Origin: a bacterium HR40
GTDB lineage: Bacteria > Pseudomonadota > Alphaproteobacteria > Geminicoccales > Geminicoccaceae
Length of the DNA: 64,000 bases
Assembly: GCA_002898275.1 (NCBI GenBank)
Contig: BEIQ01000002.1
Location: 496,001 to 560,000, forward strand
Direction of reading: 5' to 3'
Position numbers and translations under genes: made by a program. Below are positions 1 through 64,000 of this stretch, in pieces. Each line of letters begins with the position of its first letter. The first letter of the stretch is position 1. Below the pieces are notes generated by a model, which searched no databases, had not been told where the DNA came from, and was given only the letters and a program-made list of their open reading frames with translations.

Positions 1-1118
1 TGACGCACGCCCTCGAGCGCGATCGAGCTCGCGCGCACCTGGGCTTCGAAGGCCGTCATCGCGGCGCCCGCTGCGCGAAGGGCTTCCCAGGCCGCCGCGA
101 CCTGGCGCTGCACCTCGCGCGTCGTCGCATCGAGATCGCGCTGCCGTTGCGTCACTGTCTGCCGCGCCTGCCGGACGCGGGAGTAGTCCGCCCCGCCCTG
201 ATAGAGGGGCACCGTCACCTGGAGTCCCACTGCCGCCCGCCGCTGCCAGTCGACGCTCACGGTGGGTTCGCGGGCGTAACCGGCATCCGCGACGACATCG
301 ACACTGGGCCGCAACCCTGCTTCGGCTTCTCGCACTGCCGCCTGCGCGGCAGCGAGATCGAAGCGTGCCGCCACCACTGAGGGATGATTCGCCGCCCGGG
401 CGAGGGCCTCCTCCAGGGTCTGCGGCAGGTTCGGGTAAGATTCGGGATCGGCGAGGGAGGCAGCCGGATCGGCCCCCACGACGCGGCGGAACTCGGCGGT
501 CGAGGCGGCGAGACCGGCAAGGGCCGACTCGATGTCGGCCTGCGCTCGGGCGAGCCTCGCCTCGGCCTGGGCGACGTCGGTGCGCGAGACCTCGCCTACC
601 GCAAAACGATCGCGGGTCGCCTGCAGCTGGCGGGCGATGCGGTCGCGGTTGTTGCGCGCGAATTCCAGGACCGCCCGATCGCGCCAAGTGGCACTGTAGG
701 CTTCGACCGCCGCGAGCAGCACCTGTTGTTCGCTGGCGGCGAGCCGGCCGCGCTCGGCGAGCACCTGCTGTTCGGCGCGCTCCACCGCCGCTGTGGTGGC
801 GCCGCCGGCATAGAGGTTCTGGCGCAAGGTCAGGGCGAGACTGCCACCGCGGCGGTCGAGATCGCCGAGATCGGTCTGCCCGGCCACCGCCTCGCCGCTG
901 CCATCCACCGATATCCGCGGCCGAAAGCCGGCGAGCGCCTGGGGCACGTTCTCGTCGACAGCCCGCAATCGGGCGCGGGCGGCATCGAGTTCCGGATTGT
1001 CGCGATAGGTGCGCTCGAGCGCCTGGCGGAGGTCGCCCACCGACTCCGCTGCCAATGGTGCAGCCAGACCCGATCCCAAGACCGCGCCGACGACGAGCGC
1101 CGTGGTGATCCGTCGCAT
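1..1118 (-). CDS. tolC: TolC-family outer membrane efflux protein (C-terminus cut by window edge)
   Basis: Outer-membrane channel that serves as the exit duct for tripartite efflux pumps or type I secretion. About 372 codons are visible from the N-terminus with no stop before the left edge. The ATG at 1118 follows a GGGGAGAGG ribosome site. Residues 1-24 form a signal peptide ending near APLAAES. The two structural repeats are marked by paired NLYAGG (residues 101-106) and VPLYQGG (303-309) turns, each followed by long Ala/Glu/Gln/Arg-rich helices, as is typical of TolC. The family assignment is firm; the substrate and the partner pump cannot be told because the neighbours lie outside the window. 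Confidence 0.88.
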   Translation of the reverse strand, partial: MRRITTALVVGAVLGSGLAAPLAAESVGDLRQALERTYRDNPELDAARARLRAVDENVPQALAGFRPRISVDGSGEAVAGQTDLGDLDRRGGSLALTLRQNLYAGGATTAAVERAEQQVLAERGRLAASEQQVLLAAVEAYSATWRDRAVLEFARNNRDRIARQLQATRDRFAVGEVSRTDVAQAEARLARAQADIESALAGLAASTAEFRRVVGADPAASLADPESYPNLPQTLEEALARAANHPSVVAARFDLAAAQAAVREAEAGLRPSVDVVADAGYAREPTVSVDWQRRAAVGLQVTVPLYQGGADYSRVRQARQTVTQRQRDLDATTREVQRQVAAAWEALRAAGAAMTAFEAQVRASSIALEGVR

Positions 1119-1245
1119 CGGCCTCTCCCCCTCATTCCCTTCGCCGCGTCGCTCGACATGCTATCATCGGCAGAATGTCCGGTCGCCGCCGCCTGGCGTC
1201 GCAGTCGAGGCTCCAAGCCCGCTCTCTTCCGCGCGTCAACGCGCC

Positions 1246-1980
1246 TCACGGCCAAGCGCAGGACTCGACAGCCAGGCGCGCGTAACCGCGTCGTTCGTCC
1301 GGTTGCACGAGGATCCGGTACTCGCGCCCTGCCACCACGACGGTGCGAGCGAGCGGCAGGATCCCCGTCATCTCGAAGCGTTCGCCGGCCACCGACACCA
1401 TGTCCAGGCGTACGGGACCTGCCGCATCGTACCAGGCCTGGGGCCGTCCCTCCGCATCGCGCGCCGGCTCGCCCGAAAGCCGCAGCGTAATCCGACCGTC
1501 GGCGAGGCTGACATGGTTGCGGCGGTCGCGCACCAGCGGCACCGCCACCCACACCCGCGGCGGTTCCGCCTCCGGTCGGCAGTCGCGCTCCCGCGAGATG
1601 GCGGCGAGCACAGAAGCCAGGCGCTCCACCGGTACACCGGCGCGCCGCTTTTCCTGGAGGAGCTCGACGAGCCGCTGGATCTCGGCGTTGGGAAGCCGCT
1701 GCGCGAGTTCGGCCTCGAGCTCGCGGTTGCGCGCTTCGAGGACCTCCACCCGCGCCAGCGCCTCGACCAGACGCTGGGTGCGTTCGCGGTCGAGCGCCTC
1801 GAGTCGGCCATTTTCCGCCCGCAACCGCCCATTGTCGAGTTCCAGCTGGGCACGTCCTGCCTCGTAGGCGCCATAGACCGCGGCAGCGACCGCCGGCAAG
1901 GTCAGGGCGAGGACGAGCAGTCGCCGGCGGGCACGCTGGCGCGTGCGGGCGCGGCCGAGAGAGCCCAGGGGAGCGAGCAT
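1246..1980 (-). CDS. Membrane-anchored coiled-coil protein of unknown function
   Basis: I do not recognise this family. The 244-residue protein has a basic N-terminus, one membrane segment (about residues 18-40, VLALTLPAVAAAVYGAY), a coiled coil with heptad Leu/Glu/Arg spacing (about 43-115) and a C-terminal domain of about 120 residues predicted to be beta-rich. It probably sits in the inner membrane with the rest in the periplasm. The ATG at 1980 overlaps the ppsR stop by one base (TGATG), so it is translationally coupled to ppsR; a GTG one codon earlier is the alternative start. The place after ppsR is held by maf and aroE in many relatives, so the order here is rearranged. Confidence 0.7.
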   Translation of the reverse strand: MLAPLGSLGRARTRQRARRRLLVLALTLPAVAAAVYGAYEAGRAQLELDNGRLRAENGRLEALDRERTQRLVEALARVEVLEARNRELEAELAQRLPNAEIQRLVELLQEKRRAGVPVERLASVLAAISRERDCRPEAEPPRVWVAVPLVRDRRNHVSLADGRITLRLSGEPARDAEGRPQAWYDAAGPVRLDMVSVAGERFEMTGILPLARTVVVAGREYRILVQPDERRGYARLAVESCAWP

Positions 1981-2873
1981 CACCCGTTGTCGTGCCTGTC
2001 GGTGACCAGCATCGCCGCGAAGAGTTCATCCGGCGGGATGCCGAGCTCGGGATGGCGGCGCAACTGCAACAACTGGATGATGGCCGCCGCCGTCTCCTCC
2101 ACGGATCGGCGCGTGACATCGATCTCCGGCCAGCCATGGCGGGCGAACAGACGGCGCGCGAACACCAGCTCCTCGCGAATGCGCTCGACGTCGACGTAAT
2201 CGCGCCCGAACTGACCACCGTCCTCGCCGGCCAGACCCATCATGCGCCTACGGTTCTCGCGGATCTGGGCGAGCACGTCGGGACGAATGGTGAACCCGAC
2301 GACGAGCGGCCCCTCGAGCCGCTCGAGCACGGCGAGTTGCGGCGAGCCCGGGACCACCGGGACATTGCCGGCTTTGATGCCACGGTTGGCGAGATAGACG
2401 CAGGTCGGTGTCTTGGAGGTGCGCGAGACGCCGACCACCACCACATCCGCCTCGCTCAGTTCCTCCGCGAACTGGCCATCGTCGTGGCGCATGGCGAAGT
2501 TCATCGCCTCGATGCGGCCGAAGTAGTCGGCGCTCATCGCATGCTGGCGACCGACCTTCGGCCGCCCGGCGGAGCCGACCATCGTCGTCAGCACGTGCAT
2601 CACCGGATCGAGGACGGCGACGCACGGCACGCCCAGCTCGTGGCAACGTTCCTCGAGACGGTAGCGCAGGTGCGGCGAGACCAGCGTATAGACGACCAAG
2701 CCGGGCACCGTCTCCACGCCGCGCAGCACCCGATCGAGCTGGACATCGCTGCGCACGAAGGACCACAGATGCTCGATCGGTGCGACATCGTCGAACTGCG
2801 AGAGAGCGGCGCGGGCAACGGCCGTCACCGTCTCGCCCGTCGAGTCCGAAATGAGATGCACGTGGAGACGCAA
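1980..2873 (-). CDS. ppsR: Pyruvate,phosphate dikinase / PEP synthase regulatory protein (DUF299 kinase-phosphorylase)
   Basis: Bifunctional ADP-dependent kinase and Pi-dependent pyrophosphorylase that switches PEP synthase or pyruvate phosphate dikinase off and on. The family signatures ISDSTGET (residues 8-15) and a P-loop-like GVSRTSKTP (148-156) are present, and the length of 297 residues fits. I chose the TTG at 2873 because GGAGAGGAG stands just before it and because codons upstream lose the strong third-position G/C bias of the gene. An in-frame ATG at 2966 would add 31 residues of noncoding-looking sequence. The gene diverges from hemE, the arrangement found at the Caulobacter origin, where the homologue is CC_0001. 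The target enzyme is not in this window. Confidence 0.9.
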   Translation of the reverse strand: MRLHVHLISDSTGETVTAVARAALSQFDDVAPIEHLWSFVRSDVQLDRVLRGVETVPGLVVYTLVSPHLRYRLEERCHELGVPCVAVLDPVMHVLTTMVGSAGRPKVGRQHAMSADYFGRIEAMNFAMRHDDGQFAEELSEADVVVVGVSRTSKTPTCVYLANRGIKAGNVPVVPGSPQLAVLERLEGPLVVGFTIRPDVLAQIRENRRRMMGLAGEDGGQFGRDYVDVERIREELVFARRLFARHGWPEIDVTRRSVEETAAAIIQLLQLRRHPELGIPPDELFAAMLVTDRHDNG

Positions 2874-3243
2874 AGGCTCCTCTCCATCCGCAGGGACAAT
2901 CCGTGGAAAAGTCTGTCGAAGCGGGTGGACGACGGCGCGCGGTGCGATTTCTCCCCCGCTGCCCATGGCGGACGCCCCTTTTCGCTTCCGGTCGTCCACC
3001 TCCATCCCGGGCCCGGGGACAGATGCCGCCCGCCGCGACCTTTCCCCAACTTCCGACCGCACGATTCCTCGCTTAAGATCGCCCGCGATCGCGACCGGCG
3101 CAAGCCGGCTTTCCACAGACCCCCGACCGCCGACGGTCCGCGTGGAACGGTCGGGGATGGGTTGTGGATCCCCGTCATGCGCAGGGTCTTCTCCAGCCTC
3201 AATCGTCTCTTCTGAGATTCCAGGAAAGGAAGCGGAGGAAGGG
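2874..3243. other. ppsR-hemE intergenic gap, candidate chromosomal replication origin
   Basis: This is a 370-base gap between divergent ppsR and hemE. It is visibly poorer in G+C than the flanking genes. Three sequences match the DnaA box TTATCCACA at 7 of 9 positions: TTTTCCACG (2902-2910, minus), CTTTCCACA (3109-3117, plus) and GGATCCACA (3163-3171, minus). A palindrome CGCGATCGCG lies at 3084-3093 and a single TTAA at 3073. The ppsR/hemE junction is the replication origin in Caulobacter and the matching region in Rickettsia. I see no perfect DnaA box and no clear AT-rich unwinding element, so the origin call is an inference from synteny. The promoters of both genes must also lie here. Confidence 0.5.
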
Positions 3244-4308
3244 GTGGGCACACCCGACACGCGCAAACGGCTGCTCAGAGTCCTCGCGGGCGAGGTGCTC
3301 GCTCCGCCTCCGGTCTGGCTCATGCGACAGGCGGGTCGCTATCTGCCCGAATATCGAGAGATTCGCGACCGCATGCCCTCCTTTCTCGACCTTTGCTACA
3401 CGCCGGAGCTCGCGCTGCGCGTCACTCTCCAGCCGCTCGAGCGGTTCGCGCTCGATGCCGCCATCCTTTTCTCCGACATTCTCGTCGTGCCCCATGGGCT
3501 CGGCGTCGAGGTCGGCTTCGTCGAGGGCGAGGGACCCCGGGTGGCGACGGTGCGCGACGAGCGCGCGCTCCGCGCGCTGCGGCCTCCGGAAGCGTTGTTG
3601 GAGCGGCTCGCCCCGGTCTACCAGACGGTGCGGCTCTTGGCTTCGGCTCTCCCCGCGGGCGTCGCCCTCATCGGCTTTTCCGGGGCACCGTGGACGCTCG
3701 CCAGCTACCTCCTGGAAGGCGGAGCATCGAAGGAGTTCCTGGAGGCCCGACGGGCAGCTCGCGAGGCCGAGGGCTTCTTCTCGGCGCTCGTCGACCGATT
3801 GACCCAGGCGGTGTGCGTCCATCTCGAGGCACAGGTGGAAGCCGGGGCAGACGTGCTGATGCTCTTCGACAGCTGGGCGGGGGTGTTGCCGGAGAGCGAA
3901 CGGCGGCGGTGGGTGGAAGAGCCGGCGCGCACCATCGCCACGGCCCTCGGCCGCAGGTTCCCGCACGTTCCCCTGATCTGTTTTCCGCGCGGCATCGGCG
4001 CTGGGCTCCTGGCCTTCGCGGAACGGGTTCCTTGCCGCGCGCTGTCGCTCGATACGAGCGTGCCGTTGGCGTGGGCACGGGAGGCGTTGGCCAGGGAGCG
4101 CGGCAAGGTTCTCCAGGGCAACCTCGATCCCGTCGCTCTCGTTGCCGGCGGAGCCGCTCTCGAACGGGAGACTCGCGCGATCCTCGCCGCCTTCCGCGAC
4201 ATCCCTCACATCTTCAACCTCGGCCACGGCGTCCTGCCCGAGACCTCGCCGGCCCAGGTGGCGAGGCTGCTCGAGATCTTGCAAAACTGCGGCGGTGGCG
4301 CCATGTAG
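3244..4308 (+). CDS. hemE: Uroporphyrinogen decarboxylase
   Basis: Decarboxylates the four acetate side chains of uroporphyrinogen III to give coproporphyrinogen III in cytoplasmic heme synthesis. The 354-residue protein carries both family signatures: an N-terminal PVWLMRQAGRYLPEYR stretch and an internal GFSGAPWT. The conserved C-terminal NLGHGVLPETSP holds the active-site His. The GTG start at 3244 is preceded by GGAGGAAGG; in-frame codons before it lack coding character. hemJ follows 52 bases later, then rho, an order usual near alphaproteobacterial origins. Confidence 0.96.
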   Translation: MGTPDTRKRLLRVLAGEVLAPPPVWLMRQAGRYLPEYREIRDRMPSFLDLCYTPELALRVTLQPLERFALDAAILFSDILVVPHGLGVEVGFVEGEGPRVATVRDERALRALRPPEALLERLAPVYQTVRLLASALPAGVALIGFSGAPWTLASYLLEGGASKEFLEARRAAREAEGFFSALVDRLTQAVCVHLEAQVEAGADVLMLFDSWAGVLPESERRRWVEEPARTIATALGRRFPHVPLICFPRGIGAGLLAFAERVPCRALSLDTSVPLAWAREALARERGKVLQGNLDPVALVAGGAALERETRAILAAFRDIPHIFNLGHGVLPETSPAQVARLLEILQNCGGGAM

Positions 4309-4360
4309 GAGGTGCTCGTCCGCACCGGACGCCGTGGGCGATGGGACCACGGACGAGGAA

Positions 4361-4849
4361 ATGTCCGGTTGCCCTTCTCGCGAGATCCGCGGGCTTGTCT
4401 CCGGAGCCGATCGCCCCTTGCAAAGCCTCTATTCGTGGCTGAAGGCCGGGCATATCGCGGCGTTCGCCGCGTGGATGGCGGGCATGTGGTATCTGCCACG
4501 ACTCATGGTCTACCATGCCGACACCGTTCCACGGAGCGAAGCTTCCGAGCTCTTCAAGGTCATGGAGCGGCGGCTGTTGAGAGCGATCGCCACGCCCGCC
4601 ATGCTCGCCACCTGGCTCTTCGGGCTCGCGCTCTTGATGCTCACCGGCAGCTGGTCGGAGGGGTGGCTGCACGCCAAGTTGGCTGCCGTCCTCGCCCTCA
4701 CCGGGACGCATGGCGTGCTGGCGGCGCATGTCCGACGGTTCGCGCGCGACGAGCGTCCGCGACCGGCGCGCTTTTACCGCGTCGTCAACGAGGTGCCGAC
4801 GATCCTCTTTCTCCTGATCGTCGTCATGGTCGTGGTCAGGCCATTCTAG
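4361..4849 (+). CDS. hemJ: Protoporphyrinogen IX oxidase HemJ
   Basis: Oxidises protoporphyrinogen IX to protoporphyrin IX in the inner membrane. The family hallmark [16 protein letters not shown] with the conserved His, then [10 protein letters not shown], is present, and four hydrophobic segments follow. At 162 residues from the ATG at 4361 it is a little longer than usual for the family, and the first 20 or so residues before LYSWLK are not conserved. The start is therefore uncertain: GAGGAA stands almost against this ATG, and a TTG at codon LQSLYSW with GGAG upstream is an alternative. It probably forms an operon with hemE. Confidence 0.88.
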
Positions 4850-4901
4850 GTGGCTCGTCCGATTCGGCGGCCGGGCCCGATTTCGGAGGGAACCGCAACC
4901 C

Positions 4902-6482
4902 GTGAACGAGAAGCCGGAATTCGAGCGCGAGGAAGGTATGAGTGGGCCGCGCGACGAGGCGGCGGAGGCGACAGGGAGCGAACGGCCACGCGGGCTGCGG
5001 CCGATCGCGCGCTCCGTGCGGCGGCGTCGCCCGCGCCGGGAAGAGGAGCGCGTACCGGAAGCGGCGGTGGCGGTGGAAGCCGCTGGCGAGGAGACTCCCA
5101 TCCTCGAGCTTCCTCTCGGCGAGGGGGGCGAGGAGGATGCGACCCCTCCGCCGGTCGACGAGGCCGAAATCGCCGAGGCGATCGCCCGCGCGCCGAGCGC
5201 GCCACCGCCGCCGCGGGAAGAGATGCCTGCGATCAATCTCTCGGAACTCAAACGTCGACCGCCGGCAGAACTCCTGCGCTACGCCGAGGAACTCGGCATC
5301 GAGAACGCGAGCACCCTGAAGAAGTCCGATCTCGTCTTTGCGGTGCTCAAACGTCTTGCCGAGACGGGTGTGCCGATCTTCGGCGAGGGTGTGCTCGAAA
5401 TCCTGCAGGACGGTTTCGGCTTCCTCCGATCTCCGCACGTGAATTACGTCGCGGGCCCGGACGACATCTATGTCTCACCGTCTCAGATCCGCAGGTTCGG
5501 GTTGCGCACAGGCGACATTGTCCAGGGCCAAGTGCGCGCACCCAAGGAAGGCGAACGCTATTTCGCGTTGCTACGAGCGACCAGTATCAACTTCGACAGC
5601 CCGGAAGTCGCTCGGCATCGCGTGCACTTCGACAACCTCACGCCCTATTATCCGACAGAAAAACTGAAGCTGGAGATCCCAGGGCAGAAGGATCTCTCGA
5701 CCCGGGTCATCGACATCGTGGCGCCGCTCGGCAAGGGTCAGCGCGCCCTCATCGTCGCGCCGCCGCGCACCGGCAAGACGATGCTCATGCAGAACATCGC
5801 CCACGCGATCATGAACAACCATCCCGAGGTGTTCCTGATCGTGCTCTTGATCGACGAGCGGCCGGAAGAAGTCACCGACATGCAGCGTACGGTGCGCGGC
5901 GAGGTGGTGAGCTCGACCTTCGACGAGCCAGCCTCGCGTCACGTGCAGGTGGCGGAGATGGTGATCGAGAAAGCGAAACGCCTCGTCGAGCACAATCGCG
6001 ACGTGGTGATCCTGCTCGATTCCATCACCCGTCTCGCCCGCGCCTACAACACGGTCGTGCCGTCCTCGGGCAAGGTCCTGACAGGCGGTGTCGATGCCAA
6101 CGCCCTCCAACGACCCAAGCGCTTCTTTGGCGCGGCGCGCAACATCGAGGACGGCGGGTCCCTCACCATCATCGCCACCGCCCTGATCGACACCGGTTCG
6201 CGCATGGACGAAGTGATCTTCGAGGAGTTCAAAGGTACGGGCAACAGCGAGATCGTTCTCGACCGACGGCTCGCCGACAAGCGCGTGTTCCCTGCCATCG
6301 ACATCAACAAGTCGGGGACGCGCAAGGAAGAGCTCCTCGTCGACCGTGCCACTCTGTCGCGCATGTGGGTGCTGCGCCGTATCCTGAGCCCGATGGGGAC
6401 GGTCGATGCGATGGAGTTCCTGCTCGAGAAAATGAAGTTCACCAAGACCAACGAGGAGTTCTGGCAGTCCATGAATGCCTGA
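4902..6482 (+). CDS. rho: Transcription termination factor Rho
   Basis: Hexameric RNA-dependent ATPase that terminates transcription. At 526 residues it is about 107 longer than E. coli Rho (419). The extra length is an N-terminal low-complexity extension (residues 1-110) with an Arg-rich patch (RRRRPRR near 40) and acidic Pro/Glu/Ala tracts. The canonical protein begins at INLSELK (111). The RNA-binding domain has [15 protein letters not shown]; the Walker A is APPRTGKT, followed by [13 protein letters not shown] and [15 protein letters not shown]. The start is GTG at 4902 with GGAGGGAA upstream; an ATG at residue 13 is a possible alternative. A strong hairpin follows the stop. Confidence 0.97.
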
Positions 6483-6488
6483 GGCCGG

Positions 6489-6521
6489 CGGCCGTCCCGT
6501 CCGCAGCCGACGGGACGGCCG
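6489..6521. terminator. Hairpin between convergent rho and qor
   Basis: A perfect 13-base-pair stem (6489-6501 with 6509-6521) encloses a 7-base loop. It sits seven bases after the rho stop and about 13 bases from the end of the convergent oxidoreductase gene, so it can act for both strands. No U-tract follows on either side, so it is either an atypical terminator or a mRNA 3'-end stabiliser. Confidence 0.65.
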
Positions 6522-6533
6522 TGCCCGCGCGCC

Positions 6534-7514
6534 TCAGGGCACCAGCACGGTCGCTCCGGTGGTCTGGCGCGACTCGAGCGCCCGATGGGCTTCCGCCGCC
6601 TCCCGCAGCGGAAATCTCTGATTGACCTCGATGCGCACGATCCCCCGCGAAACGACATCGATCACGTCGTTCGCCGCCTCGAGCAGCTGTGCCCGCGTCG
6701 CCGTATAGGTCATCAGCGTCGGCCGGGTGACGTAGAGCGAGCCCTTTTGGCTGAGAATCCCGAGGTTGAACGCCTCGACCGGGCCGCTGGCGTTGCCGAA
6801 GCTCACCATCAGCCCGCGCGGCTGCAGGCAGTCGAGCGACCCCATGAAGGTGGCACGGCCGACGCCATCGTACACCACCGGCACTCCTTGGCCGTGGGTG
6901 ATCTCCCGGACCCTGCGGACGAAGTCCTCCTCGGTGTAGACGATGACATGATCGCAACCGTGCGCCTTGGCGATGTCGGCCTTGGCGCGGCTGCCGACGG
7001 TGCCGATGACGGTGGCACCGAGATGCTTGGCCCATTGGCAGAGGATGAGGCCGACCCCGCCGGCGGCAGCGTGGACCAGGATCGTCTCGCCCGGCTTTAC
7101 ACGATAGGTTTGCTTGAGCAGATATTGCGCCGTCATGCCCTTGAGCATCATCGCCGCCGCCACCTCGTCGGCGATGGTGTCGGGAATGGCGACCAGACGG
7201 TCCGCCGGCATGGTCCGCAGATCGCTGTAGGCACCGAGGGGGCCGGTGCCATAGGCGACGCGTTGGCCGACGCGCAGGTCGTCGACTCCGGGACCGACCG
7301 CTTCGACCACACCTGCGGCTTCGAGACCAGGGGTGAAGGGCAGGCCACCGGGCGGCTGATAGAGGCCCGTACGGTAGTAGACGTCGATGTAATTGAGACC
7401 TACCGCACGGTGGCGGACCATGGCCTCGCCCGGTCCCGGCTGCGGTGGTGTGTATTCCTCATACTTTAGGACTTCGGGCCCGCCAAATTCGTGCACGACG
7501 ATGCGGTGCGCCAC
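6534..7514 (-). CDS. qorA: NADPH:quinone oxidoreductase (zeta-crystallin type, MDR family)
   Basis: Zinc-free medium-chain dehydrogenase expected to reduce quinones with NADPH in the cytoplasm. The order is typical: a GroES-like domain ([15 protein letters not shown], then [16 protein letters not shown]) and a Rossmann domain with the NADPH-binding [15 protein letters not shown], ending [11 protein letters not shown]. At 326 residues it matches E. coli QorA. I chose the GTG at 7514 because GGGGAGGAGG stands directly upstream; a start 13 codons earlier exists but adds unconserved residues. It converges on rho and lies 76 bases downstream of the ABC cluster on the same strand. Confidence 0.9.
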
Positions 7515-7590
7515 GGCCTCCTCCCCTTTGCGAGCTCTCGAGTTCGTCGCCATTCCTAGCGCATTCCCCGGGCAGGCGCCACGCCGGGGT

Positions 7591-8688
7591 TCACGAACCT
7601 TCCTTGGCCGTCGCCGGTTCGAGCAGGTCCTCCCGCTTCCAGCTGAAGCGCTCGGCGACGTAACGCGACACCTTGAACACGCGCCCGGCGAAGCGCTTCT
7701 GCAGCGCCTGCGGGTCGAGCCCGGGCTTGGTCGCGGCTGCGCTGCCAGGGTCGGAAGAAGGGGTGGCGGAGGCCTGCGCGGCGCTGGCCCGCGCCTCGAG
7801 GGCGAGCCACCATTCCGCCTCGTCGCCCTCCCCGAGCTTGGAAACCGCGACCGCGATCTCCGTGCCGTCGCGGGTGCGGAAGACGGCGCGCCCGACAGGA
7901 TCGGGCAGCGACTTGCTCGCGCTCTGAGCGATATCGGTCATGGAGAGCGTGGCGAAAGCCGACGCCACGCGCTTCGCCTTGTCGGCATCGAGTCGGCGTC
8001 CTTCCGGCAGTTCGAGGAGCGTGAACTCCTTGGACGGTTCTTGGGCACGCTGCAGGGTAGCGACATCGGCGGTACCTGGCTGCAGGACCACTTCCGCCAC
8101 CTCGTCCTCCGGGAGTTCGAGGATCTTGCGATCGAGCCAGTCGAGCGGTTCGTCCGGGACCTCGATGGCGCGGTCGGCGAGCCAAGCCTGGTGCGAATCC
8201 GCGAGCCGCACATACATGCCGGCCTTGCCGGGGCCATAGAGGCCGAAGCGGCGCTTGCCCAGAACCACCTCGGCGAGCACCTTGCCCTCGCCGTCCCTGA
8301 GGGTGACGAGGCGCGACTTCGCACCCTGGCCGTCCACCGGCTCCAGTTCGAGGCGAGAGAGCCGTTCGGGACGGTCCGTGCGCGCCTCGAGCAGTCGCAT
8401 TTCCGCAAGCCCCAGCACGATGCCCCGCACCTGCTCGGGATCGACGGGATAGTCGGCGGCTTCGGCGAGCACCCACCCATCCGCAGTCCGGCGCGCGGTC
8501 ATGCTGCGCTCGGCCGTGCGGACCGTGATCTCCGCCACTCGGTCGAGCTTGTGGGCGAGATCGGGCAGCAAGGGGCGATCCACCGCCAGGGTCGCCACGG
8601 GCACGTCGCGGGTCGCTACCGCCCAGGTGGCGAGCCCGAGGCTTGCCACGCTCGCACAGAGCAGGACGAGGAAAGCGCGCGGCGACAT
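7591..8688 (-). CDS. DUF4340-like protein of the GldG-type ABC system
   Basis: A 365-residue protein with one N-terminal membrane segment or uncleaved signal (residues 5-24, FLVLLCASVASLGLATWAVA) and a periplasm-facing region with repeated beta-strand blocks (for example LLEARTDRPERLSRLEL and DWLDRKILELPEDEV). These repeats resemble DUF4340 proteins, which regularly accompany GldG-type transporters. An Ala/Ser/Pro linker lies near residues 296-315. It is the last gene of a tight four-gene set; 13 bases separate it from the gldG-like gene. Its biochemical role is not known in any family member I can name. Confidence 0.75.
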   Translation of the reverse strand: MSPRAFLVLLCASVASLGLATWAVATRDVPVATLAVDRPLLPDLAHKLDRVAEITVRTAERSMTARRTADGWVLAEAADYPVDPEQVRGIVLGLAEMRLLEARTDRPERLSRLELEPVDGQGAKSRLVTLRDGEGKVLAEVVLGKRRFGLYGPGKAGMYVRLADSHQAWLADRAIEVPDEPLDWLDRKILELPEDEVAEVVLQPGTADVATLQRAQEPSKEFTLLELPEGRRLDADKAKRVASAFATLSMTDIAQSASKSLPDPVGRAVFRTRDGTEIAVAVSKLGEGDEAEWWLALEARASAAQASATPSSDPGSAAATKPGLDPQALQKRFAGRVFKVSRYVAERFSWKREDLLEPATAKEGS

Positions 8689-8701
8689 CGATCCATCCTC
8701 C

Positions 8702-10573
8702 TCACGACACCGCTGCAGTCTCGATCCGGCGGCGGAAACGCGCCCGATGGACGAGGGCTATGGCCACGGCGAGGATCGCGACGAGCAGCGGCACCGCCGC
8801 GATGTTGACGAAGCGCAGCTGCGCCTGCAGCGTCTCGATGTCCCGGCGCAGCGCGTACTGCACCTCCCGCAGCTCGCGCCGCGTCTCGAGGATGTCCGAG
8901 CGGATGCGGGCGATCTCCTCCCGCTGTTCCGCCGACAGCACCGGCTGCTGGTCGCCTTCCGGGAGCTGCAAGGCCCGAAGCTTGTCCTCGAGTTCCTTGA
9001 GCCGATCGAGGAGTTGCCGCTCCTTGGCCCGGTATTCCCGTTCGGCCGAGCGCCGCAGTTCCGCGATGCGGGTGAAGGGGCGAAGCGCGACATCCCGTCC
9101 CCGCAGATCGGCGAACACCTCGCTGCCCACGAGGTGGTCGAGGGCGTTCAAAACGAAGTCGCTGTTGTCGGCGACCGGGATCAGGATGTCCTGGCCGAGC
9201 AAGCTCTGACTGGCGAGCCAGCTGGCATTGTCGAGGAGATCGGTGTCGGCCACGACGATCAGCGTCGCCGGCGCCGAACCCTCGGCGACATGCCCCTCGC
9301 GCTTCTCGACCCCCTCGGGGGGACCGTCGGGGAAGGCGGACTTCAGGATCCCGGAGATGCGCGCCGCGATCGCCCGCGCCTCGCCCTCGGGCCGATATTC
9401 CTTGATGAGGGCCAAGGGGTCGGGAAAGAAATTGACCTTGTCGACGGCTACGAGCTGGCTCTGCGGCGACGCCAGGAGCAACGGCTCGAACTGCAGATTC
9501 GAGCCGTCGGCGAGGGCGACGGCCCCCGCCGACGCGACGTTCACGCGTGCCAGCTGCGCCGTGATCGGGCTCGTCTGCGACAGGTGGTTGCGGTCGAGGG
9601 CGAGCCACACGAGATAGTCGACGATCTGCATACGGTCGCCCGAGGGGAACTGCACCTGCCGCGCCGCCGTCGGATCCGCCACCACCTTGTCCTTGTCGAA
9701 GCGGAGACCCCAGGCGGCGAACAGCCGATCGAGGTTCGAGGAGGTGGGAGCGGCTCCCGGCCGCTGCATGCGCATGGCTGCCGCCTCGCTGTGCGGGTCG
9801 ACGAATACCATGAGCTTGCCGCCTTTCGACACGAATTGGTCGATGGCATAGAGCGTGCGGTCGGAGAGCGAACCCGGATGCACGATCATGAGCACGTCGA
9901 TGTCGGCGAACTCGGCAATGTCGCCACCGAGCCACCGGAGGTCGTAGAGCTGGCCGAGCTGGCGGTAGATCTCCCAAGGCCGGTACTGCTGCGCCGGGTC
10001 GCCGCTCATCGGCAGACCGGAGAGGATCCCGATCACCGGTTTTTCGGGATGGGCGAGATTGTAGACGAGCCGCGTGAGATCGTATTCGAGGAACCGCTCC
10101 CGATCCGGCGACAGCAGCGGAATGACGTCGACATCGTCGGTGCTGTTGGTACCGGCGATCCCGAGATAGGCGACCGTGTTGCCATCGTCGAGGGCGATCG
10201 GCTGGAGCCCGAAGCCCACGGCGCGGTCCTCCTCTTCCGAATAAGGCTCGGGATCGACGACTTCTACCGTGATCTTCCCACCCGAGGCCTCGGCATAGGC
10301 GCGCAGCATGTCTTCGACGCGTCGCGCGTAGGCGGCGAGGAAGGCATTGCGCTCGGCGAGCTGGTCCGAGGCGTAGAGGCGGATCACCACCGGTTCCTCG
10401 AGGGAACCGAGCAGCCGCAGCGTTCCTGGGGAAAGAGTGAAGCTGCGGGTCTCGGTGAGATCGAGGCGGTAGGGGCGCAGCACCAAGGCACCGAAAACGT
10501 TCAGGGCAACGAACGTGACGAGAGCGAGGACGATGCCGGCGATGGCGAGCAGGCGGCGATCGAACCTGCGCAT
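8702..10573 (-). CDS. GldG-family ABC transport auxiliary protein
   Basis: A 623-residue protein of the GldG/ABC_transp_aux type. It has an N-terminal membrane segment (about 9-31), a large extracytoplasmic domain starting with the conserved RLDLTETRSFTLSPGTLRLL and VVIRLYAS, a coiled coil of Glu/Arg/Leu (about 505-570) and a C-terminal membrane segment (about 590-610). The internal IGILSGLPMSGDPAQQYRPW resembles the IFT52/GldG domain core. In Bacteroidetes GldG acts with GldA and GldF in gliding, but homologues occur in many non-gliding proteobacteria where the substrate is unknown. It is flanked by the permease (13 bases) and the DUF4340-like gene (13 bases). Confidence 0.85.
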   Translation of the reverse strand: MRRFDRRLLAIAGIVLALVTFVALNVFGALVLRPYRLDLTETRSFTLSPGTLRLLGSLEEPVVIRLYASDQLAERNAFLAAYARRVEDMLRAYAEASGGKITVEVVDPEPYSEEEDRAVGFGLQPIALDDGNTVAYLGIAGTNSTDDVDVIPLLSPDRERFLEYDLTRLVYNLAHPEKPVIGILSGLPMSGDPAQQYRPWEIYRQLGQLYDLRWLGGDIAEFADIDVLMIVHPGSLSDRTLYAIDQFVSKGGKLMVFVDPHSEAAAMRMQRPGAAPTSSNLDRLFAAWGLRFDKDKVVADPTAARQVQFPSGDRMQIVDYLVWLALDRNHLSQTSPITAQLARVNVASAGAVALADGSNLQFEPLLLASPQSQLVAVDKVNFFPDPLALIKEYRPEGEARAIAARISGILKSAFPDGPPEGVEKREGHVAEGSAPATLIVVADTDLLDNASWLASQSLLGQDILIPVADNSDFVLNALDHLVGSEVFADLRGRDVALRPFTRIAELRRSAEREYRAKERQLLDRLKELEDKLRALQLPEGDQQPVLSAEQREEIARIRSDILETRRELREVQYALRRDIETLQAQLRFVNIAAVPLLVAILAVAIALVHRARFRRRIETAAVS

Positions 10574-10586
10574 CGGAATTCCCCCC

Positions 10587-11321
10587 TCAGGCGGATTTGC
10601 CGAGTTCGACGATGAGCGTATTGATCACGAGGGCGAGCAGGGTGACGCTCGCGAAGAAGAGTGCCGAGGACGCGCCGATCACGCCTTTGGCGAGTTCGTT
10701 GAAGTGGAAGAGGAAGCTGAAGCTCGCGACGAGCTCGAGGGCGAAGGGCGGCAGCACCGTGCGCAGCGGAGACAGCACCAGATCGACGCCGCTCATGAGA
10801 AAGACGAAGCAGGCGACCGCTCCGAGCACGAAAGCGATCACCTGGTTGCGGGTGAGTGCCGACATGCAGCTGCCGATCGCGATGAACGCTCCGGCGAGCA
10901 GCCAGCTCGCGATATAGCTGGCGACGATCACCCCGTTGTCCGGCTCGCCCAGGTAGTTCACGGTGAGCCAAATGGGGAAGGTGAGAGCGAGGGCGACGCC
11001 GCAGAACAGCCAGGCAGCGAGGAACTTGCCGAGCACGGCCTGGGCGGGCGTGACGGGCAGGGTCATGAGCAGTTCGATGGTGCCGCTGCGCCGCTCCTCG
11101 GCCCACAGCCGCATCGCCACCGCCGGCACGAGGAAGAGGTAGAGCCAGGGGTGAAAGAGGAAGAAGCTGTAGAGATCGGCCTGCCCGCGCTCGAAGAAGC
11201 CGCCGACATAGAACGTCATGGCGCCGGCGAGGGCGAGGAAGATGACGATGAACACATAGGCGAGCGGGGTCGCGAAATAGGCGACGAACTCGCGGCGAAA
11301 GATGGCGAGCACGGCGCGCAT
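10587..11321 (-). CDS. ABC transporter permease, GldF/ABC-2 type
   Basis: A 244-residue integral membrane protein with about six hydrophobic segments: YFATPLAYVFIVIFLALAGA near residue 15, the region around LYLFLVPAVAMRLWAEE (about 60-75), and further helices in the second half. The segment MRLWAEERRSGTIELLMTLP is the hallmark of GldF-like ABC-2 permeases. It forms the membrane channel for the ATPase encoded 25 bases upstream. Unlike the MDR-type ABC exporters it has no fused ATPase domain. The substrate is not evident. Confidence 0.87.
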   Translation of the reverse strand: MRAVLAIFRREFVAYFATPLAYVFIVIFLALAGAMTFYVGGFFERGQADLYSFFLFHPWLYLFLVPAVAMRLWAEERRSGTIELLMTLPVTPAQAVLGKFLAAWLFCGVALALTFPIWLTVNYLGEPDNGVIVASYIASWLLAGAFIAIGSCMSALTRNQVIAFVLGAVACFVFLMSGVDLVLSPLRTVLPPFALELVASFSFLFHFNELAKGVIGASSALFFASVTLLALVINTLIVELGKSA

Positions 11322-11346
11322 CGCGGATCCTCCTACGGGTTACCCT

Positions 11347-12288
11347 TCAGCCGAGGGTGAGACGGCGGAACACGTCGTCGAGGCGGCCACGCTCGACCGA
11401 GAGTTCGCGCACCTCGACGCGTTCGGCGCGCAGCCGCGCCACCGCTTCCGGCGCCAGCTCCACACCGTCCTGCGGCAGGACGAGGAGTTCCGCCACGCCG
11501 TCCACCGGCAACGAGAGCTGGAGCTCGCGCACGCCGCTCAGATGGGCGAGCACCTCTCGCGCCCGTTCGGCGGTAGCGGCGGCGACACGCAGGCGCAGCG
11601 CATTGTGCAACGGCGACAGGCGGCGGAGCTCCTCGGGGGTGGCGTCGGCCACCAGCTGGCCGCGCGCCACCACGATCGCCCGCGTACACACCGCCTCCAC
11701 CTCCTCGAGGATATGGGTCGAGACGATGATCGCCTTGCCCGGTGCCATTTCCGCGATCAGGCGGCGCACCTCGTATTTCTGGTTGGGATCGAGCCCGTCC
11801 GTCGGCTCGTCCAGGATCAGCACCGGAGGATCGTGCAGGATCGCTTGCGCGAGACCGACCCGTCGCTTGTAACCCTTGGAGAGGGTGTCGATCGGCTGAT
11901 GCAGGACCGGCTGGAGCTGAGTGCGCTCCACCGCCGCGCCGATCGCCCGCCGCCCTGCCGCACCGGCGAGGCCGCGCACCGCTGCGACGAAGGCGAGAAA
12001 GGCCTGCACCGTCATGTCGCCGTAGAGCGGCGCGCCCTCCGGCAGATAGCCGAGGTTGCGGCGCACCGCGAGCGGCTCCGAGACGACATCGTGCCCGCAA
12101 ACTCGCGCCGTGCCCGCGCTGGGCGGCAAGAACCCCGTGAGCATGCGCATCGTGGTGGTCTTGCCGGCGCCGTTCGGACCGAGGAAACCGACCACCTCGC
12201 CGCGGCCGACGCGGAAGCTGATCTCCCGCACGGCGCGGATGGGACCGAAGTTCCGGCTAAGCCGGTCGAGCACGACCATGTCCGCCAC
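11347..12288 (-). CDS. ABC transporter ATP-binding protein, GldA-like
   Basis: A 313-residue ATPase that should power the adjacent permease. It has Walker A GPNGAGKTTT, a signature loop LSKGYKRRVGLAQ, Walker B VLILDEPTDGLDP and the switch His in VSTHILEE. A C-terminal region of about 90 residues beyond the ATPase core is common in GldA-like subunits. I chose the GTG at 12288 because CGGAGG lies 7 bases upstream; the first ATG (12279) is three codons later. It is the first gene of the ATPase-permease-GldG-DUF4340 unit. Confidence 0.9.
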   Translation of the reverse strand: MADMVVLDRLSRNFGPIRAVREISFRVGRGEVVGFLGPNGAGKTTTMRMLTGFLPPSAGTARVCGHDVVSEPLAVRRNLGYLPEGAPLYGDMTVQAFLAFVAAVRGLAGAAGRRAIGAAVERTQLQPVLHQPIDTLSKGYKRRVGLAQAILHDPPVLILDEPTDGLDPNQKYEVRRLIAEMAPGKAIIVSTHILEEVEAVCTRAIVVARGQLVADATPEELRRLSPLHNALRLRVAAATAERAREVLAHLSGVRELQLSLPVDGVAELLVLPQDGVELAPEAVARLRAERVEVRELSVERGRLDDVFRRLTLG

Positions 12289-12427
12289 GGCCAACCTCCG
12301 TTTGCGCTGTCCTGCCGTTTGCTGAACCGGAAGTGGGCCTCGCGACCGGAGGCTCGTCGGGCCAGGGCCCGAGCCGCGAGATAGGCGGAAGTGCGAGGAC
12401 GTGCAAGCCGCGGGCGTGGGAGGCGGG

Positions 12428-12467
12428 AAAAAGCGGGTGCCGTCGACCGGAAGGCCGGCCGACGGCA
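12428..12467 (-). terminator. Rho-independent terminator of the PhoD-like gene
   Basis: Read on the minus strand, an 8-base-pair stem (12460-12467 with 12438-12445), one A-C mismatch and a further 4-base-pair stem enclose a 4-base loop (12451-12454). A run of five U residues (12428-12432) follows a few bases after the stem. It lies 18 bases past the phosphatase stop and isolates that gene from the ABC operon downstream. Confidence 0.8.
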
Positions 12468-12484
12468 AGCCGCTGACGTGCCGT

Positions 12485-14086
12485 TCACACTTCGGGCAAG
12501 AGCTCCTGCGAGAACAGGATCCCGCCCTCGAGATCGCGCAGACGCACCGTCATCGTCTCGCTGTCGGGCGCGATTTCGATTTCGCCGAAGAACTGCATGC
12601 CCGCCGAGGGCGGCAGATTCGCCTGGCCCGGGGGTGGAGCCTTCTGGAACACCACCTGCGGCCCGAAGGTGGGATCGAGCTCGTTGGGACCGAAGGTTCC
12701 AGCGTTGAGCGGCCCCGACACGAATTCCCAGAACGGTCGGAAGTCCTTGAAGACAGCCTTGGACGGATCGTAGTAATGTGCTGCAGTATAATGGACATCC
12801 GCTGTGATCCACACGATATTGCGAATGTCTTCGTCGCGAATGTAACGTAACAGATCAGCGATCTCGAGCTCGCGGCCGCGCGGCGCGCCCGGATCGCCCT
12901 GGGCGACGGCTTCGGATCCTCGTCTTTCCTTGGCATTGTCCCACACGATGAGGCCGAGCGGCATGTCGCAACAGATCACCTTCCAGGTCGCGCGACTCGC
13001 CTTGAGGGCGGCCTTGAGCCATTGCACCTGGCGCTCGCCGAGGATCCGGGTTTCCGGCGCCAGCGCGGTCTCGAGACCGGCGGTGTTGGGACCGCGATAG
13101 CTGCGAAGGTCGATGCGGAACAGCTCCAACGAGGGGCCGTAGCGCAAGCTCTCGAAGATGCGGTCGCGCTCGAGCGGATGCAGTCGGGTCGGCATGTATT
13201 CGTGGAAAGCGCGCATGGCGCGCGCCGCGAGCCGCGCCACCGCGCCGTCCTTGTAGCGCTGGTCGCTGTCCTTGCGCAGCTCCCAATACCAGTTGTTGGT
13301 GACCTCGTGGTCGTCCCACTGGGCGTAGACCGGCACCTCGGCGAGGAAAAGGCGAAAGTTCTCGTCCATGAGGTTGTAGGCGTAGTTCCCGCGAAAATCC
13401 GCGAGGGTCTCCGCCACCTGCTCCTTGGCCGGAACCACGAGATTGCGCCAGATGGAACCGTCGGCCGCCCGGATCTCCGCCGGGATCGGACCATCGGCGT
13501 AAATGGCGTCGCCGGAGAACACGAAGAAATCCGGCTCGAGCGCCTTCATGGCGCGGAAAATCCGAAAGCCGCCGAAGTCGGGATTGATGCCGTAGCCCTG
13601 GCCGGCGAGGTCGCCCGACCACAGGAAACGGATCCGCCGTCTGCTCGCGGGAGGGGTGAGGAAGGAGCCGCGCACCGGCTCGCTCAGCCCTTGCAGGTCG
13701 CCGAGGTCGAGGAAGCGGACCTCGTAGAAGATGCGCTCCCCATCGGGGAGGCCGGTGAGCTCCACCTTGCCGGTGAAATCCGTGTCCTCGAGGACGTGCA
13801 ACGGGCGCACGGCGCGGGCGTCGGCGAGATCCTCGCGGGTCGACCAACGCACCAGCATGCGCGCCGGCCGGTCGGCTTTCGACCAGACGATCGCCCGGCC
13901 GTCGCCGACATCGCCCGACTGCACCCCAAAGGGTGCACGGATCCGCTGCCGTTCCGAGATCATTACCGCCGGCGCGCCTTGGCCGAAGACCAAGCGCGGC
14001 AGACCGACGGCACCGGCGAGCGCCAGACCGCCGAGGGAGCTGTGCAGCAAATGGCGGCGGCTCAGTTGGACGCGCGTCACGGTCAT
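12485..14086 (-). CDS. phoD: Tat-exported PhoD-like alkaline phosphatase/phosphodiesterase
   Basis: Metal-dependent phosphatase or phosphodiesterase exported folded to the periplasm. The 533-residue protein begins with a twin-arginine signal (LSRRHLLHSSLGGLALAGAV). An N-terminal fibronectin-like PhoD_N domain (APFGVQSGDV, then IVWSKADRPARMLV) precedes the catalytic domain with FSGDAIYADGPIP, QWDDHEVTNNWYW and ITADVHYTAAHYYDP, which carry the metal-binding Asp and His residues of the family. The ATG at 14086 has GGAGGAGAG 8 bases upstream. The gene stands alone between a long gap and its own terminator. Phosphate control is possible (see the repeat at 14157) but not shown. Confidence 0.9.
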   Translation of the reverse strand: MTVTRVQLSRRHLLHSSLGGLALAGAVGLPRLVFGQGAPAVMISERQRIRAPFGVQSGDVGDGRAIVWSKADRPARMLVRWSTREDLADARAVRPLHVLEDTDFTGKVELTGLPDGERIFYEVRFLDLGDLQGLSEPVRGSFLTPPASRRRIRFLWSGDLAGQGYGINPDFGGFRIFRAMKALEPDFFVFSGDAIYADGPIPAEIRAADGSIWRNLVVPAKEQVAETLADFRGNYAYNLMDENFRLFLAEVPVYAQWDDHEVTNNWYWELRKDSDQRYKDGAVARLAARAMRAFHEYMPTRLHPLERDRIFESLRYGPSLELFRIDLRSYRGPNTAGLETALAPETRILGERQVQWLKAALKASRATWKVICCDMPLGLIVWDNAKERRGSEAVAQGDPGAPRGRELEIADLLRYIRDEDIRNIVWITADVHYTAAHYYDPSKAVFKDFRPFWEFVSGPLNAGTFGPNELDPTFGPQVVFQKAPPPGQANLPPSAGMQFFGEIEIAPDSETMTVRLRDLEGGILFSQELLPEV

Positions 14087-14446
14087 GGACAAGCTCTCCT
14101 CCGCTTGCGACCGCGCTCGTCCTAGCCGGGTCTCGCGATAGGCCGGTGAACCTCCGTCGACAATCCGGCGACAGCTGCGGGGAGGGCGTCGGACCGTCGA
14201 CAGGGCGCGGTCGACCAGCGCCGGGCGAGGGTCGAGCGCGCGACCGCTGGGCTCGCTCGGCGTCTCGTCGATCCGCCGGCGAGCCAGGGGACCCGACGGC
14301 TTTGCCGCTGCGCTCGCCGTTCGGAGGGATCCCCGCCCGCTCCACCGACCGGCCACGATGGCAACGTCGGGCGGCGCGACTGCCGCCCTCCCGGTCGACG
14401 CCACAGGGAAAATTCCGGTCGACGAGGCGCGTGTCGCTTTCCGCGT
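14087..14446. other. 360-base gap upstream of the PhoD-like gene
   Basis: This gap lies between the end of the EEP-like gene and the start of the PhoD-like gene, both on the minus strand. No reading frame here has coding character or a recognisable product. It must contain the promoter of the phosphatase gene. A PHO-box-like repeat is listed separately; nothing else stands out. Confidence 0.5.
14157..14174 (-). promoter_or_regulatory. PHO-box-like direct repeat upstream of the PhoD-like gene
   Basis: On the minus strand the sequence reads CTGTCGC, four bases, TTGTCGA: two 7-mers with an 11-base period like the PhoB site CTGTCAT-N4-CTGTCAT, with 5 of 7 and about 4 of 7 matches. It ends 70 bases before the ATG. 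A further CTGTCGA lies at 14197-14203 but out of phase. The context (a phosphatase gene) makes it plausible; the match alone is weak. Confidence 0.3.
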
Positions 14447-15511
14447 TCAGCCGGCAGGTTCGATCGTCACACCGAGAGCGACGGAGTGGCAAAGGCCATC
14501 GCCGCGCTCGTCCACCGCCGCGAGCGCGAACCGGTCTCGGCACGAAAGCTGGCGGGCGAAGAACCCGCCGCAGCGGCGCGCCGGTCGCGGCGACCCGTCG
14601 GGACGAGAGCCCTCGGTCGGACCAGCGGGAGGGTCGCACGCTTGCCAGACGAAGCGGCGCGCGCCGGCCATGGCGAGGAGCGATTCGAAGCGCTCGAGTT
14701 CGAAAAGACGGTGGGGATCGCGGGCGCGCGCCTCCTCCATTGCCGTTCCCTCGCGAGGTTGCGCAGCGCACGAGCCCGAGCCACGGAAATCGCCGCCCAT
14801 CAGCACCGCTGCCTGGCGATCGTAGCCCTCGAGGGCGTCGAGCAGCACCTCCATTCGCTGCGCCCGCGCCTCGGGATCGTGGTCGCCCAACCGGGTGCAG
14901 ACGAGGGTGACCGGCGTGCCGAGGAGCTCCACCTGGGCGAACAGAGCGATGCGGCTGCCGATCCGGGTCTGGCCGCGGTGGCCATCGAACCCGGCATCTG
15001 GTGCCGCGAGCCGCACCATCGCCACTCGCCGCAGGACGAAAAGCGAAAGCAGCGCATGGCCGTGCAGGCCGGCGAGGTCGGGGGGGTGGTCCTCCCTCGC
15101 GCGCGGGCCGAGGTCAGCTGGGCCGAGCTCGACGCACTCCACACCGAAGGCGTAGCCCCAACCCAGTCTCTGGGCGAGCTCCGCCACGACGTGGCGATTG
15201 TGGCTGCGCGCCATGCCGAGGTCGGCCCCGACGAGGAACGCCACCTCGGCGCGCGACTCCGCGACGAGCGACATCACCGGCTCGACGTGCCGGAGCGGCT
15301 TGAGGTCGACGGACAGGACCCGCAGCTGTCGGCCGGCTTCGAGGCGGCGCGCGAGCGGAAGCCGTGCCTCGATGGCGTGCAGTTGCGGGATGCGTGCGAC
15401 AAGGGACGCGCGGCTGGCCACGTCGCCAGCCATCTCCGCCCACCTCCGACGGAGGCTCGGGCTCGGCCAATCGAGACGGTCGACGGTGGAAACGATGAGA
15501 TCCCTCGTCAC
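14447..15511 (-). CDS. Endonuclease/exonuclease/phosphatase-fold protein with degenerate active site
   Basis: A 354-residue protein whose middle and end follow the EEP (DNase I-like) fold: LRVLSVDLK, AEVAFLVGADLGMARS, YAFGVECVEL, GLHGHALLS, IALFAQVE, VTLVCTRLG and AVLMGGDFR line up with the family blocks. The catalytic residues are mostly replaced: the Asn of motif I by Asp, the QE pair by VG, the catalytic His by Arg (VCTRLG) and the Asn of GDFN by Arg. I infer a non-catalytic relative. The GTG at 15511 follows GAGAGGGAAGAC; another GTG lies 11 codons upstream. It lies downstream of the phospholipid genes on the same strand, across a 393-base gap. Confidence 0.65.
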   Translation of the reverse strand: MTRDLIVSTVDRLDWPSPSLRRRWAEMAGDVASRASLVARIPQLHAIEARLPLARRLEAGRQLRVLSVDLKPLRHVEPVMSLVAESRAEVAFLVGADLGMARSHNRHVVAELAQRLGWGYAFGVECVELGPADLGPRAREDHPPDLAGLHGHALLSLFVLRRVAMVRLAAPDAGFDGHRGQTRIGSRIALFAQVELLGTPVTLVCTRLGDHDPEARAQRMEVLLDALEGYDRQAAVLMGGDFRGSGSCAAQPREGTAMEEARARDPHRLFELERFESLLAMAGARRFVWQACDPPAGPTEGSRPDGSPRPARRCGGFFARQLSCRDRFALAAVDERGDGLCHSVALGVTIEPAG

Positions 15512-15904
15512 GTCTTCCCTCTCACTCGCGGCAGGGCCCACCACGCGGGCGGGAACGCGGCGTTCGCCTGGCTCCTCCGAGAGGTGCGCATCCCGACGGC
15601 GGAACGCGAGGGGCAGGCGGATTCCGCGATCCGAACCGGTGGGCGAAGAGGACGAGAGGATGCAGAGCCGGTCGAGGACGCCGTGTCACCGCAAAGGCTT
15701 TGCGGCAAAGCTCGTTCTCCCCGAGCTGGCGACCATCCTCCCGCGTTCGCTCGTCCTGGATCCACTTCCTCCTCTTCTCCGATGCCGACGGGGCACATCG
15801 CCGTCGGCGATCGCCCCCGAGCGCTGGCGGACTCCTCGCACGTCCCAGAGGACGCCTCGGGCGCTTTCGTGGACCGGCGACCCTTCGTCCGTCATGCCGA
15901 GCTG
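15512..15904. other. 393-base gap between ynjF-like and EEP-like genes
   Basis: I see no convincing gene on either strand. A hairpin with an 8-base-pair stem (15784-15791 with 15801-15808) and a 9-base loop lies about 100 bases after the ynjF-like stop and may end that operon, though no U-tract follows on the minus strand. The short inverted repeat GCTTTGCGGCAAAGC lies near 15700. A promoter for the EEP-like gene is expected but not recognisable. Confidence 0.45.
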
Positions 15905-16549
15905 TCAAGGACCGGGCGGGGAGCCGGCCGGAGCCGGACGGGGGGTCCGCAGGCTGCGGACAGCTGTGCCGATGCGGCCGAGGGTGGTGAGCCAGCACAG
16001 GCCGGCGAACGACCAGGCAAGCGCGGGAAAGGCATCGGGAAAGAGGGCGCAGAGGACGAAGAACAGGATGGTCTCGCTGCCCTCGGCCAGCCCGCCCAGG
16101 TAGTAGAAGGACTTGGTGCCGCGCTCGGGCGAGACGAGGCCGCGTTTCGCGGCGAGGATGGCAAAGGCGAGGAAGGAGGATCCGGTGCCCATGAAGGACC
16201 AAAGGAGGAAGGCGGCCGGCAGGGCATGGGTAGCGGGATCGGCGGCGGCGAAGGCGAAGACCATGCCGGCATAGATCAGGAAATCGAGGACGATATCGAG
16301 AAACCCTCCGAGATCGGTGATGCCGCGCGAACGGGCGAGAGCGCCATCGACACCGTCGCAGAGGCGGTTCAGGAGGAAGAAGCCGAGCCCGGCGAGAAAG
16401 GCGCCTGACGCGGTGCAGGCAATGGCGACCAGGCCGAGGCCGAAACCGGCTACGGTTACCGCATCGGCGCGGATTCCACTGGCGAGGAGCCGCCGACCGA
16501 ACGCGTCGAGCAACGGGTCGATGCGCGGTCGGATGCGGGCGTCGAGCAT
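15905..16549 (-). CDS. ynjF: CDP-alcohol phosphatidyltransferase, YnjF-like
   Basis: Integral membrane enzyme that should transfer a phosphatidyl group from CDP-diacylglycerol (or another CDP-alcohol) to an unknown acceptor. At 214 residues it resembles E. coli YnjF from end to end, opening MLDARIRPRIDPLL and containing SFMGTGSSFLAFAILAAKRG and KSFYYLGGLAEGSETILFF. The catalytic motif DGVDGALAR, then GGFLDIVLD, keeps the metal-binding Asp residues, with one residue fewer in the middle spacer than PgsA. Four to six membrane segments follow. It starts 14 bases after the pssA stop in one transcription unit. The acceptor alcohol is not known even for E. coli YnjF. Confidence 0.85.
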   Translation of the reverse strand: MLDARIRPRIDPLLDAFGRRLLASGIRADAVTVAGFGLGLVAIACTASGAFLAGLGFFLLNRLCDGVDGALARSRGITDLGGFLDIVLDFLIYAGMVFAFAAADPATHALPAAFLLWSFMGTGSSFLAFAILAAKRGLVSPERGTKSFYYLGGLAEGSETILFFVLCALFPDAFPALAWSFAGLCWLTTLGRIGTAVRSLRTPRPAPAGSPPGP

Positions 16550-16562
16550 GTCGCTCGCGGCA

Positions 16563-17498
16563 TCAGCGGCGCGGCGTACGCGGGTCCAGTGGGACCACCC
16601 GACCGCCCGCAGCCGGGCCGGGCGCCGCCTCCGGCGGCGAGCTGGAGGGTGCCGGGGTCGAGCCGCTATCGGAGCCTTCCGCCGACCGACTGGCCGCCGC
16701 AGCCAGCGCCGCCTCCTCTTCCTCCGCCCGCTGCATGCGCGCTGCGACCCATACCGCCGCCGGCAACGACAGCAGATAGACGACACCCACGAACGTCAGG
16801 GTAGCCCAAGGCTCGGTGGCGAGGAACACCACGAGCAGGGCGGTCAGCACCAGCAGGAGCACGATATAATCGGGCGGGATGCGCAGCCGCTTGATGGAGA
16901 AGGTCGGCACCCGGCTCACCATCATCACGGCGATAAAGCTCATCATGAAGGCGTTGACCGCCCAGCTGCGGATCCACTCGGCACCGGTCGCGAACCAGGC
17001 GATCATCGGCAAAAGGGCGAGGCCAGCCGCGGCAGGAGCCGGGATTCCCTTGAAGAAATGCTGCCACCAGCGCGGCCTGTGGGGATCGTCGAGCTCGACG
17101 TTGAAGCGGGCGAGCCGGAGAGCGCAGCAGACCGCGAAGAGCATGGCGAGCGCCCAGCCGACGCCGCGCACCTCCCGCAGGGTCCAGAGATAGACGACGA
17201 CCGCGGGAGCGACGCCGAAGCTCAAGAAATCGGCGAGGCTGTCGAGCTGGGCGCCGAGCGGACTCGAAATCCGCAGGAGCCGCGCCGAGCGGCCGTCGAG
17301 GCCGTCGAAGAGGATGGCGATACCGATGAGGGTGACGGCGAGCTCCCAGCGGGAATCGAGCGCATAGCGCAGACCGGTGAACCCGGCGCAGAGGCCCAGG
17401 ACCGTGAACAAATTGGGAACGAGATGGAGCAACGGCCGATCCCTGAGCGGCCGGCGTCGTGGCCGCAGGGTGGCGAACTCGCGGGTAAAGGCCTTCAC
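16563..17498 (-). CDS. pssA: CDP-diacylglycerol-serine O-phosphatidyltransferase
   Basis: Makes phosphatidylserine from CDP-diacylglycerol and serine in the inner membrane, the first step to phosphatidylethanolamine. The 311-residue protein has the CDP-alcohol motif DGLDGRSARLL with QLDSLADFLSFGVAP, about eight membrane segments and the HFFKGIPAPAAAGL block typical of the integral-membrane (type II) PssA. The C-terminus after MQRAEEEEAALAAAA is a Ser/Pro/Ala-rich tail of about 55 residues. The GTG at 17498 has GGAGGGAAG upstream and overlaps the psd stop (GTGA). Confidence 0.93.
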   Translation of the reverse strand: MKAFTREFATLRPRRRPLRDRPLLHLVPNLFTVLGLCAGFTGLRYALDSRWELAVTLIGIAILFDGLDGRSARLLRISSPLGAQLDSLADFLSFGVAPAVVVYLWTLREVRGVGWALAMLFAVCCALRLARFNVELDDPHRPRWWQHFFKGIPAPAAAGLALLPMIAWFATGAEWIRSWAVNAFMMSFIAVMMVSRVPTFSIKRLRIPPDYIVLLLVLTALLVVFLATEPWATLTFVGVVYLLSLPAAVWVAARMQRAEEEEAALAAAASRSAEGSDSGSTPAPSSSPPEAAPGPAAGGRVVPLDPRTPRR

Positions 17499-18208
17499 GT
17501 CCGTCTTCCCTCCACCGCCACTTGGGGACCATCGAGGTAGGCGATCACCGTTTCGCCGGCGACGGTCCGCTGGCCGACACAGACCCGAGGAACGATCCCC
17601 TGCGGCAGATAGACGTCGCAGCGGCTGCCGAAGCGGATGAGGCCGATGCGGTCGCCCGGGTGCAAGACGGTGCCTTCCTCGGCGAAGCCGACGATCCGGC
17701 GCGCGATGAGCCCGGCGATCTGCACGAGTCCGATCCGCCTTCCGGCGTCGTCCTCGATGACATAACCTTGTCGTTCGTTGTCGTCGCTCGCCTTGTCGAG
17801 CGCGGCGTTGAAGAACCGGCCGGGACGATAGCTGCGGCGAACCACCCGCCCGGGAACGGGTGTGCGATTCACGTGCACATCGAAGACGCTCATGAACACC
17901 GAAATGCAGGGAAGCGGCTGGGCGCCGAGCCCGAGCTCGGCCGGCGGAACGCGAGCCGTCACGCTCACCACCCGCCCGTCCGCAGGGCTCACCACGGCAC
18001 CCGGCAGCAGCGGTGTGACCCGCGGAGGATCGCGGAAGAAATAGGCACACCAAAGGGTGAGGACGATTCCCGGTCCGAACAGCGGCCGCCACAGCAGGCC
18101 GAAGAGCAGAGACAGGCCGAAAAAGAGCAGGATGAACCGCCAGCCCTCGCGGTGCACGGGTACCCCGAGTCCCGAACCGGCGTTGGAGGCGTCGCTCCCT
18201 GACCTCAT
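17495..18208 (-). CDS. psd: Phosphatidylserine decarboxylase proenzyme
   Basis: Decarboxylates phosphatidylserine to phosphatidylethanolamine. The 237-residue protein is of the short type common in alphaproteobacteria, with an N-terminal membrane region (LLFFGLSLLFGLLW), PGAVVSPADGRVV, FMSVFDVHVNRTPV and the self-cleavage site IRFGSRCDVYLP, where the Gly-Ser bond yields the pyruvoyl group. It overlaps both neighbours by 4 bases (ATGA with the FkbM-type gene upstream, GTGA with pssA downstream), so all three are translationally coupled. Confidence 0.95.
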   Translation of the reverse strand: MRSGSDASNAGSGLGVPVHREGWRFILLFFGLSLLFGLLWRPLFGPGIVLTLWCAYFFRDPPRVTPLLPGAVVSPADGRVVSVTARVPPAELGLGAQPLPCISVFMSVFDVHVNRTPVPGRVVRRSYRPGRFFNAALDKASDDNERQGYVIEDDAGRRIGLVQIAGLIARRIVGFAEEGTVLHPGDRIGLIRFGSRCDVYLPQGIVPRVCVGQRTVAGETVIAYLDGPQVAVEGRRT

Positions 18209-18897
18209 GCGTCCCTTCCGGTCGGCGCGTGACGGAAGAGTACCATGTCCACCTGCAGCTGTCGCGCGAGCTTGCGCTCGTAATAGCCCGGGATCAGGAG
18301 ATGGAGGCAAAAACCTCGGGCTTCCAGTGCCGCCAGCAGGGGGCGGAACTCCGGCTCGCCCTCGTAGAGGGGCACGAGCGCGGCCTCGATCTGCACCCCC
18401 GTCCAGCGTTCGCCGAGCCCCGTGGCGCCTTCGAGCACGGCCGCGCTGGCTCCCTGGACGTCGATCTTGACGAACAGGCGCCGCCATCGTGGCTGCACCT
18501 CCGGCCGACGGTCGAGACGGTCCACCGCCACCTCGAGCCGGTCGACGATCCGCGAGCTCGGCGAGATGCGGCGCAGAAGGGGCGTCTGGGGCAAAAGAGA
18601 ACTCATGTCGTCTTCGGCACTGCGCTCGAGGACGGCGGTTCCTGGCGAGGCACCGAGCGCCACCGGCGGCGCCACGAACCATTGCGGATCCCGTGCCGCG
18701 GCAGCCACGAGCGCGGTTTGCAGATCGGGAAGCGGCTCGAAGGAAACGATGGGACCGCGATAGCCGTGCGCCCGCAATTTCCGGGCATATTGACCGCGAT
18801 TCGCGCCCACGTCGACCACCGCCTCGATGCCGAACGCCGCGAGAGCGTGGACGAGCTGATCGAACGGCTGCCGCGGTTTGGCCGACCGGCGGGCCAC
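18205..18897 (-). CDS. FkbM-family SAM-dependent methyltransferase
   Basis: A 230-residue methyltransferase of the FkbM type. The SAM-binding motif VVDVGANRGQYAR is near residue 27, then VSFEPLPD, and the acidic KIDVQGASAAVLEGA that is the FkbM hallmark. Members O-methylate sugars, polyketides or small hydroxyl groups. The GTG at 18897 has no strong ribosome site. The stop overlaps the psd start (ATGA), so the gene leads the phospholipid unit. This suggests a lipid or glycan substrate at the membrane, but no substrate can be read from the sequence. Confidence 0.82.
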   Translation of the reverse strand: MARRSAKPRQPFDQLVHALAAFGIEAVVDVGANRGQYARKLRAHGYRGPIVSFEPLPDLQTALVAAAARDPQWFVAPPVALGASPGTAVLERSAEDDMSSLLPQTPLLRRISPSSRIVDRLEVAVDRLDRRPEVQPRWRRLFVKIDVQGASAAVLEGATGLGERWTGVQIEAALVPLYEGEPEFRPLLAALEARGFCLHLLIPGYYERKLARQLQVDMVLFRHAPTGRDA

Positions 18898-18942
18898 GGT
18901 CAGCCCGTCCCGCCGGTCGGACCGAGAGGGCTCACGCCGCCC

Positions 18943-19338
18943 TCACGGGTTGGCGTGCAGCACCCAGTAGGCGACGAGCCCGGCTAGCGTCAGGGTGAGG
19001 GCTGCCGCTGCCGGTGCCATCAGGGCGTTGAGCGCGGCGTCCCGTCCGCGCAGACGGTCGCCCCAGGTCTCGAAGGTGTGCGCCGCCCAGTCGCGCAGGG
19101 GTTCGCGCACCGGCTCGCCACGTTCGCCCGAAAGCAACCAGAAGACGAACGGCACGGCGAGAAAACCGATGGCCGTGAAGGTGACGACCATGAGCATCAC
19201 CCCGGCATAGGTGTCGATGCCGAAGACGAGCCAGGCCATCACCACGAGCCACGCCACCACGCCCGCCATGAGGGCGTAGATCAAGGGGTGGAAATTGTCC
19301 TCCTGCCGGTCTCCATCGCGACGGACATGCTCCTCCAT
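18943..19338 (-). CDS. Small integral membrane protein of unknown function
   Basis: A 131-residue protein I do not recognise. A charged N-terminus (MEEHVRRDGDRQED) is followed by HPLIYALMAGVVAWLVVMAWL and YAGVMLMVVTFTAIGFLAVPF, a charged loop (GERGEPVREPLRDW) and a last hydrophobic stretch near residues 106-127, so three membrane segments. The ATG at 19338 has GGAG upstream. It lies 45 bases before the FkbM-type gene and 116 after phaC on the same strand and could belong to either unit. Confidence 0.65.
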   Translation of the reverse strand: MEEHVRRDGDRQEDNFHPLIYALMAGVVAWLVVMAWLVFGIDTYAGVMLMVVTFTAIGFLAVPFVFWLLSGERGEPVREPLRDWAAHTFETWGDRLRGRDAALNALMAPAAAALTLTLAGLVAYWVLHANP

Positions 19339-19454
19339 GGCCGTACTCCGACGGCCGTGCCACGGCAGCCATCGATGTGCCCGGATTCCGGGAGGGACGG
19401 AAGACGAGAGGGCGCGACAGCTGGTCGCGGATGTTCACGGGATGTTTCCCACCC

Positions 19455-21245
19455 TCAACTGGCGCGGATTCGCACATAGCTTCCGGGCGCCTCCTCGAGC
19501 GGCGTCAGCCCGCCCTTCGCCGGATCCCGTGCCGGGACCATGGGTCCCGCTTGGGCGGCGTTCCAGCTTGCCCAGTGGGGCCACCACGATCCCTCGTGGT
19601 GCTCGGCACCGGCAAGCCAAGCCTCCGGATCGCGAGGCAAATCCGGATTGGTCCAATAGCCATACTTGCTCGAGGTCGGCGGATTGACGATGCCGGCGAT
19701 ATGCCCAGAGCCGGCCAGCACGAAGGTCTTTTCCCCGCGGTAGAGCTGGGTCGCGGCGTAGGTGCTCTTCCAGGGTGCGATATGGTCTTCGCGCGTCGAT
19801 ACGATGTAGACGGGGATGCGAATGCGGCGCAGGTCGATGGGCACGCCGTCCAGTACGACGCCTCCCGGCTGGACGAGGCGGTTCTCGAGGTAGAATTTCC
19901 TCAAATAGAAACTGTGCATCGCATAGGGCATACGCGTGCTGTCCGAGTTCCAGTAGAGGAGGTCGAACGGAAAGGGATCCTTGCCCATCAGATAGTTGTT
20001 GACGACGAACGACCAGATCAGGTCATTGGCGCGCAGCATGTTGAAGGTGGTGGACATTTCCGACCCGTCGAGATAGCCACGCTGCGCCATGGTTTCTTCC
20101 AACGCTCGCAGCTGTTCCTCGTCGATGAACACGCCGAGTTCCCCCGGCTCCCGGAAGTCGACGAGGGTGGTGAAGAAGGTAGCGGCGCGGATGCGATCGT
20201 CACGCTTGGCGGCGTTGTGGGCGAGGGTGGCCGCCAGGAGCGTGCCACCGAGGCAGTAGCCAATGGCCGTGACCTCCCGCTCACCGGTCGACCGCTCGAT
20301 GGCATCGAGAGCGGCGAGCGGCCCCTCGCGCATGTAGTCCTCGAAGGTCTTTTCGGCGAGGCGTTCGTCGGGATTGACCCAGGACAAGACAAAGACAGTG
20401 AAGCCACGATCGACGACGTAGCGCACGAAGCTATTCTTCGGCTGCAGATCCAAGATATAGTACTTATTGATCCAAGGCGGCACGATGAGGAGCGGCCGCC
20501 GGTGCACCACGTCGGTGGTGGGGGAATATTGGATCAGCTGGGCGAGATCGGTCTGCCAGATCACTTTGCCCGGAGTCGTCGCGATGTTTCGGCCGATCTC
20601 GAACGCCGTCTCGTCGGTCATGCGGATGGCGAGCCGGCCTCGTCCGCGCTCCAGATCGTCCAGCATGTTCTTGAGCCCGCGCAGCAAGTTCTCGCCGCGG
20701 GTCTCCAGGGTGGCGCGCAACACTTCCGGATTGGTGGCGACGAAGTTGCTGGGCGCCAAGGCGTCGACGAACTGGCGGGTGTAGAAAGCCACCTTCTGCC
20801 GCGTCTTTTCGTCGAGCCCGTCGCTGTTGCCGACGAGGTCGAGGAGATAGCGCGCGCTCAAGAGATAGGACTGCTTGATGAAATCGAAGACGGGATGATC
20901 GTTCCAGGCGGGATCGCGAAACCTTCGGTCGCCGGGTTCGGGGACGACCAAGGGCTCGACCTCCTGGCCGAATGCCCGCAAAGAGGCGCTGTGCCAGAGC
21001 CTGAGCCAGTCCTGCCAGAACTGGATCTGGCTGTGCAGAAGCCGCAGCGGATCGCGCGCCAGGCTCGCGGTGAACTCGAAAAAGGCGCTGCCCAGGCCGA
21101 GCGGATCGGGGTGGCTCGCGGCGGGCTGGGCGGTGAGCTGCCGACGGAGGAAGTCCTCGACCAGCCGCTGACTGCGCCCGGCAATGGCGGCGAGGATGGC
21201 CGCAAGCTCCTCCTGCTCGACGCGCGCCTTCGCCTGTTCGTTCAT
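19455..21245 (-). CDS. phaC: Class I poly(3-hydroxyalkanoate) synthase
   Basis: Polymerises 3-hydroxyacyl-CoA into storage polyester at the granule surface. The 596-residue protein has the PhaC N-terminal domain (FWQDWLRLW, then DPAWNDHPVFDFIKQSYLL) and the alpha/beta-hydrolase domain with PPWINKYYILDLQP, the catalytic Cys in GYCLGGTLLAA, the Asp in STREDHIAPW and the His in GSGHIAGIVNPP. The ATG at 21245 has a GTGGAG ribosome site. No phaA, phaB or phasin gene lies beside it. The only possible monomer supplier here is the MaoC-type hydratase at 33.0 kb. Confidence 0.96.
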   Translation of the reverse strand: MNEQAKARVEQEELAAILAAIAGRSQRLVEDFLRRQLTAQPAASHPDPLGLGSAFFEFTASLARDPLRLLHSQIQFWQDWLRLWHSASLRAFGQEVEPLVVPEPGDRRFRDPAWNDHPVFDFIKQSYLLSARYLLDLVGNSDGLDEKTRQKVAFYTRQFVDALAPSNFVATNPEVLRATLETRGENLLRGLKNMLDDLERGRGRLAIRMTDETAFEIGRNIATTPGKVIWQTDLAQLIQYSPTTDVVHRRPLLIVPPWINKYYILDLQPKNSFVRYVVDRGFTVFVLSWVNPDERLAEKTFEDYMREGPLAALDAIERSTGEREVTAIGYCLGGTLLAATLAHNAAKRDDRIRAATFFTTLVDFREPGELGVFIDEEQLRALEETMAQRGYLDGSEMSTTFNMLRANDLIWSFVVNNYLMGKDPFPFDLLYWNSDSTRMPYAMHSFYLRKFYLENRLVQPGGVVLDGVPIDLRRIRIPVYIVSTREDHIAPWKSTYAATQLYRGEKTFVLAGSGHIAGIVNPPTSSKYGYWTNPDLPRDPEAWLAGAEHHEGSWWPHWASWNAAQAGPMVPARDPAKGGLTPLEEAPGSYVRIRAS

Positions 21246-21386
21246 GATCTCCACTCCGTCCGCCCGGCAGCGATCGCCGCTTTCTCCGTAACTCGTCCCG
21301 CCCGCTCTTCCCGTCGGTGCGCGGAGCAGCTAAACCTGCGCTACCCGGCTGCCTATCGCCGGGCCCCTCGACGGACATCTGCCCGC

Positions 21387-22313
21387 ATGAGGAGCGACAC
21401 GCAACCCCGCCGCGCCCCGCGCCTCCGGCGCACCGTGCCGGCCCTGTGGCTCGCCTTGCTCTGCGCTTGCGCTCCCGAGCCGCCACCGCCGAGCGGTGCG
21501 GCAGCGGCAGCCGCTCGTGCCGGCATGGCCGAGCCTTTTCCCGCCCTCGCCGCGGTTCCGGCCCGTCCGCGTCTCGGCTATTCGGTCGAGCAGCGGCGTC
21601 GCATCGTCGAGGGTTTGATCGCCGATCGCGAGGAAGCGCGCCACGCCGGCGGGACACTGCGCCACACCCTTTTGGGCGAGCCCGTCCCGCCGTCGTCGCC
21701 ACCGCCGGCGGTCGCGGAAAAGATGGTGGACAAGCCGCCTCCGGTCGAGGTGGAAGCCGCGGCGACCGGCGAGCATGCGCGAGCGGAGACCGACGGAAGC
21801 GGCCTCGACGATTTCCTCGACTGGCTTTGGGGGGGCGACCGCGGAGCCGGCCCGCGAGTGGCCGATCCCAGGGGATCTGCGCCCGAAGCTGCGCCGGAGC
21901 CGGCGGCGGCGCCCGAGGCGGCCCATGGCATACGGCTGTTCGGCGAGGCGACGGAACCCCTTCCGCCTTTCCCGCCGTCGCCCCCCGCTGCCCTCGAGCT
22001 CACTTTCGCCGACGACATCCTTTCGCCGGAAGCGGAGGCGCGGCTGCGAAGCTTCGCTGCCCGTGTCGCCGACGCCAGGCTGCGCGTCGTCGCCGAAGGC
22101 GGCACGCCCGCGTCGAGCCTCGAGCGTGCCCGGCAGGTCGCGCGTCTGCTCGTCGAGGCTGGAGTGCCGGCCTCGAAGATCGAGCTGCGACAGGCTGGGC
22201 CCGGTGCCCGCGTGCGGGTGGAAGCTCTCGGATCGGCGACCATTTCCCATGCCATCGGCACGCCTGCCGCGAGCCCAGGGACTTCGCTCAGCAACGGAAG
22301 CAAGGTTCCATGA
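21387..22313 (+). CDS. Lipoprotein with C-terminal OmpA/MotB-like domain
   Basis: A 308-residue secreted protein. The N-terminus (RRTVPALWLALLCACAPEP) is a signal peptide with a lipobox-like LLCAC, so it is probably lipid-anchored. A Pro/Ala-rich spacer runs to about residue 200. From about 205 the pattern LTFADDILSPEAEARLRSFAA, then SLERARQVARLLVEAGVPASKIEL, matches the OmpA-like peptidoglycan-binding domain, though it is short and the usual Asp/Arg pair is not clear. The stop overlaps the aminotransferase start (ATGA), an unexpected coupling for an envelope protein. The gene diverges from phaC. Confidence 0.72.
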   Translation: MRSDTQPRRAPRLRRTVPALWLALLCACAPEPPPPSGAAAAAARAGMAEPFPALAAVPARPRLGYSVEQRRRIVEGLIADREEARHAGGTLRHTLLGEPVPPSSPPPAVAEKMVDKPPPVEVEAAATGEHARAETDGSGLDDFLDWLWGGDRGAGPRVADPRGSAPEAAPEPAAAPEAAHGIRLFGEATEPLPPFPPSPPAALELTFADDILSPEAEARLRSFAARVADARLRVVAEGGTPASSLERARQVARLLVEAGVPASKIELRQAGPGARVRVEALGSATISHAIGTPAASPGTSLSNGSKVP

Positions 22314-23551
22314 CGACGCACGAGTTCCACCGCATCCGCCGCCTGCCACCCTACGTCTTCGCGGAAGTGAACGCGATGAAGGCGCGCGCGCGGGCAGCCG
22401 GGCGCGACATCATCGATCTCGGCATGGGCAATCCCGACGCTCCCACGCCACCGCACATCGTCGACAAGCTCGTCGAGACGGTGCGCAACCCGCGCACCCA
22501 TCGCTATTCCACCTCGCGCGGCATTCCGGGGCTGCGACGAGCGCTCGCCGCCTACTACGCCCGCCGCTTCGGCGTGAAGCTCGATCCCGAGACCCAAGTC
22601 TGCGTCACCCTCGGCTCCAAGGAAGGCCTCGCCAATCTCGCCCAGGCCATCACCGCCCCGGGCGATACCATTCTCGTGCCCAATCCGAGCTATCCGATCC
22701 ACGCTTTCGGTTTCATCATCGCCGGCGCAGCGATCCGCCACGTTCCCCTCGCGCCCGGCATCGATCTCATGCGCGAGCTCGCTCACGCCGCGGAACATTC
22801 GGTCCCGCCGCCCACGGCCATGATCCTGAACTTCCCCTCCAACCCCACGGCGCTCACCGTCGACCGCGTCTTCTATCGCGAGGCCGTAGCCTTCGCCCGT
22901 CGGCGCGGGATGTTCATTCTCTCCGACATCGCCTATGCCGAGATCTATTTCGAGGGCGACCCGCCGCCCTCCATTCTCGAGATCGACGGGGCCTTCGAGG
23001 TCGCCGTCGAGTTCTCGAGTCTCTCCAAGACCTACAACATGCCCGGCTGGCGCGTCGGTTTCGCTGCCGGCAACGAACGGCTCGTGGCGGCCCTCGCGCG
23101 CATCAAGTCCTATCTCGACTATGGCGCCTTTACCCCCATTCAGGTGGCGGCCACCGCCGCCCTCAACGGTCCGCAGGACTGTGTGGAGGAGGCGCGCCAA
23201 CGCTATCGCGAGCGCCGCGACGTGCTCGTCGAGGGCTTGAACCGCGCCGGCTGGCCGGTGCCGAAGCCGCCCGCGACCATGTTCGTGTGGGCGCCGTTGC
23301 CGGAGAAATTCCGCCCCATGGGCTCCCTCGCCTTCGCCAAGCTCTTGCTCGAAGAGGCGGAAGTGGCGGTTTCGCCGGGGATTGGCTTCGGCGAGTACGG
23401 CGAGGGTTATGTGCGCATGGCGCTCGTCGAGAACCGCCACCGGCTGCGGCAGGCGGTGCGCAACATCCGCCAGTTCCTGCAGCGCCACGGCATCGTTCCG
23501 GCCGCTGCGGAGCGGGCGCGGGAGGAGCGGCTCGAGGTGCCGGCCCTATGA
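22310..23551 (+). CDS. alaC: Class I aminotransferase, AlaC / LL-DAP aminotransferase-like
   Basis: PLP enzyme of 413 residues, probably a glutamate-pyruvate aminotransferase. It shows IIDLGMGNPD, YSTSRGIPGLRRA, the substrate/PLP region NFPSNPTA, SDIAYAEIYFEG and the Schiff-base Lys in SSLSKTYNMPGWRVGF. Related genes are often named LL-diaminopimelate aminotransferase, but in alphaproteobacteria the AlaC-type activity is more likely. It overlaps the gene before and hom after by 4 bases each (ATGA). The aminotransferase-hom-glpX-recJ order is conserved in the class. Confidence 0.9.
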   Translation: MTTHEFHRIRRLPPYVFAEVNAMKARARAAGRDIIDLGMGNPDAPTPPHIVDKLVETVRNPRTHRYSTSRGIPGLRRALAAYYARRFGVKLDPETQVCVTLGSKEGLANLAQAITAPGDTILVPNPSYPIHAFGFIIAGAAIRHVPLAPGIDLMRELAHAAEHSVPPPTAMILNFPSNPTALTVDRVFYREAVAFARRRGMFILSDIAYAEIYFEGDPPPSILEIDGAFEVAVEFSSLSKTYNMPGWRVGFAAGNERLVAALARIKSYLDYGAFTPIQVAATAALNGPQDCVEEARQRYRERRDVLVEGLNRAGWPVPKPPATMFVWAPLPEKFRPMGSLAFAKLLLEEAEVAVSPGIGFGEYGEGYVRMALVENRHRLRQAVRNIRQFLQRHGIVPAAAERAREERLEVPAL

Positions 23552-24840
23552 GTCGATCGTTGCGGATCGCGGTGGCCGGCCTGGGGACGGTCGGGGGCGG
23601 CACGGTCGAACTCTTGCGCGCGAACCGCGAGCTTCTCGCCGCGCGCGCCGGCCGGCCCCTCGAGCTGGTGGCGGTGGCGGTGCGCGATACCGCCCGGAAC
23701 CGCGGCCTCGATCTCTCGGGGGTGCGGGTCGAAAGCGACGCGCTGGGGTTGGCCACCGCACCCGATGTCGACGTGGTGTGCGAGCTGATCGGCGGCTCTG
23801 ACGGGGTAGCCCTCGAGCTTGCGCGCCGTGCCCTCGCCTCGGGCAAACATCTGGTCACTGCCAACAAGGCCATGCTCGCCCACCACGGTGTGGAACTCGC
23901 CCGTCTCGCCGAAAGCCGAGGTGCGGCCCTGGGCTTCGAGGCGGCAGTCGCCGGAGGAATCCCCATCGTGGCGGCGTTGCGCGAGGGTCTCGCCGCCAAC
24001 CGCATCCGGCGCGTCTATGGCATTCTCAACGGCACCTGCAACTACATCCTGACCCAGATGCGGGCCACGGGGCGGGACTTCGCCGAGGTGCTGAGGGAAG
24101 CCCAAGCCCTCGGCTATGCCGAGGCGGATCCGGCGCTCGACGTCGACGGCATCGATGCGGCGCACAAACTCGCCCTCCTCGCTTCCCTCGCCTTTGGCGG
24201 AGTGCCGCGCTTCGATGCCGTCCACGTCGAGGGGATCCGCCACGTGGCACCGATCGACATCGCCTTCGCCGAAGAGCTGGGCTACCGGATCAAGCTGCTG
24301 GCCGTCGCCCGCCTCACCCCGGTCGGGCTCGAGCAGCGGGTCCATCCCACCATGGTGCCGGCGAACGCGCCGATCGCCGCGGTCGAGGGGGTTTTCAACG
24401 GTATCGTGGCCGAGGGCGACGCCGTCGGCACCGCCGTCTTCGAGGGACGCGGCGCCGGCCGCGGCCCGACCTCCTCGGCCGTGGTCGCCGATCTCCTCGA
24501 TATCGCCCGCGGCAAGCGGTTGCCCGCCTTCGGGGTACCGGCGGAGCAGCTGGTGGAACATCCTCTGGCGCCCATGGCGGCCCACCAAGGGCGCTATTAC
24601 ATCCGCCTGCTCGTGGTCGACCGTCCGGGAGTGCTCGCGGAGATCGCTTCGGTGCTGCGCGATCAGGGAATCTCCATCGAGTCGCTGATCCAGCGCGCCC
24701 GCGATCCGGGCCGCGGGGTGCCGATCGTGCTCACCAGTCACGAAACCACCGAAGCGGCGATGAGCGCGGCGCTCGGCGCCATCCGCAATCTGCCGTCGGT
24801 GCTGGAACCGCCACGCATGATCCGGATCGAGGAACTCTGA
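23548..24840 (+). CDS. hom: Homoserine dehydrogenase
   Basis: Reduces aspartate semialdehyde to homoserine for threonine, methionine and isoleucine synthesis. The 430-residue protein has the NAD(P) fold GLGTVGGGTVELL, the TANKAMLAHHG block, the catalytic region YGILNGTCNYIL, then EADPALDVDGIDAAHKLALL with the conserved Asp and Lys, and a C-terminal ACT domain (YYIRLLVVDRPGVLAEIASVL), which in this family allows feedback by threonine. It is translationally coupled to the aminotransferase. Confidence 0.97.
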   Translation: MSRSLRIAVAGLGTVGGGTVELLRANRELLAARAGRPLELVAVAVRDTARNRGLDLSGVRVESDALGLATAPDVDVVCELIGGSDGVALELARRALASGKHLVTANKAMLAHHGVELARLAESRGAALGFEAAVAGGIPIVAALREGLAANRIRRVYGILNGTCNYILTQMRATGRDFAEVLREAQALGYAEADPALDVDGIDAAHKLALLASLAFGGVPRFDAVHVEGIRHVAPIDIAFAEELGYRIKLLAVARLTPVGLEQRVHPTMVPANAPIAAVEGVFNGIVAEGDAVGTAVFEGRGAGRGPTSSAVVADLLDIARGKRLPAFGVPAEQLVEHPLAPMAAHQGRYYIRLLVVDRPGVLAEIASVLRDQGISIESLIQRARDPGRGVPIVLTSHETTEAAMSAALGAIRNLPSVLEPPRMIRIEEL

Positions 24841-24900
24841 AGTCGGCCGTTCGCGCCGCCAGGGCGCGCCGCCGACTGGCAAGCCAGGGGAGAGGTCGCG

Positions 24901-25893
24901 ATGGAGCCGAAACCCTATTCTGACCGCAATCTGGCACTCGACCTGGTGCGGGTGACGGAAGCCGCTGCCCTCGCCAGTAGTCGACTCATGGGACGCGGCG
25001 ACGAGCGGGCCGCCGATCAGGCGGCGGTCGACGCCATGCGCAGCGCCCTCAATCTCCTCGACATCGACGGCACGGTGGTGATCGGCGAGGGGGAGCGCGA
25101 CGAGGCGCCGATGCTCTACATCGGCGAGCGAGTCGGCAATGGCAATGGTCCCGCCCTCGACATCGCCCTCGATCCGCTCGAGGGCACGACCATCACCGCC
25201 AAAGGCGGTCCCAACGCCATCTCCTGCATCGCCATGGCGCCGCGCGGCGGTTTCCTTGCCGCGCCCGACGTCTACATGGAGAAGATCGCCGTCGGTGGCA
25301 ACCTGCCACCCGGTGTGGTGCGCCTCGACGACCCGGTCGCCCGCAATCTCGCCCGCCTCGCCGAGGCCAAGGGGGTGGCGGTCGAGGACCTCGTGGTGTT
25401 GATCCTGGATCGGCCGCGGCACGAGAAGCTCATCCGCGACGTGCGCGAGGCAGGAGCCCGCATTCGCCTCATCACCGACGGCGATGTGGCCGGGGTGATC
25501 GCCACCGCTCGACCGGAAACCGGAATCGACATCTACATGGGTATCGGCGGCGCGCCCGAAGGGGTGCTGGCGGCGGCGGCTCTTCGCTGCATCGGCGGCC
25601 AGTTTCAGGGGCGGCTCGTGTTCCGCAACGAAGAGGAGCGCGCCCGTGCCCGTCGCATGGGCATCGAGGACTTGGATCGCGTGTACGACCTCGAGGAGCT
25701 CGCGTCGGGCGACGTGATGTTCGCCGCTACCGGCGTCACCGATGGCACCATGCTGCGGGGCGTGCGACGGATCGGCAACAAGATCTGCACCCAGTCGATC
25801 GTCATGCGCTCCAAGACCGGGACGGTACGGATCATCGAGACCGAACACAATCTGCCGAGGAAGAGCGCGGTGGTCCCCCATTTCCGTCCTTGA
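24901..25893 (+). CDS. glpX: Class II fructose-1,6-bisphosphatase
   Basis: Dephosphorylates fructose 1,6-bisphosphate in gluconeogenesis (or the Calvin cycle; sedoheptulose bisphosphate is another possible substrate). The 330-residue protein has the GlpX metal and substrate motifs GEGERDEAPMLYIGE, DPLEGTTITAKGGPNAI, ITDGDVAGVI and GIGGAPEGVLAAAAL. The ATG at 24901 has GGGGAGAGG upstream. It follows hom by 60 bases and precedes recJ by 4. Confidence 0.96.
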   Translation: MEPKPYSDRNLALDLVRVTEAAALASSRLMGRGDERAADQAAVDAMRSALNLLDIDGTVVIGEGERDEAPMLYIGERVGNGNGPALDIALDPLEGTTITAKGGPNAISCIAMAPRGGFLAAPDVYMEKIAVGGNLPPGVVRLDDPVARNLARLAEAKGVAVEDLVVLILDRPRHEKLIRDVREAGARIRLITDGDVAGVIATARPETGIDIYMGIGGAPEGVLAAAALRCIGGQFQGRLVFRNEEERARARRMGIEDLDRVYDLEELASGDVMFAATGVTDGTMLRGVRRIGNKICTQSIVMRSKTGTVRIIETEHNLPRKSAVVPHFRP

Positions 25894-25897
25894 CGCG

Positions 25898-27670
25898 ATG
25901 AGCGCCGGCGGAACGACGCCGCCGGTCGTGGCCGCCCGCGCCACCGCGAGCGGGCGGCCGTGGGTGTGGCGACAGGTCGACGAGAACCGCGCCCTCGCAC
26001 TCGCCCAGCGCTACGGCCTACCCGAAATCCTCGGACGGTTGCTGGTGGCGCGCGGTGTCGACGGCGATGGGGTCGAGCGCCACCTCGAGCCGCGGCTCCG
26101 CGACTGGCTCCCCGATCCTTCGCATCTCTTGGATCTCGATCGGGCTGTGGTGCGTCTGGCGGAGGCCATCGAGGGCCGCGAGCCGGTGGCCATGATCACC
26201 GACTACGACGTCGACGGGGCGACCTCCGCCGCCCTCATGGTTTCGGTTCTCGAGGAGCTCGGCGTGGCGGTCGAGGTGCTCGTTCCCGACCGGCTGCAGC
26301 ACGGCTACGGCCCCCATCCCGAGCTTTTCGATCGCTTGGCCGGCGCCGGTTTCCGCCTGGTCCTCGTGCTCGACGCCGGCGCCACCGCCTTTGCCGCGCT
26401 CGAACATGCCCGCGCCCGCGGTCTCGAAGTGATCGTGGTCGACCACCATTCCTGCGACGACCGGCTGCCGCCGGCCTTCGCCTTCATCAACCCGAACCGA
26501 CCGGGGCAGGAAAGCCCTGTCCGCCATCTGGCGGCGGTCGGCATCACCTTCCTGTTGCTCGTCGGATTGCTGCGGTATCTGCGCGGCCGTGGTCGCGATC
26601 CGCTTCCCGACCTGTTCGCCCAGCTCGACCTCGTGGCGCTCGGCACGGTGTGCGACGTGGTACCGCTCGAGGGGCTCAACCGCGCCTTCGTCCGGCAGGG
26701 CTTGCGGATCGCCGAGCGGGGTCAGCGCACGGGCCTGAGTGCCCTCGCGCGCGCCGCCCGCATGAATCGCATCGACGACACATGGCATCTCGCCTTCGCC
26801 CTCGGACCCCGGCTCAATGCCGCTGGCAGGCTCGGTCGCAGCGATCTCGCCGTGGCCTTGCTCTGCGAGCGGGATCCGGCCCGGGCGGCAGCCTTGGCGG
26901 CGGAGCTCGACCGTCTCAACCGGGAGCGCCAGGAGCGCGAGCAACAGGTGCTCGCCGAGGCCGAGAGACAGGTAGAGCCACAGCTGCGCGAGGGGGTGCC
27001 CCTGCTCTTCGCCTGCGGGGCAGGCTGGCATCCCGGGGTGGTCGGCATCGTGGCGGGCCGTCTCGTGGAGCGCTACGGCCTACCGGCGATCGTGCTCGGG
27101 CTCGAGCAGGGCAGCGCCAAGGGTTCGGCGCGCTCGCTGCCCGGTCTCGACATCGGGCGGGTGATCCTCGCGGCGCGGGCGCGCCGCCTCGCGCGCGAGG
27201 GTGGCGGCCATCCCCTCGCCGCCGGGGTGACCGTCGACTCCTCGCACCTCGAGGCGTTCCGGCGCTTCCTCCTCGACGAGGCGAAGATGGCCCAGGAGCG
27301 GAGCGGTGGCTGGAGCGTGCCGCTCGTGCTCGACGGGGGGTTGAGCCCCGGCGGCATCGATCCCGCCCTCGCGGCACTGATCGCTCGCCTCGGGCCGTTC
27401 GGTGCCGGCAATCCCGAGCCGCGTTTTGCCGTGCTCGACGCCATGCCGCTGCAGGCGCGCGTGGTGGGTCGCGATCACGTTGCCTGTCTGCTCGCTGGTC
27501 CCGACGGGCGGCGGGTGCGCGGCATCGCCTTTCGCGCTGCCGGCACGCCCCTCGGCCGACGGCTGCTCACCGGCAGTACCCGGCTGTGGTTCGCCGGCCG
27601 GCTGCAGCACGAGGAATGGCAGGGCGAGATGCGGGCATCGCTGCGCATCGAGGACGTGGCGACGCCCTGA
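25898..27670 (+). CDS. recJ: Single-stranded-DNA-specific exonuclease RecJ
   Basis: 5'-3' single-strand exonuclease of recombination and mismatch repair. The 590-residue protein has the DHH motifs ITDYDVDGATSAALM, VVDHHSCDD and NPNRPGQ, then RLNAAGRLGRSDLA, and the DHHA1 domain with GWHPGVVGIVAGRL and EGGGHPLAAG. The usual DCG of motif II reads DAG (VLDAGATAF); the metal-binding Asp is kept, so activity is expected. An ATG four bases after the glpX stop starts the gene, so the two are co-transcribed. Confidence 0.95.
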   Translation: MSAGGTTPPVVAARATASGRPWVWRQVDENRALALAQRYGLPEILGRLLVARGVDGDGVERHLEPRLRDWLPDPSHLLDLDRAVVRLAEAIEGREPVAMITDYDVDGATSAALMVSVLEELGVAVEVLVPDRLQHGYGPHPELFDRLAGAGFRLVLVLDAGATAFAALEHARARGLEVIVVDHHSCDDRLPPAFAFINPNRPGQESPVRHLAAVGITFLLLVGLLRYLRGRGRDPLPDLFAQLDLVALGTVCDVVPLEGLNRAFVRQGLRIAERGQRTGLSALARAARMNRIDDTWHLAFALGPRLNAAGRLGRSDLAVALLCERDPARAAALAAELDRLNRERQEREQQVLAEAERQVEPQLREGVPLLFACGAGWHPGVVGIVAGRLVERYGLPAIVLGLEQGSAKGSARSLPGLDIGRVILAARARRLAREGGGHPLAAGVTVDSSHLEAFRRFLLDEAKMAQERSGGWSVPLVLDGGLSPGGIDPALAALIARLGPFGAGNPEPRFAVLDAMPLQARVVGRDHVACLLAGPDGRRVRGIAFRAAGTPLGRRLLTGSTRLWFAGRLQHEEWQGEMRASLRIEDVATP

Positions 27671-27698
27671 GGGGAGCCGGATCCCGAACCCGTCCCCG

Positions 27699-28148
27699 TC
27701 AGCTGACGAGGGCGAGCCACACCACGGTCACGGTGCCGGAGATCCCGACGGCCAGCGAGAGCCCTGCGGCAACAACCGAAAGCGTCGGTCCGCGCCGCGG
27801 ACCCGAGGCGAGCCGCGAGGAGGTTCGCCGGGCGACCGGCACGGGCTTGGGGGCAGGGGCGGCCGGCGGCAATCCCGCGTTCCCGGAAAGGGGGAGATGC
27901 TGCACCGGAATCGTCCGCCAGGCCCGCCGCACCTCGCGCATTTCCTCGAAGATCGTGCGCGTCGCTGTCACCTCCTTGACCGGGTTGTGGATTTCCTTGA
28001 TCACCCGCACCCCAGCGATGCCCGGCCGACGCAGCAGGTCCTTCGCGATGACGAGGGCTTCCTCCTCGTCCTGACAGACATAATCGATGATCCAGCGCTC
28101 GGACTCGAAGACGTGGACTTCGAAATGGATCTGACACTGGGCCGGCAT
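27699..28148 (-). CDS. Small soluble domain with C-terminal membrane anchor, unknown function
   Basis: A 149-residue protein I do not recognise. The first 70 residues form a compact alpha/beta domain (CQIHFEVHVFESERWIIDY, then EEEALVIAKDLLRR and GVRVIKEIHNP), followed by a basic Pro/Ala/Arg linker and a single membrane segment at the end (about 125-147), so it looks tail-anchored with the domain in the cytoplasm. I chose the ATG at 28148 because conserved-looking sequence begins there; a frame extending 32 codons upstream is Arg/Thr-rich and unlikely to be coding. It converges on recJ and follows ubiX by 44 bases. Confidence 0.65.
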   Translation of the reverse strand: MPAQCQIHFEVHVFESERWIIDYVCQDEEEALVIAKDLLRRPGIAGVRVIKEIHNPVKEVTATRTIFEEMREVRRAWRTIPVQHLPLSGNAGLPPAAPAPKPVPVARRTSSRLASGPRRGPTLSVVAAGLSLAVGISGTVTVVWLALVS

Positions 28149-28192
28149 GCGCGCCCCCGTGTACGCTCGCCCTCGAGTGTAGGCGGTTCGGG

Positions 28193-28792
28193 TTAACGAT
28201 CGGTTGTCGATTCGCCGGCCTTCGCCGAGGGCGCCCCCTGCCATTCCCGCAGGAGCCTGGACTCGAGGCCGAAGAGCGCCAGCACCCGGCCCACGGTGTG
28301 GTCGACCAGCTCCTCGATGCTGCGCGGGTGCAGATAGAAGGCAGGGAGAGGGGGCATGATGATGGCGCCTGCTTCGGCAGCGGCGAGCATGTTGCGCAAA
28401 TGGACGATGCCGAGAGGCGTCTCGCGCACCAGCAGGACGAGCGGTCGGCGTTCCTTGAGGGTGACGTCGGCGGCGCGGGTCAAGAGATTGTCGCCAAGGC
28501 CGGTGGCAACGGCAGCGAGCGTGCGCATCGAGCAGGGAGCGACCACCATCCCCATGGTCGCGAAGCTGCCCGAGGCGATCGCCGCCCCGATGTCCTCGAT
28601 CGGATAAGCGACGTCGGCGAGGGCTTCGACCTCGCGCTTGGTGAGCGCGAGTTCGTCTCTAAGGGTGCGGACGCCTGGTCGCGAGATCACGAGATGGGTC
28701 TCGACGCCGAGCTGGCGCAGTTCGGCGAGCAGCCGCACTCCGTAGATGACGCCGGTAGCGCCGCTGATCCCCACCACGAGCCGCCGCTTCAC
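28193..28792 (-). CDS. ubiX: Flavin prenyltransferase UbiX
   Basis: Attaches a dimethylallyl group to FMN to make the prenylated flavin cofactor of UbiD-type decarboxylases, used in ubiquinone synthesis. The 199-residue protein has the FMN-binding VVGISGATGVIYGVRLL, then VVAPCSMRTLAAVATG, and the conserved RETPLGIVHLRNMLAAAEAGAIIMPP. The GTG at 28792 overlaps the znuB stop (GTGA), so it is translationally coupled to a zinc permease. No ubiD lies in the window. The C-terminus after LREWQ is slightly extended and unconserved. Confidence 0.95.
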   Translation of the reverse strand: MKRRLVVGISGATGVIYGVRLLAELRQLGVETHLVISRPGVRTLRDELALTKREVEALADVAYPIEDIGAAIASGSFATMGMVVAPCSMRTLAAVATGLGDNLLTRAADVTLKERRPLVLLVRETPLGIVHLRNMLAAAEAGAIIMPPLPAFYLHPRSIEELVDHTVGRVLALFGLESRLLREWQGAPSAKAGESTTDR

Positions 28793-29604
28793 CTCGCGCC
28801 TCCGGTCGCGGCTCCCCGGAATCGGGCGAGCAGTTGGCTGGATCCGAACACGAGAACGGAAACGAGAGCGATGGCCGGTCCGGCTGGAAGATCGAAGCGA
28901 AAGGCGAGCCACAGACCGCAGAACACCGAGCCGATACCGGCCAGGACAGCGGCTGCCGCCATGGCCTCGGGCCCGCGCACGAAGGGCCGGACGGTGGCCA
29001 CCGGCACCACCAGCAAGGCCATGACCAAGAGCAGACCGACGATGCGCATGCCGATCGCCACCGCGAGGGCGAGCAGCACCACGAACCCGGTGCGCAGGGC
29101 GGCGACCGGAACACCTTCGATCAGGGCGAGTTCCTCGCTGGCGGCAGCCGACAGCAGGCCGCGCCAGAGGACGACCAGAGAGCCGAGGACGACGGCGCAC
29201 AGTCCACCCACGAGCAGCAGGTCGCGTTCGCCGATGGCGAGGATGTCGCCGAACAGCCAGCCGACGAGATCCAGGCGTACGCCGCCACCCCACGCCAGGA
29301 GCACCATGCCGAGGGCGAGCGAGCCGTGGGCGAGGATCGCGAGGAGGGTGTCGGCCGGCACCCCTGCCTGCCGCTCGAGCAGGGCGAACAGCAGCGCCAC
29401 TCCCACCATGATGGGCGGCACTGCCGTCTGCGGCGCCAGATGGAGCATGAGCCCGACCCCGACCCCGAGCAGCGTCGCATGGGCGAGGGCCTCCCCGAAA
29501 TAGGCCATCCGCCGCCAGACGACGAAGGCGCCGAGGGGCGCCGCGGCGGTGGCGAACAGGGCACCGGCGAGGAGAGCCGAGAGGAACAAGGGGTCGCTCA
29601 ACAC
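28789..29604 (-). CDS. znuB: Zinc/manganese ABC transporter permease
   Basis: Inner-membrane channel of a high-affinity Zn(II) importer. The 271-residue protein has about eight membrane segments and the ABC-3 family features AYFGEALAHATLLGVGVG and MRIVGLLLVMALLVVPVATVRPF. The GTG at 29604 overlaps the end of znuC by 7 bases (GTGTTGA); a TTG one codon later overlaps by 4. The permease type also carries manganese in some relatives. The lack of a manganese regulator nearby and the ZnuA features favour zinc. Confidence 0.92.
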   Translation of the reverse strand: MLSDPLFLSALLAGALFATAAAPLGAFVVWRRMAYFGEALAHATLLGVGVGLMLHLAPQTAVPPIMVGVALLFALLERQAGVPADTLLAILAHGSLALGMVLLAWGGGVRLDLVGWLFGDILAIGERDLLLVGGLCAVVLGSLVVLWRGLLSAAASEELALIEGVPVAALRTGFVVLLALAVAIGMRIVGLLLVMALLVVPVATVRPFVRGPEAMAAAAVLAGIGSVFCGLWLAFRFDLPAGPAIALVSVLVFGSSQLLARFRGAATGGAR

Positions 29605-30443
29605 CGTTCGTTCTCCTCGCGATCGGGGCGGCCATGGCGATGGACGAAAGGCGCCAGGGCGTCGACCGCGGCGGCGCCGAAGAAGCGCCGGAAAGCCGGA
29701 TCGGCGGCGACATCGAGCGGCCGCCCGACGCAGCACAGGCGACGATCGAGGCAGACCACCCGATCGGAAGCGGAGAGCACGAGATGGAGATCGTGGCTCA
29801 CGAGGAGAATGCCGCAGCGACGCCGTCGCCGCAATTCGGCGACGAGGGCTGCAAACGCCGCCTGGCCCTCGACATCGACCCCGGCGAAGGGCTCGTCGAG
29901 CACCAAGAGATCGGGGTCGCGCAGGAGCGCACGGGCCAAAAGCAACCTTCGGAACTCGCCGCCGGAAAGCGCCCGCACCTGTCGCTCGGCGGCATCTTCG
30001 AGGCCGACTTCGCGCAGCGCCGCGACCAGCCGGATCTTCGGAAAGCGTCCGGCGAGCGCGAGGAAACGCCGCGCGGTCATGGGCAGAAAGGGATCGAGCT
30101 CGAGCCGTTGGGGCGCGTAGCCGACGACGACATCGGGAGCTCGGCGCACCTCTCCCGTCGTCGGCGGAAGGATGCCCAGCAATACCCGCACGAGGCTGGT
30201 TTTGCCGGCGCCGTTGGGTCCGATGAGGGTGACAATCTCGCCCCTTCGCACTACAAGATCGACCCCGTCGAGCACGACGGTGCCGCCCAGACGGAGCGAC
30301 ACGCCGCACGCCTCGACGAGGGGGTCGCTGTCCAGGGTTCGCGTGGCGGCAGCTGCCTCTGCGGGCGGCAGAGCGCGAGGCGGCGCGAGCGCCGAACGAA
30401 AGGACGGTTCTACCCAGCGGAGAAGCGAATCGATGACGCGCAT
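29598..30443 (-). CDS. znuC: Zinc ABC transporter ATP-binding protein
   Basis: ATPase of the zinc importer, with Walker A GPNGAGKTSLVR, signature LSGGEFRRLLLARALL, Walker B LLVLDEPFAGVDV and switch VSHDLHLV. From the ATG at 30443 it has 281 residues. The first 48 residues before DPLVEACGVSL are not conserved and their codons have much lower third-position G/C than the rest, so the true start may be near 30300 and the region upstream may be the shared promoter with znuA. The annotated start overlaps the znuA start by 11 bases. Confidence 0.87.
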   Translation of the reverse strand: MRVIDSLLRWVEPSFRSALAPPRALPPAEAAAATRTLDSDPLVEACGVSLRLGGTVVLDGVDLVVRRGEIVTLIGPNGAGKTSLVRVLLGILPPTTGEVRRAPDVVVGYAPQRLELDPFLPMTARRFLALAGRFPKIRLVAALREVGLEDAAERQVRALSGGEFRRLLLARALLRDPDLLVLDEPFAGVDVEGQAAFAALVAELRRRRRCGILLVSHDLHLVLSASDRVVCLDRRLCCVGRPLDVAADPAFRRFFGAAAVDALAPFVHRHGRPDREENERC

Positions 30444-31353
30444 GCTCGCCCTTCTGTTCGTTCTGATCCTCGCCACGCGTGCGACGCCGGCCGCCGAGCC
30501 CGAGGTCGTCGTCACCATAGCACCGCTGCACAGTCTCGTCGCCGCGGTCGCCGAGGGAGGCCTGGTGCCGCGGCTGCTTCTCGATCCCGGTACCTCACCC
30601 CACAGCCACCAGCTGCGTCCGTCGGAGGCGCGGCTTTTGCGCCAGGCGGACATGATCGTGCGCGTTGGCCCGAGCTTCGAGTCCTTCCTCGAACATGTGC
30701 GCGAGACCGCTCCAAAAGCGCGCGTCGTCGACGTTCTCGCGCTGCCCCTCCCAGTCCTCCTCTCCTATGGGGAAGGACCGCAGAGCGGGGACGACGACCA
30801 TGGGCACGATGCCGCCCACGAAGCCGGGCTCGATCCGCATGTCTGGCTCGAGCCCGCCAATGCCGCAGCCATTGCCCGCGCCGTGGCGGAAGAGCTGGCC
30901 CGCCTCGACGCGCCGCGGGCGCGACTCTATCGCCACAATGCCGAGACCGTGGCGACCGAGCTCGAGGAGCTGGCGCGCGAGCTCCGGGTGCGTCTCGCGC
31001 CATGGCGGGAGCGCGGCTTCGCCTCCGCCCACGACGCCTTCCGCTATTTCGCCCATGCCTTCGGCCTGCGTCAGGCGGGAGCCTTCGCCATCGACCCCGA
31101 GCTGCCAGCCGGAGCGGCACGCCAGGCGGAGCTGCGCCGTCGGGTCGCATCCGGTGAGATCGCCTGTCTGGCGGTGGAACCCCAGTTCGCGCCGCGCGCC
31201 ATCCGCGAGCTTGCCGCCCAGACCGGGGTGGCGGTCGCGGTGCTCGATCCCCTCGGGACGGGTCTGCCGCCGGGTCCCGATCTCTATCCCGCACTCATGA
31301 GGCGGAACGCCGAGGCCCTCGTCGACTGCTTCAGCAAGGGGCGCTCAGGGTAG
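30433..31353 (+). CDS. znuA: Zinc ABC transporter substrate-binding protein
   Basis: Periplasmic Zn(II) receptor of the ZnuABC importer. The 306-residue protein has a signal peptide (MLALLFVLILATRATPAA), then VVVTIAPLHSLVAAV with the first ligand His, DPHVWLEPANA with the second, AHDAFRYFAHAFGL with the third and VLDPLGTGL with the fourth (Asp) region. A short Asp/His-rich loop (GDDDHGHDAAHEAG) between helices is typical of zinc-specific members. It diverges from znuC. I see no AT-rich Zur palindrome in the gap, so regulation is not readable. Its last 9 bases overlap the convergent ThDP enzyme gene. Confidence 0.92.
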   Translation: MTRMLALLFVLILATRATPAAEPEVVVTIAPLHSLVAAVAEGGLVPRLLLDPGTSPHSHQLRPSEARLLRQADMIVRVGPSFESFLEHVRETAPKARVVDVLALPLPVLLSYGEGPQSGDDDHGHDAAHEAGLDPHVWLEPANAAAIARAVAEELARLDAPRARLYRHNAETVATELEELARELRVRLAPWRERGFASAHDAFRYFAHAFGLRQAGAFAIDPELPAGAARQAELRRRVASGEIACLAVEPQFAPRAIRELAAQTGVAVAVLDPLGTGLPPGPDLYPALMRRNAEALVDCFSKGRSG

Positions 31354-32901
31354 CAGCGCTTCGATCACGTACGGCCCGTCGATGGCGAGACCTCGGGTGA
31401 GCGCCGAGGCGAGCTCCTCGGCGGTGTGGACTCGTTCTCCTTGGACCCCGAAGCCACGGGCGACCGCGATCCAGTCGATGGGCGGGGAACCGAGATCGGT
31501 GAGGGCCGCGGTCTGGCCTCCGGGCCGCTGCAGGCCGGCGCGGGCCAGCTCGATCTGGAGGATGCGGTAGGCGCGGTTGGCGCAGATCACCGTGGTCACC
31601 GCGAGACCCTCGCGCGCCTGGGTCCAGAAGGCTTGGGGCAGATAGGCGGCACTGCCATCGGCCTCGACATGGATCACCCGCGTCCCGGGCCGCGCGAGAG
31701 CGGCACCGATGGCCAGCCCCCCACCCTCGCCGATGGCACCGCCAGTGAGCGCGAGCTCGCTGTGAGGTGCGGCGCTGGCGGCGAAGCGATGGAAGGGATG
31801 GGCGCTCGAGACCGCAGTGAGCACGAGCACGCATCCCTCGGGCAACGCCCGGGCGACCGCGATCCCGAGCTTTTCGACGTCGAGCGGTCCGACCGCTGGT
31901 GGCAGGGGTTCCGCCTCCGCCGGAGCCGCCGCGGCCGGCGCGCTCAAGGTGTCGGCGAGGGCCTCGAGGGCGGATTCGACATCGTCCTCCGGTCCGGCCA
32001 GGGCCACCACGTCGCGGCGCCCGGAGAGATAGCGGCTCGGCTGGTCGGGATAGCCGAAGAAGGATACGGGCGCCGGGGCGCCGCACAGGACGACGGCGGC
32101 AAAGCGGTCGAGGAAGCTCTGCGCCTGCTCGGGAAAGTAGGGCAGGCGCACCACCCGCGGCAGGCCGCGACCGATCTCGAGGCGGGCGAAGCCGACCTCG
32201 CCCACGAGGGTCGCCCCGCACACCGCGGCGATGCGGCCGGCAGCCTGCAGGCCGCGGCCGAAGAGCGATCGCCCGCCGAGAAAGAGGCAGGCCGGACGGC
32301 AGGAGGTCAGGAGCCGAGCGGCGCGCTCCACGGCGGCGACGTCGAACGTTGCCGGAGCCCGGGGACGAAGGGCCGCGAGCTGCACCGGATCGGCGGCAGC
32401 AGCTGGTGCCAGCTGATGGTCGAAGGGGACGATCAGGGTCGCCACCCCACCGGGGTGCTCGCGGGCGGCGGCGATCGCCTCCGCTGTATCGTGGGCGATC
32501 CGATCGGGCGAACTGACACGCCGGAGGAACTTCGAAACCGCGCCAGCGACCGGCTCGATGTCCATGGTGAGCGGGGCATCGGCCGAAAGATGCCAGCTCG
32601 CATGGTCGCCCACTACCGCGACCACCGGGCTGCGCGCCCGGCGCGCGTTGTGCAGATTGGCAAGGGCGTTGGCGAGACCGGGGCCGAGATGGAGCAGGGC
32701 GAGCGCCGGAACACCGGCCAGCCGGCCATAGCCGTCGGCCGCAGCGGAGCAGACGTTCTCGTGCAGACAAAGGACCGCCCGGATCCCGGGTAGCGCGTCG
32801 AGGGCCCGCACGAGCGGCAGTTCGGTCGTGCCGGGGTTGGCGAAACAGAAGCGCACTCCCGCCCGCAGCGCGGTTTCCACGAGCCGTTCAGCACCGTTCA
32901 C
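31345..32901 (-). CDS. Thiamine-diphosphate-dependent enzyme, acetolactate-synthase-like
   Basis: A 518-residue ThDP enzyme of the acetohydroxyacid synthase/decarboxylase superfamily. The N-terminal PYR domain has FANPGTTELPLVRAL and the activating Glu in CLHENVCSAAADGYGR; the C-terminal PP domain has EADGSAAYLPQ with the ThDP/Mg ligands and CANRAYRIL. It lacks a small-subunit gene beside it, and the central domain does not show the FAD-binding pattern of true acetolactate synthase, so the reaction is probably decarboxylation or carboligation of another 2-oxo acid. It is convergent with znuA (9-base overlap). Confidence 0.85.
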   Translation of the reverse strand: MNGAERLVETALRAGVRFCFANPGTTELPLVRALDALPGIRAVLCLHENVCSAAADGYGRLAGVPALALLHLGPGLANALANLHNARRARSPVVAVVGDHASWHLSADAPLTMDIEPVAGAVSKFLRRVSSPDRIAHDTAEAIAAAREHPGGVATLIVPFDHQLAPAAAADPVQLAALRPRAPATFDVAAVERAARLLTSCRPACLFLGGRSLFGRGLQAAGRIAAVCGATLVGEVGFARLEIGRGLPRVVRLPYFPEQAQSFLDRFAAVVLCGAPAPVSFFGYPDQPSRYLSGRRDVVALAGPEDDVESALEALADTLSAPAAAAPAEAEPLPPAVGPLDVEKLGIAVARALPEGCVLVLTAVSSAHPFHRFAASAAPHSELALTGGAIGEGGGLAIGAALARPGTRVIHVEADGSAAYLPQAFWTQAREGLAVTTVICANRAYRILQIELARAGLQRPGGQTAALTDLGSPPIDWIAVARGFGVQGERVHTAEELASALTRGLAIDGPYVIEALLP

Positions 32902-33019
32902 GGCAAGCCTCCCTCGATGGAACGCGGCCAGAACCTGCTCGGCCGTCCGCGCGGTACCGAGCCGCGAGCGACCGCTGCCGCGGCGCGGAACGCGGCTGCG
33001 AACCGGCAGCTGGTCGCTG

Positions 33020-33448
33020 TCAGGATGTCCGGCTGGGAACGAGGATCACCGCTTCGCCCTCGATCACCGGCTTGCCGCCGACGAGGCAAACCGTCTCCAT
33101 GCGGACCCGCCGGCGCTCCCGGTCGACCTCGAGGATCGTCACCCGTGCCGTAACCGTGTCGCCCGCCCGCACCGGCGCTCGGAATCTCAGGTTCTGGCTG
33201 ACATAGATACAGCCCGGTCCCGGCAACCGAGTGCCAATGGCGGTGGAGATGAGGCTCGCGGTCAGCAGACCATGGGCGATGCGGCCGCGAAAGGGAGTGC
33301 CGCCCGCGAATTCCTCGTTGAGATGGACCGGATTGGTGTCGCCCGACACGCCAGCGAACATCAGGATGTCGGCGTCGGTGATGGTCTTGCCGAAGCTCGC
33401 CGACATGCCGGGTTCGAGATCTTCGATGAAATAGCCGTAATCGGACAT
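33020..33448 (-). CDS. MaoC-family (R)-specific enoyl-CoA hydratase-like protein
   Basis: A 142-residue hot-dog-fold protein with the hydratase motif FAGVSGDTNPVHLNEEFA (catalytic Asp and His) followed by RIAHGLLTASLIS. Members hydrate enoyl-CoA to (R)-3-hydroxyacyl-CoA, and PhaJ-type ones feed PHA synthase. The length and motif suit PhaJ, and phaC is in this window, but the gene is 12 kb away. It lies 118 bases upstream of the ThDP enzyme on the same strand. Confidence 0.85.
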   Translation of the reverse strand: MSDYGYFIEDLEPGMSASFGKTITDADILMFAGVSGDTNPVHLNEEFAGGTPFRGRIAHGLLTASLISTAIGTRLPGPGCIYVSQNLRFRAPVRAGDTVTARVTILEVDRERRRVRMETVCLVGGKPVIEGEAVILVPSRTS

Positions 33449-33617
33449 CCGCCACTCCGTCAGGAGGCTCGACGGCTTTGACGCGCCGCAGCATGCCCTT
33501 GTCGCAGTGCCAAATCAAGCGCGAGGCGCAGCCGACGGTCTTTCGCATCCCGGCGTACGCCCGCTTGAAGGCGCGAGCGGGGACGCCATAGTCGGGGCGA
33601 TACTCGAGGAGCATGAG

Positions 33618-34184
33618 GTGGACGCGCTCGACGCCATTTTGGGTCGCCGCACCTATCCGCCCGTCAAGCTCGGCGAGCCCGGTCCGGATACGGCGGCCCT
33701 TGAACTCTTGATTCGGGCAGCGGCGGCTGCTCCCGATCACGGCCTGCTCCGCCCGTTCCGCCTGATCCTGGTCGAAGGCGAGGGCCGGCGCCAGCTCGGC
33801 GAGCTGTTCGCGCGCGCCCTGGCAGAAGAGCGGCCGGAGACCTCGCAGGCCGAGCTCGAGAAGCAGCGTACCCATCCGCTCCGTGTGCCGCTCGTGCTGC
33901 TCGTGGTCCTGTGCCTGCGGCCGCGCCACCCGAAGATCCCCGAAATCGAGCAGATCGCTTCCGCTGCGGCGGCTACCCAGAACCTCTTGCTCGCGGCCCG
34001 TGCCCTTGGCTTCGAGGCCAAATGGGCGACGGGTTTCCCGACCGAAAGCCCGATGGTCGCCGCCGGGCTCGGGCTCGGGCCGAACGAGCGGCTGCTCGCC
34101 ATCCTCTACATCGGCACGCCACGTGTCCCGCACGAGGGCCCGCCCCGTCCACGACCTTGGGAGATCTGCTCGCGATGGCCGTGA
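33618..34184 (+). CDS. Nitroreductase-family protein, YdjA-like
   Basis: FMN-dependent oxidoreductase of 188 residues. The start of the frame ALDAILGRRTYPPVKL, then AAAAAPDHGLLRPFRLILV, matches short YdjA-type nitroreductases, and GFEAKWATGFPTESP is the end region. I chose the GTG at 33618 (GAGGAG 5 bases upstream); earlier in-frame codons from 33507 lack conserved sequence. The physiological substrate of the YdjA group is not settled. It ends 10 bases inside the next gene. Confidence 0.82.
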   Translation: MDALDAILGRRTYPPVKLGEPGPDTAALELLIRAAAAAPDHGLLRPFRLILVEGEGRRQLGELFARALAEERPETSQAELEKQRTHPLRVPLVLLVVLCLRPRHPKIPEIEQIASAAAATQNLLLAARALGFEAKWATGFPTESPMVAAGLGLGPNERLLAILYIGTPRVPHEGPPRPRPWEICSRWP

Positions 34185-34459
34185 AGCTTCGCCGCGTCGG
34201 GCTGCTCGCCGCAGCCTCGCTCGCGCTGCCGCTCGCCGCCTGCCAGGACCTCGCCGTCCAGCGGGCGCAATTCGAGGCCCAGATCAACGAGAGTTGCCGC
34301 GCCCAGGGTTTCACCGAAGGCACCGACGCCTTCCGCATGTGCCTGTTGCTCGAGCGCACCCACGCGCGACTCTCGGTCGTCGAGAACCGGCTCGATCAAC
34401 TCGAGTTCCAGATCCGCCGGCTCGACAGCTTTGGCTGGCTCTGTCCGCGCTGCCGATGA
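34175..34459 (+). CDS. Small putative lipoprotein with coiled coil
   Basis: A 94-residue protein with a short signal peptide and a lipobox (SLALPLAAC), so lipid-anchored, most likely to a membrane facing the periplasm. The mature part has two Cys (ESCRAQGF and FRMCLLLE) and a helix with heptads (VVENRLDQLEFQIRRLD). I do not recognise the family. It overlaps the nitroreductase end by 10 bases and is probably translated with it. Confidence 0.65.
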   Translation: MAVKLRRVGLLAAASLALPLAACQDLAVQRAQFEAQINESCRAQGFTEGTDAFRMCLLLERTHARLSVVENRLDQLEFQIRRLDSFGWLCPRCR

Positions 34460-34471
34460 CCCCTCTGTGCC

Positions 34472-37400
34472 TCAGTCGGGGAGCGGCGCGAACAGGGCCT
34501 CGACATCCTCCTCGGTGAAGGTGAGTCCGGCACGCGCTCCCGATAGCACGCCCTCCACCAGCGCTTGCTTGCGCGCCTGCAACTCGAGCATGCGCTCCTC
34601 GACCGTGCCACTCGCGATCAGCTTGTAGACGAAGACCGTTTTATTCTGGCCGATACGATGGGCGCGATCGGTGGCCTGGGTTTCCACGGCCGGGTTCCAC
34701 CATGGATCGTAGTGGATGACGGTGTCGGCAGCGGTGAGGGTGAGGCCCGTGCCGCCGGCTCGGAGACTGATGAGGAAAATCGGCACCTCACCGTTCTGGA
34801 ACCGTCGCACCGGTTCCTCGCGGTCGCGGCTACGGCCGGTGAGCACCACATAGGGCAGATGCCGCTTCTTGAGGCCGGCTTCGATCAATTCCAGCATCTC
34901 GACGAACTGCGAGAATACGATGATGCGCCGCCCGGTCTCCACCATGTTGGTGAGCATCTCCATGAGCAGCTCGTATTTGGCGCTCTCCACATGGCCGCCA
35001 CGGTGGCCCTTGAGCAGGCGCGGATCGCAGCAGACCTGGCGCAGCTTGAGCAGCGCCTCGAGGATGGCGATGCTGCTGCGGGCGAGCCCGTGGGCGGCGA
35101 TTTCTTCGCGCACCCGGGTATGGGCTGCAAGGCGCACGCTCTCGTAGAGCGCACGCTGCTCGTCTCCGAGCTCGATCTCGCGCACGAACTCGACCTTCGG
35201 CGGCAGTTCGGCCGCCACCTGATCCTTGGTGCGGCGCAGCATGAAGGGGCCGACGCGGGACACCAACACCGCTTGGCGGGCCTGATCGCCCTCCTTCTCG
35301 ATGGGGTTGCGGAACACCCGGCGGAACGTCTCGCGGTCGCCGAGCAACCCGGGCAACAGGAAGTTGAAGACCGACCACAGTTCCCCGAGATGGTTTTCGA
35401 TCGGCGTCCCGGTGAGGGCGATGCGCTGGTCGGCGCGGATCTGAGAGGCGGTGCGAGCCAGTTTGGTCGAGGGATTCTTGATCGCGTGCGCCTCGTCGAG
35501 CACGCACAGCCGCCAGTGGCGGGGCAGGAGATGTTCGTGGTCGCGCAGCAGCAGAGTGTAGCTCGTGACCACGAGGTCGGAGCGGTCGATCAGCCGGAAT
35601 TGGTCGTGGCGGCTGTTGCCATGGAGGACGAGCAGCCGCAGCTGGGGAGCGAAGCGACGCACCTCGTTGCGCCAGGTGGGAAGCAGGCTCGTGGGAGCGA
35701 CCACCAGCGCCGGCCGATCGAGCCGGCCCTTCTCCTTTTCGAGGAGGATGTGGGCGATCGTCTGCAGCGTCTTGCCGAGGCCCATATCGTCAGCGAGCAC
35801 GCCCGAGAGGCCGCAATCGGCGAGGAACTGCAGCCAGGACAGGCCCTGACGCTGGTACGGACGGAGCTTCGCCTGCAAGCCCTGCGGCGGATCGACCTCG
35901 GGCATCTCGGCGAAGCGGGCGATGCGCTCGGCGAGACGGCGCAAGTTCTCGCCGCCGTGCCACTCGAGGCTGCCTTGCGGCAGCTCGCGCTCGAGGATGT
36001 CGAAGCGGGCGGCGTGCGGGCGCGGCAGCCGGATGCGGCCGTTGCGCTCGATCCGGCGTGTCTCGAAGATCTCGAACAGGACCTCGACGAAAGGCCGCAG
36101 GCGGCTCGCCGGGATCGGCAGCAGGCGGCCGTCGGGCAGCGTCGCATAGACCGGCTCGTCGCCGTACTCCTCGAGGGCCGAGGGGGTCAGCACTTCGGGT
36201 GCCCGGCGAAAGAGGTCGAGCAGCACGGGCAGAAGCGAGATCCGTTCCCCGTCGATCACCACCCCGAGGTCGAACTCGAACCAGTCGCTATCGGTCTCGG
36301 TGATCTCCGCCTGCCAGCTGCCGGAAGGACGGGCCACTCGGTAGGGATAGTCGGCATCCCAGGTGACCGCCCAGCCCTCGGCCTCGAGCCTCGGCACTTC
36401 GCGATGGTTGAACTCGACCCAGCGCAGGCTGACGTCCGCGTCTTCCTCGTCTTCCTCGAAGGTGAAGTCGTTCCGCAAGGGCTCCGAAGCGAAACGGCCG
36501 AGGCCCACCGGCCCGAGGGGCTGCAGACCGAGGCGGTTGAGGCGCTCGATGGCCCGGCTCTCGGCCTGGGTGTCGCGCGGGATGACGAGCAGGCGGTTGT
36601 CGGCCACATGGTTGATCTCGGCGCGGCCGTCGCGCCAGCTCACCGTGGCTCCGGCGTAGTCGAACATCAACCGTGCGAGGGGCACCATCTCCTCTTCGTC
36701 CCGGCGGTTCCAGCCGCTGCCACGGACGACGCTGATGCGCGGCGCATGCAGGTGCAGGATCGGTTTCGGCTGCACCGAGATCCGCTCGCGCCGACGCAGC
36801 GGTTCGGGCAAAGGCACCTCGTTGCGCGAGCCTTGGGCGAGCTTCTGGCGGACGAGCGTGGCGGCATCGGGCGGGACCGCCGGTGCCTTGAGCAGCAAGG
36901 TGGCAAGACGCGCATCGCAGCCGGTGTCGATGCGTCCGGCCTCGCCTGTCTGCGGGTCGATGTACCAGGGATCGCCGAGGGAAACGACGATCGCGTCCTC
37001 GCTCCCGGCCTCCATCTCGCAGAACAGGCGCTGGCAGCCGTCACCGTCGAAACGCCAGCGGAACGTACCGGCGCGCGGGCTGCCGAGCTTGAGCGCCGGC
37101 GACTGGGCCGTCCGCCAGAAGCAGCGGCCGGTGCCGATCATCCGCTCGAGTGTCTCGGCATCCGCGCGGCCACCGAGACGGCGGGTCTGCGAGGCCACAC
37201 CGCCGAGCAAGCGACCGATGACGAGATCGGCGGGTGTGGCGAACGCCGGCGGCTCATCGGCAGTCAGAGCCGCGATGGGGATCGGATGTTCGCGTCCGTA
37301 CAGGCCATCGCGCAAACGACGAGCACGGAAGGTGTTGACGGCGATGGCCACTGCGAGTCCGCTCGGCGTGTCCTCGCGCTGCAGCGGTTCGAGCACATAG

Positions 37401-37810
37401 AGCACATCGTCTTCGGGGCGGCTGGCCTGGGAAGCCAGCTCCCGCACCGTGCCGTTGACGGCCTGGATCCAGTGCTCGAGGTGGTCGTCGATGGTGGCCG
37501 TGACATCGTTGGCCGAGGGTGCGGCGCTCTGCTCGAGGATGCCGAGCAGCATCGCCGCCGCGTGCTCGCAATCGGAGACGAAACAGGTACAGGTGCTCGA
37601 CAGTCGCACGCGTCCGCCGCGGCCATTGGCCACCTTCACCCGGGTGAGATAGGGCGTTCGGCGGTCGCCGCGCACACGTCCGGTGATCGAGCGACCGTCG
37701 TTCTCGACCACGACGTCGACCAAGGCACCTCTGGCCACGAGCTCTTCCGCCTTGTTCCACACACTCTGCGGAAAAAGCTTTTCGAGTTCCGATCGACTGA
37801 AGGGCAGCAT
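34472..37810 (-). CDS. SWIM zinc finger plus SNF2/Rad54-type helicase-like protein
   Basis: A 1112-residue ATPase. A SWIM zinc finger (CTCFVSDCEH, near residue 74-83) is followed by a long middle region and, from about residue 660, the SNF2 core: DDMGLGKTLQTIAHILL (Walker A), DEAH in LCVLDEAHAIKNPSTKL, LTGTPIENHLGELWSVFNFL, then LISLRAGGTGLTLTAADTVI and QATDRAHRIGQNKTVFVYKL. It probably translocates on double-stranded DNA and remodels protein-DNA or transcription complexes; proteins of this type are widespread but poorly characterised in bacteria. No methyltransferase or nuclease lies beside it, so a defence role is not supported. Confidence 0.92.
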   Translation of the reverse strand: MLPFSRSELEKLFPQSVWNKAEELVARGALVDVVVENDGRSITGRVRGDRRTPYLTRVKVANGRGGRVRLSSTCTCFVSDCEHAAAMLLGILEQSAAPSANDVTATIDDHLEHWIQAVNGTVRELASQASRPEDDVLYVLEPLQREDTPSGLAVAIAVNTFRARRLRDGLYGREHPIPIAALTADEPPAFATPADLVIGRLLGGVASQTRRLGGRADAETLERMIGTGRCFWRTAQSPALKLGSPRAGTFRWRFDGDGCQRLFCEMEAGSEDAIVVSLGDPWYIDPQTGEAGRIDTGCDARLATLLLKAPAVPPDAATLVRQKLAQGSRNEVPLPEPLRRRERISVQPKPILHLHAPRISVVRGSGWNRRDEEEMVPLARLMFDYAGATVSWRDGRAEINHVADNRLLVIPRDTQAESRAIERLNRLGLQPLGPVGLGRFASEPLRNDFTFEEDEEDADVSLRWVEFNHREVPRLEAEGWAVTWDADYPYRVARPSGSWQAEITETDSDWFEFDLGVVIDGERISLLPVLLDLFRRAPEVLTPSALEEYGDEPVYATLPDGRLLPIPASRLRPFVEVLFEIFETRRIERNGRIRLPRPHAARFDILERELPQGSLEWHGGENLRRLAERIARFAEMPEVDPPQGLQAKLRPYQRQGLSWLQFLADCGLSGVLADDMGLGKTLQTIAHILLEKEKGRLDRPALVVAPTSLLPTWRNEVRRFAPQLRLLVLHGNSRHDQFRLIDRSDLVVTSYTLLLRDHEHLLPRHWRLCVLDEAHAIKNPSTKLARTASQIRADQRIALTGTPIENHLGELWSVFNFLLPGLLGDRETFRRVFRNPIEKEGDQARQAVLVSRVGPFMLRRTKDQVAAELPPKVEFVREIELGDEQRALYESVRLAAHTRVREEIAAHGLARSSIAILEALLKLRQVCCDPRLLKGHRGGHVESAKYELLMEMLTNMVETGRRIIVFSQFVEMLELIEAGLKKRHLPYVVLTGRSRDREEPVRRFQNGEVPIFLISLRAGGTGLTLTAADTVIHYDPWWNPAVETQATDRAHRIGQNKTVFVYKLIASGTVEERMLELQARKQALVEGVLSGARAGLTFTEEDVEALFAPLPD

Positions 37811-38113
37811 CGGATCCGAGGGCTAGGCTTTGCGTTGTTGTGCGAACGTCGCGGTTGCGCCGTTTCCGGAGATCCGCCCATTCATGGCTTCGGCGCCGGC
37901 ACATCCGGCTACCGCTTTTCCCCGAGCGCACGCGCACCGAACGATGCTGCTACAAGACATCTTCGGCAAACGCAACATTTTTCGCGCCTGACGAGAAGGC
38001 AAGGCCGCGAGCTTGCCTACCTTCGTGCGACCCGGCGGCCGGCGGCGCGCCGCTTTGCCGCGATCCGCGACTGTGGCAGAAGGGGGCCGTGCGGTCCAGC
38101 GCGGGGACGAACC
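37811..38113. other. 303-base gap between divergent SNF2 and Usp genes
   Basis: This gap holds the promoters of both genes. It is less G+C-rich than its flanks. A 35-codon plus-strand frame (from the ATG at 37884) lacks a ribosome site and coding bias. I see no clear hairpin or operator. Confidence 0.4.
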
Positions 38114-39052
38114 ATGCGGCGCTTCCGTCGGATTCTCTACCTCTTCGACCGGCCGCCCGAACACGATGCCGCGCTCGACCGCGCGGTGGACATTGCCCGC
38201 GATGCGGGTGCCACCCTCACGCTCGCGGCTCTCGTCGAGACGGGGGACGCTGCGGCGGTCGAGGCGACTCGCGCGGCGCTCGCCAAGCTCGCGGAACGAC
38301 TCCGGCGGGGCGGCGGACGAGCGGACCAGCCGACGGCTGGCGAGCTCGCCGCCATCGATTGCCGGGTGCTCACCGGCGAACCGGATGTGGCCGTCGTCCG
38401 CGCCGTGTTGCGCGACGGCTACGACCTCGTGATGAAGAAGGCCGGACCCGACGGAGGGCTGGTCGAACGCCTCCTCGGGAGCCTCGACACGCGACTCGTC
38501 GAAATCTGCCCCTGCCCGGTGTGGATCGACCGGCCGATTCCGCATCCGCGCTACAGCCGCATCCTCGCCGCCGTCGAAGTGCTGGCCGAGGAGGGCGCCG
38601 AGCTCCATGTCACGATCGTCGACTTGGCGTCGTCGGTCGCGGCTTTCGAGCGCGCCGAGCTGTTCGTCGTCACCGCCTTCGAAATCGAGGGCGAAACGGC
38701 GATGCGCGGTCGCGCCGCCACCCAGGCTGCGCGCCGCAGCATCGACGAACTCGTGGACAGAGAACGCCGGCGGCACGAACTGGCCCTCGAGGCGCTGGTG
38801 GCGCCCTTCCGCGATCGGCCCGTGTCCATCCACACCCGCGTGCTCAAAGGCGATCCCGTGCGCGTGGTGCCGGAAGCGGCGAGAGAGCTCGAGATCGACC
38901 TCGTGGTCCTGGGCACGACCATCCGTTCCCATCTCGCGGGTGTGCTGCTTGGCAGCACCGCCACCGCCATCATCCGGAGCGTGGCCTGCGCGGTGTTGGT
39001 GGTGAAACCGCCGACCTTCGAGACGCCGATCCGGCTCGAGGACGATCGCTAG
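38114..39052 (+). CDS. Tandem universal stress protein, UspE-like
   Basis: A 312-residue protein with two Usp domains in tandem, as in UspE. The N-terminal half opens FRRILYLFDRPPEHDAALDRA but lacks a full nucleotide-binding signature; the C-terminal half ends with the ATP-binding pattern GTTIRSHLAGVLLGSTATAI followed by VLVVKPP. It is cytoplasmic and probably induced by stress or growth arrest. The ATG at 38114 has GGGGACG upstream. Its stop shares the bases CTAG with the convergent small gene downstream (4-base overlap). Confidence 0.88.
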   Translation: MRRFRRILYLFDRPPEHDAALDRAVDIARDAGATLTLAALVETGDAAAVEATRAALAKLAERLRRGGGRADQPTAGELAAIDCRVLTGEPDVAVVRAVLRDGYDLVMKKAGPDGGLVERLLGSLDTRLVEICPCPVWIDRPIPHPRYSRILAAVEVLAEEGAELHVTIVDLASSVAAFERAELFVVTAFEIEGETAMRGRAATQAARRSIDELVDRERRRHELALEALVAPFRDRPVSIHTRVLKGDPVRVVPEAARELEIDLVVLGTTIRSHLAGVLLGSTATAIIRSVACAVLVVKPPTFETPIRLEDDR

Positions 39053-39282
39053 GGCGGATGGCCCGAGCGATCGAGAAGGCGAGCGATGCACTGCTCGAGC
39101 CGTTGCTGTTCGGCCAACAGCCGCTCGACGAACAGCATGCGCTCGGCGGGCGCGAGCTCGGGGTGATCGCGCAGGATCTCCGCGATCGCCCGGATGGCGG
39201 TGAGCGGCGTGAGCAGCTCGTGCTCGCGATCCGCAGGGAACGGATCGAGACCGTTGCCGGCCGGGCGGTGGGAACTGGCCAA
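39049..39282 (-). CDS. Free-standing histidine-kinase dimerisation/H-box domain protein
   Basis: A 77-residue protein. HELLTPLTAIRAIAEILRDH followed by ERLLAEQQRLEQCIARLLD matches the HisKA dimerisation helix pair and its H-box, with the phospho-acceptor His at residue 21. There is no ATPase domain; the stop lies in the Usp gene on the other strand. The TTG at 39282 has GGAGAG 8 bases upstream. It may be a phosphotransfer or dimer-poisoning partner, or the remnant of a longer kinase; the sequence shows only the domain. Confidence 0.6.
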   Translation of the reverse strand: MASSHRPAGNGLDPFPADREHELLTPLTAIRAIAEILRDHPELAPAERMLFVERLLAEQQRLEQCIARLLDRSGHPP

Positions 39283-39383
39283 GAGGCGACTCTCCGGGTC
39301 GAGGTGCGATCCGACGGATCAAGATAGCGCGAGGCTCGCCCGGGGTCGCCGCGACACGCGGTCGTGCCCCTCGCCACCGCGGT

Positions 39384-40694
39384 TCAGTTGCCCGCTCTCG
39401 TGCTCATGGTCTGGGGCAAGAAGAGGGCGAGCTCCGGGAAGGCGACGAGGATCGCCACCATGGCCACCATCAGCAGGAAATAGGGGACGGAAACACGCGC
39501 GATGTAGCCGATGTCGTGACCCGTCATCCCCTGCAGGACGAACAGGTTGAAGCCCACGGGCGGGGTGATCTGGGCCATCTCCACCACCACCACGATGAAA
39601 ATGCCGAACCAGATCGTGTCGATGCCCGCCGAGCGGATCATCGGCTCGATGATCGGCATGGTCAGCACCACCGCGCTGATGCCATCGAGAAAACAGCCGA
39701 GGACGATGTAGAACACGGTGAGAGCGGCGATCAGCGCGATCGGCGACAGCTGGAGCGAGGCGATCCAGGTGGCGAGGGCGCGCGGCAGACCGGTGAAGCC
39801 CATGGCGAGGGACAGGAAGGCCGCCCCCATGAGGATGAGGGCGATCATGGCAGAGGTGCAGACCGCCCCGATCAGGCTCTCGACGAATGCTTGGCGGGTC
39901 AGGCTGCCCTGCGCCCAGGCGAGCAGGAGGGCACCCATCACACCCAGGCTCGCCGCCTCGGTGGCGGTCGCGAGGCCGAGGTACATGGACCCGATGAGGG
40001 CGAGAATGAGGACGAAGATGGGGAGGAGTGCGCGCGAGCGAGCGAGTCGTTCGCGCAGGGAAAGCGCTGCCTCGAAGGGGACGGCGGAAGGTCGCACGAG
40101 CGCCCAGATCGCGACATAACCCATGAACAGGGCAGCGAGGGTGAGGCCAGGCAGCACACCGGCGATGAAGAGCTTCGAGATCGACTCGTTGATCGTCACC
40201 CCGTAGACGATCATGGTGAGAGAGGGCGGGATCATGAGTCCGAGCGTGCCGGCGCCAGCGAGGGTGCCGATGATCATGTGCTCGGGGTAGCCGCGCTTCC
40301 GGAGTTCGGGGATCGTCATCTTGCCAATGGTGGCGACGGTGGCGGCCGAGGATCCCGAGACCGCGGCAAAGATCGTGCAGCCGACGATGTTGGTGTGGAG
40401 CAGCCGTCCGGGAAGCCGGGTCGTCCACGGTGCGAGCCCGGCGAACATGTCCTCGGACAGACGCGTCCGGAACAGGATCTCACCCATCCAGATGAAGAGG
40501 GGCAGGGCGGTGAGGGCCCAAGAGGACGACGCCGTCCAGATGGTGGTGATCATGGCATCGCCGGCAGGACGGCTGGTGAACAACTCCATGCCGACGAGGG
40601 CGACGCCGAGCAGGGCGAGGCCGATCCACACGCCGGTGGCGAGCAGCGAGAACAGCGTGAACAGGAAGACGAGGGTGAGCCCCAGCTGCTCCAT
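39384..40694 (-). CDS. dctM: TRAP transporter large permease subunit
   Basis: Large integral membrane subunit of a sodium-driven TRAP importer. The 436-residue protein has about twelve membrane segments with the DctM features AAVSGSSAATVATIGKMTIPELRKRGY, shortened here to its start, and LMIPPSLTMIVYGV, then ITPPVGFNLFVLQG. It is encoded 3 bases after dctQ. The substrate is set by the DctP-type receptor two genes upstream. Confidence 0.95.
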   Translation of the reverse strand: MEQLGLTLVFLFTLFSLLATGVWIGLALLGVALVGMELFTSRPAGDAMITTIWTASSSWALTALPLFIWMGEILFRTRLSEDMFAGLAPWTTRLPGRLLHTNIVGCTIFAAVSGSSAATVATIGKMTIPELRKRGYPEHMIIGTLAGAGTLGLMIPPSLTMIVYGVTINESISKLFIAGVLPGLTLAALFMGYVAIWALVRPSAVPFEAALSLRERLARSRALLPIFVLILALIGSMYLGLATATEAASLGVMGALLLAWAQGSLTRQAFVESLIGAVCTSAMIALILMGAAFLSLAMGFTGLPRALATWIASLQLSPIALIAALTVFYIVLGCFLDGISAVVLTMPIIEPMIRSAGIDTIWFGIFIVVVVEMAQITPPVGFNLFVLQGMTGHDIGYIARVSVPYFLLMVAMVAILVAFPELALFLPQTMSTRAGN

Positions 40695-40697
40695 GGC

Positions 40698-41210
40698 TCA
40701 GTCGGCCGGCTTGCCGTCGCCGAGCCGAGCCTCGCCGCCCACCAACAGCCGCAGGGCATGGTCGGTCAGGGCGACGGCGAAAAGCACGGCGCCGATGGCC
40801 ATGGACAGCTGTGGAATCCAGAGCGGCGTCGCGTCCTGGCCTTGGCTCACGTCGCCGATCAGCCGGGACACCCGCACCGCGCGGATGGCATAGAAGGCGA
40901 AATACCAAGCGAGCCCGCCGGCGACCAAAAGACACCACAGCTCGGCGATGCGCCGGGCCCGGCCGGCGAGGCGGGAGAGCAGCAGGTGCACGCGGATGTG
41001 GGCGCCGCGGTCGAATGCGTAGGCAAGTGCGAAAAAGAAGGACGCCGCCATGCAATACCCGGCATATTCGGTGGCGCCGGGAAAGCCGAAGCCGATCCAA
41101 CGGGCGAGGATCTGGGCGAGGATGACGGCCAGCATCACCACGGTGAAGCTGGCCGCGAGCATTGCGCCCGCGAGATAGAGGCCATCGAGCGCTCGTCGCA
41201 GCCAGCTCAC
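40698..41210 (-). CDS. dctQ: TRAP transporter small permease subunit
   Basis: Small membrane subunit of the TRAP importer, 170 residues, four membrane segments, with the DctQ-type ARWIGFGFPGATEYAGYCM and LLLSRLAGRARRIAEL. It starts at a GTG (41210), 63 bases after the receptor gene, and ends 3 bases before dctM. Confidence 0.9.
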   Translation of the reverse strand: MSWLRRALDGLYLAGAMLAASFTVVMLAVILAQILARWIGFGFPGATEYAGYCMAASFFFALAYAFDRGAHIRVHLLLSRLAGRARRIAELWCLLVAGGLAWYFAFYAIRAVRVSRLIGDVSQGQDATPLWIPQLSMAIGAVLFAVALTDHALRLLVGGEARLGDGKPAD

Positions 41211-41273
41211 CGGACCACCAGTCCCGCCTCGCGCGTAACCGTTTCGGTGGAGATCGAAGCGACGCGCCGGTGC

Positions 41274-42248
41274 TCAGCCGCCGCGGTAGCGGTCGAGGAT
41301 GCGGCGACCGCGTTCGCCGGTCTTCGCCAGCCACTCGGCGGTCATGGTCTCGCCGATCTTGCGGAAGTCGGCGGCGAGTTGCTCTCCCGGCGGCTGGACC
41401 TTCATGCCATGGGCTGCGAGCTGCTGGAGATACCAGTTGGCCAGCGCTTCCGACCATTTGGTCCCGGAGAGCTCGGCCATGCCCGCACAGGCGCGCAGGA
41501 CGTTGCGCACGGGCTCGCCGAGACCCTCCCAGGCCTGACGGTTGACGATCACCGAGTTGCGCGGCAACCAGGCCTGGACGTCGTAGAAATGCGTGAGGTG
41601 CTCCCACACCTTGGTGTCGTAGCCGGTCGAACCCGAAGAGATGAAGCTCTCGGCCACCCCGGTGGCGAGCGCCTGGGCGAGTTCAGCGGCCTCAATCTGC
41701 ACGGGCTGGGCGCCCATGAGCTCGGCGAGGCGAGCGGTCGCTGCATTGTAAGCGCGGAACTTGACCCCCTTCATGTCGGCGGCCGAAGTCAGCGGCTTCT
41801 TGGTGTAGAGGCCTTGCGGCGGCCAGGGGACGGAATAGAGCAGCACGAGGTTCTGTTCGGCGAGCACATCTTCGAGCACGGGCCGCGCCGCCTGCCACAA
41901 CTTCTCCGACTGTTCGTAGCTGGTCGCCAGGAAAGGCACAGCGTCGAAGCCGAAGATCGGGTTCTCGTTTTCATGTGCCGACAGCAGACGTTCGCCGATC
42001 GGCACTTGCCCGGTTTGGACCGCGCGCTTGATATCGTTGCCCTTGAACAGGGATCCACCACTGTGCACGACGATTTCGAGCTCGCCGCCGGTCCCTGTCT
42101 TCACGCATTCGGCGAACCTGCGCGCGTTCTGCGTATGGTAGTTGCCATCGGGATAGGCCGTCGGCATGTCCCACTTCTCGGCGGCCATGGCCACCCCGGC
42201 AACCACGAGCACGCATGCTCCGGCGACCAAGCTGGACAGTCCCCTCAT
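41274..42248 (-). CDS. dctP: TRAP transporter periplasmic substrate-binding protein
   Basis: Periplasmic receptor of the TRAP importer, 324 residues. It has a signal peptide (LVAGACVLVVAGVAMAAE), then GGELEIVVHSGGSLF, MKGVKFRAYNAATARL with the Arg expected to bind a carboxylate, and ESFISSGSTGYDTKVWEHL. This makes an organic acid the likely ligand but does not name it. The ATG at 42248 has GGGAGG 7 bases upstream. It diverges from an acyl-CoA synthetase, which suggests a carboxylic acid is imported and then activated. Confidence 0.93.
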   Translation of the reverse strand: MRGLSSLVAGACVLVVAGVAMAAEKWDMPTAYPDGNYHTQNARRFAECVKTGTGGELEIVVHSGGSLFKGNDIKRAVQTGQVPIGERLLSAHENENPIFGFDAVPFLATSYEQSEKLWQAARPVLEDVLAEQNLVLLYSVPWPPQGLYTKKPLTSAADMKGVKFRAYNAATARLAELMGAQPVQIEAAELAQALATGVAESFISSGSTGYDTKVWEHLTHFYDVQAWLPRNSVIVNRQAWEGLGEPVRNVLRACAGMAELSGTKWSEALANWYLQQLAAHGMKVQPPGEQLAADFRKIGETMTAEWLAKTGERGRRILDRYRGG

Positions 42249-42423
42249 CCCTGACCTCCCTCTGCGGGCCCGGGCTCGCTCCTTCCCGCTCCCGCGGGGC
42301 AAGCCTAGACGGGCGGGACGAGAGGTGCAAGCGGCAAGCCGGTGCGGTGGCGCGGCGCCGCGCCCGGGCTTGACGGGAAGATGGCGCCGGGGCAGCGATC
42401 TCGGGCGCGGAGGAGGCAGGGTC

Positions 42424-43950
42424 ATGGATCTCAGCCAATGGATCGAGCGCCACGCCGCTTTCACCCCGGACCGGCCAGCGATTCGCTTCGAGGAGCGGGT
42501 GATCGACTGGCGGAGCCTCGCCGCGCGCGTGACGGGCCTGGCGCGCGGCCTCGCCGGCCGGCTTTCGATCGGGCGCGGCGACCGGCTTGCCTATCTCGGC
42601 TACAATCACCCGGATTTTCTCGCGCTCCTCTTCGCCTGCGCCCGCCTCGGCGCGATGCTGGTGCCCCTCAATTGGCGACTGGCCCCGGCCGAGCATCTCT
42701 ACATTCTCCGCCATGCCGGCGTGCGCGCTCTCTTCATCGGTCCCGGTTTCGAGGAGGCCGGCGAGAGGCTGGTGGCGGAACTCGGCGACGTCGAGCCCAT
42801 CGCGAGCCTTCCGACCGCGGGAAAGACCTGTTTCGAGGAGCTCCTCGCCAGCCCGGGCCCCGACCGCCACCCGCATGTCGATCTCGAGAGTCCGCTGCTC
42901 GTCGTCTACACCTCCGGGACCACCGGCCGGCCGAAGGGGGCGGTGCTGCGGCAGCAGGCGCTGTTCTGGAACGCCGTGAACTCGGCGCACATGCACGATC
43001 TCACGAGTGCCGACCGGGTGCTCACGGTGCTGCCGATGTTTCACGTCGGCGGTCTCAATATCCAGACCACGCCGGCGTTGCATGCCGGGGCAGAGGTGAT
43101 CCTGCTCGACCGCTTCGAAGCGGGCCGCACCCTGGCGGCCATCCGCCGCTTCCGCCCCACCCTCACGGTGCTGGTGCCGGCGACCATGCGGGCGCTCGTC
43201 GAGCATCCCGATTGGACGAGCACCGATCTTTCGTCTCTGCGCATGATCGCCTGTGGCTCCCAGGTGGTGCCCTTGCCACTGCTGCGGGCTTTCCATCGCC
43301 GCGGGGTGCCTGCCGCTCAGGTCTACGGTTCGACCGAAACCTGTCCCATCGCCGCCTATCAGCGCGCCGCCGACGCGCTCCGCAAAGAGGGGTCGGCGGG
43401 AAAGCCGGCGCTCCACTGCGAGCTCCGCATCGTCGATCGCCATGGCCGCGACCTGCCGCCGGGGGAGACGGGCGAAGTGCTGGTGCGCGGGCCCAACGTC
43501 ATGTACGAGTACTGGAATGACGAAGCGGCAACCCGCGAGGCCCTGCGCGACGGCTGGTTCCATACCGGTGACGTCGGGCGCTTGGACGAGGAAGGGGACC
43601 TGTGGATCGTCGACCGCCTCAAGGATGTCGTGATCTCGGGCGGGGAGAACATCTATCCAGCCGAGCTCGAGGCGGTGCTGCAGGAGGAGCCGGCGATCCG
43701 CGACGCCGTCGTGGTGGGCCTACCGGATCCGCGCTGGGGCGAGGTGCCGGTCGCGGTGGTGGTGCGCGCCGATCCCAGCCTCGACGAGGCTCGAGTGCTC
43801 GCTCTCTTCGAGGGTCGTCTGGCCCGTTACAAGCACCCGCGCGCCGTGGTGTTCATGGACGAGCTGCCCCGCAACGCCATGGGCAAGGTCTTGAAGTACC
43901 GAGTGCGCGACTGGCTCGCCGTGCGCGCCGTACGGCCGCAGCAGGGTTGA
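42424..43950 (+). CDS. AMP-forming acyl-CoA synthetase
   Basis: Activates a carboxylic acid to its CoA thioester through an acyl-adenylate. The 508-residue protein has the AMP-binding motif YTSGTTGRPKG, the gating region VYGSTETCPIAAY, GWFHTGDVGRLDEEGDLW, DRLKDVVISGGENIYP and the C-terminal catalytic Lys in LPRNAMGKVLKYRVR. It resembles medium-chain and aromatic acyl-CoA ligases; the acid cannot be read from sequence. The ATG at 42424 has GGAGGAGG upstream. It diverges from the TRAP genes. Confidence 0.93.
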   Translation: MDLSQWIERHAAFTPDRPAIRFEERVIDWRSLAARVTGLARGLAGRLSIGRGDRLAYLGYNHPDFLALLFACARLGAMLVPLNWRLAPAEHLYILRHAGVRALFIGPGFEEAGERLVAELGDVEPIASLPTAGKTCFEELLASPGPDRHPHVDLESPLLVVYTSGTTGRPKGAVLRQQALFWNAVNSAHMHDLTSADRVLTVLPMFHVGGLNIQTTPALHAGAEVILLDRFEAGRTLAAIRRFRPTLTVLVPATMRALVEHPDWTSTDLSSLRMIACGSQVVPLPLLRAFHRRGVPAAQVYGSTETCPIAAYQRAADALRKEGSAGKPALHCELRIVDRHGRDLPPGETGEVLVRGPNVMYEYWNDEAATREALRDGWFHTGDVGRLDEEGDLWIVDRLKDVVISGGENIYPAELEAVLQEEPAIRDAVVVGLPDPRWGEVPVAVVVRADPSLDEARVLALFEGRLARYKHPRAVVFMDELPRNAMGKVLKYRVRDWLAVRAVRPQQG

Positions 43951-44016
43951 CGCCAACGATTTGCTAACCATTGCCTGCGATATCCATGGCAGAGCCGGCG
44001 GCGGAGCCGGGGCGGG

Positions 44017-45102
44017 GTGGACGACGTGGCGTCAGAGGCCGAACCCACGGTCAGGGCAGAACGGCGGTCGGGGGAGAGCCGCAAGGCGGCCGGGACCGCG
44101 GCTCCTGTCGCAGCCGGCGTGGCGACACCGCTTTGGTCGCGGGCCCTCTCGGTCCTCACCGCATTGGCCTTGTTGCTGCTCGCCCTTTGGGTGTTGCGAC
44201 GATGGGCTGCGCATGTCACCCTCGCCGACCTCGGCCGCGAGCTGGCCGACATCGGATGGATGCAAATCGCCCTCGCCGTGGTCTTCACCGGATTGAGTTT
44301 CCTCGCCCTCATCGGCTACGAATACCATGCGGTCCGCTTCGCCCGTCACCGCCTGCCGATGGCCGTCGTCGGCCTCTATTCCTTCATCACCCAATCGATC
44401 TCCCATGCCGCCGGTTTTGCCATTTTCGTCGGGGCTACGGTGCGATGGAAGCTCTACGGCTGGCACGGCCTCGGTCTCGTCGACGTGGTCAAGATCCAGA
44501 TCTACTTCACCACGACCTTCGGCCTCGGCGTCCTCACTCTCGGCGGCTCGGCCTTGCTCCTCGAACCAGCGCCCCTCGCCCATGCCGTCGGCAGCGACGC
44601 GCTGCTGTGGCGCCTGGTCGGAGCGCTGCTGCTGCTCCTGGTCGCCACGGTGGTGTTCGTCGGTGCCGTGATGCATCGACGCCTGCGCATCTTCGGCCAC
44701 CCGGTGGAGCTTCCCGATCCACCCGTGACCATGCTGCTCATTGCGCTCGGGGTGGGCGATCTGCTGGGCGTTGCCGGCGCCTTCCACATGTTGTTGCCGC
44801 CCGAGCTCGGGCTGCGCTTCTCCGAGAGCCTGTCGATCTTCGTCGCTGCCCTATCCCTCGGCCTGGTGAGCCACGTACCGGGAAGCCTCGGGGTGTTCGA
44901 GGGCGCGGTGGTGTTGATCGTCGCTCCCGCACCCGAACTCGCGGCGCCGCTCATCGGTGCCCTCGTCGCCTTTCGGGCCGTCTATTACATGTTGCCATTG
45001 GTATTGGGGGCCACCGCCTTCGCCGCCGTCGAGTTCCTGCGCTGGCGGCGAGCGGGCCACGAGCCGCGGCGGATCCTGGAAAGCGGCGCGGCCGAGCGGT
45101 GA
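44017..45102 (+). CDS. UPF0104/MprF-like integral membrane protein
   Basis: A 361-residue protein with a charged N-terminal tail (about 40 residues) and about eight membrane segments. GYEYHAVRFARHRLPM, SHAAGFAIFVGATVRWKLY and SHVPGSLGVFEGAVVLI are features of the lysylphosphatidylglycerol-synthase transmembrane (UPF0104/YbhN) family. The soluble aminoacyl transferase domain of MprF is missing, so a flippase-like or polar-lipid transport role is more likely than lysine transfer. The start is GTG at 44017, 66 bases after the ligase gene. Confidence 0.8.
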   Translation: MDDVASEAEPTVRAERRSGESRKAAGTAAPVAAGVATPLWSRALSVLTALALLLLALWVLRRWAAHVTLADLGRELADIGWMQIALAVVFTGLSFLALIGYEYHAVRFARHRLPMAVVGLYSFITQSISHAAGFAIFVGATVRWKLYGWHGLGLVDVVKIQIYFTTTFGLGVLTLGGSALLLEPAPLAHAVGSDALLWRLVGALLLLLVATVVFVGAVMHRRLRIFGHPVELPDPPVTMLLIALGVGDLLGVAGAFHMLLPPELGLRFSESLSIFVAALSLGLVSHVPGSLGVFEGAVVLIVAPAPELAAPLIGALVAFRAVYYMLPLVLGATAFAAVEFLRWRRAGHEPRRILESGAAER

Positions 45103-45201
45103 GGAGTCGGTTTTTCGCCCGGCGCGGGCTTGTCGCCTGCGGTCCTCGCCGTCTAGACAGAGACCGCACAACGCCGGACGGCATCGAGGGGAGGCTCCGC
45201 G

Positions 45202-46287
45202 TTGTCGATCGCTGCCGAACCACTCCGTCGGCTGGTGGCCGAGATCTTCCGGCGCGCCGGCTGTCCGCCCGAGGAGGCGGAGCGCGTCGCCCGCTATCTC
45301 GTCAAAGCCAATCTCACCGGCCACGACAGCCACGGGGTGATCCGCGTGCCGCGCTATGTGGCGTGGATCGAGGAAGGGCGGCTCGTGCCTGGCCGCCACG
45401 TGGAAGTGGTGCTGGAAACACCGGTGATCGCCGTACTCGACGGTGGGCACGGCATGGGCCAGACGGTGGGGCCGGAGGCCACGGCGATCGGCATTCGCAA
45501 GGCGCGGGAGCATGGGCTGTCGGCAGTGGCTTTGCGCAATGCCGGCCATCTCGGGCGCATCGGTGACTTCGCCGAAATGGCCATAGCGGCCGGTCTCGTC
45601 TCCATCCATTTCGTCAACGTCTACAATTCCCTCCTCGTCGCTCCCTTTGGCGGTGCCAGTCGGCGCTTTTCTACCAATCCCGTCGCCATCGGCGTACCCA
45701 CCGGCGACGAAGGTCCCTTCGTTCTCGATTTTGCCACCGCTCTCGTCGCCGAGGGCAAGGTGCTCGTGGCCCACCAGGGCGGCAAACCCGTACCGCCGGA
45801 TGCGCTGGTCGACGAGCATGGACGGCTGACGAACGATCCCCGGGCCCTCTACGGCGATGCCGCCGGCCGCTATCCAGATCCTACCCTGGGCAAGGGAGCG
45901 CTGCGGACGTTCGGCGAACACAAGGGGTCGGGACTGGCCCTAGCCTGCGAACTGCTCGCCGGGGCGCTCACCGGCTCGGGCGTCAATACCGGCGGCGAGG
46001 GGCCGGTCCACAATGGGATGCTCTCGCTCTTCCTCGATCCGCAGCGGTTCGGGGTAGGTGACCATTTCCTCGAGGACGTCCGGCGGTTCGTCGCCTGGGT
46101 GAAGTCGGCAAAGCCGGTCGATCCCGTCGAGGGGGTGCTCATCCCCGGCGACAAGGAACGACGCACCGAGGCCGAGCGGCTCGCCCATGGCATCCCCCTG
46201 AGCGAGGAAACGTTCCGGGCCATTGTCGATACCGCCCGACGGCTCGGCCTCAGCGACGGCGAGATCCGCGAACTCCTCGAGGACTGA
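45202..46287 (+). CDS. LDH2/malate dehydrogenase-type NAD(P)-dependent oxidoreductase
   Basis: A 361-residue dehydrogenase of the LDH2/YlbC/MdlH fold (not the Rossmann type). It has GHDSHGVIRVPRYV with the catalytic-site His, then GHGMGQTVGPEAT, RNAGHLGRIGDFAEMA, VNVYNSLLVAPFGGASRRFSTNP, abridged here, and GEHKGSGLALACELLAGALTG. Members oxidise malate, lactate, ureidoglycolate or other 2-hydroxy acids. The TTG at 45202 has GGGGAGG upstream. The next gene (RraA-like) follows 16 bases later, so the two should work on one pathway. Confidence 0.9.
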   Translation: MSIAAEPLRRLVAEIFRRAGCPPEEAERVARYLVKANLTGHDSHGVIRVPRYVAWIEEGRLVPGRHVEVVLETPVIAVLDGGHGMGQTVGPEATAIGIRKAREHGLSAVALRNAGHLGRIGDFAEMAIAAGLVSIHFVNVYNSLLVAPFGGASRRFSTNPVAIGVPTGDEGPFVLDFATALVAEGKVLVAHQGGKPVPPDALVDEHGRLTNDPRALYGDAAGRYPDPTLGKGALRTFGEHKGSGLALACELLAGALTGSGVNTGGEGPVHNGMLSLFLDPQRFGVGDHFLEDVRRFVAWVKSAKPVDPVEGVLIPGDKERRTEAERLAHGIPLSEETFRAIVDTARRLGLSDGEIRELLED

Positions 46288-46303
46288 AAGGGAGAGGGTC
46301 AGG

Positions 46304-47002
46304 ATGACGATCGACCCGGCGCTGCTCGAGCATCTCCGCGCCTTCGACACGCCCACCATCTGCAACGCGCTCGAGATCGTCGCCCCGGAGCGGCGCGGCC
46401 ACGGCTATAGCGTGCGGCCTTTCGTCTGCCCCTTTCCCGATCTGCGGCCGATCTGCGGCTTCGCCCGCACGGCGACCATCCGCGCCCGCCTGCCGGCGGC
46501 GCTGCCGGCGGCCGAGGCGAAGGCGCAGAGGCTGCGCTATTACGAATATGTGGCGGCGGGTCCGCGTCCGACCGTGGTGGTGATCCAGGACCTCGACGAC
46601 CAGCCTGGCTACGGCGCCTTCTGGGGCGAGGTCAACACGGCGATCCACCGCGGTCTCGGCTGTCTCGGTTGTGTCACCAACGGCTCGATCCGCGATCTCG
46701 GCGCCATCGATCCCGAGTTCCAACTGCTCGCCGGCAGCATCGGCCCGAGCCACGCCTTCGTGCACGTCGAGGCCTTCGGAATCGCGGTCGACGTCCATGG
46801 CATGCTCGTCCACCATGGCGACATCGTGCATGCCGATCGGCACGGCGCCGTCGTCATTCCCGAGGCGGCGCTGCCTCGGCTCCCGGAGGCCATCGAACTC
46901 TGCATCCGCCGCGAGGCGCCGATTCTCGCCGCCGCCCGCAGCCCCGACTTCTCGATCGCCAAGCTCAGGGAGGCGATGGCGGCGGCCGAGGAGATCCACT
47001 GA
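46304..47002 (+). CDS. RraA-like protein, possible hydroxymethylglutarate-type aldolase
   Basis: A 232-residue RraA-fold protein with DTPTICNALEIV at the start and the hallmark GCVTNGSIRDLGAID, then FGIAVDVHGMLVHHGDIVHAD. In the HMG/CHA aldolase group of this fold the residues of the GxxRD motif bind the metal and pyruvate-type product, and here Arg and Asp are kept. The neighbour dehydrogenase makes a 4-hydroxy-4-methyl-2-oxoglutarate or oxaloacetate-type activity more likely than RNase E control. The ATG at 46304 has GGGAGAGGG upstream. Confidence 0.85.
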   Translation: MTIDPALLEHLRAFDTPTICNALEIVAPERRGHGYSVRPFVCPFPDLRPICGFARTATIRARLPAALPAAEAKAQRLRYYEYVAAGPRPTVVVIQDLDDQPGYGAFWGEVNTAIHRGLGCLGCVTNGSIRDLGAIDPEFQLLAGSIGPSHAFVHVEAFGIAVDVHGMLVHHGDIVHADRHGAVVIPEAALPRLPEAIELCIRREAPILAAARSPDFSIAKLREAMAAAEEIH

Positions 47003-47013
47003 AGGGAGAAGGC

Positions 47014-47838
47014 GTGCCCGAACTGCCCGACGTCGAGCTCTTCCGCCGCATCTTCGAGGAGCATGGATTGGGTCGGCAGGTGGCGACGGTCGAAGTGCTC
47101 GATCCCCGCATCCTCGAAGACATCGACGCCGAGGCGCTGAGCGCGGCGCTGGCGGGTGACCTCTTCCAGGCCGCGCATCGGCACGGCAAGCATCTGTTCG
47201 TCGCCCGTCGCCGCGGCGGCTACCTCCACATGCACTTCGGCCTCACCGGTGCCCTGACCTGGTACGAGGGCGAAATGCCGCCGTGGACGCGGGTCGCCTT
47301 CGGTTTCTGCGCTCCGCCCCATCTCGCCTATGTGAACCTGCGGCTTTTGGGCCGCGTCGGCCTGGTGGAGGACATGAGGACCTATCTCGCGGCCCATGAC
47401 ATCGGTCCCGATGCGCTCGATCCGAGGCTGGACGAGGACAGTTTCGCCACCGCCCTCGGCCACGGTCGGCGGCCCATCAAGGCGGCTCTTCTCGACCAGA
47501 GCGTGGTCGCGGGCATCGGCAATGTCTATGCCGACGAGATTCTCTTCCAGGCGGGACTGAGGCCCGATGTCCCGGTCTCGGCCCTCGACCGAGGGTGGCG
47601 ACGGCGGCTCTTTCGCGCCATGCGCACGGTGCTGGAGACGGCGGTGCGCCGCGGCGCAGCCTCCGAGCATTTCACCGAGCGGCTACCGGAAGGCTATCTC
47701 ACCCGGGTGCGCGGTGGCGACGGTCACTGTCCGCGTTGCGGCACTCCCCTCGCGCGTTTCCGCACGGGAGGGCGCACCGGCTATTTCTGCGGGCGATGCC
47801 AGATCGACCCGCGTCGCGCCGGCCGAGACGACGCCTAG
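47014..47838 (+). CDS. mutM: Fpg/Nei-family DNA glycosylase
   Basis: Removes oxidised bases and cleaves the abasic site. The 274-residue protein begins PELPDVELFRR after GTG, giving the catalytic Pro and Glu; the helix-two-turn-helix is KAALLDQSVVAGIGNVYADE, and the zinc finger is CPRCG with CGRCQ. A Lys equivalent to the active-site Lys is in HGKHLFVA. The PELPDVE variant suggests an Fpg/Nei subfamily rather than classical MutM (PELPEVE). GAAGGGAGAAG precedes the GTG, which lies only 11 bases after the RraA-like gene. Confidence 0.85.
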   Translation: MPELPDVELFRRIFEEHGLGRQVATVEVLDPRILEDIDAEALSAALAGDLFQAAHRHGKHLFVARRRGGYLHMHFGLTGALTWYEGEMPPWTRVAFGFCAPPHLAYVNLRLLGRVGLVEDMRTYLAAHDIGPDALDPRLDEDSFATALGHGRRPIKAALLDQSVVAGIGNVYADEILFQAGLRPDVPVSALDRGWRRRLFRAMRTVLETAVRRGAASEHFTERLPEGYLTRVRGGDGHCPRCGTPLARFRTGGRTGYFCGRCQIDPRRAGRDDA

Positions 47839-47951
47839 GGGGCCCGTCCGACCGCCGAGCCGCGGCCCGACGGTGGTCGGGAGCGAAGGCGATCGCGCCA
47901 TGACGAGAGGCGAAGGTCTCGGCTCCTCGCGGATGCTGCGAGCATGGCGCG

Positions 47952-47980
47952 TTGACGGCCTTGCGCCGCGTCCTTACATA
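47952..47980 (+). promoter_or_regulatory. Candidate sigma-70 promoter of hrcA-grpE
   Basis: TTGACG (47952-47957) and TACATA (47975-47980) are separated by 17 bases. The -35 matches the consensus at 5 of 6 positions; the -10 at 3 of 6. The predicted transcript would have a leader of about 35 bases before hrcA. No CIRCE inverted repeat is visible in the gap, so HrcA autoregulation is not supported here. Confidence 0.55.
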
Positions 47981-48021
47981 GGCTGTGGCGTGGACGCGCA
48001 ACCTCCCGACCCGAAAGGTGG

Positions 48022-49107
48022 ATGATCGTCGAGCTCAATCAGCGCTCGCGGGAGATCTTCCGGCACATCGTCGATGCCTATGTGGAGACCGGCGAGCCGG
48101 TAGGCTCCCGCACGGTGGCACGGCGGCTGCAGGATCGGCTGTCGCCGGCCACGGTGCGCAATGTCATGGCCGATCTCGAGGACGCCGGACTGCTCTATTC
48201 GCCGCACACCTCGGCTGGCCGGCTGCCGACCGAAGCCGGTCTGCGCTTCTATGTCGACGGCTTGCTCGAGGTGGGCACGCTGTCGGAAGAGGAGCGGCGC
48301 GAGATCCAGGCCCGCTGCGCGGCGTCCGGTCGGAGCATGGAGGCGGTGCTGGCGGACGCCTCGGAAGTCCTGTCCGGACTCACCCACCACGCCGGCATCG
48401 TCGTTGCCCCGACGGTCGAACGGCCGTTTCGCCACATCGAATTCGTGCCTCTCTCACCGGGCCGGGCGCTCGTCGTGGTAGTGGCCGACAACGGCCTCGT
48501 GGAAAACCGGGTGATCGACGTGCCCCTCGGCATGTCGCCTTCGACCTTGGTGGAGGCCGGCAATTATCTGACGGCTCGTCTCGCCGGACGCAGCCTCGAT
48601 GAGGCGCTCGAGGTGATCCGACAGGAAATCGAGCACCAGCGGCTCGAGCTCGACGAGCTCGCCCGCAAGGTGGTGGAGGCGGGACTCGCGATATGGTCGA
48701 AGAACGGCGGGCAGCAGGAAAGCGGCGTGCTGATCGTGCGCGGTCAGGCGCATCTGCTGGAGGACGTGACCAGCCTCGCGCAGCTGGAGCGGATTCGCAC
48801 CTTGCTCGAGATGCTCGAGCGCAAGAAGAGCTTCCTCAAATTGCTGGAGCTCGCCCAGAACGCCACCGGGGTGCAGATCTTCATCGGTGCCGAGAATGAG
48901 CTCTTCGGACTGACCGACTGCTCGATGATCGTCGCCCCCTATCACGCCGGCGGCGAGGGTCGGGGCCGACGGGTCGTCGGGGCGATCGGGGTCATCGGGC
49001 CCACGCGCATGAACTATGCGCGGATCGTCCCCATGGTCGATTATACGGCACGGGTCGTCAGTCGCATGCTTGGAGCGATGGAAAGCGGAACAGGAACCGA
49101 GCGATGA
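48022..49107 (+). CDS. hrcA: Heat-inducible transcription repressor HrcA
   Basis: Repressor of groE-type and dnaK-type operons, which binds the CIRCE element with help from GroEL. The 361-residue protein has the N-terminal winged helix (RSREIFRHIVDAYVETGEPVG, shortened) with LSPATVRNVMADLEDAGLLYSPHTSAGRLPT, and the GAF-like domain ending IGPTRMNYARIVPMVDYTA. It overlaps grpE (ATGA). The targets are outside this window. Confidence 0.96.
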   Translation: MIVELNQRSREIFRHIVDAYVETGEPVGSRTVARRLQDRLSPATVRNVMADLEDAGLLYSPHTSAGRLPTEAGLRFYVDGLLEVGTLSEEERREIQARCAASGRSMEAVLADASEVLSGLTHHAGIVVAPTVERPFRHIEFVPLSPGRALVVVVADNGLVENRVIDVPLGMSPSTLVEAGNYLTARLAGRSLDEALEVIRQEIEHQRLELDELARKVVEAGLAIWSKNGGQQESGVLIVRGQAHLLEDVTSLAQLERIRTLLEMLERKKSFLKLLELAQNATGVQIFIGAENELFGLTDCSMIVAPYHAGGEGRGRRVVGAIGVIGPTRMNYARIVPMVDYTARVVSRMLGAMESGTGTER

Positions 49108-49724
49108 CGGAAAAGTCCAAAGATCCCGCGGAGATGCCGGCCGAGCCCGAGGCGGCGGCTGCAGCGGAAGGGGGAGAGGTCGAGGCCCTGTCGCGCCTCG
49201 AGGCGGAGCTCGCGGAACTGCGCGAGCGGCACCTGCGGGTGCTTGCCGAGCTCGACAATGTACACAAAAGGCAAGCGCGCGAGCTCGAGGAGGTACGGCG
49301 GCGGGCGGTCGGCGATTTCGCCCGCGAGCTGCTCGAGGTGGCGGACAATCTGCGCCGGGCGATCGAAAGCGTGCCGCGCGACGAGCTCGAGCGCAACGAA
49401 CTGCTGCTCAATCTCGTGACCGGCGTGGAGATGACCGAACGGCAGCTGCTCGAGGTCTTCCGCCGCTACGACATCGCCAAGATCGAGCCGAAGCCGGGCG
49501 AACCGTTCAGCCATGAACTGCACCACGCGATGTACGAGGTGGAGAGCGCCGAGCACCGTCCGGGCGCGATTGCCGAAGTGATGCAGGTCGGCTATCGCAT
49601 GGGCGACCGGCTGCTGCGGCCGGCGCGGGTGGGCATCGCGAAGTTGCCTGCGCCGGTCGAGGCCAAGCCGGAGGAGCCGGCGGTTTCCGGCGAGCCCGGG
49701 CAGCGGATCGACACTCGGGCGTGA
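49104..49724 (+). CDS. grpE: Nucleotide exchange factor GrpE
   Basis: Releases ADP from DnaK. The 206-residue protein has an acidic disordered N-terminus, a long coiled coil ([20 protein letters not shown], about 45-90) and the C-terminal beta domain with [20 protein letters not shown], abridged here, and [22 protein letters not shown]. The ATG overlaps the hrcA stop. DnaK and DnaJ are not in the window. Confidence 0.97.
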
Positions 49725-49786
49725 GCGCGCGGCCGCCGCGGCGGGCGCGGATTGAAGGGCGATCCCAGATCGGAAGGAACAGCGGC

Positions 49787-51010
49787 ATGCGCAAGGACGT
49801 GCGCAAGGTCGTGCTCGCTTATTCCGGCGGCCTCGACACCTCGGTGATCCTGCGTTGGCTCCAGGAGACCTACCGCTGCGAGGTGGTCACCTTCACGGCC
49901 GACCTCGGCCAGGGCGAGGAGCTGGAATCGGCTCGCCGGCGAGCCGAGCTGCTGGGGGCGACAGAGATCCATATCGAGGACCTGCGCGAGGAATTCGTCC
50001 GCGACTATGTGTTCCCGATGTTCCGGGCGAATGCTCTCTACGAGGGCTGCTATCTCCTCGGCACCTCCATCGCCCGTCCGCTCATCGCCAAGCGCCTCAT
50101 CGAAATCGCGCATGCGAGCGGGGCCGATGCCGTAGCCCACGGGGCCACCGGCAAGGGCAACGACCAGGTACGTTTCGAGCTCACTTGCTACGCCCTGGAT
50201 CCGCACATCCGGATCATCGCCCCCTGGCGGGAGTGGGATCTCGGCTCGCGCGAGAAGCTCGTCGCCTATGCCGAGAGCCGGCAGATCCCGATCCCGCGCG
50301 GCAAGCGCGGGGAACCGCCCTATTCCACCGACGCCAATTTGCTGCACATCTCCTACGAAGGCCGGGCGCTCGAGGATCCCTGGGTCGAGCCCGAGGAGGA
50401 GATGTTCACCCGCACCGTCGATCCGCGCAAGGCTCCCGACGAACCGGAGTATGTGGAGATCGACTTCGAGCGCGGGGATCCGGTGGCGGTCAATGGCGAA
50501 CGGCTGTCGCCGGCGTCTCTGCTCGCGCGCCTCAACGCGATTGCGGGCAAGCACGGGATCGGGCGGGTGGACCTGGTCGAGAACCGCTACGTCGGTATGA
50601 AATCGCGCGGCGTTTACGAAACGCCCGGCGGCACGGTATGGCTGGCGGCCCATCGGGCCATCGAGAGCCTCACCCTCGACCGCGGGGCTGCCCACCTCAA
50701 GGACGAGCTCATGCCGCGCTACGCCGAGCTCATTTACAATGGCTATTGGTTCTCGCCCGAGCGCGAGATGCTGCAGGCGCTCATCGACAAGAGCCAGGAC
50801 AAGGTCACCGGAACGGTGCGGCTCAAGCTGTTCAAGGGCGGTGTGCAGGTGGTCGGGCGGAAGAGCCCGTACAGCCTCTACCGACAGGAATATGCGACCT
50901 TCGAAGAGGACACGGTCTACGACCAGCGCGATGCCGCAGGCTTCATCCGTCTCAACGCCTTGCGCTTGCGGATCCGCGCGCTCGTCCATCGTCCCTACGG
51001 CCAGCCCTGA
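49787..51010 (+). CDS. argG: Argininosuccinate synthase
   Basis: Joins citrulline and aspartate with ATP in arginine synthesis. The 407-residue protein has the P-loop-like [45 protein letters not shown] and [15 protein letters not shown]. The ATG at 49787 has GGAAGGAA 7 bases upstream. It follows grpE by 62 bases and is probably transcribed separately. Confidence 0.97.
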
Positions 51011-51713
51011 ACCGGATTTTCTCCTCGCGCGGCTGCTCTACCGCGACGGGCTGATCCTCGTCCTGGACAAGCCGGCGGGTCTCCCCGTCCACGCCGGGCC
51101 GGGGGGTGGTCCCCATCTCGAGATGTTCCTCGACAGCCTGAGATTCGGCCTGCCCCATCCGCCCCGGCTCGCCCACCGGCTCGATCGCGATACCTCCGGC
51201 TGTCTCGTCCTCGGCCGGCACCGCAAGGCCCTCTCGCGGCTCGGCCGGCTCTTTTCCGGCGGGCGAGTCGAAAAGGTCTACTGGGCGGTGGTGCGCGGCC
51301 GGCCACCCGGCGAATCCGGCTGCATCGACTGGCCGCTCGCCAAGGTGAGCCGCGACCCGCGCAGCTGGTGGATGCAGGTCGCGCCGGACGGTCAGCCCGC
51401 CGTCACCGAATGGCGGCTGCTGGGCGAGGACGACGGCCTCGCCTGGCTCGAGCTGCGACCCCGTACCGGCCGCACCCATCAGCTCAGGGTCCATCTCGCC
51501 GCCCTCGGCTGCCCCGTTCTCGGTGACCCGGTCTACGGCCAGGCGCAGCAGGAAGGGCTCGTGCCGCTGCAGCTGCACGCTCGCGCCATCACCTTGCCGC
51601 TCTATCCGAATCGCCAGCCGGTCCATGTCGAGGCACCGGTGCCCGAACACATGCGCGACTATCTCGCCCGGCTCGGTCTCAAAGCGGAGGAGCGGGCGGC
51701 GCCGACGCGGTAA
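50931..51713 (+). CDS. RluA-family pseudouridine synthase
   Basis: Converts uridine to pseudouridine in rRNA or tRNA. The core has [23 protein letters not shown], abridged, the catalytic Asp in [29 protein letters not shown] and [25 protein letters not shown], abridged; no S4 domain precedes it. The start is unclear: the first in-frame ATG (50931) lies 80 bases inside argG and has no ribosome site, and no ATG, GTG or TTG lies nearer the core. Translation may be coupled to argG or begin at a rarer codon near 51033. The target RNA is unknown. Confidence 0.82.
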
Positions 51714-51784
51714 CAGCCGGATACTACCCGCGGCGGACGCATTTCGCCTAGAATAGCCTTAGAGGGTTCGAAAGGGGAGTGCCG

Positions 51785-52180
51785 ATGGCCAAGCCCATCC
51801 ACATGATGATCCGCGTGCTCGATCTCGACCGGTCCATCGATTTCTATCGCAAGGCGTTCGGCCTCGAGGTCGCCGATCGTTTCGATTTTGACGACTTCGT
51901 ACTGGTCTATCTGCGCGGTCCCGAATCGCCCTTCGAGATCGAGCTCACCCTGAACAAGGGGCGGGCGCATCCCTACAGCCACGGCGAAGGTTACGGCCAC
52001 GTCGCCTTTTGCGTCGACGATCTCGATGCCGAGCACCGCCGTTTCACCGAGCTCGGACTCAATCCCAATCCGATTCGCGAGTTCTTCCGCGACGGTGCGC
52101 TCATGGCGCGCTTTTTCTTCGTCCAGGATCCGGACGGCTACAAGATCGAGGTGCTGCAGCGACACGGACGATATCGCTGA
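51785..52180 (+). CDS. gloA: Lactoylglutathione lyase (glyoxalase I)
   Basis: Isomerises the methylglyoxal-glutathione adduct. The 131-residue protein has the metal-ligand pattern His (KPIHMMIRVLDLDRSIDFY), Glu (PFEIELTLN), His (GYGHVAFCVDDLDAEH) and Glu (GYKIEVLQRHGR). The ATG at 51785 has GGGGAG 7 bases upstream; a GTG at 51779 is an alternative. A -10-like TAGAAT lies at 51749-51754 without a matching -35. Confidence 0.93.
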   Translation: MAKPIHMMIRVLDLDRSIDFYRKAFGLEVADRFDFDDFVLVYLRGPESPFEIELTLNKGRAHPYSHGEGYGHVAFCVDDLDAEHRRFTELGLNPNPIREFFRDGALMARFFFVQDPDGYKIEVLQRHGRYR

Positions 52181-52249
52181 GGCGGTGGGAGCGCTGTCGG
52201 GCCCCGCAGCGCTCCCGGGAACCATCGGGGCCGGGCAGGGAGGTGCGAG

Positions 52250-52807
52250 ATGCCGAAATACATCCTCGATCGCCGGCGCTTTCTCCGGCGCACCGGCGAG
52301 GTCGTGCTGGTGGTGACCGCTGCCGGCCGGGTGATCTTCACCGACCCCGGCCGCTCCTTCGCCATCGCCATGGAAGTCTTGGACGAGCACGGCGCCCGCA
52401 CGCTGCTCGCCATGACGCGGGCGCTCTATCCCCATCCTTCGATCGGCGACGAGTACTATGCGGTGGTGGTCGAGGCCCTCGATGCCGAGGCCAAGGCCGA
52501 CGCCGCGGTGGCGAACCTGCTCAAGGACGGGGTGGCCCGGCTCGATGCGGCGAAGGGAGTGCCTTTCGTCGCCTTGTCGCCCGGCACCCAGGAAGAGGTG
52601 CTCGCCAGCCTCGAGGGAGACCCGTTCTTCCAGAAAGTGCGAGGTGCGAGCGTGTTCCACTTCTACAACAACAAGCTTCTCTGGCGCCACTTCGGCTACG
52701 AGGGCAGTAGTTTCGAGTACGGCGGTTATCTGCGGCGGGGCTTCCAAGATCTCGGCTGGCTCCCCGACCCGCCGCCGGAGGTGAGCCCCGAACCCTATTT
52801 CGGTTGA
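52250..52807 (+). CDS. Gluconate 2-dehydrogenase subunit 3-like, Tat-exported
   Basis: Small subunit of a GMC-type membrane dehydrogenase, 185 residues. The N-terminus (LDRRRFLRRTGEVVLVVTAAG) is a twin-arginine signal. ALYPHPSIGDEYYAVVVEAL and VFHFYNNKLLWRHFGYEG are the conserved family blocks. It ends TGA overlapping a TTG that could start the next gene, and the large subunit gene follows 26 bases later. In known enzymes this subunit carries the flavoprotein through the Tat system. Confidence 0.9.
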   Translation: MPKYILDRRRFLRRTGEVVLVVTAAGRVIFTDPGRSFAIAMEVLDEHGARTLLAMTRALYPHPSIGDEYYAVVVEALDAEAKADAAVANLLKDGVARLDAAKGVPFVALSPGTQEEVLASLEGDPFFQKVRGASVFHFYNNKLLWRHFGYEGSSFEYGGYLRRGFQDLGWLPDPPPEVSPEPYFG

Positions 52808-52833
52808 ACGAGATCGGCAAGGGAGGCACGCGC

Positions 52834-54402
52834 ATGGCACGGTTCGAACTCAGCGACGACAGCGTCGTCGTCGTGATCGGCAGCGGTGCCGGGGGCGGCA
52901 CGCTGGCCAACGAGCTCTGCCAGAAAGGCATCAAGGTGGTGCTGCTCGAGGCGGGCAAACGTCACGAGATCCGGGATTTCGTGAACAACGAGTGGGACAG
53001 TTTCTTCCAGCTCGCCTGGCTCGACAAACGCACCACTTCCGGCAGCTGGCGGATCGCCCGGGATTTCCCGAACCTGCCGGCATGGACCTGCAAGACGGTG
53101 GGAGGGACGACCGTGCATTGGGCAGGCGCCAGCCTGCGCTTCCAGCCCCACGAATTCAAGGCGAAGTCGGTCTACGGAGACATCCCAGGGGCCAATCTTC
53201 TCGACTGGCCGATCGATTATGACGAACTCGCGCCTTTCTACGACCGGGCCGAGGACAAATTGGGTGTCACCCGGACTCACGATATTCCCGGGCTGCCGGG
53301 CAACAATAACTTCAAGGTGTTCTACAATGGGGCGATCCGGGTCGGCTACGGCAAGGTGCACACCGGACGCATGGCCATCAACAGCCGGCCGCGGCACGAT
53401 CGCCCTTCCTGCCAGCAGATCGGGTTCTGCTTTCAGGGCTGCAAGGCCGGGGCCAAATGGTCGACCCTCTATACCGAAATCCCGGCCGCCGAGGCGACGG
53501 GTCGTCTCGACCTGCGCACCGAGGCGACGGCCCTGAGGATCGAGCACAACGCTGCCGGGAAAGTGACCGGCGTGCTCTACGCCGACGCCGAGGGCAGGCA
53601 GCATTTCCAGAAGGCTCGTCTGGTCTGTGTCGCCTGCAACGCCATCGAGACCCCGCGGCTTTTGCTCAATTCCGCTTCGAGCCAGTTCCCCGACGGTCTC
53701 GCCAACAGCTCCGGTCAGGTTGGCCGCAACTACATGCGGCACACGACGGGCTCGGTCTATGCCGCGTTCGATCAGCCGGTACACATGTACCGCGGCACCA
53801 CCATGGCGGGCATCGTGATGGACGAGGCGGGACACCGGCCGGAGCGCGGCTTCGCGGGCGGTTACGAGCTCGAGACCCTATCGCTGGGTCTGCCGTTTCT
53901 CGCCGCCTTCCTCGATCCCGGCGCCTGGGGCCGGGCCTTCACGCGCAAGCTCGAATTCTACGACCATATGGCGGGCATGTGGATCGTCGGCGAGGACATG
54001 CCGCAGGAGACCAACGCCGTCACCCTGCACCCGACGGAGAAGGATCCCTTCGGCCTGCCGATCCCGAACGTCCATTTCGACGACCATCCCAACGACATCG
54101 CCATGCGCGAACACGCTTACCGGGCCGGGCGGCGGATCTACGAGGCGGCAGGGGCGCGCGAGGTGTACGAGGTCCCACCCTACCCCTCGACCCACAATCT
54201 CGGCACCTGCCGCATGAGCGACAAGCCGCGCGACGGGGTGGTCAACCGCTTCGGTCAAACCCATGACATCGCCAATCTGTTCATCTCCGATGGCAGCCAG
54301 TTCACCACCGGCGCGGCCGAGAACCCCACGCTCACGATCGTGGCCCTCGCGATCCGTCAAGCCGAGACCATCGCCGGCATGATGAGCCGCGGCGAGATCT
54401 GA
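52834..54402 (+). CDS. GMC-family FAD-dependent oxidoreductase, large subunit
   Basis: Flavoprotein dehydrogenase of 522 residues acting on sugar or sugar-acid substrates in the periplasm. It has the FAD-binding VVIGSGAGGGTLANELC, GGTTVHWAGASLRFQPHEF, an iron-sulphur-like CQQIGFCFQGCKAG, and the C-terminal THNLGTCRMSDKPRDGVVN with SDGSQFTTGAAENPTLT. It has no signal peptide of its own, so it should be exported with the Tat-tagged subunit. The ATG at 52834 has GGGAGG 7 bases upstream. The cytochrome c subunit of complete gluconate dehydrogenases is not encoded here. Confidence 0.93.
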   Translation: MARFELSDDSVVVVIGSGAGGGTLANELCQKGIKVVLLEAGKRHEIRDFVNNEWDSFFQLAWLDKRTTSGSWRIARDFPNLPAWTCKTVGGTTVHWAGASLRFQPHEFKAKSVYGDIPGANLLDWPIDYDELAPFYDRAEDKLGVTRTHDIPGLPGNNNFKVFYNGAIRVGYGKVHTGRMAINSRPRHDRPSCQQIGFCFQGCKAGAKWSTLYTEIPAAEATGRLDLRTEATALRIEHNAAGKVTGVLYADAEGRQHFQKARLVCVACNAIETPRLLLNSASSQFPDGLANSSGQVGRNYMRHTTGSVYAAFDQPVHMYRGTTMAGIVMDEAGHRPERGFAGGYELETLSLGLPFLAAFLDPGAWGRAFTRKLEFYDHMAGMWIVGEDMPQETNAVTLHPTEKDPFGLPIPNVHFDDHPNDIAMREHAYRAGRRIYEAAGAREVYEVPPYPSTHNLGTCRMSDKPRDGVVNRFGQTHDIANLFISDGSQFTTGAAENPTLTIVALAIRQAETIAGMMSRGEI

Positions 54403-54432
54403 GAGATCCCGGCCAAGTGGACCGGGGAGGCG

Positions 54433-54460
54433 CCGGCGGAGTGCGCGCGCACTCCGCCGG
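54433..54460. terminator. Hairpin ending the GMC dehydrogenase genes
   Basis: A 28-base perfect palindrome (12-base-pair stem, 4-base loop) lies 30 bases after the GMC gene stop. It has no U-tract, so it is a terminator or mRNA-end stabiliser rather than a textbook intrinsic terminator. rmuC begins 90 bases later. Confidence 0.65.
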
Positions 54461-54550
54461 TCCGTGTACGGTCGCTGGCGGCACCTCCTGCCCTCGACGG
54501 CCCGGCTGCTGCGGGCTATGCAGCGCAAGAGCCTGTCATGGGATGCGGAC

Positions 54551-56089
54551 ATGGAGGTATGGCCGTTAGCGGCAGGAGCGCTCGGCTTCGTCCTCGGTCT
54601 CGGCTGCGGCTGGCTGCTGGTCTCGACGCTCCGGCTGCGACCGGCGGAGATCGGGCTCGCCGAGGCTCGGGCGCTGGCGCAGGGGCTCGAGGCGCGACTG
54701 GCCGAGGCGACGAGCCGGCAAACCGGTCTCGAGGCGGAGCTGGAACGTCTGCGCGGCGAGACGCGCGAGCTCGGTCTGGAGCTCGCCTCCCGTCGCAGCC
54801 ATGGCGAGGCGGCGCAGCGGGCACTCGAGGACCTGAAGGAACGGCTTGCCGTCGCCCAGGAGGAGCTCCAGGGGCTGCGGGAGCGGAGCGCGCGGCTCGA
54901 GGCGGAGAAAAAGGAGCTCTTTGGCGCCCTCGAGGCCGAGCGCCGGGCCCACGCCGCCCGCCTCGAGGAGCTCGAGCGGATGGGCCGCGAGATGGAGGAG
55001 AAGTTCTCGGCGCTCGCGACCGAGGTGCTCGGCCGCAACAGCGAGACCTTTCTCAAGCTGGTCTCCGAGCGTTTCGAGAACCATCGCCACGAGGCCGAAC
55101 AGGCGCTCGAAGCCCGCAAGCGGGAGATCGAGAGCCTGCTCAAGCCGCTGCGGGAAACCCTCGACAAGTTCGAGCATCGGGTGGGCGAGATCGAGAAAGC
55201 GCGCGAGGGGGCCTACCGCGCGGTGCTCGAGCAGGTGCGCATGCTCGCCCAGAGTCACGAGAAGCTGGAGCGTTCCGCGGCTGGCCTGGTGCAGGCGCTG
55301 CGCCGGCCACAGGTGCGGGGCCGTTGGGGCGAGTACCAGCTTCGCAACGTCGTCGAGCTCGCGGGGATGAGCGAGCATGTCGACTTCGTGCTGCAGCCGC
55401 AGACCGGTACGGCCGACCTGCGCCTGCGGCCGGACGCGGTGGTGCGCCTTCCGGGCGGCAAGACCGTGGTGGTGGACGCCAAGACGCCGCTCGATGCCTA
55501 TCTCGAGGCGGTGGAGGCGGAGAGCGAGGAGCAGCGACAGCTGGCACTGGATCGGCATGCCCGTCAGCTGCGCCAGCATGTCCAGCTGCTCGCCGCGAAG
55601 GAATACTGGCGGCAATTGTCGGAGGCGCCCGACTTCGTCGTCATGTTCGTGCCTGGCGAGGCCTTCTATGCGGCGGCGCTCGAACGCGATCCGACCCTCT
55701 TCGAGGATGCCCTGCGCCGGCGGGTGCTCGTCGCCACGCCGACCACCTTTGTGGCTCTCATGAAGGCCATCGCCTATGGGTGGCAACAGGAGAAGATTGC
55801 CGAGAGTGCGGAAAAGGTGGCGACGGCCGGCCGCGAGCTCCACAGTCGTCTCCGAGTGTTCCTCGAGCACGTCGACAAGCTGGGCCGGGCCCTCGGCTCG
55901 GCGATCGAGCAGTTCAACCGCGCCGTCGGCTCCCTCGAGGGGCGTGTGCTGCCGCAAGCGCGCCGCCTCGAGGAGCTCGGGGTGACGCCGCAGGGCGAGA
56001 ACCTGCCGCGGCTCGAGCCTGTCGAACGCGCGCCGCGGCCGCTGGCGACGACGGAGGCTGCCTCGGGCGAGGCGGCGGCGGGCCGATGA
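54551..56089 (+). CDS. rmuC: RmuC-family DNA recombination protein
   Basis: RmuC limits inversion of short repeats and has a predicted nuclease core. The 512-residue protein has an N-terminal membrane segment (LAAGALGFVLGLGCGWLLV), a long coiled coil (about 40-235) and the RmuC core with QVRGRWGEYQLRNVVELAGM, VVDAKTPLDAYLEAVEA and FVVMFVPGEAFYAAAL. An ATG 10 codons earlier (54521) is an alternative start. It stands between two intergenic hairpin-bearing regions. Confidence 0.93.
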   Translation: MEVWPLAAGALGFVLGLGCGWLLVSTLRLRPAEIGLAEARALAQGLEARLAEATSRQTGLEAELERLRGETRELGLELASRRSHGEAAQRALEDLKERLAVAQEELQGLRERSARLEAEKKELFGALEAERRAHAARLEELERMGREMEEKFSALATEVLGRNSETFLKLVSERFENHRHEAEQALEARKREIESLLKPLRETLDKFEHRVGEIEKAREGAYRAVLEQVRMLAQSHEKLERSAAGLVQALRRPQVRGRWGEYQLRNVVELAGMSEHVDFVLQPQTGTADLRLRPDAVVRLPGGKTVVVDAKTPLDAYLEAVEAESEEQRQLALDRHARQLRQHVQLLAAKEYWRQLSEAPDFVVMFVPGEAFYAAALERDPTLFEDALRRRVLVATPTTFVALMKAIAYGWQQEKIAESAEKVATAGRELHSRLRVFLEHVDKLGRALGSAIEQFNRAVGSLEGRVLPQARRLEELGVTPQGENLPRLEPVERAPRPLATTEAASGEAAAGR

Positions 56090-56156
56090 GTGCGAAGGGT
56101 TGCAGTCGTAGGGCGCTGCCGGCGACGGAGTCCGGTCCCGGCAGGGCGAGGGGATC

Positions 56157-56927
56157 GTGGCGGTGAATCCCAACTGGGATCCCGAGCGCTACGCCCGCGA
56201 TGCCGCCTTCGTGCCCGCCCTCGCGGCACCGGTGGTAGCCTGGCTCGCTCCCGAGCCGGGCGAGCGCATCCTCGACCTCGGCTGTGGCGACGGCACCCTC
56301 AGCCTCGAGCTCGTGGCGGCGGGAGCGACGGTCGTGGGCATCGATTCCTCGCCCGAGATGGTGCGGAGAGCGCGCGCCCGCGGCCTCGACGTCCGGGAGA
56401 TGGATGCCCGCGAACTGCCCTTCGTGGCCGAGTTCGACGCGGTTTTCAGCAACGCCGTCCTGCACTGGATCCGCGACGGCATGGACGCCGTCATCCAAGG
56501 GGTGGCGCGGGCCTTGCGTCCCGGGGGTCGCTTCGTCGGCGAGATGGGCGGCTTTGGCAACGTAGCCGCCATCGCGACGGGCCTGCTCGCGGTGCTCGCT
56601 CGCCACGGCATCGACGGTCGACCCCTCGTGCCTTGGACGTTCCCCTCGCCGCCGAGGTGGCGGGAACGGCTCGAACGACACGGGCTCGAGGTCGAGCGCC
56701 TGGAGCTGGTGCCGCGGCCGACCCGGCTCGATGCCGGTCTGCGCGCTTGGCTCGAGCTGTTCGCCGGGCCGATGCTCACCGCGCTGCCCCAGGACGAGCG
56801 GGACCAGGCGATCGCCGAGGTCGAGGAGTTGCTCGCGCCGGCACTCCGGGACGAAGACGGTCGCTGGTGGGCGGATTATGTGCGGCTGCGCTTTCGCGCG
56901 CGGCGTCCGGCCACCGCGGGCTCTTGA
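56157..56927 (+). CDS. Class I SAM-dependent methyltransferase, Tam-like
   Basis: A 256-residue methyltransferase. NWDPERYARDAAFV, then ILDLGCGDGTLSLELVAAGA, abridged here, and AVFSNAVLHWIRD resemble trans-aconitate methyltransferase and its relatives. The GTG at 56157 has AGGGG upstream. The substrate is not readable from the sequence; a small carboxylic acid is one possibility. Confidence 0.8.
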   Translation: MAVNPNWDPERYARDAAFVPALAAPVVAWLAPEPGERILDLGCGDGTLSLELVAAGATVVGIDSSPEMVRRARARGLDVREMDARELPFVAEFDAVFSNAVLHWIRDGMDAVIQGVARALRPGGRFVGEMGGFGNVAAIATGLLAVLARHGIDGRPLVPWTFPSPPRWRERLERHGLEVERLELVPRPTRLDAGLRAWLELFAGPMLTALPQDERDQAIAEVEELLAPALRDEDGRWWADYVRLRFRARRPATAGS

Positions 56928-57420
56928 TCGGCTGCATCCGCTGCATATCTGCCATGCACGCGAAGGCGGGAGGTGGCGAGGCCTTCACGATGCGTGCTCC
57001 AGAGCCGGAGCGCGCTTTTCGGCATTGCACCATCCACTCTAGACTCGGGCGCGCGGAACGTGTAGGAGTCCGTTCGAGCGAACGGCGCGACGGTCGGGTC
57101 CGTCCTGAAATCCCTGAACACCGCGGAACGGGCCGAGCGAAGGGTGTCCGGCGACACCCTCGGCGGGCGGCGTCGCCGGCCTCGTTCCGACGGGGTTCGG
57201 GACATCTCCCGCATCCGCTGCCACGTCGGTGGGCGCGTGACGAAAAGTTAATGGACGGAATGCTGGGGCGGTAACGGGCCCGTGCCATGTCACGGACGAG
57301 CGCGGAGGGTGGCCGGCGCGAGTGAACCCCGAGGCCGGATCCCTCGTATAAGGAAGTGCCGGGCGAGGCCCGGCGGGCGGAGCGACCGATCGGTCGCCTG
57401 CCAGGAGTTTCGGAGGCAGG
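56928..57420. other. 493-base gap upstream of rpoH
   Basis: No reading frame here has coding bias. Near its start several TGCAT copies lie close together (about 56935-56957). The last part is the leader of rpoH and contains a candidate promoter, listed separately, followed by G+C-rich segments that could fold (for example around 57360-57380). Control of rpoH at the mRNA level is possible but cannot be shown by eye. Confidence 0.45.
57324..57352 (+). promoter_or_regulatory. Candidate rpoH promoter
   Basis: GTGAAC (57324-57329) and TATAAG (57347-57352) are separated by 17 bases. The -10 matches at 5 of 6; the -35 is weak for sigma-70 but resembles the CTTGAA-like -35 of RpoH-type promoters. 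The leader to rpoH would be about 60 bases. Confidence 0.4.
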
Positions 57421-58314
57421 ATGAGCATGAACAACCAGGAACGGCAGAGCCTCGACCGGCGTTTCATCAGCGAATCGATGAACGCGCCGCTGCTCTCGCG
57501 CGAGCACGAGCTCGAGCTCGCCCGCCGCTGGCGGGAGCAGGGTGACGAAGAGGCGCTGCACGAGCTGGTCGGCGCCTATGTGCGGCTCGTCGTGAGCATG
57601 GCCCACAAGTTCCGCAACTACGGGTTGCCGATGAACGACCTCGTGCAGGAGGGCATGGTCGGTCTGATGCAGGCGGCGGCCCGTTTCGAGCCGGAGCGCG
57701 AGGTCCGCTTCTCGACTTATGCGGCGTGGTGGATCCGCTCGGCTATGCAGGACTACATCCTGCGCAACTGGTCGGTGGTGCGCACCGGGACGACCGCGGC
57801 GCAAAAGTCTCTGTTCTTCAACTTGCGGCGGCTGCGCGCTCAGATCGAGGGCGGCTCGAGCGGTCGGCTCAGCGAAGAAGGCAAGGCCAAGATCGCCGAG
57901 GCGCTCGACGTCCAGGTGAGCGACGTCGAGGCGATGGAGGGTCGGCTCTCGGGCAGCGATCAGTCGCTCAATGCCACCCTGACCGCCGACGGCGAGGACA
58001 CTTGGCAGGACTTCCTCGCCGACGATCGGCCGACACCGGATCAGGTGGTCGAGGAACGGCGCGACTCGCTGGTGCGTTCGCAGTGGCTGCTCGCCTCCCT
58101 GCAGGAGCTCAACGAGCGGGAGCAAATCATCATCCGCGAGCGCCGACTGCGCGAGGACGGCCGCACCCTCGAGGAGCTCGGGCGGCGGTTCGGCATCAGC
58201 AAGGAGCGGGTGCGCCAGATCGAGGCCCGGGCGCTGCAGAAACTGCGCGCGGCGTTGCTCAAGCGGATCAAGGATCCAGCCGAGCTCGCCCTGCTCGAGG
58301 CCATGCCGGCGTAA
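57421..58314 (+). CDS. rpoH: Heat-shock sigma factor RpoH
   Basis: Sigma factor of the heat-shock regulon. The 297-residue protein has region 2 (MAHKFRNYGLPMNDLVQEG and RFSTYAAWWIRSAMQDYIL), the RpoH box (AAQKSLFFNLRRLR) that binds core and DnaK-type chaperones, and region 4 (LEELGRRFGISKERVRQIE). The ATG at 57421 has GGAGG just upstream. Its likely targets in this window are hrcA-grpE, but I see no RpoH-type promoter there. Alphaproteobacteria often have two rpoH genes. Confidence 0.96.
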   Translation: MSMNNQERQSLDRRFISESMNAPLLSREHELELARRWREQGDEEALHELVGAYVRLVVSMAHKFRNYGLPMNDLVQEGMVGLMQAAARFEPEREVRFSTYAAWWIRSAMQDYILRNWSVVRTGTTAAQKSLFFNLRRLRAQIEGGSSGRLSEEGKAKIAEALDVQVSDVEAMEGRLSGSDQSLNATLTADGEDTWQDFLADDRPTPDQVVEERRDSLVRSQWLLASLQELNEREQIIIRERRLREDGRTLEELGRRFGISKERVRQIEARALQKLRAALLKRIKDPAELALLEAMPA

Positions 58315-58349
58315 GGGCGGGCGGCAGGCTGGCGGTTTCCCGAGCGACG

Positions 58350-58372
58350 GGGGCGCTCTCGACGGGCGCCCC
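58350..58372 (+). terminator. Hairpin after rpoH
   Basis: A 7-base-pair G+C stem (58350-58356 with 58366-58372) and 9-base loop start 36 bases after the rpoH stop. Only TT follows the stem, so it is a weak intrinsic terminator. Confidence 0.5.
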
Positions 58373-58413
58373 TTCGCGTGTCATGGGGAGGAGCGAGTTG
58401 CGCGGAGGGAGCC

Positions 58414-59577
58414 GTGGACTGCGACGTCGCCATCGTCGGCGCGGGCCACAGCGGGCTCTTGCTGGCTGCCGCCCTTGCCGGCACCGGTGCCCGCCTTCGC
58501 CTCATCGATCCCTCGCCCGCTGACCCCTCCGCCGCGAGCGACGGGCGGAACCTCGCCCTCGTGCGGGGCAGCCGGCAGCTCATGGAGGAGCTCGGGGTCT
58601 GGCCGGCGGTGGCGGCGGTAGCGGAACCGGTCCACCGGGTGATCGTCGTCGACCGCGTGGCCGGCACGCGCCTCGAATGGCGGGCCGAGGATCATGGCGG
58701 CGAGCCGTTCGCGTTCGGCGTCGAGCATGGCCATTTGCGCGCGGCCCTCGCCCGGGCTCTCGTCGCATCGCGAGCCGAGGTCGGCCAGCTGCCCGCCCGG
58801 CTGATCGGTCTCGAGCGCGCTCCGCGCCGGATCGAGCTGGCGCTTGCCGACGGCAGTCGACTCGCAGCGCGGCTGGTGGTCGGCTGCGACGGCCGCGGCT
58901 CGCGGGTCCGCGAGCTTGCCGGCATCGGGCTCGACCGCTGGACCTACGGCCAAGCCGCGCTGACCTTCATCGTGCGTACGGCCCGCGACGCCGCCGGAAC
59001 CATCCGCGAATGGCTGCGGCCGGCCGGACCGCTCGCCCTGCTGTCGCTTCCGGGCGAGCGTACGGGCGTCACCTGGGTGGAACCGGAGCCGATGGCGACG
59101 GCTCTCGCCCGCCTACCGGAAGCGGAATTGTTGCGCAGGCTTGCCGAGGAAACCGACGGTTTCGGGTACCAGGGTCGACTCGAGAGCGCAGTGTCGGTGT
59201 GGCCCCTCTCCGCGCAGCACGCTCGTCGGTACGTGGCTCCTCGCCTCGTCCTGGTCGGCGACGCGGCACACGGTGTGCACCCCATCCATGCCCAGGGGTT
59301 CAATATGGCGGTGGCCGATGTGGCGGTGCTCGCCCGGCTGCTGCGCCGAGCCCTGCGTCGCGGCGGCGACCCTGGAGCGCCGGAGTTGCTCCTCGCCTAT
59401 GAGCGGGCCCGGCGCCCCGGCAACCGCCAGCGCATCTGGATGACCGACGGTTTTGCGCGTATCTTTGCCGTCGACAGGCCGGTGCTCCGTCCCCTGCGGA
59501 TCGCCGCCATGGAACTGGTCGCACGCGTGCCGTGGATCGCGCGGTTCGCGGTCGGCCACGGAACCCGTTTGCTCTAG
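58414..59577 (+). CDS. ubiH: FAD-dependent monooxygenase, UbiH/COQ6 family
   Basis: Hydroxylase expected in ubiquinone synthesis. The 387-residue protein has the FAD motif VAIVGAGHSGLLLAAAL, the second FAD region LVVGCDGRGSRVRELA and the family signature LVLVGDAAHGVHPIHAQGF, abridged here. The ring position cannot be assigned; UbiH, UbiF, UbiI and UbiL are alike. I chose the GTG at 58414 because GGAGGGA stands just before it; a GTG 12 codons earlier is an alternative. uvrC follows 14 bases after the stop. Confidence 0.87.
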   Translation: MDCDVAIVGAGHSGLLLAAALAGTGARLRLIDPSPADPSAASDGRNLALVRGSRQLMEELGVWPAVAAVAEPVHRVIVVDRVAGTRLEWRAEDHGGEPFAFGVEHGHLRAALARALVASRAEVGQLPARLIGLERAPRRIELALADGSRLAARLVVGCDGRGSRVRELAGIGLDRWTYGQAALTFIVRTARDAAGTIREWLRPAGPLALLSLPGERTGVTWVEPEPMATALARLPEAELLRRLAEETDGFGYQGRLESAVSVWPLSAQHARRYVAPRLVLVGDAAHGVHPIHAQGFNMAVADVAVLARLLRRALRRGGDPGAPELLLAYERARRPGNRQRIWMTDGFARIFAVDRPVLRPLRIAAMELVARVPWIARFAVGHGTRLL

Positions 59578-59591
59578 AGCCGGTTCGGGCC

Positions 59592-61505
59592 ATGTCCGCC
59601 GTCGTTCCCGCCGATGTCGTGCGGCCCGTCCCGCCGCAGGAACGGCCGCCCGCCGCTGCGCGCCTGCAGGGGGCGGAGCTGATCCGCTCGCTTTTGCCGA
59701 CATTGCCCAACGAGCCGGGCGTCTATCGGATGATCGGGCCGCGCGGCGAGCTGCTCTACGTCGGCAAGGCCAAGTCGTTGAAAAAGCGCGTCGCCGCCTA
59801 TACCCGGCCCGAGACGCTGAGTGCCCGCCTGCGGCGTATGGTGGCGCTCACGCGCGACATGGAGTTCGTGACCACCGGCAGCGAGGTCGAGGCCCTCCTG
59901 CTCGAAGCCAATCTCATCAAGCGCTGGCGACCAGCCTTCAACATCGTCCTGCGCGACGACAAGAGCTTTCCCTATATCGTCATCGACGGCAACCACCCTT
60001 TTCCCTCGATCGGCAAGCATCGCGGCGCCCGTCGGCCGGGCTGCGAGTATTTCGGACCCTTCGCCTCGGCCGGCGCGGTCAACGAGACGCTCAACGCGCT
60101 GCTCAAGGCCTTCCCGCTGCGCAGCTGTTCGGATGCGGTTTTTGCCAACCGCAGCCGACCTTGTCTGCAATACCAGATCAAGCGGTGTTCAGCACCCTGT
60201 GTCGGCCGCATCGACGCCGACAGCTATGCGCGGCTGGTCGAGGAGGTGCGGATGTTCCTCACGGGCCGCTCGCAAGAGATCAAGGAGCGGCTGTCGGAGG
60301 AGATGCAGCGGGCGGCCGAGGCCCTCGACTTCGAGCGTGCGGCGGTGCTGCGCGACCGGCTCCGAGCCCTCGCCCATGTCCAGAGTCGACAGGGTATCAA
60401 TGCTTCGGGCCTCGGGGATGCCGATGTGATCGGTTTGCATCTCGAGGCCGGAGCGGCCTGCGTGCAGGTGTTCTTCTATCGCGATGGCCGCAACTGCGGC
60501 AACCACGCCTTCTTCCCCGCCCATGCCGAGGACAGCGCGGCCGAGGAGATCCTCGCCGCCTTCCTGGCGCAGTTCTACGCCCAGCGGTTGCCACCGCCGC
60601 TGCTTTTGGTCTCGCACAAGCCCAAAGATGGCGAGCTGCTGGCGCGGGCGCTCGCCGAGCGGGCCGGTCGCAGGGTGCGGATCGTCGGGGGCCGCGGCGG
60701 CGAGCGTCGGCGGCTGGTCGAGATCGCGCTGGCCAATGCGCGGCAGGCCCTCGCTCGCCGCCTGGCCGAGACGACGAAGCAGGGAGAGCTCTTTGCCCGC
60801 CTTGCCCGGCTGCTCGAGCTCCCTCGGCCGCCGCGACGGATCGAGATCTATGACAACAGCCACCTCCAGGGCGCCCATGCCGTGGGTGGGTTCGTGGTGG
60901 CGACGCCCGAGGGCTTCGATCGGCGGAGCTATCGGACCTTCCTCATGAGGCGGCAGGATCTCGCACCGGGCGACGACTATGCCATGATGCGGGAAGTGCT
61001 GCGCCGGCGCTTTGCTCGCCTCGCGCGCGAGGATCCCGACCGCGATGGCGGCATATGGCCGGATCTCGTCGTTCTCGATGGCGGGGCCGGCCAGCTCGCG
61101 GCGGCGCAGGCGGTCCTGGCCGAGCTCGGCATCGCCGGGCTGCCGCTTCTCGCCATCGCCAAAGGCCCCGAGCGCGAGGCCGGGCGCGAGCGTCTGTTCC
61201 TTCCCGGACGAGAGCCCTTCGCGCTGGACCCGCGCGACCCGGTTCTATACCTTCTGCAACGACTGCGCGACGAAGCGCACCGTTTCGTGATCGCGGCGCA
61301 CCGTGGCAGGCGGTCGCGGAGCATCGGGCAATCGGTGCTCGACCGCATTCCCGGAGTGGGAGCGAAGCGCAAGCGGGCGCTGCTCGCCTGGTTCGGATCG
61401 GCGCGCGCCGTCGAGGAAGCGGGGATCGACGATCTGGAGCGGGTGCCCGGGATCAGTCGTGTGGTGGCGCGGACCATCTACGAGCACCTGCACGAAAGCG
61501 GCTGA
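59592..61505 (+). CDS. uvrC: Excinuclease ABC subunit C
   Basis: Makes both incisions in nucleotide excision repair. The 637-residue protein has the GIY-YIG domain (LPNEPGVYRMIGPRGELLYVGKAKSL, abridged, near residues 37-66), the UVR helix pair (EEMQRAAEALDFERAAVLRDR, shortened), the RNase H-like 5' nuclease (IEIYDNSHLQGAHAVGGFVV and LVVLDGGAGQLAAAQ) and the C-terminal HhH2 (IPGVGAKRKRALL). The N-terminus has about 25 unconserved residues. The uvrC-pgsA-moaD-moaE order is usual in the class. Confidence 0.97.
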   Translation: MSAVVPADVVRPVPPQERPPAAARLQGAELIRSLLPTLPNEPGVYRMIGPRGELLYVGKAKSLKKRVAAYTRPETLSARLRRMVALTRDMEFVTTGSEVEALLLEANLIKRWRPAFNIVLRDDKSFPYIVIDGNHPFPSIGKHRGARRPGCEYFGPFASAGAVNETLNALLKAFPLRSCSDAVFANRSRPCLQYQIKRCSAPCVGRIDADSYARLVEEVRMFLTGRSQEIKERLSEEMQRAAEALDFERAAVLRDRLRALAHVQSRQGINASGLGDADVIGLHLEAGAACVQVFFYRDGRNCGNHAFFPAHAEDSAAEEILAAFLAQFYAQRLPPPLLLVSHKPKDGELLARALAERAGRRVRIVGGRGGERRRLVEIALANARQALARRLAETTKQGELFARLARLLELPRPPRRIEIYDNSHLQGAHAVGGFVVATPEGFDRRSYRTFLMRRQDLAPGDDYAMMREVLRRRFARLAREDPDRDGGIWPDLVVLDGGAGQLAAAQAVLAELGIAGLPLLAIAKGPEREAGRERLFLPGREPFALDPRDPVLYLLQRLRDEAHRFVIAAHRGRRSRSIGQSVLDRIPGVGAKRKRALLAWFGSARAVEEAGIDDLERVPGISRVVARTIYEHLHESG

Positions 61506-61518
61506 GGGCGCGAAGCGC

Positions 61519-62115
61519 ATGTTCAACACCACTCCCAATCTCCTGACCGTGAGCCGGGTCCTCTTGGTGCCGTTGATCGTCGCCATCCTCCACGTCGACC
61601 AGGTGTGGGCGCGCTATCTCGCTTGTGCCCTGTTCGTCGCGGCGGCGACCACCGACTATGTGGATGGCTTGCTAGCCCGCAGCTGGAAGATGCAATCGCC
61701 TTTCGGCCGCTGGCTCGATCCCGTCGCCGACAAGCTCCTCGTGGCGGCGACCGTGGTCGTGCTCGTCGGTTTCGATCGGGCGCCGCTTCTGCCGGCCATC
61801 GTCATCGTGCTGCGGGAGATCACGGTTTCCGGGCTGCGCGAATACATGGCGGAAGTGGCGGTGGGACTGCCGGTGAGCCGGCTGGCCAAGTGGAAGACGG
61901 CGGTGCAGATGACGGCCATCGGTTTTCTCATCGTCGGCGAATCCGGTCCCGCGTGGCTACCGGTGCAGGCGATCGGGTGGTGGGGTCTGTGGGTCGCTGC
62001 CCTTTTGACCCTGATCACCGGCTGGGATTACCTCCGGGCCGGCCTCGCCCACATGCTGGAACGGCCACCGCGCGTGCAGCCGGATGCCGCCCGCTCGTTC
62101 GGTCCGAGCCCCTGA
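61519..62115 (+). CDS. pgsA: Phosphatidylglycerophosphate synthase
   Basis: Makes phosphatidylglycerol phosphate from CDP-diacylglycerol and glycerol 3-phosphate in the inner membrane. The 198-residue protein begins FNTTPNLLTVSRVLLVPL and carries the canonical motif DYVDGLLARSWKMQSPFG, then RWLDPVADKLL, with all three Asp residues and 8-residue spacing. It starts 13 bases after uvrC. Together with pssA and the ynjF-like gene it makes three CDP-alcohol transferases in this window. Confidence 0.95.
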   Translation: MFNTTPNLLTVSRVLLVPLIVAILHVDQVWARYLACALFVAAATTDYVDGLLARSWKMQSPFGRWLDPVADKLLVAATVVVLVGFDRAPLLPAIVIVLREITVSGLREYMAEVAVGLPVSRLAKWKTAVQMTAIGFLIVGESGPAWLPVQAIGWWGLWVAALLTLITGWDYLRAGLAHMLERPPRVQPDAARSFGPSP

Positions 62116-62122
62116 GGACGTC

Positions 62123-62374
62123 ATGCGGATCCGCTATTTCGCCTGGCTGCGCCAGCGCACCGGTTGTGCCGAAGAAGAGATCCCATTGCCACCGGGAGTG
62201 CGCCGCCTCTCCGAACTCAAGCTCTGGCTCGCCAATCGCCACCCGCGCTTAGGCGAGGCCCTGGCAGCGAAGGGGGTGGTGCGCTGCGCCGTGAACCAGG
62301 ACTATGTCGCCGAGGACATCGAGCTGTCGGACGACGACGAGGTCGCCTTTTTCCCGCCGGTGACGGGAGGCTGA
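62123..62374 (+). CDS. moaD: Molybdopterin synthase small subunit
   Basis: Ubiquitin-fold sulphur carrier of molybdopterin synthase. The 83-residue protein ends FFPPVTGG, the double-Gly tail that becomes the thiocarboxylate. It starts 7 bases after pgsA and is followed by moaE one base after its stop. Confidence 0.93.
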   Translation: MRIRYFAWLRQRTGCAEEEIPLPPGVRRLSELKLWLANRHPRLGEALAAKGVVRCAVNQDYVAEDIELSDDDEVAFFPPVTGG

Positions 62375-62375
62375 G

Positions 62376-62873
62376 ATGATCCGAGTGCAGCACGAGCCCT
62401 TCGACCCCGGCGTCGAACTCGCGCGCTTCGTCGCCAGCCGGACCGATGTCGGTGGCATCGCCGTGTTTCTCGGCCGGGTTCGGGACCGCGCGGGCGATAC
62501 ACCCATCCTGGCCATGACCCTCGAGCATTATCCGGGCATGACCGAGAGGAAGCTCGCCGAGATCGAGGCCGAAGCCCGTCGGCGCTGGCCGCTCGAGGAC
62601 ACCCTCGTCATCCATCGCTACGGACGCATGATGCCGGGTGAGCCCATCGTCATGGTGGCGGTGGCGAGCGCCCATCGTCATGCGGCGCTCGAGGCTTGCA
62701 GTTTTCTCATCGACTGGCTCAAGACCCGAGCGCCCTTCTGGAAGTGCGAGGAGACGCCGCAAGGGGAGCGCTGGGTGGAGGCGCGGACGAGCGACGAGCT
62801 GGCGGCGGCGCGCTGGGAAAGACGTTCCGCCGCGAGCTCCGGGCAGTCGCCCGCTCAGTCCAGCTTCTCGTAA
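62376..62873 (+). CDS. moaE: Molybdopterin synthase catalytic subunit
   Basis: Transfers sulphur from MoaD to cyclic pyranopterin monophosphate. The 165-residue protein has GGIAVFLGRVRD, MTLEHYPGMTERKL, ASAHRHAALEA and the catalytic Lys in PFWKCEETPQGERWVEA. The last 19 bases overlap the convergent acetyltransferase gene. Confidence 0.95.
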   Translation: MIRVQHEPFDPGVELARFVASRTDVGGIAVFLGRVRDRAGDTPILAMTLEHYPGMTERKLAEIEAEARRRWPLEDTLVIHRYGRMMPGEPIVMVAVASAHRHAALEACSFLIDWLKTRAPFWKCEETPQGERWVEARTSDELAAARWERRSAASSGQSPAQSSFS

Positions 62874-63610
62874 TAGGCGTAGCCGTAGAGGCGCTCGAAC
62901 CCGGCTTGCTCGTAGAGCCGCCGTGCCGGTTCGTTGCTCTCCTGCACCTGCAGGACCGCGATCCGCGCATCCATCGCCCGCGCCCATTCCAGCAGCCGGT
63001 CGAGCACCGCCCGACCGTGACCCATGCGCCGGAAGGGGTAGTGGGTGTGCATGCTGTGGATGACGGCGATCTCGCTGTCGATCACACAGCAGCCGGCGGC
63101 GACGGGTTCCTCCCCGAAAAAGCGCACGGCGAAGCCGAGCGGGCGCTTGATGCGGTCGTACACCTCGGTGCGGGCGAGCCGCTCCTCCTCGCTCATCTGC
63201 GGATCGAAGAGGGCATTCCCCACCGCCTGCCGGACCCGCGTCTCGACGTCGATCGACGGGTCGGCCGGTCGCAGGTTCTCGAGCCTGCGCCACATCACGC
63301 TCGTCGGTGCCACCCGCCGATAGCCGCGCTCCTCCAGTTCCTGGGCGAGGTCCTCCGGCTGCACACGGTCGGTGAGCTGGAAGCGCGGCGGCAGGTCGCG
63401 CTCGAGGTACCAGGCTTCCGTCCGGCGGATCGCCTTGTCGACGTCGGCACCCGCCTCGAACCTCAGGGTCTGGGCCGAATTGAGCCGGCGGCTCGTGGTG
63501 CCGCTGGCGCGCAGCAGCCATCCCGAAACGTAGACGAGCTCTCGCGGCGGCCACGCCCACAGGCTCGCGCGTTCGATCCGGTCGATGTCGAGAACTGCGG
63601 CGTCGTTCAT
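62855..63610 (-). CDS. GNAT-family N-acetyltransferase
   Basis: A 251-residue acetyltransferase. The acetyl-CoA-binding motif A is HYPFRRMGHGRAVLDRLLEW, followed by VLQVQESNEPARRLYEQAGF, both in the C-terminal half; the N-terminal half is a second, degenerate domain. The substrate is unknown. The ATG at 63610 overlaps the stop of the transporter gene upstream (ATGA). Confidence 0.87.
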   Translation of the reverse strand: MNDAAVLDIDRIERASLWAWPPRELVYVSGWLLRASGTTSRRLNSAQTLRFEAGADVDKAIRRTEAWYLERDLPPRFQLTDRVQPEDLAQELEERGYRRVAPTSVMWRRLENLRPADPSIDVETRVRQAVGNALFDPQMSEEERLARTEVYDRIKRPLGFAVRFFGEEPVAAGCCVIDSEIAVIHSMHTHYPFRRMGHGRAVLDRLLEWARAMDARIAVLQVQESNEPARRLYEQAGFERLYGYAYYEKLD

Positions 63611-64000
63611 TCCTCACTCCAGCCCCTGCGGGCCCGCAGGGCGGCAGCGAAGCCGAGGCCGATGGCGAGACAGGCCACGCCCGCGACAGTGAACAGCGGC
63701 GCGTAGCCGAACCGGTCCACCACCGGCCCGGCGAGCCCCACACCCAGGCCCTGGGCCACGAAATAGCAGCTCGCGAACACCGATACGCCGAGGCCGCGTG
63801 CCTCCGGCAGCATCTGGGTCGCGTGGGTCTGCAAGGTGTTGTGCAGCATGTAGAGCCCGAGACCGAGGAGGAAAAGGAGGAGGGCCACGACCGGCACCGC
63901 TGGCGCCAGCGCGCTCGCCCCGAAGCCGAGGGCGAGGAGCGCGCCGCCGCTCGCCGCCAGTCCGGCTTCCCCGAGCCACCGCCGCAGCCGGTGCACGCTG
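63607..64000 (-). CDS. MFS transporter, C-terminal part (N-terminus beyond window)
   Basis: About 130 residues of the C-terminal half of a major facilitator transporter are visible, with at least four membrane segments (GGALLALGFGASALAPAVPV, VALLLFLLGLGLYMLHNTLQ and the later FTVAGVACLAIGLGFAAAL) and the loop ARGLGVSVFASCYFVAQGLG. The frame is open to the right edge; a GTG at 63996 is probably internal. The stop overlaps the acetyltransferase start, so the two are coupled. The substrate is unknown. Confidence 0.8.
   Translation of the reverse strand, partial: SVHRLRRWLGEAGLAASGGALLALGFGASALAPAVPVVALLLFLLGLGLYMLHNTLQTHATQMLPEARGLGVSVFASCYFVAQGLGVGLAGPVVDRFGYAPLFTVAGVACLAIGLGFAAALRARRGWSEE

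Follow-up and report, generated by a model that had tools for sequence, protein, structure and literature searches.

Where does replication of this chromosome begin, and is the gap between the divergent genes ppsR and hemE that place? The genome (2.89 Mb) is assembled as eight unordered contigs, and the window analyzed here, a stretch of 64,000 nt, corresponds to C2:496001-560000. A preliminary description had put forward this gap as a candidate origin. Our computations bore directly on its location, the accompanying skew switch, its proximity to parS, its density of box cores and the conservation of its layout, and by sequence criteria we consider it very likely that the gap, at window positions 2874–3243, is the chromosomal replication origin (oriC).

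Extent and composition of the gap

The left flank is formed by ppsR (kinase/pyrophosphorylase, COG1806; Pfam PF03618, E = 6.1e-87) at 1980–2873 on the (−) strand and the right flank by hemE (uroporphyrinogen decarboxylase; Pfam PF01208, E = 3.5e-107) at 3244–4308 on the (+) strand, with rho downstream of hemE. Because the conserved PpsR start, a TTG codon (LRLHVHLISDSTGE), ends at 2873 and hemE begins with a GTG at 3244, the gap is divergent and exactly 370 bp long, the length given in the preliminary description. The ppsR frame is open upstream as far as an ATG at 2966, but most homologues fail to align with the extension. The gap had also been called relatively AT-rich; its GC content is indeed lower than that of the whole window (65.9% versus 68.6%), but the effect is weak, with a drop of 2.2 points against the flanking sequence compared with a median of 6.8 in 81 related gaps. 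Beyond ppsR, a 245-aa frame on the (−) strand (1246–1983) has no Pfam match; it stands where the genes usual beside ppsR would be, and its neighbor at the window's left edge is an outer-membrane-efflux-like frame.

The origins of Caulobacter and Rickettsia are the hemE/COG1806 gap (PMC1914354), in agreement with the preliminary description, and the hemE-type origin is well known, since hemE already serves Ori-Finder as an indicator gene (PMC2275245). An origin of this type is expected beside hemE and/or COG1806, with an AT content above the genome average. Here, both genes flank the gap divergently, as they do in Caulobacter crescentus Cori and the Rickettsia prowazekii ori, and its length is near theirs (404 and 384 bp, respectively; PMC1914354). 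The AT content exceeds the average by a small margin (34.1% versus 31.4% for the window), and this enrichment is much weaker than in Caulobacter, for which an AT change of 33 to 44% is listed. By sequence criteria, then, the gap belongs to the Caulobacter/Rickettsia hemE-type origins.

GC skew, parS-like sites and the terminus

A general mark of oriC is a GC-skew minimum at the site. The cumulative GC skew of the complete 611,759-bp contig C2 was lowest at 499,493 (window 3493), which falls inside hemE, 250 bp from the gap, so that the check proposed in the preliminary description came out in its favor. Specifically, over a contiguous 172 kb the mean G−C per kb was −28.6 to the left and +12.6 to the right of the minimum (block sign-flip p = 0.00035). 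The valley is shallow and its floor broad, with C2:504 kb almost as low, and the keto (GT−AC) skew over the same 172 kb was lowest 31 kb farther to the right (window 34,637). GC skew therefore gives the neighborhood of the origin and alone does not pick out the gap.

Only two parS-like sites were found in the 2.89-Mb genome. They lie 23–25 kb to the left of the gap within an mnmE-mnmG-rsmG-parA-parB cluster (Pfam confirmed mnmE, mnmG, parA and parB; rsmG was read from the sequence only), which places parS/parAB 23–28 kb from the gap; a parAB-gid cluster is likewise found in the neighborhood of the Caulobacter and Rickettsia origins. As with the skew, the resolution of parS is that of a neighborhood, and a divergent gap must in any case contain two promoters, so the origin might lie a few tens of kb or less away from the gap, which would then be a shared ppsR/hemE promoter region. 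We regard this as very improbable: the box-core cluster described below peaks exactly at the gap, gap length and box enrichment are kept across the order, and in Caulobacter and Rickettsia the same gap is the origin (PMC1914354).

On contig C1, the skew changes sign, plus to minus, somewhere in the interval of about 740–780 kb, and this switch likely marks the terminus. A dif search with ATAANNTANATTA, allowing 0 and 1 mismatch, found nothing, and the terminus is accordingly placed by the C1 skew switch alone. The dnaA gene (C1:726929-727411, ~727 kb) is far from the proposed origin and near this switch. Gene-strand bias was of no help, as coding bases are split about evenly between the strands on both sides. 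In the left arm, the cumulative GC-skew curve runs level for about 200 kb (C2:240000-440000), a shape that could result from an inverted segment or a large insertion.

DnaA boxes and box cores

Exactly three sites in the gap have two mismatches to TTATCCACA, namely, TTTTCCACG at 2902–2910 (−), CTTTCCACA at 3109–3117 (+) and GGATCCACA at 3163–3171 (−), the last of which also matches the Caulobacter G-box TGATCCACA (PMC4285127) at 8 of 9 positions. These are the three 7-of-9 DnaA-box-like sites noted earlier, and they were rightly called imperfect: unlike the Caulobacter and Rickettsia origins, the gap has no box within one mismatch of TTATCCACA. Although only 0.25 such sites are expected per 370 bp, three or more occur in 0.38% of 370-bp genome windows, so the count taken alone is only suggestive; it was dropped as a discriminator after windows with 3–4 sites were found elsewhere. 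Caulobacter origins also use weak sites, the G-box and the W-box TCCCCA (PMC4285127). A W-box-like core (TCCCCA) occurs in the gap at 3043–3048 (+), and weak sites of the G-box/W-box type are thus common to the gap and the Caulobacter/Rickettsia origins.

We also counted the box core TCC[A/C]C[A/G]. The gap holds 8 cores versus 0.72 expected, and a sliding 370-bp window placed there reached up to 9, the top value in the 1.62 Mb scanned (56% of the genome; C2, C5, C6 and C8 complete, other contigs sampled), with the runners-up at 6. Since the core definition was picked after seeing the gap, this density is a supporting test and not a blind one. A hemE-type origin should be an intergenic region longer than 300 bp with DnaA-binding sites, and no other intergenic region should be equally site-rich. 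The gap, at 370 bp, carries three 7-of-9 boxes and 8 cores, all weak variants, and within the 1.6 Mb read no intergenic region rivaled it; the search for DnaA boxes beyond the window thus yielded no denser core cluster in 56% of the genome. The DnaA protein itself has a canonical-looking recognition motif, GGRDHTTVMHA.

These data also bear on whether the origin could be on another contig (e.g., C5, or C1 close to dnaA), with the gap being a relic of an ancestral origin. Perfect TTATCCACA boxes occur only on contig C5 (two, at C5:64,175 and 86,825), which also has a shallow skew minimum near 56 kb and, at C5:86,471, a window with 6 cores; however, the perfect boxes are 22 kb apart, the skew dip is small (−355 versus −4512 on C2), dnaA lies near the opposite, plus-to-minus switch on C1, and parS-like sites are confined to C2. 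We regard this placement, too, as very improbable.

We also looked for other motifs in the gap. The palindrome CGCGATCGCG is present at 3084, as reported in the preliminary description, but is common in the genome (20 copies in 1.24 Mb) and was rejected as an origin mark. GANTC (3063 and 3216) and a single TTAA (3073) were likewise set aside, their numbers being judged close to chance. CtrA and IHF sites are a further feature of hemE-type origins; unlike Cori, the gap contains neither a CtrA-type TTAAN7TTAA site nor a match to the IHF consensus WATCAANNNNTTR. CtrA sites are scarce in many hemE-type origins (PMC1914354) and are therefore not obligatory.

Conservation in related genomes

A literature search on Geminicoccaceae origins found no paper, and our comparison drew on related genomes. 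We found hemE in 31 of 32 genomes of the order. Each of the 30 loci retrieved has ppsR next to hemE in divergent orientation, the gap between conserved codons measuring 385–512 bp. Among titled genomes, 54 of 80 hemE loci show the same arrangement. The other 26 (e.g., L095, L106, L111, L112 and L119) have no ppsR alongside in the fetched DNA; most of them come from Rhodobacterales, and a few are truncated where a contig stops. In the Rhodobacterales loci, the ppsR/hemE origin mark has probably been lost or moved. Among 81 distinct gaps, GC content is below that of the flanks in 80, and box-like sites average 4.4 per gap versus 0.76 in shuffles. A MAFFT alignment of the 30 gaps from the order was informative only in the hemE-proximal part.

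A putative unwinding element beside hemE

The basal unwinding system (BUS) has DnaA spreading from tandem boxes onto DnaA-trios (PMC8287927); the element is defined as a DnaA box, a spacer of at most 16 bp and DnaA-trios, with three or more trios expected beyond a box that has no more than 2 mismatches. Many alphaproteobacterial gaps have, near hemE, ATCCCC(G/A) followed by a TTATCCACAGG-like box, C-N-N triplets and an AT-rich tract, which is the same order of tandem boxes, short spacer, period-3 run and AT-rich tract as in BUS (PMC8287927, PMC6669920). An ATCC core with four or more C[ACT][ACT] triplets is found on the hemE-facing strand of 38 of 81 gaps, compared with 2 on the other strand and a mean of 1.5 in dinucleotide shuffles; this pattern was derived from the same sequences that it scored and is related to, but distinct from, the published 3′-NAN-5′ rule. 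The layout is particularly uniform at the hemE-proximal gap end of L098, L118, L158, L141, L147 and L096, where a near-identical ATCCCCG-T[T/C]ATCCACAG is followed by C-N-N triplets; these loci are a clean candidate for unwinding-element experiments.

While the BUS layout is clear in many related gaps, the boxes and triplets of the window are degenerate. The window copy reads GGATCCCCG TCATGCGCA GGGT CTT CTC CAG CCT CAA (3166–3202): a tandem degenerate box pair, GGATCCCCG-TCATGCGCA, at 3166–3183 (+), which would start the element and aligns with the ATCCCCG-TTATCCACA of other alphaproteobacteria, and a degenerate, DnaA-trio-like run of C-N-N triplets at 3188–3202 (+). Overlapping the run is the 30-bp stretch with the highest AT content in the gap (3198–3228), a candidate unwinding element. 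The copy fails the strict ATCC plus C[ACT][ACT] pattern and is recognized by alignment only, in which it matches its relatives position by position, C being almost constant at 3188, 3191, 3194 and 3197, four third positions in a row. When the tandem-box string was relaxed to include the bases of the window itself (ATCCCCGT[CT]ATNCNCA), it occurred once in the 1.6 Mb read. The triplets differ from BUS trios in being C-N-N (3′-GNN-5′), with a middle A that is not constant; deviant trios were foreseen in the BUS paper (PMC8287927). We interpret 3166–3228 as a putative degenerate BUS-like element. No unwinding element had been considered clear in the preliminary description, and the comparison improves on that statement, although the window copy by itself fails the strict pattern.

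A predicted mode of initiation

The skew minimum, parS proximity, core density, conserved gap, BUS-like layout and canonical DnaA motif together support the call of the gap as oriC. We infer DnaA binding, the site of unwinding and origin activity as follows. DnaA, supplied by the distant dnaA gene on C1, would bind the cluster of weak, high-GC box variants, most likely cooperatively, and would be positioned by, and nucleate from, the hemE-proximal tandem boxes (3166–3183). It could then extend along the C-N-N run (3188–3202), upon which the adjacent AT-rich tract (3198–3228) may melt, the helicase would be loaded at the melted tract, and forks would depart both ways.

The ppsR/hemE gap is the usual origin place for alphaproteobacteria, so that this is a solid annotation and no surprise; its value is that an origin is fixed for the genome of a little-studied alphaproteobacterial group by tests independent of gene order. 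The BUS-like footprint, a side result, may be more useful. The boxes, C-N-N triplets and AT tract beside hemE suggest that origins in alphaproteobacteria share the general plan of BUS but have a deviant trio, an idea open to direct testing. As a tentative extension, which we hold to be possible but rather doubtful, hemE origins of alphaproteobacteria might use a variant unwinding code, in which a weak ATCCCC box is fused with a second one and the C-N-N trios after them lack the constant middle adenine of the Bacillus 3′-GAT-5′ trio. If so, the window would represent an extreme case, in which boxes and trios are both degraded in a high-GC background.
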